A stretch of 39,594 nt of DNA, taken from NCBI GenBank assembly GCA_947449495.1, contig CANFSB010000013.1, positions 1 to 39,594 on the forward strand, in the 5' to 3' direction. The DNA comes from Pseudomonadota bacterium. GTDB taxonomy: Bacteria; Pseudomonadota; Gammaproteobacteria; Steroidobacterales; Steroidobacteraceae. This document shows, in pieces, positions 1 to 39,594 of the stretch. Positions within the stretch are counted from its first letter, which is position 1, and the number at the start of each line of letters is the position of its first letter. The position numbers were made by a program, and so were the translations under genes. The notes below the pieces were generated by a model. The model saw only the letters and a list, made by a program, of their open reading frames with translations, did no database searches and was not told where the DNA came from.

Positions 1-1101
1 AATGGCGTGTACGTGGGCAAGCCTGCGATCCGCAAATATCTCTACAGCTTAAGTGGCGGTAAGCCGGGTCTGCTCAAGGGCCAACTCAACAATCACTTCC
101 TGCGTTCACCGGTCATCACGCTATCGGCCGACGGCATGCAGGCCAAAGCTCGCTGGCACGACACCATCCAGGATGGCATCTACGGACAATCTGCCAACTG
201 GGGTGCAGGCGTATATGAAAACGACTATGTGAAACAAGGTGGCCTGTGGAAGATTGCCGCCCTGCACTACTACGTGCGCTTTCATGCGCCCTATGAGGGC
301 GGCTGGACCCACGCCACCGCTGCCAGCACGCGCAGCTATGGCAAGTCGTCAGTTAAGCCAACTCGCGGACCCAGCGTGACCTATGAGCTGTGGCCCGCGA
401 CGTATACCGCGCCGATGCATTTTGATAACCCGGCGCGTTCCGACTACAAGCTGGTGCCAGCCGCTGCAGCCCCGGCAGCGGACCAAAGCGCCAAGAAATC
501 GGTCGCGGAACTTGAGGCGCAGGTGCGTGCACTGGAACTCAAGATCGACAAGCTGCGCAGCTTTGATGAGGTGGAGAACCTCGAAAGCACCTACGGCTAC
601 TACGCCGACAAATCGATGCAGGACGCCATCTCGGCGCTGTTCACCGAAAACGCCTGGCTCGAGATCCTGGGCCGCGGCGTATTCCTCGGTCGAGACCGTG
701 TCTACGAATACATGCGGCGCCTGGGTGCACCGACTTACGGCACGCTGTTCAACCACATGCAGATCCAGCCTGTGATCAACATCACCCCGGACGGCAATAC
801 GGCCACCATCCGCTCCCGGCTGGTGGTGATGTATGGCCTGCTGGACCGCTCCGCACAATGGGGTGATGGCGTTTACGAAAACGTCTACGTGCGGGAAAAC
901 GGCATCTGGAAGTATCAGGTGCTCAACGGCTATCAGACTTTCTACACCGACTACGACAAGGGCTGGGGCAAGCACTCTGCGGGCATGTTCAGCCCGTTTG
1001 CCGGTTATCCGCCAGACATGCCCCAGTCGGTTAGCTATGACCCGTGGCCCGCACCGTTTATACCGCCCTTTAACTATCGCCACCCGGTGACCGGCAAATG
1101 A
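1..1101 (+). CDS. Tandem NTF2/SnoaL-like domain protein, 5' partial
   Basis: The reading frame is open from the first base, and its first visible residues (NGVYVGKPAIRKYL) align with the middle of a SnoaL-like domain in the next gene, so the gene starts left of the window. It shows the C-terminal half of one NTF2-fold domain (visible residues about 1-105) and one complete domain (about 185-325). They are joined by a Pro/Ala-rich linker and a short predicted coiled coil. The complete domain has YGYYxD and a His in FNHMQ, residues typical of the SnoaL_4/scytalone dehydratase-like group. The last domain has Asn where the preceding one has His (WKxxxxN versus WKxxxxH). It overlaps the next gene by ATGA, so the two are probably cotranslated. 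Substrate and reaction are unknown. Confidence 0.8.
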   Translation, partial: NGVYVGKPAIRKYLYSLSGGKPGLLKGQLNNHFLRSPVITLSADGMQAKARWHDTIQDGIYGQSANWGAGVYENDYVKQGGLWKIAALHYYVRFHAPYEGGWTHATAASTRSYGKSSVKPTRGPSVTYELWPATYTAPMHFDNPARSDYKLVPAAAAPAADQSAKKSVAELEAQVRALELKIDKLRSFDEVENLESTYGYYADKSMQDAISALFTENAWLEILGRGVFLGRDRVYEYMRRLGAPTYGTLFNHMQIQPVINITPDGNTATIRSRLVVMYGLLDRSAQWGDGVYENVYVRENGIWKYQVLNGYQTFYTDYDKGWGKHSAGMFSPFAGYPPDMPQSVSYDPWPAPFIPPFNYRHPVTGK

Positions 1102-3083
1102 AAACACTTGTGATGTTGTGCGCCACTGCCCTGGCCTGCGCGGCCACACCAGCGGCTCGGGCCGCCACCGACAACAGCGCGGTGGCTACGCAGGTGGCGC
1201 AACTAGAGCTGCGCAAAACGCGTCTTGAAGACCAGAACGCCATCGCACGCCTGCAACGCAGCTATGGCTACTACCTGGATCAGGGCAAATGGGACGAAGC
1301 AGCAGATCTGTTCAGCGACAGCGGCTCCATCGAACTGGGCCAGGACGGCGTATTCCAAGGTAAGGGCCGCGTGCGCCAATACCTGCGTGCGCTGGGCCAC
1401 GGCAAACAAGGCCTAGCAGCGGGTCAGCTCAACGAACATCTGCAGCTGATGCCCGTAATCACCTTGGCCGCGGACGGCCGCAGTGCACGGGGCACTTGGC
1501 GCGATGTGATGCTGGTGGGTGAACTGGGCAAGAACGCGTACTGGGGCGAAGGCCCGTTTGAAAACGAATACGTCAAAGAGAACGGCGTTTGGAAGATCAG
1601 TCGGGTGCACTGGTTTCAAACGCTGTTCGTGCCCTATGAGGGCGGCTGGGCCAAACACAGTGACGTGAACGACGGGCACTTCGCACCGGCCGGTTTGACG
1701 CCGGATGCGCCACCGTCGGTCAACTACCGCAGTTGGCCCTATGCGTTTACGCCTCCCTTCCACTTTCGCGGTGCGTCAGCGATCGCAACGCCGTCCGCTT
1801 CGCCAGCAGCCGTCACAGCGCTTCAGGCGCTGCCTGTCGCACGTCTGGCACAACGCGCCGCCCAACTGGCTGCCGACGTACAGCGTCTGGCGGACCAGCG
1901 AGCCATAGAAGACCTGCAGCGTATCTACGGTTTTTATATCGACAAGAGCCAGTGGTCACAGGCTGCAGCACTGTTCAGCGATGACGCATCGCTGCGCATA
2001 GAGGGTCTGGGGCAGTGGCAAGGCAAGGAACGCGTGCAGGCCTACTTGGCATCGTTGGGCCCGGAAGGTGTGCTTGAAAACCGCCTGCACGACAACATGC
2101 AGCTGCAACCGGTGGTGCACGTGTCTGCCGACGGCCGCAGCGCACGCGGCCGCTGGCGGCATTTTTCGCAATTGGCCAAGGCCGGCGAGTTTGCCGAGTG
2201 GGGCACGGGCACTTACGAGAATGAGTACATCAAGGACAACGGCGTCTGGAAGATCCGGCGTCTGCACCTGTACCCGACGATGTTCACGCCTTATGAACAA
2301 GGCTGGGGAAAAGTCTGGGAAGCACGTTCGCGCTATGCACCCACAATCGCGCCCGACACAGCGTTGAAACCACAGAGCGAGTTCGCCGGCCCCGGCATAC
2401 CGGCACCCTTTCATTACGAACACCCGGTGCGTGGCACTAAACCCTCGCCGGCTAAGGCCACCGCCCGTGTGGATGCACAGGCACTGGCCGGCCAGCTGGC
2501 CGGCATTGAACAGCAACTGGTCCATATCGAAGACGCAGTCCAAATTGAAAACCTGCAGATGCGCTATGGCTATTACCTGGCCACGCTGTTGTGGGACGAC
2601 TTGGCGGCGCTGTTTGATGACAACGGCACGATCGAGATCGCCATGCGCGGCGTGTATGCAGGCCGCGCAGCAGTGCGCCGCAACCTGAATCTGTATGGTC
2701 AGGCTGGACTAGACGACGGCGTGCTGCACAACCACATGCAATATCAGCCGGTCATCAGCGTTGCAGCAGATGGCCAAAGTGCCAAGCTGCGTTCACGCGC
2801 GCTGAGCATGATGGGCAACGCTGGCAAGAGCGGCCAATGGATGGGCGGCACTTACGAGAATGAGTTCATCAAGGTCGATGGCGTGTGGAAGTTCCGCAAA
2901 GACCAGCAGGTCAACACCTACTTTGCGCCCTATGACGTGGGCTGGAAGGAACTCAAGCTGCGACCGCCACCGGGCATCACCGATTCAAACCCGCCGGATC
3001 GGCCGCCGAGCTTCGCCTTTGATATGTACCCCAAAGGCTTTCTGACGCCCTATCACTACGTCAATCCGGTGACAGGCAAATAG
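1098..3083 (+). CDS. Secreted triple NTF2/SnoaL-like domain protein
   Basis: This 661-residue protein begins with a typical Sec signal peptide (MKTLVMLCATALACAATPAARA). Three homologous NTF2/SnoaL_4-like domains follow at about 45-190, 265-410 and 480-620. Each is preceded by a 15-20 residue heptad-like helix and followed by a Pro/aromatic tail such as PFHYEHPVRG. Domains 1 and 2 keep YG(Y/F)YxD, a His near the middle (H114, H331) and a second His six residues after a conserved Trp (H171, H390). Domain 3 keeps the Tyr pair and H544 or its neighbour H546 but has Ala for the Asp and Gln603 for the second His. NTF2-like enzymes include dehydratases, isomerases and cyclases. Here only fold and location can be stated. 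It is translationally coupled to the preceding, related gene. Confidence 0.85.
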   Translation: MKTLVMLCATALACAATPAARAATDNSAVATQVAQLELRKTRLEDQNAIARLQRSYGYYLDQGKWDEAADLFSDSGSIELGQDGVFQGKGRVRQYLRALGHGKQGLAAGQLNEHLQLMPVITLAADGRSARGTWRDVMLVGELGKNAYWGEGPFENEYVKENGVWKISRVHWFQTLFVPYEGGWAKHSDVNDGHFAPAGLTPDAPPSVNYRSWPYAFTPPFHFRGASAIATPSASPAAVTALQALPVARLAQRAAQLAADVQRLADQRAIEDLQRIYGFYIDKSQWSQAAALFSDDASLRIEGLGQWQGKERVQAYLASLGPEGVLENRLHDNMQLQPVVHVSADGRSARGRWRHFSQLAKAGEFAEWGTGTYENEYIKDNGVWKIRRLHLYPTMFTPYEQGWGKVWEARSRYAPTIAPDTALKPQSEFAGPGIPAPFHYEHPVRGTKPSPAKATARVDAQALAGQLAGIEQQLVHIEDAVQIENLQMRYGYYLATLLWDDLAALFDDNGTIEIAMRGVYAGRAAVRRNLNLYGQAGLDDGVLHNHMQYQPVISVAADGQSAKLRSRALSMMGNAGKSGQWMGGTYENEFIKVDGVWKFRKDQQVNTYFAPYDVGWKELKLRPPPGITDSNPPDRPPSFAFDMYPKGFLTPYHYVNPVTGK

Positions 3084-3092
3084 ACCTAAGGG

Positions 3093-4313
3093 TCAGGCCA
3101 ACTGGCTGTCGACCCAAACCACCCAATGCTGCACTGGCACGGCTGACCCGGCGGCCAGTTGCAGCATGCAACCTAGGTTGGCAGACAGAATGATCTGCGG
3201 CTCGGCGGCCGTGAGAGCAGCCTGTTTGCGTTGACGCAGCTGAGTCGATATCTGCGGCTGCAGCAGCGTATAGGTGCCGGCAGCCCCACAACATAGCTGC
3301 GCATCACTCGCCGCAAGCAGCGTGGCACCCAACGCCGACAGCAATCCTTCTACGCTGCCGCGAATTCGCTGCGCGTGTTGCAAGCTGCACGGCGCCTGAA
3401 ACACTACACGTGTCACCACTGATGTTCGCAGTAACGGCCGTAACTGTGACGCCAGCGGTGCCACCACTTCTGACAGATCACGCACCAGACTAACCACGCG
3501 CGCAGCGCGTGCGGCATACACCTCGTCATGCTGTAACAGCACTGCGTAATCGCGCAGCATCGAACCGCAACCCGAGGTATTGGCCACGATCGCCTCGGCA
3601 CCGGCATCAATGGCAGGCCACCAGGCATCGATGTTGCGTCGTGCTGCATCACGTGCCTGCTCCGTAGCATCCAGATGCTGGTGTATCGCCCCACAACAGC
3701 CTGCACCAGCGGCAATTCGCACAGTGATGCCCAGCGCATCCAGCACACGTGCTGTAGCGGCGTTAATCTGCGGGGCCAAAGCCGGCTGTACGCAACCGGC
3801 CAACAACAACACGCTGCGCGTGTGCATGCGCTGTGGCATTGCACCGGCAGTCACACGCACCGGCAAATGAGTTTGCAATGCCGCTGGCAACAGCGGCCGC
3901 AGCAAACGACCCAATGCAGCAGCAGGCGCGAACAATGGGCCGGTCAATGCACCGGCCAAGCCACGACGTAACAGCCGTTGCAACCACGGCCGCGGCTGGC
4001 TTTTGACGAGCAGTCCGCGGCCCAACTCAACCAATCGGCCGTATTGCACACCAGAGGGACAGGCGGTCTCACAGGCGCGACACGTCAGGCAGCGATCCAG
4101 ATGCAACTGCGTCTGCGCACTGGTGCCCTCGCCTTCCAGAAGCTGCTTAATGAGATGAATGCGACCTCGCGGACTGTCACGTTCATCGCCCAGCACCTGA
4201 TAGGTGGGGCACGTGGCTTGGCAAAACCCGCAATGCACACAAGCCCGGATCAGCGCAGCCGCCTCGCGCGCTTCGACGTTATCTTGTAGTGCTGGGCTGA
4301 GTGTTGTTTGCAT
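3093..4313 (-). CDS. glcF: Glycolate oxidase iron-sulfur subunit
   Basis: This 406-residue protein has two ferredoxin-type 4Fe-4S motifs near the N terminus (C25xxC28xxC31xxxC35 and C75xxC78xxC81xxxC85). Two cysteine-rich CCG domains follow (GCCGAIHQHL and CCGAAGTY). This is the GlcF layout and the length matches the family. GlcF passes electrons from the FAD subunits GlcD/GlcE towards the respiratory chain at the inner membrane during oxidation of glycolate to glyoxylate. It is the last gene of a permease-glcD-glcE-glcF operon, separated from glcE by only 6 bp. Its stop lies 9 bp from the stop of the convergent NTF2-like gene, with no clear terminator between them. Confidence 0.95.
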   Translation of the reverse strand: MQTTLSPALQDNVEAREAAALIRACVHCGFCQATCPTYQVLGDERDSPRGRIHLIKQLLEGEGTSAQTQLHLDRCLTCRACETACPSGVQYGRLVELGRGLLVKSQPRPWLQRLLRRGLAGALTGPLFAPAAALGRLLRPLLPAALQTHLPVRVTAGAMPQRMHTRSVLLLAGCVQPALAPQINAATARVLDALGITVRIAAGAGCCGAIHQHLDATEQARDAARRNIDAWWPAIDAGAEAIVANTSGCGSMLRDYAVLLQHDEVYAARAARVVSLVRDLSEVVAPLASQLRPLLRTSVVTRVVFQAPCSLQHAQRIRGSVEGLLSALGATLLAASDAQLCCGAAGTYTLLQPQISTQLRQRKQAALTAAEPQIILSANLGCMLQLAAGSAVPVQHWVVWVDSQLA

Positions 4314-4319
4314 GCTGCG

Positions 4320-5396
4320 TCACAGACCCTGAATCAGGCGACCGGGATTAAAAATGCCGGCGGGATCAAATTCTGCCTTGAGACCGCGATGCACACGCAG
4401 CACCGCAGACGACACCGGCGTAAACACTCCCGCGCTGCGATCGCCGCCGCGAAACAGCGTGGCATGTCCGCCCAACTGGTTCGCACGTGCCCGCAGCTGT
4501 GCTGCCGGAAGGTCGCTGCGCAACCAGCGCTGCGCACCACCCCACTCGATGCACTGCCACGCATCGAAGCCTAAAGCTGCTGCTGTCGAAGGCACCGAGA
4601 CACGCCACAGCGGCAGATCACCGGCAAAGAAGTGAGATGACTGTTCGCGCAGCGCAGTCCAGAACTGTGCGGCATTAGCAGCAGGCAGCGGCTGCCCGCC
4701 CAAGGTCCCAGCGGCCTCTCTCACTGCCGCTTCGGCTCCGGCCAGTCGCACGCTGAGCAAACCGTTGTGCCAATGTGTGGCCGACAGCGGTAAAGGCTGA
4801 CCACCCCACTGGTTGCAGCGCAACAAGGCCGTCGTTTCATCACAGTCTTGTTGCAGAGTGAGTTCGGCGCGCGGGCGAGGCAGCACCTTGAGTGACACTT
4901 CGAGGATCACTCCCAAAATGCCCAATGAGCCCGCCAACAGCCGCGACACATCGTAGCCGGCCACGTTCTTGATGACGGTCCCACCAAAGCGCAGCTGACG
5001 TGCACGACCATCCAGCAACCGCGTGCCCAACACAAAATCGCGCACCGCACCTTGAGTAGTACCTGCCGAGGCGCGTCGCGGCCCGGCGAGCCCGGCAGCC
5101 ACACAGCCACCCACCGTGGCAGCAGGCCCAAAGTGCGGCGGCTCAAAGGCCAGCATCTGGTCTTGTTCAGACAACATTGTCTCAAGCAGGGCCAAGGGTG
5201 TTCCAGCGCGTGCCGTGATAACCAGTTCGCTGGGGTCGTAGTCGACGATGCCCTGCCAATGCCGTACATCAAGCACCTGACCCTGTGGCAGGTTGCCGTA
5301 AAAATCTTTGCTGCCACTTCCCCGGATGCACAGCGGCGTATGGCTAGCGACCGCGGCCTGTACCTGATCCACCAGCGACTGCAATGCCGTGTCCAT
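4320..5396 (-). CDS. glcE: Glycolate oxidase FAD-binding subunit GlcE
   Basis: The 358-residue protein has an FAD_binding_4 (PCMH-type) domain with IRGSGSKDFYG near residue 25, then PAATVGGCVAAGLAGPRR and the segment VIKNVAGYDVSRLLAGSLG typical of GlcE. It is shorter than GlcD because it lacks the full C-terminal FAD oxidase domain. It forms the glycolate dehydrogenase complex with GlcD and GlcF. The start ATG overlaps the glcD stop by one base (TAATG), so translation is coupled. The C-terminal FNPGRL is a short echo of the GlcD ending. Confidence 0.93.
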   Translation of the reverse strand: MDTALQSLVDQVQAAVASHTPLCIRGSGSKDFYGNLPQGQVLDVRHWQGIVDYDPSELVITARAGTPLALLETMLSEQDQMLAFEPPHFGPAATVGGCVAAGLAGPRRASAGTTQGAVRDFVLGTRLLDGRARQLRFGGTVIKNVAGYDVSRLLAGSLGILGVILEVSLKVLPRPRAELTLQQDCDETTALLRCNQWGGQPLPLSATHWHNGLLSVRLAGAEAAVREAAGTLGGQPLPAANAAQFWTALREQSSHFFAGDLPLWRVSVPSTAAALGFDAWQCIEWGGAQRWLRSDLPAAQLRARANQLGGHATLFRGGDRSAGVFTPVSSAVLRVHRGLKAEFDPAGIFNPGRLIQGL

Positions 5397-6868
5397 TAGA
5401 AGCGCGGCAACTCAGGGAAAGCAACGCGACCGGCGCTGACACGCTGGCGACCGTATTCAGCGCAGCGGTGCAAGCTCGGCACAACCTTGCCTGGGTTGAG
5501 CGTACAGGCCGGATCAAAGGCCCGCTTCACACCCCGAAATGCCTCGAGAGAGTCAGCATCGAACTGCGAACACATCTGGTTGATCTTCTCCATACCCACA
5601 CCGTGTTCGCCGGTGATAGTGCCGCCCAAGCGCACGCTCTCTTCGAGGATCTCGGCGCCAAAGGCTTCGGCACGCGCGACAGAGTCGGGATCGCTGTCAT
5701 CGAACAACACCAGCGGATGCAGGTTGCCATCGCCGGCATGAAACACGTTGGGGCAGGCCAAACCAAAGCGCAGCTCCATCGCCGCAATCGCCTTGAGCAT
5801 GGTGCCGATGTGTTTGCGCGGAATAGTGCCATCGGTGCAGTAGTACGCCGGCGCGGCACGACCGGCTGCAGGAAAGGCATTCTTGCGCCCAGCCCAGAAT
5901 CGCAAACGTTCGGTTTCATCTGCAGAGACCTGCAAGCGTGTGGCACCTGCAGCACGCAACACGCTGCACATACGCTCAATTTCTTCTGCCACCTCGGCAG
6001 GCGTGCCGTCGGACTCGCACAACAAGACTGCAGCGGCATCCAGGTCGTAGCCAGCATTAGCAAAGGGCTCGACCAACCGTGAGGCAGCCTGGTCAAGCAT
6101 CTCTAGACCCGCGGGAATGATCCCTGCGGCAATCAACGCAGCCACTGCATCCCCGGCCTGCCCGACATCGGCAAAGCTAGCCATGATGCAGCGCGCCAAC
6201 TGCGGCTTGGGCACCAGCCGCACAGTGACCTCGGCAATGACCGCCAACATGCCCTCTGAACCGACCATCACTGCAAGCAGATCCAGTCCGGGCGCATCCA
6301 GTGCCAACCCGCCGAACTCAATGGGCGTGCCGTCCACCAGCCAGCCGCGCACGCGCATCACGTTGTGCAACGTCAGGCCGTACTTGAGGCAGTGCACACC
6401 ACCAGAGTTCTCGGCCACATTGCCGCCAATGGTGCAGGCAATCTGGCTGGAAGGATCTGGCGCGTAGTACAGGCCATATGGCGCTGCGGCATCAGACACC
6501 GCAAGGTTACGCACGCCCGGCTGCACCGTTGCCGTACGCGCCAGCGCGTCGACAGACAGCACACGATTAAAGCGCGCCATTGCCAGCAACACGCCCTGGG
6601 CATTGGGCATGGCACTGCCAGCAAGTCCGGTCCCTGCACCACGCGGCACCACGGGCACGCCGTAGGCATGACACAACTGCAGCACCTGCACGACTTGATC
6701 TTCAGTGTCGGGCAACACCACAGCCATCGGTCGCTGACGGATCAGCGTCAAGCCATCACACTCCCAAGGCTGGGTATCTTCTGGCTCAACCAACAACGCA
6801 CCCGCAGGCAAGACCGCTCGCAAGGCAGCGATGAGTTCTGGATGCTGGACCACGACGGCGTTGTGCAT
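5396..6868 (-). CDS. glcD: Glycolate oxidase catalytic FAD subunit GlcD
   Basis: The 490-residue protein has the PCMH FAD-binding domain (PRGAGTGLAGSAMPNAQGV near residue 75) and a C-terminal FAD-linked oxidase domain. That domain contains FHAGDGNLHP, GEHGVGMEK and the ending LNPGKVVP. This is GlcD, which oxidises glycolate (and often D-lactate) to the 2-oxo acid. The context (glcE and glcF directly downstream, a lactate/glycolate permease upstream) supports glycolate rather than D-lactate alone. The ribosome binding site AGG lies inside the end of the upstream permease gene, 9 bp before the ATG. Confidence 0.95.
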   Translation of the reverse strand: MHNAVVVQHPELIAALRAVLPAGALLVEPEDTQPWECDGLTLIRQRPMAVVLPDTEDQVVQVLQLCHAYGVPVVPRGAGTGLAGSAMPNAQGVLLAMARFNRVLSVDALARTATVQPGVRNLAVSDAAAPYGLYYAPDPSSQIACTIGGNVAENSGGVHCLKYGLTLHNVMRVRGWLVDGTPIEFGGLALDAPGLDLLAVMVGSEGMLAVIAEVTVRLVPKPQLARCIMASFADVGQAGDAVAALIAAGIIPAGLEMLDQAASRLVEPFANAGYDLDAAAVLLCESDGTPAEVAEEIERMCSVLRAAGATRLQVSADETERLRFWAGRKNAFPAAGRAAPAYYCTDGTIPRKHIGTMLKAIAAMELRFGLACPNVFHAGDGNLHPLVLFDDSDPDSVARAEAFGAEILEESVRLGGTITGEHGVGMEKINQMCSQFDADSLEAFRGVKRAFDPACTLNPGKVVPSLHRCAEYGRQRVSAGRVAFPELPRF

Positions 6869-6877
6869 CGTTGCAAC

Positions 6878-8512
6878 CTAGCCGGGAACCATCAGCGTGA
6901 ATGGCCACACATACGCCATCAGCAGCACAACCAGTCCCACCAGCGAGGCCAGTGCAATGCTGTGCACAAACACATAGCGAAGAATTACGCCCTCTTGGCC
7001 AAACCAGCGCGTAGCAGTCGAGGCCACCACAATGCTTTGCGCATCGATCATCTTGCCCATCACACCACCGGCACTGTTGGCACCAGCCATCAAGGTGGGC
7101 GATAAGTCTAATTGGCCGGCAGTGACTTTTTGCAGACCACCAAACAACACATTGGCAGCGGTATCAGAGCCGGTGACAGCCACACCAAGCCAGCCGAGCA
7201 AGGTACCGAAGAACGGATACATCACGCCGGTGGCTGCAAACGCCAAGCCCAACGTGGCGTCCACACCGGCATAGCGCGTCAAGTAACCCAGCGACAACAT
7301 CGCTGCAATAGTGAGCAGGCTGGGTGCGGTATTGCGCAGCGCACGACCATAGGTGGCCAACATGGCGCGCGGGCCCGCGCCCAGCAGCGTACCGGCAATC
7401 AGTGCCGAGACCAGAATGGCCGTACCGGTCATCGACAACAGATTGAAGTTGTATAGCGCGCGCTCCACCTCTGGCGCTGCCACCACCGGCGGAACGCGCT
7501 GCACCAGCTGATCAAGCCCGGGAAACGGCATCACGATGCGAAACACACCATCGAGCCAGGCCTTGGTAGCAGGCAAGCCCCACACAAAGACGACCAGCAT
7601 CAGCACCACCCACGGTGCCCAAGCGCGACGCAGCGCAGCGGCAGACGGCTTGGCAAACGCCTCTGCTGGTGCTTGATCTTCTGCGATCCGCATAACCTGC
7701 GCGGGCTTCCAGACACGGAGAAACAGAACCAGCACTAGCATCGACACCAGTGCCGCACCAATAGCAGTGAGCCACGGACCATGCAAATTGCTGATGAGAA
7801 GCTGCGCACCGCCGAACGACACACCGGTAACAAGCAGTGCGGGCCAGATTTGGAACGTACGACGCCAGCCGCAATAAGCCACCATCAACCAAAACGGCAC
7901 CAGCAACGCAAACGGCGTCATCATGCGGCCCACCAGTGCCGACAGATCTGCCAGCGGCAGATCTGTAACGCCAGCCAACGTGACCAGCGGTGTGCCCAAG
8001 GCACCAAAAGCCACCGGGGCAGTATTGGCAATCAACGACAGGCCCGCCGCCTGCAGACGGGTGAAGCCCAAGCCGATGAGCATGGCGCCAGTCACCGCTA
8101 CCGGCGTACCAAAGCCGGCACAGCCCTCAAAGAACGCGCCAAAACAGAACGCCACCAACAACAACTGCAAACGGCTGTCATCGGTGATGCCAGCGATCGA
8201 GTCGCGCAGAATTGCAAACTGCCCGCGCTCTTCGGTGAGCTGATACAGGAAGATGATGTTGAGCACGATCCAGCCGATGGGCATCAGACCGTAGGCGGCG
8301 CCGAAGCCTGCTGCACCCAACGCCTGACCGATAGGCATGCCAAAGCCACCAACCGCCACGGCAAGCGCTGCCAATAAACCGGCGATCGCAGCTACTGGTG
8401 CGCGCCAGCGCAGTACCGCCAAGCCACCCAACAGCACCACCAGCGGAATCACCGCCATCAGCGTGGACACCCACGCCGCTCCCATCGGGTTGTAATCCTG
8501 CGACCAAAGCAT
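6878..8512 (-). CDS. L-lactate/glycolate permease (LctP family)
   Basis: The 544-residue protein is very hydrophobic, with a dozen or more predicted membrane segments. It has the LctP signatures FGAFFEGCAGFGTPVAV, ANTAPVAFGALGTP and GSDTAANVLFGGLQ. Members (LldP, GlcA) are inner-membrane symporters for lactate and glycolate. As first gene of the glcDEF operon it is most likely the glycolate importer, functionally GlcA, though lactate transport cannot be excluded. AGGGAG lies 8 bp before the ATG. No GlcC-type regulator and no malate synthase gene are present in the window. Confidence 0.93.
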   Translation of the reverse strand: MLWSQDYNPMGAAWVSTLMAVIPLVVLLGGLAVLRWRAPVAAIAGLLAALAVAVGGFGMPIGQALGAAGFGAAYGLMPIGWIVLNIIFLYQLTEERGQFAILRDSIAGITDDSRLQLLLVAFCFGAFFEGCAGFGTPVAVTGAMLIGLGFTRLQAAGLSLIANTAPVAFGALGTPLVTLAGVTDLPLADLSALVGRMMTPFALLVPFWLMVAYCGWRRTFQIWPALLVTGVSFGGAQLLISNLHGPWLTAIGAALVSMLVLVLFLRVWKPAQVMRIAEDQAPAEAFAKPSAAALRRAWAPWVVLMLVVFVWGLPATKAWLDGVFRIVMPFPGLDQLVQRVPPVVAAPEVERALYNFNLLSMTGTAILVSALIAGTLLGAGPRAMLATYGRALRNTAPSLLTIAAMLSLGYLTRYAGVDATLGLAFAATGVMYPFFGTLLGWLGVAVTGSDTAANVLFGGLQKVTAGQLDLSPTLMAGANSAGGVMGKMIDAQSIVVASTATRWFGQEGVILRYVFVHSIALASLVGLVVLLMAYVWPFTLMVPG

Positions 8513-8602
8513 CGGTGCACTCCCTGGATCTTGTTATGCGCGTATTGCACCACAGGGCGGGGCCGCGGCGGCAGCCGTTTGAGAGGGTCCCCGACACCAC
8601 GA

Positions 8603-8631
8603 TTGCCGGACCCACTCTGTACAGGCATGAT
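8603..8631 (+). promoter_or_regulatory. Candidate sigma-70 promoter for the YcbK-like gene
   Basis: TTGCCG and CATGAT are separated by 17 bp. The predicted start of transcription would fall within a base or two of the ATG at 8638, so the mRNA would be leaderless or nearly so. That fits the lack of a good Shine-Dalgarno sequence. Sequence match only. Confidence 0.3.
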
Positions 8632-8637
8632 GATTCT

Positions 8638-9207
8638 ATGTCCCCGCCCGCCCTCTCCCGCCGCCAGGCACTGGCCAGCCTGCTGGCTGCCGGCACAGCC
8701 ACGCTGTTGCCCGCGCCAATGGATGCCGCGCCGCGCTACGGAGCGTTAGGCACGCGTGCGGCACGCTGGTTAGAACTGGCCAGCACCCATACCGGCGAGG
8801 TGCTCACTGTGGCTTACCGGGGCGCAGGTGGCTTGGTCACCGATGCGGTGCAAGGTCTGCAGCATCTGCTGCGTGACCACCGCAATGGTCAGCAACATCC
8901 CATCGACGTGGCGCTGTACGACCACTTGGCTGACTTGGCCGATCTGGCCGGCGTTGAGCCGCGCTATCAGATCATCTCTGGCTATCGCTCACCGGCCAGC
9001 AATGCCGCACTGCACGAACGCAGCGCAGGCGTCGCGGTACACAGCCTGCATCTTGAAGGCCGCGCTATGGATGTGAGACTGCGGGGCGTCAGCTGCAGCC
9101 AACTGGCAGAGCTGGCCCGCGGTTTACAGCGCGGCGGCGTGGGCTATTACCGCAGCTCAGACTTTGTGCACGTGGACACCGGTCGCGTGCGCACCTGGAA
9201 CGGCTGA
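8638..9207 (+). CDS. YcbK-like (DUF882/M15A) peptidase, Tat-exported
   Basis: The ATG at 8638 gives a protein of about 189 residues starting MSPPALSRRQALASLLAAG, a Tat signal with a twin Arg at 8-9. The same frame stays open further upstream, but an earlier start would bury this signal. The mature part has the DUF882/peptidase M15A zinc-site motifs SGYRSPASN, HLEGRAMDV and FVHVDTG. This family acts on peptidoglycan or is a periplasmic murein-related protein such as E. coli YcbK/MepK. The YcbB-like L,D-transpeptidase gene lies tail to tail with it 6 bp away. In E. coli the same two families are neighbours, so a shared role with 3-3 crosslinked peptidoglycan is likely. Confidence 0.88.
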   Translation: MSPPALSRRQALASLLAAGTATLLPAPMDAAPRYGALGTRAARWLELASTHTGEVLTVAYRGAGGLVTDAVQGLQHLLRDHRNGQQHPIDVALYDHLADLADLAGVEPRYQIISGYRSPASNAALHERSAGVAVHSLHLEGRAMDVRLRGVSCSQLAELARGLQRGGVGYYRSSDFVHVDTGRVRTWNG

Positions 9208-9213
9208 AACGCC

Positions 9214-10764
9214 TCAGTCAGATATCGCCAGCAGCCGCTTGAGGCGCTGGTCATGCTTATAGATATCTTGCAGGAAGAGGATACGGCCATCCTCTGCAGC
9301 AATCGCTGTCGCATAAAAAATAATCACGCGCAGCGACTTTGACAGGTTGATGCGCTCGGGTCCGCCTTCAGCCTGCAAGCGATCTGCAATGCGCGCGCCA
9401 TCCCAACCCGCCTCGCCGGCGAACACAAACTCACCCAGCGCCTGCGGATCTTCGACGCGCACGCAACCATGACTAAATGCGCGTTCTGTACGCGCAAACA
9501 GCGACTGCGCCGGCGTGCTGTGCAGATACACGTTGTAAGGATTAGGGAACATGAACTTCACACGGCCCAGCGCATTGCGCGCACCGGGCTTCTGGCGCAC
9601 ACGCAACTCACCGCGTTGCAGAGGCTCCAGTGCCGACTCGTCCCATGCCACAACCGGCGAACTGTCGGCCTGGCCACGCACCAGCTCGTAATCCTGCTCG
9701 GCACCCCAAGCCAAGCGCTGTCGCAGCTTGGGCAGTATCTCGTTGCGAGCAATGCTTGCCGGCACATCCCAATAGGGCCGGAACACGACATAGCGCATGT
9801 CTGCCATGAACACTGGCGTGTTGTGACCGGGGAACGTACGACCCACGATCACATTCATGGCCAACATGTGCTGCTCACTGTCGCCCGGACCCCGAAAGGC
9901 ATAGAGCCGAAACTGCGGGATGTTGACCAGTATGAACGGACCCGAGGGTCGAGGCAGCCAGCGCGCCCGCTCCATAGACAGCTGCAACTGCTGCACCCTC
10001 TCGGCCAAGGGCAATTGCAGCGCAGCAATAGTGCCTGCGCCCAACACCCCATCGGCTTGCAAGCCATGGCGCGCCTGAAACCGCGACAGAGCCGCAGACA
10101 GCACTGAATCAAGTTGAGTCCCAGTGGCTTCGGCGTCGGCCTGCGGTAAATCACCCAGGCGTGCCAGCAACGCTCGCAATACTGGTGCGCCGGTATAACT
10201 TTCACCGGGCCGCACACTGCGCGCGGTCAGCGGCGGTAACACCGGCAACGCTGGCAACGCAGCCAATTGGCGATAGTGTGCGAGCGCCTGCTTGAGCAGG
10301 TGATAGTGGTTGTAATGCGGCTCGTAAGCATCCAGCGCAGCAGCCACGTCAGTGCTGGCAGCCAACGAGATCAAAGTAGCGACCGGATCCAGCACATCGA
10401 CAGGTACCGGCAACTTATAACCGGCAGCGGCCGGCGACACGCGACCCCGTTGCAGATGTCCAATCAGCAGCAGCGCCGCCTGCGACAACTGGCGATCCAG
10501 CTGTGCTTGAGAGGCCGCATCTTTTTGGCCCGACAGCGTCAGTAATTGTTGGGCTGAATAATCTGCAGGATGCAAACCCCGCTGGTCGGCATTGAGCAAC
10601 TGCTGTAACAAGGCGCTGCCCGTGGGGGTTAATGCACCAGCGCGATGCCATAGCGCGGTCACACCGCCGCGCTGATAGGCCTGTGCAACAGGATCTGCAG
10701 GCGCTTGCGCCAACACTGCAGAGCTGCAACCCAGCAGCAGACAAACCAGCAGCAGTACGCGCAT
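9214..10764 (-). CDS. L,D-transpeptidase, YcbB/LdtD-like
   Basis: The chosen ATG at 10764 has GGAG 7 bp upstream and gives a 516-residue protein starting with a signal sequence (MRVLLLVCLLLGCSSAVLAQ). LLGC may be a lipobox; otherwise cleavage follows AQ. The frame extends 29 codons further upstream without signal-peptide character. It has an N-terminal scaffold, a PG_binding_1 domain (LSRFQARHGLQADGVLGAGTI) and a C-terminal YkuD catalytic domain with the nucleophile motif SHGCVRVE and an upstream HSTP. Enzymes of this type make 3-3 crosslinks in periplasmic peptidoglycan. It is convergent with the YcbK-like gene. Confidence 0.93.
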   Translation of the reverse strand: MRVLLLVCLLLGCSSAVLAQAPADPVAQAYQRGGVTALWHRAGALTPTGSALLQQLLNADQRGLHPADYSAQQLLTLSGQKDAASQAQLDRQLSQAALLLIGHLQRGRVSPAAAGYKLPVPVDVLDPVATLISLAASTDVAAALDAYEPHYNHYHLLKQALAHYRQLAALPALPVLPPLTARSVRPGESYTGAPVLRALLARLGDLPQADAEATGTQLDSVLSAALSRFQARHGLQADGVLGAGTIAALQLPLAERVQQLQLSMERARWLPRPSGPFILVNIPQFRLYAFRGPGDSEQHMLAMNVIVGRTFPGHNTPVFMADMRYVVFRPYWDVPASIARNEILPKLRQRLAWGAEQDYELVRGQADSSPVVAWDESALEPLQRGELRVRQKPGARNALGRVKFMFPNPYNVYLHSTPAQSLFARTERAFSHGCVRVEDPQALGEFVFAGEAGWDGARIADRLQAEGGPERINLSKSLRVIIFYATAIAAEDGRILFLQDIYKHDQRLKRLLAISD

Positions 10765-10860
10765 GAACACTCCGCCACAATCCACCCGACTAAGCAGGCA
10801 AGGCAGACAGTATAGAACTGTGATGTTGCGTAGGTGGGCACACAGACACACACTAGACCG

Positions 10861-12843
10861 ATGAGCGAAGACACCGCAGCGCTATGGCGCCCCGATGCAG
10901 CACGCATCGAGAACAGTCACCTGAACCGCTTCGCACGCTGGGCGGCCCAGACCCATGGCGCACCAGCCTTGCAAGCTGACTGGCAGGCGTACTGGCCACT
11001 GCTTTGGCAGTGGTCGGTGCAGCATCGCGAGGCATTTTGGACGGCAGTGCTGCGCTATGCGGACCTTCAAGTTGAGGGCGAGCTGGAGCCTGCACTTCTG
11101 CACCCAGACGCCATGCCCGGTGCAGCGTGGTTTAGCAATCTGCGCCTCAACTATGCCGAAAACCTGTTACGCGGTGATGAGGCCACAGAGGTCCTTGTAT
11201 GTGTCGATGAGCGTGGCGGCCGCAGCAGTCTGACTCGCGGCGCACTGCGCGCCGATGTAGCGCGCATAGCCGCTGCGCTGCGCGACTGGGGCATAGGCCC
11301 TGGCGACGTCGTAGCCAGCTACCTGCCCAATCGCATCGAAACGGTGGTAGCTATGTTGGCTACCACGAGCCTGGGCGCCGTGTGGAGCAGCGCCTCACCG
11401 GACTTTGGTCTGGACGGCACGGCAGAGCGCTTTGAACAAGTGCAACCCAAAGTGCTGTTTGCCTGCGAAGGCTATGTGTATGCCGGCACAACACACCTTA
11501 CGCTGGCCACAGTGGCTGCCCTGCAATCGCGCCTGCCTCTGCTGCGCCACGTAGTAATCGTGCCCTGCCTCACCAGCACACCGGACCTGTCGGGATTAAA
11601 GATAGCAACGCTATGGCAAGACCTGCTGCAAGCCTATGCGCAGCACGATGTCCCCCGCTATACGCGACTGCCCTTCGATGCGCCGCTGTTCATCCTGTAT
11701 TCGTCCGGCACCACCGGCAAACCCAAGTGCATCGTGCATGGTATCGGCGGTAGCTTGCTGCAGCACGTCAAGGAACATCTGCTGCATGTCGATCTGCACG
11801 CCGGCGATAGGCTGTGTTACTACACCACATGCGGCTGGATGATGTGGAACTGGCAACTCTCTGCGCTAGCAGTCGGCGCCACCGTAGTGCTGTATGACGG
11901 CTCACCCGTGCACCCGCGCCGCGACAGCTTGTGGGAACTGGTGGCCAGCGAGTCCATCACCCACTTGGGCGTCAGCCCGCGTTACCTTGCCCTGCAGGCA
12001 CGCAGCAGCACGCCGCCAGCACAAAGCCACTCGCTGCAATCATTGCGCACTCTGCTATCCACTGGCTCCCCCTTGGGCAGTGAGCAGTTCGAGTTTGTCT
12101 ATGCGCACATCAAGACCGACCTGCACCTGGCGTCAATATCCGGTGGCACCGATATCCTGTCGTGCTTTTGCCTTGGCGTACCTTGCCTGCCTGTCTATCG
12201 TGGCCAGTTGCAGGCCGCGGGTCTTGGCATGGCGGTTGCCGTGTGGAACCAGCAGGGCCAAGCAGTACTCGCAGAGCGCGGCGAATTGGTCTGCACAGTG
12301 CCCTTCCCCTCCATGCCCACCGGTTTTGCTAACGACAGCGATGGCAGCCGCTATCACGCTGCATACTTTGAGCGCTTTGCACAGGTATGGCACCACGGCG
12401 ACTATGCAATCGCCACGGCAGAAGGGGGGTTCATTCTGCTGGGTCGTTCCGACGCCACCCTCAATCCCGGTGGAGTGCGCATAGGCACAGCTGAGATCTA
12501 CCGCCAACTCGAACATGTCGAGGAAGTGGTTGATGCCGTAGTAATCGGCCAGCAGCGCGACACAGACGAGCGCATCGTATTGTTTGTGGTGCTGCGCGCG
12601 GGCGTGATACTTGATCTTCCTTTGCAACAACGCATCCGCGAACACATCCGCCACAACACGTCACCGCGGCATGTGCCAGCGCGCATCGTGCAAGTGGATG
12701 AAGTGCCACGCACCCGCAGCGGCAAGGTGGTTGAATTGGCGGTACGTGATGTGGTGCATGGAAGACAGGTGGTGAACCTGCAGGCCATTGCCAATGCGCA
12801 GTGCCTGGATCAATACCGCAACCGACAGGAACTGGGCAGCTGA
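10861..12843 (+). CDS. aacS: Acetoacetyl-CoA synthetase
   Basis: The protein is 660 residues from the ATG at 10861. An in-frame GTG lies 27 bp upstream, and neither start has a strong ribosome binding site. It is an ANL-family ligase with the P-loop YSSGTTGKPKCIVHG, the GGTDI motif, GRSDATLNPGGVRIGTAEIY and the C-terminal catalytic-lysine motif RTRSGKVVE. The N-terminal ACAS_N segment (AWFSNLRLNYAENLL) and overall length match acetoacetyl-CoA synthetases rather than acetyl-CoA synthetases. It converts acetoacetate, ATP and CoA to acetoacetyl-CoA in the cytoplasm. The stop codon abuts the stop of the convergent fumarylacetoacetase-family gene (TGATCA, no gap). The BKACE gene upstream of that one predicts a source of acetoacetate. 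Confidence 0.93.
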   Translation: MSEDTAALWRPDAARIENSHLNRFARWAAQTHGAPALQADWQAYWPLLWQWSVQHREAFWTAVLRYADLQVEGELEPALLHPDAMPGAAWFSNLRLNYAENLLRGDEATEVLVCVDERGGRSSLTRGALRADVARIAAALRDWGIGPGDVVASYLPNRIETVVAMLATTSLGAVWSSASPDFGLDGTAERFEQVQPKVLFACEGYVYAGTTHLTLATVAALQSRLPLLRHVVIVPCLTSTPDLSGLKIATLWQDLLQAYAQHDVPRYTRLPFDAPLFILYSSGTTGKPKCIVHGIGGSLLQHVKEHLLHVDLHAGDRLCYYTTCGWMMWNWQLSALAVGATVVLYDGSPVHPRRDSLWELVASESITHLGVSPRYLALQARSSTPPAQSHSLQSLRTLLSTGSPLGSEQFEFVYAHIKTDLHLASISGGTDILSCFCLGVPCLPVYRGQLQAAGLGMAVAVWNQQGQAVLAERGELVCTVPFPSMPTGFANDSDGSRYHAAYFERFAQVWHHGDYAIATAEGGFILLGRSDATLNPGGVRIGTAEIYRQLEHVEEVVDAVVIGQQRDTDERIVLFVVLRAGVILDLPLQQRIREHIRHNTSPRHVPARIVQVDEVPRTRSGKVVELAVRDVVHGRQVVNLQAIANAQCLDQYRNRQELGS

Positions 12844-13866
12844 TCAGCCGCGAGGCAATCGCCAGTCCGGCAGCACCGGATTCTCTCGACGCACACCGTT
12901 ACGCAGCGTGCCCAAGCCGGTGATGCTGACTTCCACCGGGCCATCCAAGCGCTGCAGATCTGCCAAGTGCAGTGAACGCTTGGACCCTGCCCCGGGGCGA
13001 AACGCCGTACCCATCGAGAGAATATCGCCTGGTTCCAGCGTAAAAAATCGCGACGCCCATGCCAGCACTTCGGCTACGCGATAGCTGTAAAAGGCAGTGC
13101 TGTCCTCGGCGATTACCTCGCCGCTGACACGACAGACAACATCCAGCGCATCCGGATCAGGCAGATCGTCTGGAGTGACCAACCATGGGCCGCAAGGGCA
13201 AAACCCATCGCTGCCTTTATAGCGCGCGGTATAGGACAGATGCTGCTCACGGCGCTCCAGCACATCCGGATCTGCAGCCGAGGCATACAGCGCCCAGTAA
13301 TGCACACGGTCTTCAGCACGCATCGCATTGCCGGTAATGTCGTTGATGATGGTGTAACCAGCCACGCAATCTAGTGCTGATTGTGGATCCAGATCGCGCG
13401 CACGCTTGCCGATCACCACCCCTAATTCGGGCTCCGGATGCAAGCCACCGTAATAAGGTCGAACCACCAAGTCTTCGCCATGACCCAGCAGGCTGGTGCG
13501 TGCCTTGAGAAACATGAGTGGGTGTGCGGGCGCGCTGATCTTGCGGGCATCAGAGGCCGTGTTGTTGAGAGCCACGCCCAGCACCTTGCCAGGCTGCAGT
13601 ACCGGCGGCCGCCACTGCACAGCCGACTCTGGGATCAGCTGCAGCCGCTGCAACTGTGACTGCGCGACGCCGTGCGCACGCCGCAACAGCGCCATCGCCG
13701 GCTGACCAGCCTGCAGAAGAGACAGCATATCGGGGCAGGCTTCCAACGCGGCCAACTGCGGATCTGCCAGCACGGTCAATGTGTCATGCAGACACAGCAG
13801 ACTGTCGCTGCCTTGCTGCCAGCCCACACGCTCACGACCACCGTAACGGAAGCTGGCGAGTTTCAT
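12844..13866 (-). CDS. Fumarylacetoacetate hydrolase family protein
   Basis: The start at 13866 gives MKLASFRYGGRERVG, a typical FAH-family N terminus, in a 340-residue protein. The frame is open for 64 more codons, but these overlap the upstream BKACE gene and look non-coding. The metal site HPEPELGVVIG (E145, E147) and IINDIT (D176) are present, followed by YRVAEVLAWASRFFTLEPGDILSMGT split across the usual fold. Members hydrolyse C-C bonds in 3-oxo or acylpyruvate-type substrates, or act as hydratases or decarboxylases. The substrate cannot be read from sequence. It lies 13 bp behind the BKACE gene and probably shares its mRNA and pathway. Confidence 0.9.
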   Translation of the reverse strand: MKLASFRYGGRERVGWQQGSDSLLCLHDTLTVLADPQLAALEACPDMLSLLQAGQPAMALLRRAHGVAQSQLQRLQLIPESAVQWRPPVLQPGKVLGVALNNTASDARKISAPAHPLMFLKARTSLLGHGEDLVVRPYYGGLHPEPELGVVIGKRARDLDPQSALDCVAGYTIINDITGNAMRAEDRVHYWALYASAADPDVLERREQHLSYTARYKGSDGFCPCGPWLVTPDDLPDPDALDVVCRVSGEVIAEDSTAFYSYRVAEVLAWASRFFTLEPGDILSMGTAFRPGAGSKRSLHLADLQRLDGPVEVSITGLGTLRNGVRRENPVLPDWRLPRG

Positions 13867-13879
13867 CGCCGTAGTGCGC

Positions 13880-14713
13880 TCAGGCTTGCCGCGTGCGGAA
13901 CAGGGCTCGAACCTGCTCCGGTGACGCCAACGGTCGACCCGCCGCTGCAGCCAACTGCGCCACCTGGGCCACGCGGGCCTCAGGTGATTCAAGCAGACTG
14001 CCGTCCGGCTGTTCGAGGCTGTTCTCAAACCCCACTCGCACGTGGCCACCCAGCGCAATCACCCGCTCGGCAACTGACAGCTCGGCTCTGCCAAACGCAC
14101 AAGCCGACCACGGCCATTGGGCAGGCCACGCTGCCAGAAACTCATCGAGCTCCGCAGGATCGGCCTGCTGGTCTTGTGCATAGCGACCCAGCACGAACAA
14201 CCCATGAGGCTGATCGACCGGCAGCAATCCGCTCTCGACCAGCGATTGCAAAAACGCGATCTCGGCCGGCTCATACAAAATGTATTGGGCGCTTAGGCCA
14301 CGCCCCAATTCCCAAGCAAAGAACTCGGCGACCGCTTGCGAGACCACACCGTTGGAGAACAGCTCTCGCAACGCAAACGAAGCAGCCTCGGGTGAAGCGC
14401 CACGTACCGCAGCGATTTGTTGCAGCGGATCAAACAGGCCGCAGGACTCGGTGGTGATCTGCACCAGCAACTCTGCGCCGGCCATGCGCCGCACTTGCTT
14501 GATCGCCTCGCGATACAGCGGCGCAGACAGACTGTGAGCGCCCTGCTCGTCACGCACATGTAAATGCAGCAACCCTGCGCCGGCCAGCCGGCACCGCGCG
14601 GCAGTTGTTGCAACTTCCGCGGCCGTGATCGGCAAGCCCTCGTGATCGCTCTTGGTGCGTCGGGCGCCATTGGGCGCAACACCGATGAGAAGTGGCGTTG
14701 TGGCTGTGCTCAT
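13880..14713 (-). CDS. Beta-keto acid cleavage enzyme (BKACE, DUF849)
   Basis: The 277-residue protein has the BKACE signatures GVAPNGAR near the N terminus, LLHLHVRDEQG with the zinc-binding pair H50/H52, and RVGFEN (R226, E230) near the C terminus. BKACE enzymes, first described as Kce of lysine fermentation, join a beta-keto acid with acetyl-CoA to give acetoacetate and a new CoA thioester. The ATG at 14713 was chosen because it begins MSTATTP directly before the beta-barrel start; a GTG 21 bp upstream is possible. It precedes the FAH-family gene. The nearby acetoacetyl-CoA synthetase would recover the acetoacetate. The actual keto acid is unknown. Confidence 0.9.
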   Translation of the reverse strand: MSTATTPLLIGVAPNGARRTKSDHEGLPITAAEVATTAARCRLAGAGLLHLHVRDEQGAHSLSAPLYREAIKQVRRMAGAELLVQITTESCGLFDPLQQIAAVRGASPEAASFALRELFSNGVVSQAVAEFFAWELGRGLSAQYILYEPAEIAFLQSLVESGLLPVDQPHGLFVLGRYAQDQQADPAELDEFLAAWPAQWPWSACAFGRAELSVAERVIALGGHVRVGFENSLEQPDGSLLESPEARVAQVAQLAAAAGRPLASPEQVRALFRTRQA

Positions 14714-14777
14714 AGCCTGCAGTGTATCGCGCACCCGCGCGGTCTAATATCGACCAGCGAAATTCACGGAGATAGCT

Positions 14778-14843
14778 ATGTCACGTTTCAGAGCAAAAAA
14801 TGCTCTGATTAACGGTTATGCACCCGGGCCGAGCGCGCTTTAA
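14778..14843 (+). CDS. Possible 21-residue small ORF
   Basis: ATG at 14778 begins a 21-codon frame (MSRFRAKNALINGY then APGPSAL) preceded by GGAG at a 6-bp spacing, better than the ribosome binding sites of several real genes here. A TCTAATAT stretch about 30 bp upstream might act as a -10. Its stop overlaps the stop of the convergent carotenoid oxygenase gene. It contains an 8-bp inverted repeat with an AAAAA loop. The frame could easily be chance, and no family is recognised. Confidence 0.2.
   Translation: MSRFRAKNALINGYAPGPSAL
14788..14808. repeat. Short perfect inverted repeat
   Basis: TCAGAGCA and TGCTCTGA form an 8-bp stem around an AAAAA loop in the gap between the BKACE and carotenoid oxygenase genes. 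It has no T-run on either side, so it is not a standard intrinsic terminator. It may stabilise the 3' end of the minus-strand operon mRNA. Confidence 0.4.
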
Positions 14844-16312
14844 GGCGCGCCGACCTTGGCAGCGGCCAGCTGTGCACCAGACACCCACCAGCCATGCACC
14901 TGCGGTCGCAGCGCCAGCGGCATCTTGATTACCGCCACCGGCGGCGCCGAAATGCGATCAGCCTGCAGCACCACGAGCTCTGAACGGTGGTGCTCTGAGT
15001 CCAGCTCATAATCGATGACAGCCAGAAGCCAACCGGCATGGCCAGGCGTAGCCGAGGGTACATGCACAGGCTCATTGAACGCGACGCCAGGCCCCAGCAC
15101 CAACGCATCTTTGACTTGTCCGGATGTAACATCGACATGCAGCAGGCAGTTAAAGCAACTGCCCACCGGACCACCCACGACGGGCGGACCAATGCGCGGG
15201 TCATAACAGGGCATCCAAAAATCGGTGTACGCCCTGCCCTGATCGCCATCGCGCAAGCGCGGCAGATCACCGGGCGGACCAATCACCTGCGATTGCAACG
15301 TGGCAGCAGGATCTGACAGATCAACGCTCCAACGCGTCAACCCACCCGTCATGGTGCGCGGATCAAACGGATCGTCTGGCCCATGCATGAATGGGAAGGC
15401 ATTGGTGCTGGTCAGACAGATATCGACGTGAACCGTCTGGCCCTGCTGGAAAGCATTAACGAAGTGGAAGGCAGAGACGCCCTTGGGCCCCTTGAACCAG
15501 CGCAGTTGATCGACGCTGCCATAACGAGGCATAACCCCCAACCAGCTATCGCCATCGGGCTCGTGGATCCACTTGTCACCGCCACCCTTGAGCCGATCAA
15601 GATCGGTCAGCGTGGGGAACAGCGGAAACAGCGCATAGTCTTCGGTAATGGCAAAATCGTGAATGGTCGACAGATAAGGCTGCGCGAACCACTGCTCTGA
15701 CACCAGCTTGCCGTCTTTGTCGGCAATCCAATACGCCACTTGATCGGTGCAAGTACCACCGGCCTCATAGCCAAACGAGAACATTTCACCAGTGACCGGA
15801 TCGACGCGCACGTGCGCCGTCATAGTCTGGCTGCGCAGCATGCCGGCAAAGTCATAGCTGCCGACCGTCTCAAGGGTGTGCGGATTGACCTCGTAAGCGC
15901 GGCCATCTTCCTTGGTCATCAACAACCGGCCCGCATGCCACACCGGTGTGGTGTTGGCCACGGTGCGATCCACGCCCTGCACTTGCGGCAAATCGGTAAA
16001 CGGATTGCGGTACTTACCAAACAGCGCATGACGCGCCTTGCGCTCTGCTTCATAGCGCGCGGTGTGTACGTAACGAATATCGTGATCAATAGCGCCGTTG
16101 CTGATGCGAAACCGACTGACCATGCCATCGCCAGACAACGCGATGTCGGCAGGATCGCGTGGTGCATGAGCCGGATCCGGCACTGCACGGAAAAACGCGC
16201 CGTCTAGCTCTGCAGGAATGCTGCCTTGCACCTCGAGGTTGCGCGCGCTCCACTCGATGCCGATCGGTCGGTTAAGTCCATTGAACTGAACCGTATCCGG
16301 GTACTTGGCCAT
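14840..16312 (-). CDS. Carotenoid/lignostilbene oxygenase family protein
   Basis: The 490-residue protein matches the RPE65/carotenoid cleavage dioxygenase family. It starts with the usual ELDGAFFRAVPDP and GDGMVSRFRI segments and has the four iron-ligand histidines at H167, H218, H283 and H473 (TAHVRVDP, IHDF, AFHFVN, VHGWW). Such enzymes use non-haem Fe(II) and O2 to split a C=C bond in carotenoids, retinoids or stilbenes. Bacterial relatives include lignostilbene dioxygenases and uncharacterised degradative enzymes. AGGAG lies 5-6 bp before the ATG. It starts only 15 bp after the purA stop, so it is probably read from the hfq-purA operon, an unexpected partner. Substrate unknown. Confidence 0.9.
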   Translation of the reverse strand: MAKYPDTVQFNGLNRPIGIEWSARNLEVQGSIPAELDGAFFRAVPDPAHAPRDPADIALSGDGMVSRFRISNGAIDHDIRYVHTARYEAERKARHALFGKYRNPFTDLPQVQGVDRTVANTTPVWHAGRLLMTKEDGRAYEVNPHTLETVGSYDFAGMLRSQTMTAHVRVDPVTGEMFSFGYEAGGTCTDQVAYWIADKDGKLVSEQWFAQPYLSTIHDFAITEDYALFPLFPTLTDLDRLKGGGDKWIHEPDGDSWLGVMPRYGSVDQLRWFKGPKGVSAFHFVNAFQQGQTVHVDICLTSTNAFPFMHGPDDPFDPRTMTGGLTRWSVDLSDPAATLQSQVIGPPGDLPRLRDGDQGRAYTDFWMPCYDPRIGPPVVGGPVGSCFNCLLHVDVTSGQVKDALVLGPGVAFNEPVHVPSATPGHAGWLLAVIDYELDSEHHRSELVVLQADRISAPPVAVIKMPLALRPQVHGWWVSGAQLAAAKVGAP

Positions 16313-16327
16313 AGGCGCTCCTGAGGC

Positions 16328-17650
<1,323 letters not shown>

Positions 17651-17659
17651 TCAGTCGCT

Positions 17660-18529
17660 TTAGCGACGACCGGGAGAATTGAGGTATTTGAAGAACTCGC
17701 CTTCCGGCTGGACGACCATCACGTCGCCCTCACGACCTAGCGAATTGCGATACGCCTGCAGGCTGCGATAGAAGCCATAGAACTCGGGCGACTTACCGTA
17801 GGCGGACGAGTAGATGCGCCCGGCAAGCACATCGCCTTCGCCGCGCAGCAACTGCGCATCGCGCTGCGTGCGGGCCAGCAACTCGGTGCGCTGCCGATCG
17901 GATTCAGCACGGATGCGCTCGGCCTCGGCAGAACCTTCGGCGCGCAACCGGTTGCCCAGTGCGCGGAAGCTCTCTTGCATACGCTGGTAAACAGAGCCGC
18001 TGACTTCATCTGGCAAATCGATACGCTGAACGCGCACGTCCACCAGTTCGATACCGAGCTCTTTTACCGATTCGCTGGCGCGACCAAACATATCGCCAGT
18101 GAACGCGGCACGCTCTGCCACCACAATTTCTTGCAGCGTTCGCTTGGCCACTACGCTCTTGATGCCGTCTTTGACGATTTCGCCCAAACGTGAACCGGCG
18201 ATGTCTTCGATGCCACCAGACGTTCGGTAGTAGTGGCCCACATCTTTGATGCGCCACTTGACGTAGAAGTCGACGATGAGGCCCTTGTTCTCGGCGGTGA
18301 GGAAGGTCTCGCCCTGATAGTTCTGGGTGACCACCCGCTGCTCAAACTTGACCACCTGATCGACCAGAGGCCACTTGAGGTGCAAGCCGGGGCCATATTG
18401 CATGCCACGGATCTCACCGAACTGCGTGCGCATCGCAACCTGTGTTTCGCGCACCTGAAACAACGAACCCAGCGCCAGCAGTGCCAGCACCAGGACGCCA
18501 ATCACTATCGGCATTACACGCGAGTTCAT
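17660..18529 (-). CDS. hflC: FtsH protease modulator HflC
   Basis: The 289-residue SPFH/band-7 protein has one N-terminal membrane anchor (IGVLVLALLALGSLFQV), the stretch ETQVAMRTQFGEI and a long helical C-terminal half rich in RAEGSAEAERIRAESDRQR. With HflK it forms the large periplasmic-side complex that surrounds and restrains the membrane protease FtsH. The start overlaps the hflK stop by one base (TGATG), giving coupled translation and fitting equal amounts of the partners. Confidence 0.96.
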   Translation of the reverse strand: MNSRVMPIVIGVLVLALLALGSLFQVRETQVAMRTQFGEIRGMQYGPGLHLKWPLVDQVVKFEQRVVTQNYQGETFLTAENKGLIVDFYVKWRIKDVGHYYRTSGGIEDIAGSRLGEIVKDGIKSVVAKRTLQEIVVAERAAFTGDMFGRASESVKELGIELVDVRVQRIDLPDEVSGSVYQRMQESFRALGNRLRAEGSAEAERIRAESDRQRTELLARTQRDAQLLRGEGDVLAGRIYSSAYGKSPEFYGFYRSLQAYRNSLGREGDVMVVQPEGEFFKYLNSPGRR

Positions 18530-19716
18530 CAGCGCTCCCCGCGGCTGCGGCCGTCGATAGTGACCGATTCAAGCGGCGAAGCCGACGCCGGCTTGCCCTG
18601 CTGTGCGGCACCACCACTGATTGGATCCGCTGGTGCTGCGCGCAGCACATTGCGATCGAACATGCGGTCCAGCGGCAGATAGATCATGTTGCCGCCTGCA
18701 CCGGGCTTGGTGTCGAGCACCACTTTTTGCGAGCGCTGCATGATTGATTCGATAGCGTCGATATACATGCGTTGGCGCGTGACTTCCGGTGCTGACTGAT
18801 AAGCGGCATAGACGCTGTTGAAGCGCGCCACATCGCCCTCAGCCTGCGACACCACCTGTGACTTATAGGCTTCGGCATCTTGCATCAGACGCTGTGCCGC
18901 ACCCTGCGCCTTGGGCAGGATGTCGTTAGCGTAGGCCTGCGCTTCCTTGCTGAAACGGTCACGGTCTTCGATAGCCTTGTTGGCATCGCGCTGCGATGCC
19001 AGCACGGCTTCGGGCACCTGCACGTCGGTGAGGTTGACGCTGGTGACACGAATACCGCTGTTGTAGGTATCGAGCGTGCGCTGCACCAAATCGCGTGTGT
19101 CTTCGGTGATGCGCTGGCGGGACACACCAAGCACTTGATCAAGCTGCGCCTGTCCGACAATCTCGCGGATAGCGCTTTCGCTCACTTCGCGCAGCGTGGA
19201 CTCCGGATCGCGCACCTGAAACAGCACTTTGACCGGATCGCTGTACTGGTACTGAATGGCCGAACGGATATCAACCAAGTTAACGTCAGCAGTCAGCATG
19301 CGAGAGCGGTACTCGACGCTGTTGACCTTGCTGACGTTGACCTTGGTGACCGTTTCGATGGGCCAAGGAAAAGCCCAACCCAAACCGGGATTGCGCACTG
19401 CTGTGAACTTGCCAAAGCGCTGCACGACAGCGCGCTCAGACGCATCTACCTGGAAAAACCCAGCGGCCAACCACAGGGCCGCCACCGCAGCGCCGACCAA
19501 TGCTATCGGTGAACCACCGATGCCCGGCAGCTTCGGCCCACTTGCCGAAGGACCGCTGTCATTGCCGCTGCCGCTGCCACTACCGGCGTCGGGTCTTACT
19601 AGACCTTCGAGCCAGCGTTGCACTTGTTTGAAGGGATCTTCACCGCCAGGTTTGCGGCCCGGGGGACGATTGCCTGGCGGCGTGCCGCCTGAGTTATCTG
19701 GTGTGTTCCAAGCCAT
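18529..19716 (-). CDS. hflK: FtsH protease modulator HflK
   Basis: The 395-residue protein has a Gly/Pro-rich cytoplasmic N terminus (PPGNRPPGRKPGGEDPFKQ) with a run of alternating Gly/Ser. A membrane segment (ALVGAAVAALWLAAGFFQV) and an SPFH domain beginning ERAVVQRFGKF follow, then an EAQAYANDILPKAQGAAQR helical region. This is the HflK layout. It partners HflC in control of FtsH. There is no good Shine-Dalgarno upstream (CTTGCCCC), so its translation may depend on readthrough from hflX 33 bp upstream. Confidence 0.96.
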   Translation of the reverse strand: MAWNTPDNSGGTPPGNRPPGRKPGGEDPFKQVQRWLEGLVRPDAGSGSGSGNDSGPSASGPKLPGIGGSPIALVGAAVAALWLAAGFFQVDASERAVVQRFGKFTAVRNPGLGWAFPWPIETVTKVNVSKVNSVEYRSRMLTADVNLVDIRSAIQYQYSDPVKVLFQVRDPESTLREVSESAIREIVGQAQLDQVLGVSRQRITEDTRDLVQRTLDTYNSGIRVTSVNLTDVQVPEAVLASQRDANKAIEDRDRFSKEAQAYANDILPKAQGAAQRLMQDAEAYKSQVVSQAEGDVARFNSVYAAYQSAPEVTRQRMYIDAIESIMQRSQKVVLDTKPGAGGNMIYLPLDRMFDRNVLRAAPADPISGGAAQQGKPASASPLESVTIDGRSRGER

Positions 19717-19749
19717 GGGGCAAGTGTAGCAAGAACACTGTGAAGGCTG

Positions 19750-21024
19750 TCAGACAGCCTCGACGCGCACGCCGTCTTGGCGCTCGAGCGCCGCTCGCTC
19801 ATCGGGCGGCAAATCGACCGTCAGGTCAAAACCCTCCTCTGAGGGACTCTCGGCCACCACCACCTTGGCCGCGTACAGCCGCGCCCGCGCAGCCCCTGCA
19901 GTCAGCGGCAATAGCACCCGCACTCGGCTCACCGCACAGGACAGTCGCTCGGCGATGGCCTGCTGCAGTCCTTCCAGCCCCAGACCCATAGCGGCCGATA
20001 CCCACACGGCCTCCGGCGCGCCCTGCTCATCCAAAGCGGTGCGCGGCTCCAGTTCGAGCCGATCGATTTTGTTGTAGACGCGGATCTGCGGCAGATCGCC
20101 CGCGCCGATCTCTTCGAGCACGCGATTGACTTCGTCTATGTGTTCGTCGCGACGCGGGTCACTGGCATCGACCACATGCAGCAGCAACGTTGCCTCGCGG
20201 GCCTCGGTCAGGGTGGATTTGAAGGCGGCCACCAGTTCGTGCGGCAACTCGCGGATGAACCCGACGGTGTCTGCCACCACGACCTGCGTCCCGCCGCGTA
20301 GCGCCAAGCGTCGTACTGTGGGATCGAGGGTGGCAAACAATTGGTCGGCCACATAGGCCTGCTCGCCGGTGAGCGCACGGAACAAGGTGGACTTGCCCGC
20401 ATTGGTATAGCCGACCAGCGCCAGCGAGGGGATGGGGATGGCTACCCGCGCGCTGCGCCCAGTCTCTCGCTGCACCTGGATTTTTTTGAGGCGTGCCGTG
20501 AGTACCCGTACTCGCTGGCCCAGTAGGCGGCGATCGGTTTCGAGCTGGGTTTCGCCGGGACCGCGATTGCCGATACCGCCACCGCGCTGACGCTCCAGAT
20601 GGGTCCAGCCCCGCACCAGCCGGCTGGCAATGTGCTTGAGTTGGGCCAGCTCCACTTCGAGCTTGCCTTCGTGACTGGCGGCTCGCTGCGCGAAAATATC
20701 GAGGATGAGGCCGTTGCGGTCGAGCACGCGCTTGCCGATGAGCTTTTCGAGATTGCGCTCTTGGCTGGGCGACAAGGGGTGATCGACGAGAATGAGGTCG
20801 GCCTCAAGGGCCAGGGCCTCGAGGCGGATTTCTTCGGCCTTGCCACTGCCCACGAAATAGCGCGGATCGGGGCGATCGCGACTGCCACCCAAGGTGGCCA
20901 CCGGTATGGCTCCCGCAGACAGTGCCAGCTGCGTGAACTCTTGCAGATCCTCAGGGTCGGCGGGTGCACCCAGCGCCAACCTGACCAACACGGCCCGCTC
21001 GCCGGTACGGGGCCGGTCAAACAT
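19750..21024 (-). CDS. hflX: Ribosome-associated GTPase HflX
   Basis: The 424-residue protein has the N-terminal HflX domain (DHPLSPSQERNLEKLIGKRVLDR with the RGPGETQLE linker) and a GTPase domain with GYTNAGKST, TLDPTVRRL, ADTVGFIRELP and NKIDRL. HflX binds the 50S subunit and splits stalled or heat-damaged ribosomes. The start overlaps the hfq stop by one base, as usual in gammaproteobacteria. Confidence 0.97.
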   Translation of the reverse strand: MFDRPRTGERAVLVRLALGAPADPEDLQEFTQLALSAGAIPVATLGGSRDRPDPRYFVGSGKAEEIRLEALALEADLILVDHPLSPSQERNLEKLIGKRVLDRNGLILDIFAQRAASHEGKLEVELAQLKHIASRLVRGWTHLERQRGGGIGNRGPGETQLETDRRLLGQRVRVLTARLKKIQVQRETGRSARVAIPIPSLALVGYTNAGKSTLFRALTGEQAYVADQLFATLDPTVRRLALRGGTQVVVADTVGFIRELPHELVAAFKSTLTEAREATLLLHVVDASDPRRDEHIDEVNRVLEEIGAGDLPQIRVYNKIDRLELEPRTALDEQGAPEAVWVSAAMGLGLEGLQQAIAERLSCAVSRVRVLLPLTAGAARARLYAAKVVVAESPSEEGFDLTVDLPPDERAALERQDGVRVEAV

Positions 21025-21278
21025 CAGTCAACCACGACCTCCGCCGTTCCGTCCTCGGCCTCACCGGTCATACGCACGTTGCGCGAAGGCACAACGGTGG
21101 AAATGGCGTGCTTATAGACCATTTGGCTGACGCTGTTTTTGAGCAGCACAACAAATTGGTCGAAGGAGTCGATTTGACCCTGCAGCTTGATGCCATTAAC
21201 CAAATAAATGGAAACCGGAATGCGTTCTTTTCTTAGAGCGTTCAGGAACGGGTCCTGCAACGATTGGCCCTTGGCCAT
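21024..21278 (-). CDS. hfq: RNA chaperone Hfq
   Basis: The start at 21278 gives an 84-residue protein beginning [20 protein letters not shown], and AAGGAG lies about 6 bp upstream. The frame runs 20 codons further upstream, but those codons are not Hfq-like. Sm1 ([20 protein letters not shown]) and Sm2 ([12 protein letters not shown]) are complete, including KH for the proximal RNA face. The acidic C-terminal tail is very short ([12 protein letters not shown]). It pairs small RNAs with mRNAs. The 139-bp gap to miaA holds TTGAAC and TAAGTA about 18 bp apart, a possible promoter. Confidence 0.98.
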
Positions 21279-21417
21279 GGAATTCTCCTTGTTGTGATGA
21301 ACAGCTACCAGTCTGCCCCAGCGCGCCGAACCTTCCATGGGGTCGAGCTGCGGAAACTACTTAAGTAGCGCCATCTTTCGTGTTCAAGGCCTGCAGTTTA
21401 ACACGCCGTGCCTTGTT

Positions 21418-22404
21418 TCACGGACCCGAAAACGCGCCACCTTCCAACCATTGGAGTGTTGCATCGCGAAATCGTTCACTGGTTTTTGGGTCCTGCGGAT
21501 CGAATTTCAAGGGCGTATTGCCGGCAGCAGTCACACTGCCCGAGCGCAGCCAAGTTAACTGCCGCTTGGCCAGCTGACGTGTGGCAGCTACTGCCTGCTC
21601 ACGCGCCTGCAGCAACGACTGTTGACCAAGGCAATGTTCCATGACCTGTCGATAACCCACGGCACGCATTGACGCACTATCAGGACTAAGCTGCGGCCGG
21701 CGCAGTAAACCCTGCACCTCGTCGACAAACCCCGCTGTCAGCATCGCGTCAAAGCGGCGCGCCAACTGTGCGTGCAATTGCGCCCGATCTGCAGGTTCCA
21801 GTGCAGCCACCGCCCAATCGATGTCGGGCTGATCCTGAGCACCTTCGAGCCACAACTGACTCAGCGGCCGTCCCGCCAGCGAGTGCACCTCCAGCGCACG
21901 CTGAATGCGCTGCGCATCGTTGGCGTGGATACGGGCGGCAGACTGCGGATCCACAGCGGCCAATTCGGCGTGTAGGGCCGGCCAGCCCTCCAGCGCGGCG
22001 CGTGCATCCAAGCGCGCCCGCAAGTCGGCATCAGCCTGCGGCAAGCTGGCAATTCCGTGGAACAGGGCGCGAAAATACAGCATTGTGCCGCCAACGAGCA
22101 GCGGCAAAGCTCCGCGCGCACAAATCTGGGAAATGGCCGCCAGACAATCGCGACGAAATTCACCGGCCGAATAAGCCTGTTCCGGATCGCGCAGATCCAG
22201 CAGGTGATGGCGCAGCGCCGCCCGCTCGGCCGCGCTGGGCTTGGCGGTGCCGATGTCCATACCACGATAGACCTGCGCCGAATCGACGCTGACCAGTTCC
22301 ACCGGTACCGGCAAGTACTGCGCCGCCTCCATGGCCAAGGCGCTTTTGCCACTGCCAGTTGGCCCCAACACAACCAGCGCCCGCAGGCGCACAGGTGGGC
22401 TCAT
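21418..22404 (-). CDS. miaA: tRNA dimethylallyltransferase
   Basis: The ATG at 22404 overlaps the mutL stop by one base and begins [24 protein letters not shown]. The protein is 328 residues. The P-loop [26 protein letters not shown] and [10 protein letters not shown] are the MiaA motifs. MiaA adds the isopentenyl group to A37 of tRNAs reading UNN codons. It ends with a slightly extended tail ([12 protein letters not shown]). Its place between mutL and hfq is the classical order. Confidence 0.97.
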
Positions 22405-24206
22405 CAGCGTCCCCGCAGGAACAACCGGTCCAACTCGGGCAGCGAGACGCGCGCATAGGTGGGTCGGCCGTGATTGCACTGGGCCGAGCGCTCGGTCTGC
22501 TCCATCTGACGCAGCAGTGCGTCCATCTCCGGTAAGGTCAGGCGACGATGCGCATGAATGGCTGCGCGGCAGGCCAATGTGGCCAGCAATTGATGCTCTG
22601 CGCCCTCGATGTGATGCACGCCTTGATCATCGAGTACGCCGGTCACCACTTCGCGCAGCAAGGCGCCAATGTCGGAATGACCCAACGTCGCCGGTATGCG
22701 ACGCACAGCCAGACTGCCCGGGGCCAAGCGCTCCAGTTCAAATCCTGCCCGCTCCCAGTCAGCACCGGATTGCAACAGTGCGTCTATTTCATGTTCGCGT
22801 AGCGCCAGCACCAACGGCTCGAGCAGGGCCTGCGAGTCGGCCGGCTTCTCTGCTTGTGCAGCCTTGAACTTCTCGTACAACACGCGTTCATGACCGGCAT
22901 GGGCATCCACCAGCACCAGACCCTCAGCGTCCTGCGCCAGGATGTAGATGCCGTGCAATTGCGCCAAGGCCTGACCCAACGGTCGGTCGTCCGGTTGAAC
23001 AGCATCCACTGCAGGCGCACCCGCTACCGCCTCGCCGACCTGCCAAGGACTGCTGCGCTCAAACGAAAATCCCTGCGGCCGCAGCGGTGCGGGCGCGTAA
23101 CCACGCGGGCTTCCAACACTGCCACTGCTGTAACTACGTGCGAATGTGCTGGAGGGCTGCGCTGCGAACACCGTGCCGCGTGTATCCCCGGCACTGCTCT
23201 GCAGCCCAGGTCGCGTATCGGCCAGCCGACGCTCCAACGCCCGCTGAATGAAATCGTGCACCGCACGTGATTCGCGAAAACGCACTTCCTGCTTTTGCGG
23301 ATGCGCGTTCACATCCACCTCGGCAGGATCGATTCCCAGCGACAGCACATACGCGGGATGCCGGCCGTTGAACAACACATCGCGATAGGCCACGCGCGCT
23401 GCATTGATGAGCAGGCGATCACGCACTGCGCGGCCATTGACGAACCAGTGAGTCAGATCCCCCTGCGAGCGCGAGAACGTCGGCAGGCTGATCCAACCCC
23501 GCAGGCTCAACGGCCCGCCCTCCACTACTACCGGCATACATGCGCCGGCAAACTCATCGCCCATCACCTCTGCCACGCGTGCCAACCGCTGCTCATCGGT
23601 AGCTGCCGGCAGACAGCGCAACATCTGGCGGCCGTTGTGCGTCAGAGTAAAGCCCACATCCATGCGCGCCAGCGCCAGCCGTTCTACCAGCCGCAGCACA
23701 TGTCCGGCCTCCGTGGCCTCAGCGCGCATGAACTTGCGACGCGCCGGCACGCTGTGGAACAGCTCGCGCACCTCGATGAGCGTGCCACCCGGATGTGCTG
23801 CTGGCCGCGGCATTTGTACATCGCCCGCATCAACCAACAGCTCATGCGCCTGACTGTCTTGGGCACGACGGGACACAATGCGCAGCCGCGAGACCGAACC
23901 GATCGACGGCAGAGCCTCTCCGCGAAAGCCCAGGCTGGTCACCTGCATCAAGTCATCTAAGGTGGAGATCTTGCTGGTGGCATGGCGCGTGATAGCCAGC
24001 GGCAGCTCGTCGACACTCATGCCGCTGCCGTTATCGCGCACACGGATCAGGCCCAGGCCACCTTGCTCGATATCGATGTCGAGTTGAGTCGCACCGGCAT
24101 CCAGCGCGTTCTCTGCAAGTTCTTTGACCACGGAGGCGGGACGTTCGATGACCTCGCCGGCGGCGATCTGGTCAACAAGCTGCGAGGGCAATATGCGGAT
24201 CGGCAT
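22404..24206 (-). CDS. mutL: DNA mismatch repair protein MutL
   Basis: The start at 24206 gives the canonical [19 protein letters not shown], 600 residues; a GTG three codons upstream is possible. The GHKL ATPase motifs [15 protein letters not shown] and [10 protein letters not shown] are intact. The C-terminal domain has [12 protein letters not shown] (from about D434), [12 protein letters not shown] and CNHGRPT. These correspond to the metal-dependent endonuclease motifs DQHAxxExxxxE, ACxxA and CPHGRP found in MutL proteins of species without MutH. It is therefore probably a nicking MutL. Gln of the first motif is replaced by Ala. Confidence 0.96.
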
Positions 24207-24218
24207 GATCCGCACAGT

Positions 24219-25466
24219 TTACGGCAAGCGACCCTGCACAGCCGCGCCCTTGTTCGCTGCCAAGTTCGAACCGTCAGGCGGATGGGCCACGAAGTACTCG
24301 GTCAGACCACCGAGGATCGCGCCGGCGATCTCTTGCTGATGGGCAGCGGTTCGCAGCTGCTTCTCTTCTTCCGGATTGGAGATATAGGCAGTCTCGATCA
24401 GCATCGAAGGAATGTCCGGCGATTTGAGCACCAAAAAGCCAGCCTGCTGCACGCGCGATTTGCGCACCTCGCCCACGCGGTCGAGCCAAGTCAACACACT
24501 CTCCGCCGCTTCCATGCTCGAGCCGATGCTGGCGGTCTGCGACAGATCCATCAGCACCTTGGCCAGTGGCTGGTTCTTGCCACCCAGATTCACACCACCC
24601 TTGAGATCTGCGGCGTTCTCGCGCTCCGCCAACCAGCGCGCAGCCTCACTACTCGCCCCGCGCTCCGACAACACATAGACAGAACTACCTGCCACATCCG
24701 AGTTGCCAATGGAGTCCGCATGAATTGAGACAAACAGATCAGCGCGGGCCGCCCGCGCCAAATCAATACGGTCGCGCAGCACCACAAAACGATCGCCGGC
24801 GCGCGTCAACACCGCGCGCATGCCGGGGGTTTGATTGACGCGCTCGGCCAGCGCTTTGGCGATCGCTAGCGTGACATCTTTTTCCTGCAACCCGCCCTTG
24901 CCTATCGCTCCAGGGTCCTGGCCGCCATGACCTGCATCGATGGCAACGACGATATCGCGACTTTTCGGGGACGCCGCAACCGGCTTGCCCACCTGGGCTG
25001 CTACTGGCGCTGGTACAGGAGCGGCTACTGGGGCGGTGACAGGTGTGCCCGCCTGCGCAGTGCTTTGTTCAGGTGCCGCGAAAACCCGCGAGTCCAGCGA
25101 CACCACCAAGCGTGACTTGCCGTCGGGCAACACACTCAAGTGCTCTTGCAGAGACAAGCGCTGCGTCAGTTGCAACACAAGTCGCAACGTTTCGCCGGGC
25201 TGCTGACCGCTGCGCACCTGCTGAACATCACCGCCTGCAGGCGGCAACCGCACACCCGGCACCAGACGCGTATTGGGTAGATCGATGACCACCCGTTCGG
25301 GCTTGTCGAGCAGGAAAACCGTGTGCCGCGTATAGCCACTGATCGTCAGACTCAGTTGGGCGCCTGTGGCAGCCGTGCGCAATTCAATGCCCTGCACGCT
25401 AGCCGGCGCAGCGGCAGCCGCAGGCGCAGCCAGCAGTAGCAAAAGTGTGAAAAAACGCACAAACAT
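24219..25466 (-). CDS. amiB: N-acetylmuramoyl-L-alanine amidase with AMIN domain
   Basis: The 415-residue protein starts with a signal peptide (MFVRFFTLLLLLAAPAAAAAP). An AMIN domain (about 25-130) follows, then a Pro/Ala/Val-rich linker and an Amidase_3 domain (about 170-400). The zinc and catalytic motifs are AIDAGHGGQDPGAIG, FVSIHADS and PSMLIETAYISNPEEE. It cleaves peptide stems from glycan strands at the division septum; AMIN targets it there. A C-terminal LysM repeat is absent. The linker has repeated VAAPVPAPVAAQV-like units. Confidence 0.94.
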   Translation of the reverse strand: MFVRFFTLLLLLAAPAAAAAPASVQGIELRTAATGAQLSLTISGYTRHTVFLLDKPERVVIDLPNTRLVPGVRLPPAGGDVQQVRSGQQPGETLRLVLQLTQRLSLQEHLSVLPDGKSRLVVSLDSRVFAAPEQSTAQAGTPVTAPVAAPVPAPVAAQVGKPVAASPKSRDIVVAIDAGHGGQDPGAIGKGGLQEKDVTLAIAKALAERVNQTPGMRAVLTRAGDRFVVLRDRIDLARAARADLFVSIHADSIGNSDVAGSSVYVLSERGASSEAARWLAERENAADLKGGVNLGGKNQPLAKVLMDLSQTASIGSSMEAAESVLTWLDRVGEVRKSRVQQAGFLVLKSPDIPSMLIETAYISNPEEEKQLRTAAHQQEIAGAILGGLTEYFVAHPPDGSNLAANKGAAVQGRLP

Positions 25467-25529
25467 GCCTTAAAGCCTACTTCCCGCGAGACTCTTTATC
25501 AATCGAACCAGTCACATAGCGCAATTCTT

Positions 25530-26009
25530 TCATTCCAGATCTGGCATTAAGTTACCAATCCACTGCGAACCAGCGGGCGAACCGGCAGCCAAGCCCACGC
25601 GGTGGCCTTGGGCGCCCACCTCGAAGTGCAGCACAGCATCAGCGGCGGGCAAGTACCCGCGCCCCTTCTCGGGCCATTCGACCAGCCACAGGGTGCGACC
25701 CTGGTGATAATCACGCAGCCCGAGCATCTCAAGCTCGTCGGCTGAACTGAGTCGATACAGGTCCAGATGCAGCGCCTGCCAAGCACCGGCCGTATAGCAC
25801 TCCAGCAGCGCATAGCTGGGACTGCGCACCCGGCCCGTAACACCCAGTGCGTGCAGCAGGGCGCGCGCGAAGGTGGTCTTGCCTGCACCGAGTTCGCCAC
25901 GCAGTTCAACCACGAAAGGCTGCTCTTCAGCGGGAAGCGCGGCGGCGGCTCGCACCCCCAGCGCACAAGTGGCCGCTTCATCGGGCAAGGTGAGCAATGG
26001 CTGTGTCAT
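25530..26009 (-). CDS. tsaE: tRNA threonylcarbamoyladenosine protein TsaE
   Basis: The 159-residue protein has the P-loop GELGAGKTTFARALL, then SPSYALLECY, LHLDLYRL and LVEWPEKG, the TsaE signature set. TsaE is the ATPase that drives the TsaB-TsaD complex in making t6A37 on ANN-decoding tRNAs. The start overlaps the end of nnrD by four bases. Confidence 0.96.
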   Translation of the reverse strand: MTQPLLTLPDEAATCALGVRAAAALPAEEQPFVVELRGELGAGKTTFARALLHALGVTGRVRSPSYALLECYTAGAWQALHLDLYRLSSADELEMLGLRDYHQGRTLWLVEWPEKGRGYLPAADAVLHFEVGAQGHRVGLAAGSPAGSQWIGNLMPDLE

Positions 26010-26860
26010 GGATTGACCACCGTGTGCAGGGCCCGCGCAATGTCGCCGGCCAACAAGCCACGCTCACCCTCCGCGGCGCACAGATCACCGGCCATCGCAT
26101 GTGCCAACACCGCTGCTTTGGCTGCCAGTAGTGGCTGCCTGCACTGGGCCAGAATGCCGGCCACCGCACCGGTCAGCACATCACCCATGCCGGGTATGGC
26201 CATGCCCGGATTACCTCGATCACATAGAGAAGTGACCTGCCCTGCTGCACCGATCAAGGTGCCAGCACCCTTGAGCACCACCACGCCGCCCCAACGCTGC
26301 TGTAGGACACCAACGGCCGCCAGACGATCCGCCTGCACCGCTGCAGTGGTGGTGCCGAGCAAACGCGCGGCCTCGCCCGGATGCGGCGTGAGTATCCAAT
26401 TGTCCCGCGCCAGCGGCGCGGGCAATGCAGCCAGCAGGTTCAGCGCATCAGCATCGAGTACCCACTGTTGCGCTGGTTGGCTCTGCGTCAGTACCACCTG
26501 CAACAGCGACTGCGCCCATTCGCCGGTACCCAAGCCGGGACCGATGGCCACCACATCAGACTGTGCCAGCGCTACAGCTAACGCTTTGGGATCGTCCGCA
26601 TTGATGAACATGAGCTCGGGTCGTGCGCCCACCACTGCAGTCAAATGCTGCGGCAGGCTTGCCACCGTGACGCGGCCAGCCCCAACTCGCAGCGCACTCT
26701 CACCAGCCAGCCGCACCGCACCAGGCATGCCTTGCCCGCCGCCGAGCACCAGCACGCTGCCATAGCTGCCCTTGTGTGCGTCGCGCCGCCGTGGCGGCAG
26801 CGCGCGGGCAATATCTGCAGGTTCCAGACGCTGCAACTGCGGGTAGTCGGGCTGAGTCAT
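26006..26860 (-). CDS. nnrD: ADP-dependent NAD(P)H-hydrate dehydratase
   Basis: The protein is 284 residues from the ATG at 26860. An alternative ATG at 26884, preceded by GAGGGTGGG, would add eight residues and overlap the queG start. It has the ribokinase-like carbohydrate kinase motifs HKGSYGSVLVLGGGQGMPGA, LTPHPGEAARLLG, LKGAGTLIG and GNPGMAIPGMGDVLTG. It repairs hydrated NAD(P)H. In E. coli this domain is fused to the NnrE epimerase, and here the epimerase half is absent, so NnrE must be encoded elsewhere. Confidence 0.93.
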   Translation of the reverse strand: MTQPDYPQLQRLEPADIARALPPRRRDAHKGSYGSVLVLGGGQGMPGAVRLAGESALRVGAGRVTVASLPQHLTAVVGARPELMFINADDPKALAVALAQSDVVAIGPGLGTGEWAQSLLQVVLTQSQPAQQWVLDADALNLLAALPAPLARDNWILTPHPGEAARLLGTTTAAVQADRLAAVGVLQQRWGGVVVLKGAGTLIGAAGQVTSLCDRGNPGMAIPGMGDVLTGAVAGILAQCRQPLLAAKAAVLAHAMAGDLCAAEGERGLLAGDIARALHTVVNP

Positions 26861-26865
26861 GGGGT

Positions 26866-26875
26866 CAGTATACTG
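26866..26875. promoter_or_regulatory. Palindromic -10 element between nnrD and queG
   Basis: CAGTATACTG is a perfect palindrome that presents TATACT on both strands. On the plus strand it would start RNA at about 26881, next to the queG ATG. On the minus strand it would start near 26860, the nnrD ATG. No convincing -35 box is seen on either side. Confidence 0.35.
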
Positions 26876-26882
26876 GCGCACC

Positions 26883-27935
26883 ATGAACCCACCCTCGCCA
26901 GATCAACTGGCCACCTTGGCACGCGAGCACGGCTTTTCTGCTGTCGGGGTCAGTGGAGTGGCACTGCCCGAGGACGAGCAACACCTACTCGATTGGCTGG
27001 CCGACGGCCATCATGGGCAGATGCACTACATGCAGCGCCACGGCACGCTGCGCTCACGCCCGGACCAACTGCAGCCCGGCACACTGCGCGTAGTCTCGCT
27101 GCGGCTGGATTATTGGCCGGCTGATGCGCGCGAACCTTGGAGCGTCTTGGGTGCACCGGAGTTGGGCTATATCTCGCGTTATGCGATGGGCCGCGATTAC
27201 CACCGCATCATGAGACCCGCGCTGGCGCGCTTTGCCGACGCACTGGGCAAACTTGCCGGCCCGCACCAGCACCGCGTGTTCGTCGATTCAGGCCCGGTGC
27301 TCGAAAAGGCTTTGGCGCGCAATGCGGGGCTAGGCTGGATAGGCAAGCACACCAACCTCATCGCACGCGATGCCGGCTCGTATTTTTTCTTGGGCGAAGT
27401 GCTCACCGACTTGCCGCTACCCATTGATGAGCCCGCCAGCGCGCACTGCGGCACTTGCAGCGCCTGCATTCCCGCCTGCCCTACCGGCGCCATCATTGCG
27501 CCGCAGAAGCTCGACGCGCGCCGTTGCATCTCGTATCTGACCATCGAACTGCACGGAGCCATTCCAGTGGAGTTTCGCACTGCGATCGGCAATCGCATCT
27601 ACGGCTGCGACGACTGCCAACTGGTGTGCCCCTGGAACAAGTTTGCGCGCGCGGCCAGCCATCCTGATTTCAAGACGCGCCATGGTTTAGATGCGCCGCT
27701 ATTGCATGAGCTGCTGGGCTGGACGCAGTCGCAGTTTGAACAGCGCATGGAAGGCTCGGCCATCCGCCGCATCGGCCATGAACGCTTTCTGCGCAATGTG
27801 GCCGTCGCATTGGGCAATGGACCTGCCAGCGAACAGACACTGACGGCGCTGCGCGCGCGTCAGCAAGATGCCTCAGAGTTGGTTCGTGAACATGTGTTAT
27901 GGGCCCTGCAGCGCTTGCAAGGCGAGACGACCTAA
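26883..27935 (+). CDS. queG: Epoxyqueuosine reductase
   Basis: The ATG at 26883 begins MNPPSPDQLATLAREHGFSA; the protein is 350 residues. A DUF1730 cobalamin-binding domain (about 50-150, including YISRYAMGRDYHR) is followed by two 4Fe-4S motifs, CGTCSACIPACPTGAI and CDDCQLVCPWN. QueG carries out the last step of queuosine synthesis, reducing epoxyqueuosine in tRNA with cobalamin. It diverges from nnrD with overlapping start regions and converges on panC 13 bp away. Confidence 0.96.
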   Translation: MNPPSPDQLATLAREHGFSAVGVSGVALPEDEQHLLDWLADGHHGQMHYMQRHGTLRSRPDQLQPGTLRVVSLRLDYWPADAREPWSVLGAPELGYISRYAMGRDYHRIMRPALARFADALGKLAGPHQHRVFVDSGPVLEKALARNAGLGWIGKHTNLIARDAGSYFFLGEVLTDLPLPIDEPASAHCGTCSACIPACPTGAIIAPQKLDARRCISYLTIELHGAIPVEFRTAIGNRIYGCDDCQLVCPWNKFARAASHPDFKTRHGLDAPLLHELLGWTQSQFEQRMEGSAIRRIGHERFLRNVAVALGNGPASEQTLTALRARQQDASELVREHVLWALQRLQGETT

Positions 27936-27948
27936 ATACTGCCCGCTG

Positions 27949-28800
27949 CTAGCGGCGTGTAACGCGCAGATTGTCTATCAGTCGCGTACGACCCATACGT
28001 GCCGCAGCCAACACCACAAGGTCGCGCGACTGTGCTGACGGTGTGGCCAGTGTGTGCGCATCGCGCACAGCAAAGTAATCCGGTCGCAGCCCCGCTTCAG
28101 TCAACGTGGCATGTCCTGCGTCCTCGATAGCGCTCCAGTTGTCATCGCCGGTATCGATACGCCGCACTGCCTCGGCCAGCGCTGCATGCACCACTGGCGC
28201 CACTGCACGCTCCTCGGAGCTGAGGTACCGATTGCGTGAACTAAGCGCCAATCCATCGGTTGCACGCACCGTTGCGGCGCCGACCACCTCTACTGGGATA
28301 GACAAGTCCTGCGTCATGCGCTGGATGATGGTGAACTGCTGAAAGTCTTTTTCACCAAACACGGCCACATCCGGCTGCACGATGCCAAAGAGCTTGGCCA
28401 CCACAGTGGCCACACCCTCAAAATGACCCGGGCGAACAGCGCCGCACAAGGTCTCGGACAGTTCGCGCACCAGCACTCGCGTCGCCTGATCGCGACCCTC
28501 GGGATACATCTCATCGACCGTAGGCAAAAACAGCAGATCGCAACGCGCTTCCTGCAGCAACTGCGCATCCTCGACCGGTGTACGCGGATAGCGGTCAAAG
28601 TCTTCGTTGGGACCAAACTGCAGCGGATTCACAAACACGCTGGCCACCACGCGCTCGGCGCGAAACCGTGCCGCCGCCAGCAAACTCATGTGGCCGGCAT
28701 GCAGGTTGCCCATGGTCGGTACAAAGGCAATGCGTGCGCCTTCGCGCCGCCAGCTCTGCAATACAGCGCGCAGTTCTGCGATACGAGCAACCGTGAGCAT
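27949..28800 (-). CDS. panC: Pantothenate synthetase
   Basis: The 283-residue protein has PTMGNLHAGHMSLL (HxGH nucleotide site), FVNPLQFGPNEDFDRYPRT, GEKDFQQF and SSRNRYLS, all PanC motifs. It joins pantoate and beta-alanine with ATP in coenzyme A synthesis. The ATG follows the panB stop directly (TAAATG read on the minus strand). panD is not in the window. Confidence 0.97.
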   Translation of the reverse strand: MLTVARIAELRAVLQSWRREGARIAFVPTMGNLHAGHMSLLAAARFRAERVVASVFVNPLQFGPNEDFDRYPRTPVEDAQLLQEARCDLLFLPTVDEMYPEGRDQATRVLVRELSETLCGAVRPGHFEGVATVVAKLFGIVQPDVAVFGEKDFQQFTIIQRMTQDLSIPVEVVGAATVRATDGLALSSRNRYLSSEERAVAPVVHAALAEAVRRIDTGDDNWSAIEDAGHATLTEAGLRPDYFAVRDAHTLATPSAQSRDLVVLAAARMGRTRLIDNLRVTRR

Positions 28801-29628
28801 TTAGAAGCAGTGCTCGGGTGCAGGATAAGCGCGTGATTTAACCGCTTGCACATAGGCCTTGATCGCTGCCAACGGTGTGCCATTACCCGCCATGAAGTCC
28901 TGCACAAAACGCGGCTTGCGACCAGTCGTAATATCGAGGATGTCGTACAGCACCAGAATCTGACCGTCGGTGTTACCACCGGCACCGATGCCAATCACAG
29001 GGACATCCAGCGCCTTGGTGATGGAGGCGCCCAACTCCGCAGGGATGCATTCGAGCAATACCAAGTCTGCCCCGGCAGATTGCAGATCCAGCGCGTCCTG
29101 CAACATGCGTGCTGCAGCATCCTGCTCGCGACCTTGCACACGAAACCCGCCGGTTTTGTGTACCGACTGCGGACGCAAACCCAGGTGAGCGCAGACCGCG
29201 ATGTCGTGACTTGCCAGGAACTCGACCACGCGCACCTGTTCGGCGCCGCTTTCGAGTTTGACCATGCGGGCACCACCCTCTTGCATCAAGCGCACCGAGT
29301 TGGTCAGCGCTTGCTCGCGCGAGGGGTAGCTCATGAACGGCAGATCGGCCACCAGAAACGGACGGCGCAGACCACGCGAGACGGCCTTGCAGTGGTAGAC
29401 CATATCGTCGACCGTCACCGGCACCGTGGTGTCATGGCCTTGGATGACCATGCCCAGCGAATCACCCACCAACACCACGTCGGCATCGGCTTCATCCACC
29501 AACGTGGCAAAGCTGGCGTCGTAGCACGTCAGGCAAGCAATGGGCTCACCGTCTTCGCGCATTTTGTGCAAGGAGGACAACGTGACCGGCGGACGTGCCG
29601 AATCGCGCAACTGAAGGTGGGTATACAT
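28801..29628 (-). CDS. panB: 3-methyl-2-oxobutanoate hydroxymethyltransferase
   Basis: The ATG at 29628 gives a 275-residue protein, normal for PanB; thirteen further codons upstream are open but not conserved-looking. LTCYDASFATLVDEADADVVLVGDSLG split by the metal-binding Asp pair, TTVPVTVDDMVYHC, ECIPAELG and GIGAGGNTDGQ are present. It makes ketopantoate from 2-oxoisovalerate and methylene-tetrahydrofolate. It is coupled to panC. Confidence 0.96.
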   Translation of the reverse strand: MYTHLQLRDSARPPVTLSSLHKMREDGEPIACLTCYDASFATLVDEADADVVLVGDSLGMVIQGHDTTVPVTVDDMVYHCKAVSRGLRRPFLVADLPFMSYPSREQALTNSVRLMQEGGARMVKLESGAEQVRVVEFLASHDIAVCAHLGLRPQSVHKTGGFRVQGREQDAAARMLQDALDLQSAGADLVLLECIPAELGASITKALDVPVIGIGAGGNTDGQILVLYDILDITTGRKPRFVQDFMAGNGTPLAAIKAYVQAVKSRAYPAPEHCF

Positions 29629-29691
29629 GAGCGCACTTTGAATCAGACGCCTGACACAATCAACCAATCGGACCCGTCAGGGCCGCAGCGG

Positions 29692-30348
29692 TCACAGGCC
29701 AGCGTTGCCCAGGGGGTTGTAGTAGAGCCGCCCGCTGCGCATCCGCGAGATGGCGCCCAGCAATTCTTGATAATCGGCGTCGTTATTGAGCGGATCAATG
29801 GACGCCGCGTTGACGATCAGCAAAGGGCCCGCATCGTAATCTAGGAAGAACTGCGCATAGGCGCCATTGAGGCGCTCCAGATAGTCCGCACTGATGCGCC
29901 CTTCGTAGCCGATACCACGACGGGCAATACGCTCCATCAGCACCGTGACCGGTGCCTGCAGATAGACCACCAGATCGGGCCGCGGCGCATCGATAGCCAA
30001 CTTGGCATGAATCTGCTCATACAGCCCGAACTCATCGGCATCCAAGGTCAGCTGGGCAAACAGCCGGTCTTTAGCTAACAAGTAATCTGCCACGCGCAGC
30101 GGCGCAAACAGGTCGTCCTGACGCAGCGCCGCCAACTGCTGAGCTCGCTGAAACAGAAAATACAGCTGGGCAGGCAATGCCCCGGCTTTGGGGTTGCGAT
30201 AAAACCGCTCGAGGAACGGATTTTCGTCGGCTTGCTCGAACACAGTCTCGGCACCCAGGCTTGCAGCCAAGCGTCGCGCCAAGCTGGTCTTGCCCACACC
30301 GATCGGGCCTTCGACCACGATATAACGGTGTGGCACGGACACAGTCAC
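29692..30348 (-). CDS. Deoxynucleoside kinase
   Basis: The 218-residue protein has the P-loop VEGPIGVGKTSLARRL, a YLLAKDRLFAQ segment (the family's DR motif) and the lid ERIARRGIGYEGRI, typical of bacterial deoxyadenosine/deoxyguanosine kinases. It phosphorylates deoxynucleosides in the salvage pathway. The start is GTG and overlaps the folK stop (GTGA). A deoxynucleoside kinase between folK and panB is common in some gammaproteobacteria. Substrate preference cannot be told. Confidence 0.9.
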   Translation of the reverse strand: MTVSVPHRYIVVEGPIGVGKTSLARRLAASLGAETVFEQADENPFLERFYRNPKAGALPAQLYFLFQRAQQLAALRQDDLFAPLRVADYLLAKDRLFAQLTLDADEFGLYEQIHAKLAIDAPRPDLVVYLQAPVTVLMERIARRGIGYEGRISADYLERLNGAYAQFFLDYDAGPLLIVNAASIDPLNNDADYQELLGAISRMRSGRLYYNPLGNAGL

Positions 30349-30830
30349 AGCCGCGTGATCCCCGCTGGATCGACCTTGGCCGCCAGGGCAGCCACCTGCC
30401 CCATGCCCGGTATGTGCAGCTCGGGTGCAATGTCACGCAGCGGATAGAGCACAAAATTGCGCTCGGGAATGCCTGGATGCGGCAAGGTGAGATCGGGTGT
30501 ATCCACTGTCAGCGTGCCTTGCACCAGCAGGTCCAGATCAAGGATGCGTGGGCCCCAGCGTACGCTGCGCACCCGACCGCGTGCCACCTCAAGGTGGCGC
30601 AAGGCGTCAAGCAGCTGCTGCGGCGCCAGCGTGGTGAGCACACCGGCGACGGCATTAACAAAATCGTCTTGTGCGACCGGGCCAAACGGCGCGGTGCGGT
30701 ACAAGGCCGAACGCGCCACCAACTGCACACCCGGCATTGCTGCCAGATCTGCAAAGGTGCGTTCGACCTGGGCCGCCGGATCCGACAAGTTACTGCCGAT
30801 ACCGACGTAAGCCGCAAGCCACGGCGTCAT
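30345..30830 (-). CDS. folK: 2-amino-4-hydroxy-6-hydroxymethyldihydropteridine pyrophosphokinase
   Basis: The ATG at 30830 overlaps the pcnB stop (ATGA) and begins MTPWLAAYVGIGSNLSDP, giving 161 residues, the usual HPPK size. RWGPRILDLDLL and LPHPGIPERNFVLYPLRDIAP are the pterin/ATP-binding motifs. It prepares the pterin for dihydropteroate synthesis in folate production. The longer in-frame upstream stretch is only the other-frame image of the pcnB tail. Confidence 0.95.
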   Translation of the reverse strand: MTPWLAAYVGIGSNLSDPAAQVERTFADLAAMPGVQLVARSALYRTAPFGPVAQDDFVNAVAGVLTTLAPQQLLDALRHLEVARGRVRSVRWGPRILDLDLLVQGTLTVDTPDLTLPHPGIPERNFVLYPLRDIAPELHIPGMGQVAALAAKVDPAGITRL

Positions 30831-32389
30831 GCCGGGCCAGCAGGCCTGCGACGGCGACGACGGCGGCGCGGCGGACCTGCGCCGGTGGCACCTGACTCTG
30901 TGTCGCCGTCGGCACTGGCACTGCCACCACCATGGCCATTGCCATTGCCATTGCCGAGCTTGGCCGTGGCACGCTCGAGTTGCTCGATCATCCCGGCACG
31001 CTGCTCGGGAGTGACCTCTTGAATGCGAGTCCACCACTGCGCGGTTTCACGCGGCGCCATGCCGGCGATGGCACGCAACACCAACAAGTCAAACGCAGCA
31101 CGGAACTTGGGCTGCTCGAGGGTGCGCAAGGCACGCCTGCCGCGCGGCTGCTCCAGCCGAGGCTGCATGGCAAACATGTCGCGAATACCCAGCGAGAAAC
31201 GCTTGGGGATGGTGACGCGTTGCTGCGCTTCATACACAGCACGGTCGCAGGCATCGAGAATAGCCCCGGTCTCGTGCCAACGATCGCTAGGCAGCGCTTC
31301 GATATGCTGAGCAATCGGCCCATATAGCAGCAGCGTAAACAAGAAAGTCGGTGTCACCGGCTTGCCAGCCAGTACCCGCGCATCAGTGTTTTCCAGGCCT
31401 GCAATCAGCAGCTTCTCTACCAAGCTGCCCGGATGCTTATCCAGATAGGCGCCCACGGTGGGATACAACACACCGAGCAAACCCCTGCGACGCAGCACTT
31501 GCAGCGACTTGACGCCATGGCCGGTCAGAAAGAGCTTGAGTGATTCATCAAACAGACGCGCTGCCGGCACCTGGGCGAGTAACTCGCGCAAGCGCTCGAT
31601 GGGCTCTTCGGTAGCAGGCGCCAGTGAGAAGCCCAACTTGGCCTCGAACCGTGCGGCTCGCAGCATGCGCACCGGGTCTTCGCGATAGCGTGTTTCAGGA
31701 TCACCAATCAACGACAGACGGCGTGCTGCAACATCTTCGAAGCCACCCGTGTAATCCCACACCGAGAAGTCATCGATGTTGTAGTAGAGCGCGTTGCAAG
31801 TGAAATCGCGGCGCCACACATCGTCGTCGATGGTGCCGTAGGTGTTATCCCGCAGGATGCGCCCTTGCACATCTAGCTGACGGTCCTGCGCATCGTCATC
31901 GCCTTCCGGCGGCAGTGCATCGATCTCATCATCGCCATCGTCAGCCACTGCACCGATTTCCGGCACGATATCCGGATCCAGATCCGGCTCTTCGCCCTGC
32001 GAAGGCGCGCTGGCTGCGCGGAATGTGGCCACTTCGATGATCTCGCGACCAAAGAACACATGCGCCAGACGAAAGCGCCGGCCAATGATGCGGCAGTTGC
32101 GAAACAGCCTTTTGACCTCTTCGGGTCGCGCGCTGGTGGCCACATCAAAATCTTTGGGCTCGATGCCCAACATGATGTCGCGCACACAGCCACCCACCAG
32201 AAACGCCTGATGACCGCCTTCGCGCAGCTTGTAGAGCACTTTGAGAGCGTTGGGCGCGATCAGCCTGCGCGAGACAGGATGCTCTGCGCGACCAATGATG
32301 CGGGGCGCGGCCGGGTTGGCTTGCGCTGAGGTGTGATCGGTGTCTTCGTTCAAGAGTGCGTGTTCCGGGCGTAAAGAAGTCTTGAGCAT
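30827..32389 (-). CDS. pcnB: Poly(A) polymerase I
   Basis: The ATG at 32389 has GGCGG about 10 bp upstream; the protein is 520 residues. The nucleotidyltransferase core has FLVGGCVRDIMLGIEPKDFDVAT (split by the catalytic D80/D82) and RRDFTCNALYYN, then RNA-binding domains. PcnB adds poly(A) to RNA 3' ends and promotes decay. Between about residues 128 and 172 lies a strongly acidic insert (PDLDPDIVPEIGAVADDGDD and on). The C terminus is a Gly/Asn run followed by eight arginines. The frame continues upstream through the tRNA gene, which is excluded. Confidence 0.95.
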   Translation of the reverse strand: MLKTSLRPEHALLNEDTDHTSAQANPAAPRIIGRAEHPVSRRLIAPNALKVLYKLREGGHQAFLVGGCVRDIMLGIEPKDFDVATSARPEEVKRLFRNCRIIGRRFRLAHVFFGREIIEVATFRAASAPSQGEEPDLDPDIVPEIGAVADDGDDEIDALPPEGDDDAQDRQLDVQGRILRDNTYGTIDDDVWRRDFTCNALYYNIDDFSVWDYTGGFEDVAARRLSLIGDPETRYREDPVRMLRAARFEAKLGFSLAPATEEPIERLRELLAQVPAARLFDESLKLFLTGHGVKSLQVLRRRGLLGVLYPTVGAYLDKHPGSLVEKLLIAGLENTDARVLAGKPVTPTFLFTLLLYGPIAQHIEALPSDRWHETGAILDACDRAVYEAQQRVTIPKRFSLGIRDMFAMQPRLEQPRGRRALRTLEQPKFRAAFDLLVLRAIAGMAPRETAQWWTRIQEVTPEQRAGMIEQLERATAKLGNGNGNGHGGGSASADGDTESGATGAGPPRRRRRRRRPAGPA

Positions 32390-32409
32390 TGCATTAAGCC
32401 GCCTATAAT
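32382..32409 (+). promoter_or_regulatory. Promoter of tRNA-Glu
   Basis: TTGAGC and a perfect TATAAT are separated by 16 bp. A GC-rich discriminator (ACCGCGC) follows, of the kind seen at stringently controlled stable-RNA promoters. The predicted start is about 28 bp before the tRNA. The -35 overlaps the first codons of pcnB on the other strand. Confidence 0.7.
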
Positions 32410-32443
32410 ACCGCGCTCTGGGCCGTCCGCTGCCTGGATCGAC

Positions 32444-32519
32444 GCTCCCTTCGTCTAGAGGCCCAGGACATAGCCCTCTCAAGGCTAGTACACCGGTTCG
32501 AATCCGGTAGGGAGCGCCA
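32444..32519 (+). tRNA. tRNA-Glu (anticodon CTC)
   Basis: The acceptor stem GCTCCCT pairs with AGGGAGC, followed by G and an encoded CCA. The D arm has CGTCTAGAGGCCCAGGACA. The anticodon stem TAGCC/GGCTA encloses the loop CTCTCAA, so the anticodon is CTC at 32478-32480. The T arm is CCGGTTCGAATCCGG. The body matches bacterial tRNA-Glu. The CTC form is less common than TTC in gammaproteobacteria and reads GAG. Confidence 0.97.
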
Positions 32520-32645
32520 TTTCAGGCCCTTTAGCGGCCGTAGCCCATTTCACAACGCCCGCCCCGCCCAGGTTCTGGGTAGTCTGCCTTGCAGGGTGCA
32601 GCCTTGGCTGCGCCACTCGGCGCGCGTTTTTGCCGCCTCATACCC

Positions 32646-33053
32646 ATGGATATGCCCATGACCCTGACCGTAGACGGCGCGCTGCGCGCCTATGCCCAGA
32701 TGATGAACACGCTCGACAGCAGCGCAATAGAGCCTCTGCTTGCCGATGACTTTGTGTGGGCAACGCAGTGGGTGTTCCACACCTTGCAGTCCAAACAGGC
32801 CTACATCGACTACATCCGGCCCAAACTCATCGCCGTCAAAAAAAGCGGTCGGCCCGTGTATGCAGAGATGGGGCAGTTACCCGCACCGCATGAAGGCCCT
32901 TGCGTTGTGCTGGCTCAGGGTGGACCCGAATCATTGCTGGGTGTGGTGTTAGCGCAAGTGCAGGACGGTCGCATCGCCCGCCTGGACCTGTGCAACACAC
33001 CTTCCGCCGAAGAGGCATTGCGCAGCGGTGAATATCCGGGGCTTGTGGCTTAA
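32646..33053 (+). CDS. Small NTF2/SnoaL-like protein
   Basis: The protein is about 135 residues from the ATG at 32646; in-frame ATGs at 32652 and 32658 are equally possible, and none has a clear Shine-Dalgarno. It has the NTF2-like pattern: an N-terminal helix (ALRAYAQMMNTLDSSAIEPL), LLADDFVWATQWVF, a KQAYIDYIRPKL helix and a beta-rich C-terminal half. It has no signal peptide. It is not close to the tandem SnoaL proteins at the left edge. No substrate can be proposed. Confidence 0.75.
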   Translation: MDMPMTLTVDGALRAYAQMMNTLDSSAIEPLLADDFVWATQWVFHTLQSKQAYIDYIRPKLIAVKKSGRPVYAEMGQLPAPHEGPCVVLAQGGPESLLGVVLAQVQDGRIARLDLCNTPSAEEALRSGEYPGLVA

Positions 33054-33107
33054 AACACCGACAAACCGTGGTTGACAACTATTGCCAAGCTGGAAGAGCA
33101 TTCCTGC

Positions 33108-33362
33108 ATGAGCCGCACGCTGACAATGAACATCGCCCTACCAGAGGGACTGCGCCACTACGTGGCAGAGCGCGTGGAGTCAGGCAATTACGGCAATACC
33201 AGCGAATACGTACGCGAACTCATCCGCAAGGATCAGCAACAGCAATCAGTAGATGCGCTGCGCGCACTGCTGCAGGAAGGGCTTGCAAGCGGGGACGCAA
33301 AACCAGACACAGCGCAGGAACTCCAAGAGCTTCGCCAACTGGCACGCGGTAAGCGTGGGTGA
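33108..33362 (+). CDS. ParD-like antitoxin
   Basis: The 84-residue protein begins MSRTLTMNIALPEGLRHYV with a ribbon-helix-helix DNA-binding domain. SGNYGNTSEYVRELIRKDQQ is the ParD signature, and the disordered acidic/Gln tail would bind the toxin. GGAAGAG lies about 12 bp upstream; a TTG 36 bp earlier is in frame but unlikely. Its stop overlaps the toxin start (GTGA). By family it neutralises the toxin and represses its own promoter. Confidence 0.88.
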   Translation: MSRTLTMNIALPEGLRHYVAERVESGNYGNTSEYVRELIRKDQQQQSVDALRALLQEGLASGDAKPDTAQELQELRQLARGKRG

Positions 33363-33670
33363 AGCAGTGTTGGCTCAGACCCAAAGCACGGGCTGATCGT
33401 CGGGCCGAGCTGCTCTACTACCGTCGCAAAGCCGGCAGCCCGGTCGCAGAAGACTTTTTAGCTGCGGTGCAAAACACGCTTGCCATGCTGGCCAAACACC
33501 CCTCTAGCGGATCAGCGCGCTTAGGCCAGTTGCTGCAAGTCGAAGGCCTGCGCAGCAAGCGCGTTGTTGGGTTCCCGCTGAGCATTTGGTACATCGAGCG
33601 GCCTGACAAAATAGAGGTCATCCGCATCATCGGGCAGCGTCAACATCCGCAGTTGCAACCACTCGAGTAG
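33359..33670 (+). CDS. ParE-like toxin
   Basis: The 103-residue protein starts at a GTG overlapping the antitoxin stop. It has the RelE/ParE fold pattern: a helical N terminus (ADRRAELLYYRRKAGSPVAEDF), a second helix, GLRSKRVVGFPLSIWYIERPDKIEVIRIIGQRQ. The sequence ends with the family's usual Arg/His-containing strand. ParE toxins poison DNA gyrase, while RelE-type toxins cut mRNA; the ParD partner favours the former. Confidence 0.88.
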   Translation: MKQCWLRPKARADRRAELLYYRRKAGSPVAEDFLAAVQNTLAMLAKHPSSGSARLGQLLQVEGLRSKRVVGFPLSIWYIERPDKIEVIRIIGQRQHPQLQPLE

Positions 33671-33703
33671 CAACCGTTTCTGACCGGGTCGCCGACAACC
33701 CGC

Positions 33704-34708
33704 TCAGCCGCGCGGCATGGGTCGCGTTGGAATCTCAGTCAACAAACCACCTACACCCATTTGCATGATCTGAGCTGCATCCACCGGCAGCCCTGCAACC
33801 AATCGGCGCACCACAAAATCAAATCCATTGAGCTTGGGTGAGCGCGCGCACGTGGGCAGCCCGACCACGGGCTTACCGTGCAACGTGCCCAACACCAACA
33901 AATTGCCCGGATCCACCGGCATGCCAGCGTGCAACACCGTACCGCCGGCAGCTTCAATGGCTGCAGGCACCACATCGGCGCGATCGACCGTTGCAGCAAT
34001 ACCGCTGATCAACAGCACATCGGCTGCGTCGGCATCGGCCCATGCACGCAGCACGCTGGCCAGTGCCTGCACGTCGTGTTGCACCACTGCTTCACATTGC
34101 AGCGGCGAACTCAGCGGCTGCAGGCGCTTGGCCACTGCCTCGCGCATCTTGGCCAAGACTGCTGCGCGCGTATCGGCCAAACGGGTCATGGCCAGGGCAA
34201 CACGTCGCGGCACAAACGCCGCGACACCCAGCGCAGACGTAGCGCCCTGTGCCAGCGCCAATGCCTGCTGCAACGCGGCGCGCGGCACGGCATAAGGAAT
34301 AATCTTGATGGTGGCCAACATCTGCCCTGAGGCGATCGGCTCGAAGGGCGGCACTGTCGCCACGGTCAACGACTCATGCACGGCATTGATTGCATGAATG
34401 CGCCCAGCATCCACCACCGCAAGACCGTGCGCATCAGCCAGCAGATTGGCACGACCGGTGTTGGCCTTCGTGCTGTGCGCACCGGCGCCGCACAGCGCAT
34501 CAGCCAGCGCCTGCGCTGCAACATCTTCGGGTACATCGTCGCCATCCAGCTGCGCGACGATCACTTCATCTACACCCTCTGCCTGTAACGCGAACACATC
34601 AGCTGCAGACAACAAGCGTCCTTTGCGAAACACCACCGCGCCCTGCTTCAGGCCATGTGCCAGCAAGCAGCCGGCAGCAGCAGCGACCGGTACCGCACCA
34701 AACTTCAT
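33704..34708 (-). CDS. Molybdopterin-binding protein (MoeA/MogA-type domain)
   Basis: The ATG at 34708 overlaps the xdhC-like stop (ATGA) and gives 334 residues. The N-terminal part (HGLKQGAVVFRKGRLLSAAD) and the MPT-binding domain are typical of molybdopterin-binding proteins tied to molybdenum hydroxylases; the domain contains LISGIAATVDRADVVPAAIE, MPVDPGNLLVLG and LPTCARSPKLNGFDFV. Related proteins often continue into a MocA-type cytidylyltransferase domain after the motif GVGGLLTEIP. Here the protein stops a few residues later. It probably helps mature the cofactor of the divergent IorAB enzyme. Confidence 0.82.
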   Translation of the reverse strand: MKFGAVPVAAAAGCLLAHGLKQGAVVFRKGRLLSAADVFALQAEGVDEVIVAQLDGDDVPEDVAAQALADALCGAGAHSTKANTGRANLLADAHGLAVVDAGRIHAINAVHESLTVATVPPFEPIASGQMLATIKIIPYAVPRAALQQALALAQGATSALGVAAFVPRRVALAMTRLADTRAAVLAKMREAVAKRLQPLSSPLQCEAVVQHDVQALASVLRAWADADAADVLLISGIAATVDRADVVPAAIEAAGGTVLHAGMPVDPGNLLVLGTLHGKPVVGLPTCARSPKLNGFDFVVRRLVAGLPVDAAQIMQMGVGGLLTEIPTRPMPRG

Positions 34709-35736
34709 GAACGCGCCTGTCGCAGGCACTGCGTAGCCTGTGCCAACACCGACAAGGCAATCTCTGCCGGTGTGCGCGCACCAATGGCAAGCCCCGCAGG
34801 CCCGTTGATGCGTGCCAGCTGCGCATCCGTCCAACCGCGCTCTGCCAGGCGCTGCAAGCGCCGCGCATGCGTGCGCGTCGACCCAAGCGCGCCGATGTAA
34901 AACACCGGCGAGCTCAACACGCACTCCAAGGCAGGATCATCGATCTTTGGATCGTGAGTCAGGAGCACCACCGCCGTGCGTGCATCAACTTGCAACCCGG
35001 CAAAAGCTTCTTGCGGCCACTGGTTAATCAGCTGCACGCCACTGAACAAACTCTCACGGGCAAAGCCGGCGCGCGGATCGATGACCGTGACGCGATAGCC
35101 TAGCTCTAGTGCCAGGCGGCACAGCGATTCGCTGATGTGCACAGCACCCACGATCACCAGGCGCAGCGGCGGATTGCACGGTGCTACCAAACTCTCGATG
35201 CCATGCTCGGTAATCACTTGGGCACGATCTGTGACCAGCACTGTGTTGACGGCAGCGCTCAACTCTGCAGACAGGTGGATCGGCAAGGACTGCGGATCCA
35301 GCACCTGCGGCAGCGCGCCATCTAAAGGCGTTACGCGCACCACGGCACGCCCATCAGCCCGTGCCGCGCGCAGCGCCTGCAAGCCTTCGCAACGCGACGG
35401 CTCTGCCACCGGCTCAACAAACACCCGGATGCGTCCGCCACAGGCCAAGCCCACGGACCAGGCCTGCTCGTCGCTGACACCAAACGACAGCAGCTGCGTT
35501 TGGCCGCTGGTCATCACCTGCGCGGCGGCCTCGATGACCGCCACCTCTACGCAGCCACCCGACACCGAGCCGACAAACTCACCCGCCGCATTGCAGACCA
35601 GTTGGCTACCGGCCGGACGCGGCGCAGAGCCCCAGGTTTCGACCACGGTGGCCAACGCGACAGCGCTGCCAGCCGCCTGCCATTGCAGGGCGACACCGAG
35701 CAGGTCATCCGGGTCGTTTCGGAGCGAGTTTTGCAT
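34705..35736 (-). CDS. XdhC/CoxI family molybdoenzyme maturation factor
   Basis: The 343-residue protein has the XdhC_CoxI domain (VETWGSAPRPAGSQLV, GSVSGGCVEVAVIEAA, GLACGGRIRVFVEP) and a C-terminal Rossmann domain (LRLVIVGAVHISESLCRLAL, IDPRAGFAR, LLTHDPKIDDPAL, IGALGSTRTHARR). XdhC proteins bind the molybdenum cofactor, protect its sulfurated form and insert it into xanthine dehydrogenase-family enzymes. It is divergent from iorA-iorB, its likely client, with a 97-bp gap that holds TATTAT in the minus direction. Confidence 0.92.
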   Translation of the reverse strand: MQNSLRNDPDDLLGVALQWQAAGSAVALATVVETWGSAPRPAGSQLVCNAAGEFVGSVSGGCVEVAVIEAAAQVMTSGQTQLLSFGVSDEQAWSVGLACGGRIRVFVEPVAEPSRCEGLQALRAARADGRAVVRVTPLDGALPQVLDPQSLPIHLSAELSAAVNTVLVTDRAQVITEHGIESLVAPCNPPLRLVIVGAVHISESLCRLALELGYRVTVIDPRAGFARESLFSGVQLINQWPQEAFAGLQVDARTAVVLLTHDPKIDDPALECVLSSPVFYIGALGSTRTHARRLQRLAERGWTDAQLARINGPAGLAIGARTPAEIALSVLAQATQCLRQARS

Positions 35737-35833
35737 GCGTCAGAAGTCTACCGTTGCCACAGCGCAAGTCCCATAATATGCGCCGCGGCCGGCCATACTG
35801 CCCGCCTAGACCCACACAGCTTTCGAGGATCCC

Positions 35834-36292
35834 ATGACCACGCTAGACGTCAACGGCAAGAAGCTTGAGACCGATGCCACCGATGACACCCCCTTGCTGT
35901 GGGTGCTTCGCGACAGCCTGAACCTCACGGGCACCAAATTCGGTTGCGGTATGGCGCAGTGCGGCGCCTGCACCGTGCACGTCGATGGCGTAGCCACGCG
36001 CAGCTGCGTGCTGCCGCTGTCGGCTGTCGCCGGCAAGAAGATCACCACCATCGAAAACATCGGTGCAGAGAAGGTCGGCAAGGCCGTGCAAGACGCCTGG
36101 ATTGCAGAGAACGTCGCCCAGTGCGGCTACTGCCAGTCCGGCCAGATCATGAGCGCCACTGCCCTGCTGTCTCAAAACAGCAAGCCCACCGATGCAGACA
36201 TCGATGCGGCCATGACCGGCAACATCTGCCGCTGCGCCACCTACGTTCGCATCCGCGCCGCCATCAAGCGCGCCTCTGCGGCCCTGGCCTGA
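35834..36292 (+). CDS. iorA: Isoquinoline 1-oxidoreductase-type 2Fe-2S subunit
   Basis: The 152-residue protein has a plant-ferredoxin-type cluster site (C38, C43, C46, C58 in [13 protein letters not shown] and RSCVL) and a second site (C97, C100, C132, C134 in QCGYCQSGQ and ICRCATY). This is the small subunit of the two-subunit molybdenum hydroxylases that lack a separate FAD subunit. GAGGA lies 6 bp before the ATG. It lacks its own signal and would be carried out with the Tat-targeted large subunit. Lys codons are mostly AAG, a bias shared with iorB. Confidence 0.93.
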
Positions 36293-36303
36293 AGGAACAG
36301 CAC

Positions 36304-38520
36304 ATGAACGACACTACGCAGATCAGCATCGTCAAAACTGACGCACTGCCCGACGCCACCCGCCGCACGCTGCTCAAGACCAGCGCCGGCCTCAGCTTGG
36401 CCGTCATGACCGGCCCGCTGCTCACCGCCTGCGCGGGCAACAACTTCAAGCCCACCGGCGCACAGTTTGTCTCGGGCAACTTCCTGCGCCTGGGCGATGA
36501 CGGCATCGTCACCGTCATCTGCCGCAACGCAGAGATCGGCCAAGGCGTTTTCACCGGTATCGCCACCATCATTGCCGAAGAGCTTGATGCCGACTGGAGC
36601 AAGGTTGTGGTCGAGGCTGCTCCGGCAGACCCCACCCGCTATGCCAACCCGGGCTTTGGCATGCAGGGCACCGGCGGCAGCAACTCCATTGCCAGCAGCT
36701 ACGAAGAAATGCGCAAGGTCGGTGCCACCGCTCGCGCCATGCTGGTCGCAGCTGCTGCAGCCAAGTGGAAGGTTGCTGCAGACAGCATCAGCGTCAGCAA
36801 CGGCGTGGTCAGCAGCGGCAGCAACAAAGCAGGCTTTGGCGAACTGGTGGCCGATGCCGCCAAGCTCGAAGTGCCCGCCAACGTCACGCTCAAGGATCCG
36901 GCCAAGTTCACGCTGATCGGCAAGGCCGACCTCTCGCGCGTGGATTCCAAGGCCAAGTCCACTGCCGGCGTCACCTACACACAAGACGTCAAGCTGCCGG
37001 ACATGCTGGTCGCTGTGGTCATCGGGCCGCCGCGTTTTGGCAGCACCCTTAAGTCATTCGATGCCGATGCCGCCAAGGCAATGCCTGGCGTCAGCGATGT
37101 GGTGAAGTTCAAGACCTCGGTGCGCGAAGGCGTGGCCGTATTGGCCAAGGACTACTGGACTGCCAAGAAGGCTCGCGAAGCCGTCAAGGTTGTCTGGGAC
37201 GACAGCAAGGCCGAGAAGCGCAGCAGCGCGCAGATCATGGCCGCCTACAAGGTACTGGCCACCAAGCCTGGTGACGAAGTCTTCAAGGCTGGCAATGCCC
37301 CCAAGGCTCTGGCAGCAGCCACGACGCAGTTTGAAGCCACGTACGAGTTCCCCTATCTGTCGCATGCGCCGATGGAGCCGCTCAACTGCGTTGCACAGGT
37401 CACTGAGGCCGGTTGCGAAATGTGGTTCGGCGCTCAGTTGCAGACCATCGACCAGGCCATGGTGGCCGGTGCGTTGGGCATCAAGCCCGAGCAGGTCAAG
37501 ATCAACACACTGTATGCCGGTGGCAGCTTCGGCCGTCGCTCCAACCCGATGGCCGACTTCACTCAAGAAGCTGCAGTCATCGCCAAGGTCGGCGGCAATG
37601 GCAAGCCGGTCAAGATGATCTGGTCGCGTGAAGACGACGTGCACGGCGGCTTCTACCGCCCCATGTTCCTGCACAGCATCAAGGCCGGTGTGGACGCACA
37701 GGGCAACATCACCGGCTGGCAACAGCGCGTCGTGGGTCAGTCACTGCTGGCCGGTACGCCGATGGCCGCCATGATGGGCAAGAGCAAGATTGACCCGCTG
37801 TCGGTCGAAGGCACGGGCGCCAACTTCCCCTATGCCATCGCCAACCGCATGGTCGACCTGCACTCGCCCACCTCACCGGTGACCGTGCAGTGGTGGCGTT
37901 CGGTGGGTTCCACCCACACCGCCTATGCCATCGAGTGCTTCCTCGATGACATCGCCCGCGGCACCAAGCAGGACCCTGTCGAGCTGCGTCGCAAGTTGCT
38001 CGCCAACCAGCCGCACCATCTGGCTGCGCTCAACCTGGCCGTCGAGAAGGCAGGCTGGGGCAGCCCGCTGCCGGCCGGTCGTGCTCGCGGCGTGGCCGTA
38101 CACGAGTGCTTCGGCAGCATTGCCGCGCACGTCGTAGAGGTGTCACAGGCAGCCGATGGCAGCTTCAAGGTAGAGCGTGTGGTCAGCGGCATCAGCTGCG
38201 GTCGCGCCATCAACCCGCAGATCGTGGCCATGCAGGTCGAGTCGTCCATCGGCTTGGGTCTAGGTGCTGCCATCAGCGGCGCCGTCACGCTCAAGGACGG
38301 TGTCGTCGAGCAGTCCAACTTCCACGACTATCAGGTGCTGCGCATGCACCAGATGCCGTCGGTTGAAGTGCACATCGTGCCGTCAGACGCCAAGCCCACC
38401 GGCATCGGTGAGCCGGGTCTGCCGCCCATCGCACCGGCTGTGGCCAACGCCATCGCTGTGCTCACGGGCAAGCCCACGCATGTGCTGCCGTTCAGCCAGT
38501 CGGGCGTGAAGTTCGCCTGA
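36304..38520 (+). CDS. iorB: Isoquinoline 1-oxidoreductase-type molybdopterin subunit
   Basis: The ATG at 36304 has AAGGA 9 bp upstream; the protein is 738 residues. The N terminus has a Tat motif (TRRTLLK, R20/R21) and a lipobox-like LLTAC with C42, suggesting a membrane-anchored periplasmic lipoprotein. Aldehyde oxidase/xanthine dehydrogenase-type Mo-binding motifs follow ([54 protein letters not shown]). The catalytic Glu is in GEPGLPP (E703). The family hydroxylates N-heterocycles or oxidises aldehydes; iorAB is named by similarity only. Codon use is strongly biased to C- and G-ending codons, suggesting high expression. A strong terminator follows. Confidence 0.92.
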
Positions 38521-38531
38521 TCCGGCCCACT

Positions 38532-38555
38532 GCCAGGCGGCTCAACCCGCCTGGC
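38532..38555 (+). repeat. Nine-bp stem hairpin after iorB
   Basis: GCCAGGCGG and CCGCCTGGC pair perfectly around CTCAAC. It is not followed by T residues, and lies just before the main terminator. It probably protects the 3' end of the iorAB mRNA. Confidence 0.6.
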
Positions 38556-38570
38556 ACAGCACAACGCACC

Positions 38571-38597
38571 AAGGCCCTCGCAAGAGGGCCTTTTTTT
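38571..38597 (+). terminator. Rho-independent terminator of iorAB
   Basis: AAGGCCCTC and GAGGGCCTT form a 9-bp stem with a GCAA tetraloop, followed by a run of seven T (two of them in the stem). It is the clearest intrinsic terminator in the window. Confidence 0.93.
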
Positions 38598-38652
38598 GTC
38601 TTGTAACTGCTGTTGACCGCAAAGTGACTCGGTATTACTTTCTGACTACTCG

Positions 38653-38790
38653 ATGGAGCACGTCCGCCGTGAATTGACACTGTCGCGGGGGCGCTATGGC
38701 GATATCGCCAAGTACAGATGGCTGCCGAAGGAAGATGTCGTGATGATTCTCGCGGTGCGTCACCAGCGGGAGGAAGTTCTGCACGTAGCG
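38653..38790 (+). pseudogene. C-terminal remnant of a ParE/RelE-type toxin
   Basis: The frame reads MEHVRREL and then GRYGDIAKYRWLPKEDVVM followed by ILAVRHQREE. This matches the last strands of ParE-family toxins, which end in a hydrophobic strand and AVRHQRE. The N-terminal two thirds of a toxin are missing: the terminator of iorB lies only 55 bp upstream. The frame continues to 38997 without toxin-like sequence, because it overlaps a real toxin gene on the other strand. It is probably a decayed toxin-antitoxin locus. Confidence 0.6.
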
Positions 38791-38826
38791 ATCGAATTGA
38801 CCATAGCCGACCCAGCTCTCAACCGC

Positions 38827-39126
38827 TTACGAGCCGATCCGTCCCACCCAGTAACTGGGCCGCCTACGGCGATGAGCGATAGCAAGTATTACCACCTGCG
38901 ACGCATCTACACGATAGATTGCGTGGAATGGAAACCGACTGAAGCCAGCTTTGCGCAGGTTGGAACCACCTACACGGGGATAGGATTCTGGAGCTGAACA
39001 GATCCACGTCATGAGCTTCTCGAACTCAGACAAGTAATCTTCACCCAGCCCATTCATTCGGCTTTCGTAGTAGGCGACTTGGTCTAGATGTTCAGCCAGC
39101 GCCGCGCGATGAAATCGGTAGATCAC
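38827..39126 (-). CDS. RelE/ParE-family toxin
   Basis: The 99-residue protein starts at GTG overlapping the antitoxin stop (GTGA). It begins with the helix [20 protein letters not shown] and continues with [30 protein letters not shown] and [16 protein letters not shown], the usual ParE/RelE order, ending in the basic RRRRP segment. It is encoded behind an Unstab_antitox-type partner, the commonest pairing for this toxin subgroup. Target (gyrase or mRNA) is not clear. Confidence 0.88.
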
Positions 39127-39347
39127 CGCAATAGAGCATGGGCAGCTGCGCGTGCATCATCGGCCGAAACGGTATCCGACTGTCCGCTGTCAAGATCAGC
39201 AGCGCGCCGTTCGGACTCGGCATTCCAAGCCAGGGCGATATCGCCTTCGCTCTGGTCTTCCAAACTGAGCAGCAGCTTGTGAACGAGTTCGGCACGTTGC
39301 GCCACAGGCAAATGCAGAGCAGCTTCTTCTAGCGTTTCAGCAGTCAT
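39123..39347 (-). CDS. Addiction-module antitoxin (Unstab_antitox family)
   Basis: The 74-residue protein has [20 protein letters not shown] and [20 protein letters not shown], then a tail ending in [12 protein letters not shown]. This is the typical PF09720-type pattern of short helical antitoxins. AGAGG lies 8 bp before the ATG. Palindromes at 39379-39392 and 39407-39420 just upstream could be the site of autoregulation. Confidence 0.85.
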
Positions 39348-39378
39348 GATGTGCCTCTAAACAACTTGAACGTGGCGT

Positions 39379-39392
39379 CATTTTGCAAAATG
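39379..39392. promoter_or_regulatory. Perfect 14-bp palindrome upstream of antitoxin
   Basis: CATTTTGCAAAATG is a perfect palindrome 31 bp before the antitoxin start on the minus strand. Its position fits an operator for the toxin-antitoxin complex. The protein contains no recognised DNA-binding fold, so this is only a guess from position. Confidence 0.4.
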
Positions 39393-39406
39393 CAGAAGGG
39401 CTGCGC

Positions 39407-39420
39407 CAGCGTCCACGCTG
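39407..39420. repeat. Inverted repeat upstream of antitoxin
   Basis: CAGCGT and ACGCTG are separated by CC. This lies 59 bp before the antitoxin start and may be a second operator half or a small hairpin. Confidence 0.35.
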
Positions 39421-39466
39421 CATTTAGCCTTTTACGCAGCAGAAACACGATAGCGACGGGTTTAGT

Positions 39467-39515
39467 GTCGAGCCTGAAATGGCGTCTTTGAGCGGACGTT
39501 ACTGATGACGTAACC
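39467..39515 (-). repeat. 49-bp tandem repeat, unit 1, with tRNA 3'-end sequence
   Basis: This unit begins GTCGAGCCTGAAATGGCGTC on the plus strand and is followed directly by a second copy. The two differ by one base (T or C at position 34 of the unit). Read on the minus strand, each unit ends in GACGCCA plus the trailer TTTCAGGCTCGAC, identical to the end of the tRNA at the window edge. Confidence 0.9.
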
Positions 39516-39564
39516 GTCGAGCCTGAAATGGCGTCTTTGAGCGGACGTCACTGATGACGTAACC
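39516..39564 (-). repeat. 49-bp tandem repeat, unit 2, with tRNA 3'-end sequence
   Basis: This is the second copy, with the same 20-base shared segment. On the minus strand it contains ACGTCA-TCAG-TGACGT, a perfect 6-bp stem. In unit 1 the stem is changed to GTTAC/GTAAC pairing. The first 20 bases of a third copy (39565-39584) run straight into the true tRNA. Confidence 0.9.
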
Positions 39565-39577
39565 GTCGAGCCTGAAA

Positions 39578-39594
39578 TGGCGTCCCCAAGGGGA
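39578..39594 (-). tRNA. 3' end of a tRNA, cut by window edge (possibly tRNA-Glu)
   Basis: Read on the minus strand, the last bases are TCCCCTTGGGGACGCCA. This is the end of a T arm, a 7-base acceptor strand TGGGGAC, discriminator G and encoded CCA. The acceptor partner would be GTCCCCA. That combination resembles bacterial tRNA-Glu(TTC), but only the final 17 bases are visible and the identity is not proven. Confidence 0.6.

Follow-up and report, generated by a model that had tools for sequence, protein, structure and literature searches.

LdpA-like SnoaL_4 domains in sets of three with unevenly retained putative active sites at a Steroidobacteraceae locus

Two sets of three SnoaL_4 domains, each domain most similar to the lyase LdpA, are encoded at the start of contig CANFSB010000013.1 (C13) of the Steroidobacteraceae genome GCA_947449495.1, and the two sets differ in which domains retain a putative catalytic Asp-His pair. 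We consider it probable that these sets, S+A and B after their genes, are LdpA-like units working as uneven three-part assemblies, a reading in which we infer the trimer geometry, catalysis, substrate and export. The fold and family are known; what appears to be new is the fixed number of three slots, each filled by an LdpA-like lyase domain, with putative active sites that are unevenly retained, and the open-access literature that we searched contained neither a paper describing tandem or three-domain SnoaL/NTF2 arrays nor one linking lignostilbene with such SnoaL arrays. The window is the whole stretch of DNA analysed (39,594 nt), and coordinates refer to it unless another locus is named.

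Genes and domains of the array locus

The window opens with 149 bases that also form the end of contig C32, an exact overlap, and C32 supplies the start of protein A together with a one-domain gene, S. This join is confirmed by a same-genus genome (G021), in which a single contig (L073) carries S, A and B in the same order. The complete locus consists of S with one domain, A with two and B with three. A preliminary description, made from the window, had proposed at least five related NTF2-fold domains laid head to tail in two coupled genes and had looked to the sequence on the left for the full count. The array proved real, with SnoaL_4 domains in both A and B, and larger than the window shows, with six domains in three genes forming two sets of three.

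Gene S (248 aa; L007:8819-9565, contig C32) ends 10 bases upstream of A, whose ATG is at L007:9576. Protein A is 458 aa long and its 3' part occupies 1..1101 (+) of the window, encoding residues 93-458 (the last 366) with the stop codon at 1099-1101. The window edge cuts domain A1 (1..306, +), which fills slot 2 of the S+A set; slot 3 of this set is domain A2 (526..966, +). Protein B (661 aa; 1098..3083, +) has three SnoaL_4 domains fused in one chain: B1 in slot 1 (1197..1649, +), B2 in slot 2 (1860..2306, +) and B3 in slot 3 (2499..2945, +). The start codon of B overlaps the stop codon of A as ATGA (1098..1101, +), an arrangement suggesting translational coupling, so that "coupled" was a fair word for the two genes. 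Pfam PF13577 (SnoaL_4) matched two stretches in the A part (126.7 bits, E = 6.8e-37) and three in B (266.6 bits, E = 3.5e-80) against a gathering cut-off of 24, and these E-values exclude a chance match. A third array in the same genome, C, has three fused domains (contig C21, L008:4923-7052); NCBIfam gave no family name for B or C. A putative N-terminal export signal of B (1098..1163, +) consists of a hydrophobic stretch with an A-x-A end, as judged by crude hydropathy and by eye for the motif, and S, A, B and C all have signal-like N-termini by the same crude hydropathy.

Nearest known structures

The AlphaFold2 model of B, built from 16 sequences, had a mean pLDDT of 88.2 and a pTM of 0.89, which over three domains implies that their relative placement is confident. 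Its best fold match (Foldseek, VIA-align) was LdpA with Z of 16.4-17.5, the next best family reaching 10.4; LinA, a scytalone-dehydratase-like protein and BaiE followed with Z of about 9-10. LdpA, a diarylpropane gamma-formaldehyde lyase (PDB 8abt, 8abu, 8abv, 8abw; relative PcfL), was also the best sequence match among solved structures (8abt, E = 8.2e-29), and the domains of this genome are each 34-44% identical to it. LdpA has one domain, whereas A has two and B three, with three slots per unit, and the arrays further differ from it in their slot-specific residue losses and signal-like N-termini.

AGDC1/PPP2 and LinA are described as trimers in which the trimer is the functional unit (PMC7862292, in excerpt), and BaiE likewise as a trimer (PMC13101464, in excerpt). 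LinA, scytalone dehydratase, BaiE and AGDC1/PPP2 are homotrimers of a single gene, whereas the positions here are distinct and unequal genes or domains; the likeness to AGDC1/PPP2 is drawn from published description. The polyether epoxide hydrolases Lsd19 and MonBI-MonBII are, from their PDB titles, also NTF2-like and occur as a tandem chain or a two-protein complex. They differ from the arrays in having two domains and other chemistry, and their fold match over two domains was weak (Z 8.4-8.6, rmsd 13.9-15.4). With two-domain Lsd19-type epoxide hydrolases among the fold matches, enzymes with NTF2 domains in tandem are already known, and the premise that NTF2-like enzymes are normally single-domain is not supported.

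The Asp-His dyad and the Trp+6 position

The catalytic pair is likely the Asp of YGYYxD and the His of LxxH, the latter corresponding to LdpA H97, by analogy with characterized relatives. PDB 8abu is the H97Q mutant of LdpA, and in the printed alignments the changed letter falls in the LxxH column. The H86-D40 dyad of AGDC1 is stated to be common to LinA, scytalone dehydratase and BaiE, and the AGDC1 mutations H86A and D40N abolished activity (PMC7862292, in excerpt); an Asp-His dyad is likewise present in part of the array domains. A match by sequence between the catalytic His and LinA H73 was considered; phmmer sets H73 two residues before the LxxH column, and LdpA H97 was used as the reference. 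Eleven active-site residues are mentioned for LdpA-type lyases (PMC11323797, in excerpt); the comparison here covers Asp and His97.

Both columns are filled as in LdpA in A1, A2, B1 and all three C domains (C1, C2, C3) by sequence alignment. In A1 the dyad His124 is encoded at 94-96 and Asp71 lies outside the window; A2 has Asp295 (607) and His344 (754), and B1 has Asp61 (1278) and His114 (1437). B2 keeps Asp282 (1941) and has Asn333 (2094) in place of the His, B3 has Ala495 (2580) in place of the Asp and keeps His546 (2733), and S has Ser76 and Thr128. The broken domain of the S+A set is therefore the first, S, and the last domain, A2, is complete. The loss of the Asp after YGYY in the last domain of B had been noted before and was found as described; the proposal that both last domains had undergone the same change is not supported, as A2 keeps both catalytic residues, and B2, previously counted among the active modules, lacks the catalytic His.

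The preliminary description had singled out the residue six positions after a conserved Trp (Trp+6), and its readings were accurate: His in A1 (His181, 265-267), B1 (His171, 1608) and B2 (His390, 2265), Asn in A2 (Asn401, 925) and Gln in B3 (Gln603, 2904). As a mark of active modules, however, this His was rejected because LdpA carries Asp at this position and LinA carries Asn, so that it is not conserved in active relatives. The residue is likewise Asp or Asn in four single-domain relatives (L088, L089) whose Asp-His pair is intact, and array C has His in its last domain and Asn in its first.

A constant total of three domains

Thirty-two loci of relatives were scanned with a profile made from the genome's own domains. 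All 36 untruncated sets (36/36) total three domains, 15 of them fused and 21 with a one-domain gene ahead of a two-domain gene (1+2); this count leaves out one set each in L027 and L032, cut at a contig end, and a lone weak single in L053. A census of 40 same-family genomes recovered array-like domains (E 1e-30 or better) in eight. Its 93 matches were clustered, with A1 counted twice because it is split over C32 and C13, and 24 of the 25 untruncated multi-domain clusters were sets of three: 16 fused, four as 1+2, one as 2+1 (L081) and three as 1+1+1 (L066, L068 and L077, the first gene of L077 running to the contig end). Contig ends truncated seven further clusters, and another seven matches were singles. 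The sole exception was an interior pair of single-domain array-like genes (G027:C388, L072:1734-3561), beside which no third domain was found on rechecking at a low threshold. Scan and census overlap, some family genomes being scan loci, and duplicates were kept out of the 57 sets analysed below. Directly before a three-domain set in two loci (L061:1837-2451, L066:2409-3053) lies a weak single SnoaL_4 gene (53-64 bits), possibly a fourth partner.

Five genomes in a phylum sample of 398 matched at E 1e-30, namely our own and four of another family of the phylum (f204), two of which carry 1+1+1 triplets and fused arrays (L098-L101). A search with the whole of B across the class at E 1e-60 returned only our own genome among 274; this threshold was too strict, as it missed the many same-family arrays recovered by the Pfam- and domain-profile searches. 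A total that stays at three while genes repeatedly fuse and split usually indicates parts that work as one complex.

Descent of slots and gene forms

All trees were quick trees without bootstraps. A tree of 111 domains from 37 sets, without those of L053 and L055, required two changes of slot label (1/2/3), which is the minimum. All 37 slot-3 domains fell on one side (SH-aLRT 90) and slot 1 was nested among slot 2; when the long-branched L053 and L055 sets were kept (117 domains), three changes were needed. For a further tree, 57 sets were concatenated (29 fused, 22 as 1+2, five as 1+1+1 and one as 2+1; without L100 and L101); gene form changes on it at least five times, and the seven sets of the S+A lineage and the 15 of the other 1+2 lineage represent separate splits. 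The slots descend separately, so the array had a single origin in this sample and was copied whole thereafter. Duplication of a whole array and the grouping of the last domains, both anticipated in the preliminary description, were thus borne out.

Dyad loss and constraint

Three complete dyads were present in seven of the 57 sets, one or two in 43 and none in seven. All seven sets without an intact dyad belong to the 1+2 lineage of L034-L054, which means that they use another chemistry or can do without the dyad. Slot 2 keeps the Asp in 38/39 sets and slot 3 the His in 39/39, and the last domain of the B lineage has a signature of its own, with Asp replaced by Ala in 27/39 sets and Gln at Trp+6 in 25/39. 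The place of the broken slot varies, being slot 1 or 2 in other lineages.

In each of the three lineages compared, slot 3 was the most strongly conserved. In the B lineage, where it has lost the Asp, its mean pairwise identity was the highest (0.689 vs 0.679 and 0.614), as it was in the other 1+2 lineage (0.759 vs 0.676 and 0.715); in the S+A lineage slot 1, which has lost the dyad, had 0.736 vs 0.689 and 0.745. By these identities the incomplete domains are not decaying.

Association with lignostilbene dioxygenases

LdpA turns a lignin-type dimer into a stilbene with release of formaldehyde, and LsdA/NOV2 then splits that stilbene (PMC11323797 and PMC12997858, in excerpt), and in Novosphingobium the LdpA product passes to LsdA/NOV2 (PMC11323797, in excerpt). 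As in that pathway, array-bearing genomes are linked to lignostilbene dioxygenases. The window contains a NOV2-type lignostilbene-alpha,beta-dioxygenase gene (PF03055; 14840..16312, -; 771 bits vs an NCBIfam cut-off of 650), one of seven PF03055 places in this genome. It lies ~12 kb from the array, outside the array operon and among unrelated genes, with purA upstream and an FAA-hydrolase-domain gene downstream. Array C adjoins a lignostilbene-dioxygenase-like gene in 5/5 sets of its clade and in a relative at a contig edge (L087), as do the single-domain LdpA-like genes in L088 and L089. Dioxygenase genes number 7-10 in each of the seven genomes with at least nine array domains (7/7) and 0-2 in the other 33 of 40, which include G027 with its two array domains. 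Fisher tests of array vs dioxygenase content gave p = 5e-8 with genomes and p = 1e-4 with genera as the unit; they are descriptive only, as the cut was chosen after seeing the data and the genomes are related. Across the 32-locus scan a dioxygenase was in reach at only four loci. The association is strong for array C and at genome level, but not for the S-A-B locus. The dioxygenase beside C has no signal-like N-terminus by crude hydropathy, unlike S, A, B and C, which would put enzyme and supposed partner in different compartments. From the analogy with LdpA and its relatives the reaction class is likely that of a lyase/dehydratase.

A proposed three-part lyase and its alternatives

The explanation that we favour builds on the observed domain count, slot-wise descent, residue losses, nearest structure and genomic dioxygenase association. 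S+A and B would be paralogous copies of one functional unit, in which three NTF2/SnoaL_4 domains of the LdpA kind form a cluster of three barrels, as LinA, BaiE and the AGDC1/PPP2 decarboxylases do from identical chains. In B the three domains would be tethered in one chain, and in S+A a one-domain chain would join a two-domain chain, giving tethered and split forms of a pseudo-heterotrimer with one to three active sites. The constant domain total and the pTM of the B model are at most consistent with such an assembly. Domains with both the Asp of YGYYxD and the His of LxxH would carry out acid-base lyase/dehydratase chemistry on an aromatic, lignin-type compound, and those short of one or both residues may be kept as structural or binding slots. 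This predicts two working sites in the S+A set (A1, A2) and one in B (B1), in enzymes predicted to be exported. Their products probably feed stilbene-type cleavage, because array-bearing genomes carry 7-10 lignostilbene dioxygenases. Against this explanation stand the two-domain set of G027, the 7/57 sets without a dyad, the few scan loci with a dioxygenase in reach, the apparent difference in compartment from the dioxygenase beside C and the single-domain state of LdpA. Tentatively, and with less confidence than in the assembly itself, we extend it to a family of NTF2 lyases that would require all three slots and would descend from an ancestral homotrimer turned into a hetero- or fused trimer; different lineages would have retired different active sites, the retired domains staying strongly constrained as binding or regulatory slots, and in some lineages catalytic residues may be shared across slots.

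The domains could instead act independently, as enzymes or binding domains joined to secure dosage or co-export, and need not form a three-part assembly. The seven sets that keep all three dyads are what independent enzymes would show, and tandem domains of the two-domain Lsd19-type epoxide hydrolases, found among the fold matches, have separate activities, each with its own site; we nevertheless regard this as unlikely, because independent modules would not hold to three through five form changes and the B model places its domains confidently relative to one another. Sites composed of residues from two slots, such as the slot-2 Asp and the slot-3 His, would free any one domain from needing a full dyad. 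The near-invariance of those two residues, even in sets without an intact single-domain dyad, fits such sites, but both residues lie within one chain's barrel in LdpA, LinA, BaiE and AGDC1, the pockets of the separate barrels in a trimer are expected to lie well apart and 50/57 sets have at least one complete dyad, so that we consider this improbable. We give equally little credence to the design first proposed, of active modules with an inert or binding last module. It captures the Asp to Ala and Gln signature of B3 and most B-lineage last domains, and the strong conservation of slot 3 agrees with a last module that is not decaying. As a general rule an always inert last domain is rejected, since A2 and C3 keep the dyad, S is first in its set yet broken, slot 1 or 2 is broken in other lineages and neither LdpA nor LinA has the Trp+6 His.

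If the three-part assembly is correct, these sets offer a natural series for a homo-oligomeric enzyme turning unequal, in which one fold and one total of three go with four arrangements of the genes and with anything from three complete dyads to none. They would also represent a large pool of candidate LdpA-like lyases in lignostilbene-dioxygenase-rich genomes, relevant to the breakdown of lignin-type dimers.

Neighbouring genes

Clustering of neighbouring genes over 34 sources revealed no common pathway; neighbours were lineage-specific. Recurrent neighbours were GSDH (13/34 sources), a GlcD-like oxidase (11/34, including our own locus) and amidohydrolases. In 13 loci of the 1+2 lineage (L034-L054) a GSDH-type sugar dehydrogenase gene lies after the array, on the opposite strand. 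Convergent with B in the window are the glycolate oxidase genes glcD-glcE-glcF and a gene of the lactate/glycolate permease family (3093-8512, -), and L024-L027 retain portions of this block next to their arrays. Locus L049 (CAMDML010000051.1) is titled Klebsiella pneumoniae; its array and neighbours resemble other Gammaproteobacteria MAGs and the title looks wrong. Further along the window, at 35899-38517 (+), an 873-aa molybdenum-hydroxylase-like protein has family matches only from residue 340 on.

Follow-up and report, generated by a model that had tools for sequence, protein, structure and literature searches.

To our knowledge, repeats that carry the 3′ end of a tRNA are known mainly from one operon of E. 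coli. At the tyrV locus, which was used here as the rtT control, the E. coli unit reads AAGGTTCGA, followed by ∼70 nt of hairpins and ATCCTTCCCCCACCACCA, with GGATGAGAA standing before it. The core of the unit lies inside the T-loop of the copied tRNA-Tyr end, and the Rfam family RtT (RF00391) matches all three E. coli repeats with 134–137 bits each. The rtT RNA is a by-product of the tyrT transcript, for which an effect on the stringent response has been reported (PMC4986893).

The stretch of DNA analysed here (the window, 39,594 nt) is the entire contig C13 of a genome in 159 contigs (G000), so that position 39594, where the sequence stops, is a contig end. An array of short repeats lies at this end, and the following features of the array and its surroundings are referred to below:

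39578–39594, minus strand: last 17 nt of tRNA-Glu(UUC), TCCCCTTGGGGACGCCA; the remainder is on contig C89, as supported by synteny with the congeners G002 and G005
39565–39577, minus strand: tRNA trailer TTTCAGGCTCGAC, copied in every unit, from sequence reading and the 20-mer search
39516–39564, minus strand: repeat unit 1, 49 bp; its 29-nt middle, in which the weak hairpin GGTTACGTCATCAGTGACGTC and a degenerate tRNA end lie, is followed by GACGCCA and the trailer
39467–39515, minus strand: second repeat unit, 49 bp; identical to unit 1 except for one base of the middle
39123–39347, minus strand: antitoxin (Pfam Unstab_antitox), on the strand of the array and downstream of it
38827–39126, minus strand: ParE-family toxin, partner of Unstab_antitox; present in G005, absent at the same place in G002
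33072–33670: ParD/ParE locus, the second toxin locus
32444–32519, plus strand: tRNA-Glu(CUC), convergent with tRNA-Glu(UUC), no repeats behind it

A preliminary description of this DNA had read three copies of a 20-mer and two 49-bp units, each with a small hairpin and with a tRNA-like part that agrees with the true 3′ end at 12 of 17 bases, and its observations on the sequence are correct in every detail. The 20-mer GACGCCATTTCAGGCTCGAC is present in three exact copies on the minus strand (39584–39565, 39535–39516 and 39486–39467) at a step of 49 bp. Even when up to three mismatches are allowed, the window holds no further copy (0.01 expected), and none of 100 shuffles reached three. TRF agrees with the exact search (period 49, 2.4 copies, 98% matches, score 229), the 29-nt middles of the two units differ by 1 base, and a recount of the tRNA-like part again gave 12 of 17. 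The hairpin of each spacer is present, though weak (−6.2 and −6.1 kcal/mol, z −1.2 and −2.2). As 49 cannot be divided by 3, a reading of the array as a coding repeat was rejected. The two toxin loci noted in the neighbourhood are confirmed as Unstab_antitox/ParE (39347–38827) and ParD/ParE (33072–33670). An ORF near the array on the plus strand (38653–38997) is ∼95% conserved in G002 (L033:2690–3043) and has no Pfam match.

The tRNA that had been predicted to lie to the right of position 39594 is tRNA-Glu(UUC). Its complete gene (bases 7959–8034) terminates contig C89 exactly at the CCA, and the 17 nt with which it closes are the same as those that open the minus strand of the window, where ARAGORN did not detect the tRNA because the contig breaks off. 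In G002, DNA matching C89 (96%), the array and DNA matching C13 (98%) follow each other in uninterrupted order, and G005 has the array on one contiguous stretch with an intact tRNA-Glu(UUC) before it and the same toxin–antitoxin pair behind it. The synteny in these two congeners supports the join of C89 to C13. Since the 17-nt overlap is exactly what the tRNA end and an intact unit share, further units may sit between the two contigs; the base preceding the overlap is A in the tRNA and G in the unit. The sole tRNA-Glu(UUC) found in G002 (L033 ∼2362–2409; G002:C13:145861–145918) is without 45 bp that include the 5′ half. Since tRNA-Glu(UUC) should be essential, this gap is likely an assembly error at the array, a real deletion being the alternative.

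A parallel to the rtT repeats of tyrT and tyrV (RtT; rttR/tpr) had been drawn for this array, and it holds for the layout but not for membership. As in E. coli, tandem units stand directly behind a tRNA, and each carries a CCA-bearing tRNA 3′ end together with the trailer. However, the E. coli units measure ∼178 bp and contain the T-loop core and GGATGAGAA, while the 49-bp unit is devoid of both and copies 17 nt of the tRNA. Rfam RtT has no match in the window and none in L033 or L034 at E values up to 1, the rtT-like core model R1 described below does not match the arrays of the window, L033 or L034, and the motif GATGAGAA ahead of the copied T-arm, an rtT trait, is absent from the 49-bp unit. 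Judged by its sequence, the array is a new compact variant with the rtT kind of layout and place, yet it is not an rtT.

Copies of tRNA 3′ ends do stand behind other tRNAs of the same genome, namely tRNA-Arg(CCG), tRNA-Ser(GCT), tRNA-Ser(TGA) and tRNA-Met(CAU), but each Arg and Ser copy carries a GC-rich core within its T-loop, and the spacer behind tRNA-Met is unrelated. The cored, rtT-class elements were located as follows:

C25:1919–2020 of G000, minus strand: rtT-class element
C1:145849–145955 of G000, minus strand: rtT-class element
C2:95–199 and C2:294–377 of G000, plus strand: rtT-class elements
L116, L181, L183, L190, L194 and L203: rtT-class elements at other loci

In this class the core consists of GA-flanked hairpins that form a chain, covary and interrupt the T-loop of the tRNA 3′-end copy downstream of the gene (GTTCGAC ... 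GGTCCCGAGC..GCGAGGGA ... AATC). The motif is present in 23 of 217 genomes of the family, with no matches in the reversed control, and its stems covary strongly (56 double-change cells vs 18 expected; 0 of 500 shuffles as high). The covariance model R1, built from the core motif, finds all three E. coli rtT repeats (E 0.003–0.02) and has matches in 55 of 370 genomes of the class, while Rfam RtT recognised only E. coli among the tested loci. At 17 of 29 inspected loci a recognisable tRNA (Ser, Arg, Gln, Glu, Tyr or Pro) has its 3′ end copied at steps of ∼145–200 bp, several of them in tandem. On the basis of modest model scores and an identical architecture, we take these cored elements and E. 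coli rtT to be one class. They share with the 49-bp unit the kind of site and the duplicated tRNA 3′ ends, but differ from it in the covarying hairpin-chain core and the longer period of 145–199 bp. The occurrence of a compact array in a distant lineage, an uncultured lake bacterium whose genome also has rtT-class elements behind three further tRNAs, points to a recurrent conversion of tRNA trailers into repeat arrays. The origin and use of rtT can thereby be tested by comparing many tRNAs and species, beyond tyrT.

The preliminary description had proposed a search for the 49-bp unit in related genomes, and it is found there. Nine genomes represent the genus, and the array is present in three of them, G000, G002 and G005, always behind tRNA-Glu(UUC), with two, three and one units, respectively. 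The array is dispensable in congeners: G001, G004, G007 and G008 have an intact tRNA-Glu(UUC) with no array behind it. Every unit in the three carriers steps 49 bp, made up of 17 nt of tRNA end and a 32-nt spacer. The units of G002 and G005 each begin from a perfect 17-nt tRNA end, and the decayed end TCCGCTCAAAGACGCCA occurs twice in G000 and once in G002. A search of 217 family genomes recovered the array in these three only and in no other genus. A wider scan, over 84,980 species genomes and restricted to perfect tRNA ends in repeat, returned G002, G005 and one unrelated partial tRNA-Glu duplication. In the Deltaproteobacteria MAG JAFDHQ010000241 (L046:3171–3304) the 3′ part of tRNA-Glu is likewise repeated directly behind the tRNA, but as a plain 55-bp tandem duplication with no spacer.

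The neighbouring DNA of G000 and G002 is 96–98% identical, while the array reaches only 78–86% in long matches, and the toxin–antitoxin pair is missing in G002 at the same place. Therefore the array locus is turning over faster than its surroundings. Units 1 and 2 of G002 are identical, whereas unit 3 departs from them at 12 of 32 spacer positions, a pattern that would be expected from recent slippage. Outside the decayed units the 17-nt tRNA end is always perfect, while the spacers diverge at up to 12 of 32 positions. Selection could account for this, and gene conversion from the tRNA would look alike. The spacers have no significant similarity to the body of tRNA-Glu, and the spacer of one unit has a marginal similarity to the tRNA leader (p 0.014).

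On balance it seems probable that the array is a tandem array of the tRNA-Glu(UUC) 3′ trailer, which would have formed by duplication of the tRNA end and slippage, would be weakly constrained and would represent mainly a by-product of tRNA-gene turnover. The decay of the tRNA-like part to 12 of 17 bases in the window, the copy numbers of two, three and one, and the absence from four congeners argue for this reading. We propose that a copy of the last 17 nt of the tRNA arose 49 bp downstream of the CCA in an ancestor within the genus, and that the 49-bp block of tRNA end, trailer and short palindromic filler was then multiplied or shrunk by replication slippage or by unequal crossing-over between the identical tRNA ends. 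Since the array has the same direction as the tRNA and no intrinsic terminator was found between it and the antitoxin, it is probably part of the tRNA precursor transcript, and co-transcription of tRNA, array and toxin–antitoxin pair is plausible; the array would then be removed during 3′ maturation. Units with a perfect end are predicted to fold into a CCA-ended minihelix, and some short RNAs may be released from them, which we judge to be mainly by-products.

Alternatively, the array could be functional, with RNase P, RNase E and exonucleases cutting out CCA-ended units whose RNAs serve as sponges or decoys, for instance of enzymes of tRNA processing or aminoacylation or of an sRNA. Such a role is a proposal in the case of rtT and has been demonstrated for other tRNA trailers. 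Each intact unit is predicted to form the minihelix CGUCCC-CUUG-GGGACG-CCA (6 bp, −10.1 kcal/mol, z −2.6), which speaks for this possibility, as does the stringent-response effect of E. coli rtT, itself a transcript by-product (PMC4986893). If such RNAs are released, tRNA enzymes would encounter them as natural minihelix substrates or decoys. However, the decayed units of the window are predicted to retain only a 4-bp version (−3.6 kcal/mol), and the predicted fold of the complete 155-nt stretch is not more stable than those of shuffles (z −0.5). In addition, none of 8 predicted pairs changes on both sides among the five distinct units, a sample of low power. Given also that four congeners lack the array and that the tRNA part is decayed in the window species, we consider a function of this kind unlikely, though less so than the explanations that follow.

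One observation is not predicted by plain slippage and would argue against it. Behind tRNA-Met(CAU), on contig C64 of G000 (L077) and contig C11 of G002 (L078), the last 13 nt of the tRNA recur exactly 49 nt downstream. This copy is absent in other congeners and is identical in the two genomes (13 of 13), with 25 of 36 spacer positions shared without gaps. The spacer is unrelated to that of the tRNA-Glu array, yet the step is the same. Over all tRNAs, ∼2e-4 such copies are expected by chance, a value computed separately, as the control for genome-wide tRNA-end copies is inflated by neighbouring true tRNAs. A process of this lineage might copy tRNA 3′ ends to a fixed place 49 nt past the CCA (17 nt for Glu, 13 nt for Met) and so build minimal arrays of CCA-ended minihelices that are processed with the tRNA. 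Together with the T-loop-cored rtT, this would make one of two routes to RNA-producing trailer arrays. We regard such a process as rather unlikely.

Duplications of tRNA ends also result from genomic islands, and it had been suggested that the units mark serial insertion and excision at a tRNA attachment site. Repeated integration at a 17-bp tRNA-Glu core would then have left stacked att remnants, with the toxin–antitoxin pair as cargo. Lengths of 17 bp and 13 bp, as copied here, are typical of tRNA att cores, the last 13–17 nt of the tRNA are directly repeated as at island attachment sites, and the toxin–antitoxin pair, which G002 does not have, lies directly downstream of the array in G000 and G005. 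Nevertheless, of the components of an attachment site only the direct repeat of the tRNA 3′ end was found. The tested ORFs, either next to the array or in the corresponding interval of the congeners, included no integrase or recombinase, and thus no tyrosine integrase, which the preliminary description had proposed to look for; the units have no match, as attP would give, in phages, plasmids or viral contigs. The copies, unlike those of genomic islands, are just 32–36 bp apart with no integrase or cargo between them; in the tRNA-Glu array successive spacers are homologous and, at only 32 bp, too short for an element. The genes between the convergent tRNA-Glu pair, among them those for XdhC, a 2Fe–2S protein and an aldehyde/isoquinoline-oxidoreductase-like protein, are largely conserved and metabolic and are common to several congeners at 65–98% identity. 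The suggestion of attachment-site scars is not borne out by these results, and we consider it improbable, slightly more so than the copying process.

Still more doubtful is descent from an rtT-like ancestor behind tRNA-Glu whose T-loop core was deleted, the deletion running from one CCCC to another, in the inverted T-arm and in the T-arm. A member of the same family, G172, carries two tandem 159-bp rtT-like units behind tRNA-Glu(UUC), and if the core between its CCCC runs were taken out, ∼47 bp would remain. The spacers of the 49-bp array give a better alignment than shuffles with the G172 linker (p 0.004–0.025) and not with other rtT linkers, but the similarity is marginal after correction for 18 comparisons. 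Moreover, no intermediate form was found in the genus, and the unit has no GATGAGAA motif; when the family was searched for this pattern behind tRNA-Glu, G172 was the only match apart from four that are probably accidental.

That the array is an assembly artefact at the end of a MAG contig is hardly credible and largely refuted, since the independent MAGs from Lac Pavin (G002) and from the Umea bin set (G005) have the same array at the same place within contigs, although the end of the window inside the array and the 45-bp tRNA gap next to the array of G002 indicate a locus that is hard to assemble.

The second tRNA-Glu gene of the window shares part of the trailer: CGCCATTTCAGGC, the trailer of tRNA-Glu(CUC) (32515–32527, plus strand), matches CGCCATTTCAGGC in the trailer that is copied in the array, and congeners carry other trailers behind tRNA-Glu(CUC). 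This shared sequence hints at a possible conversion between the two convergent tRNA-Glu genes.
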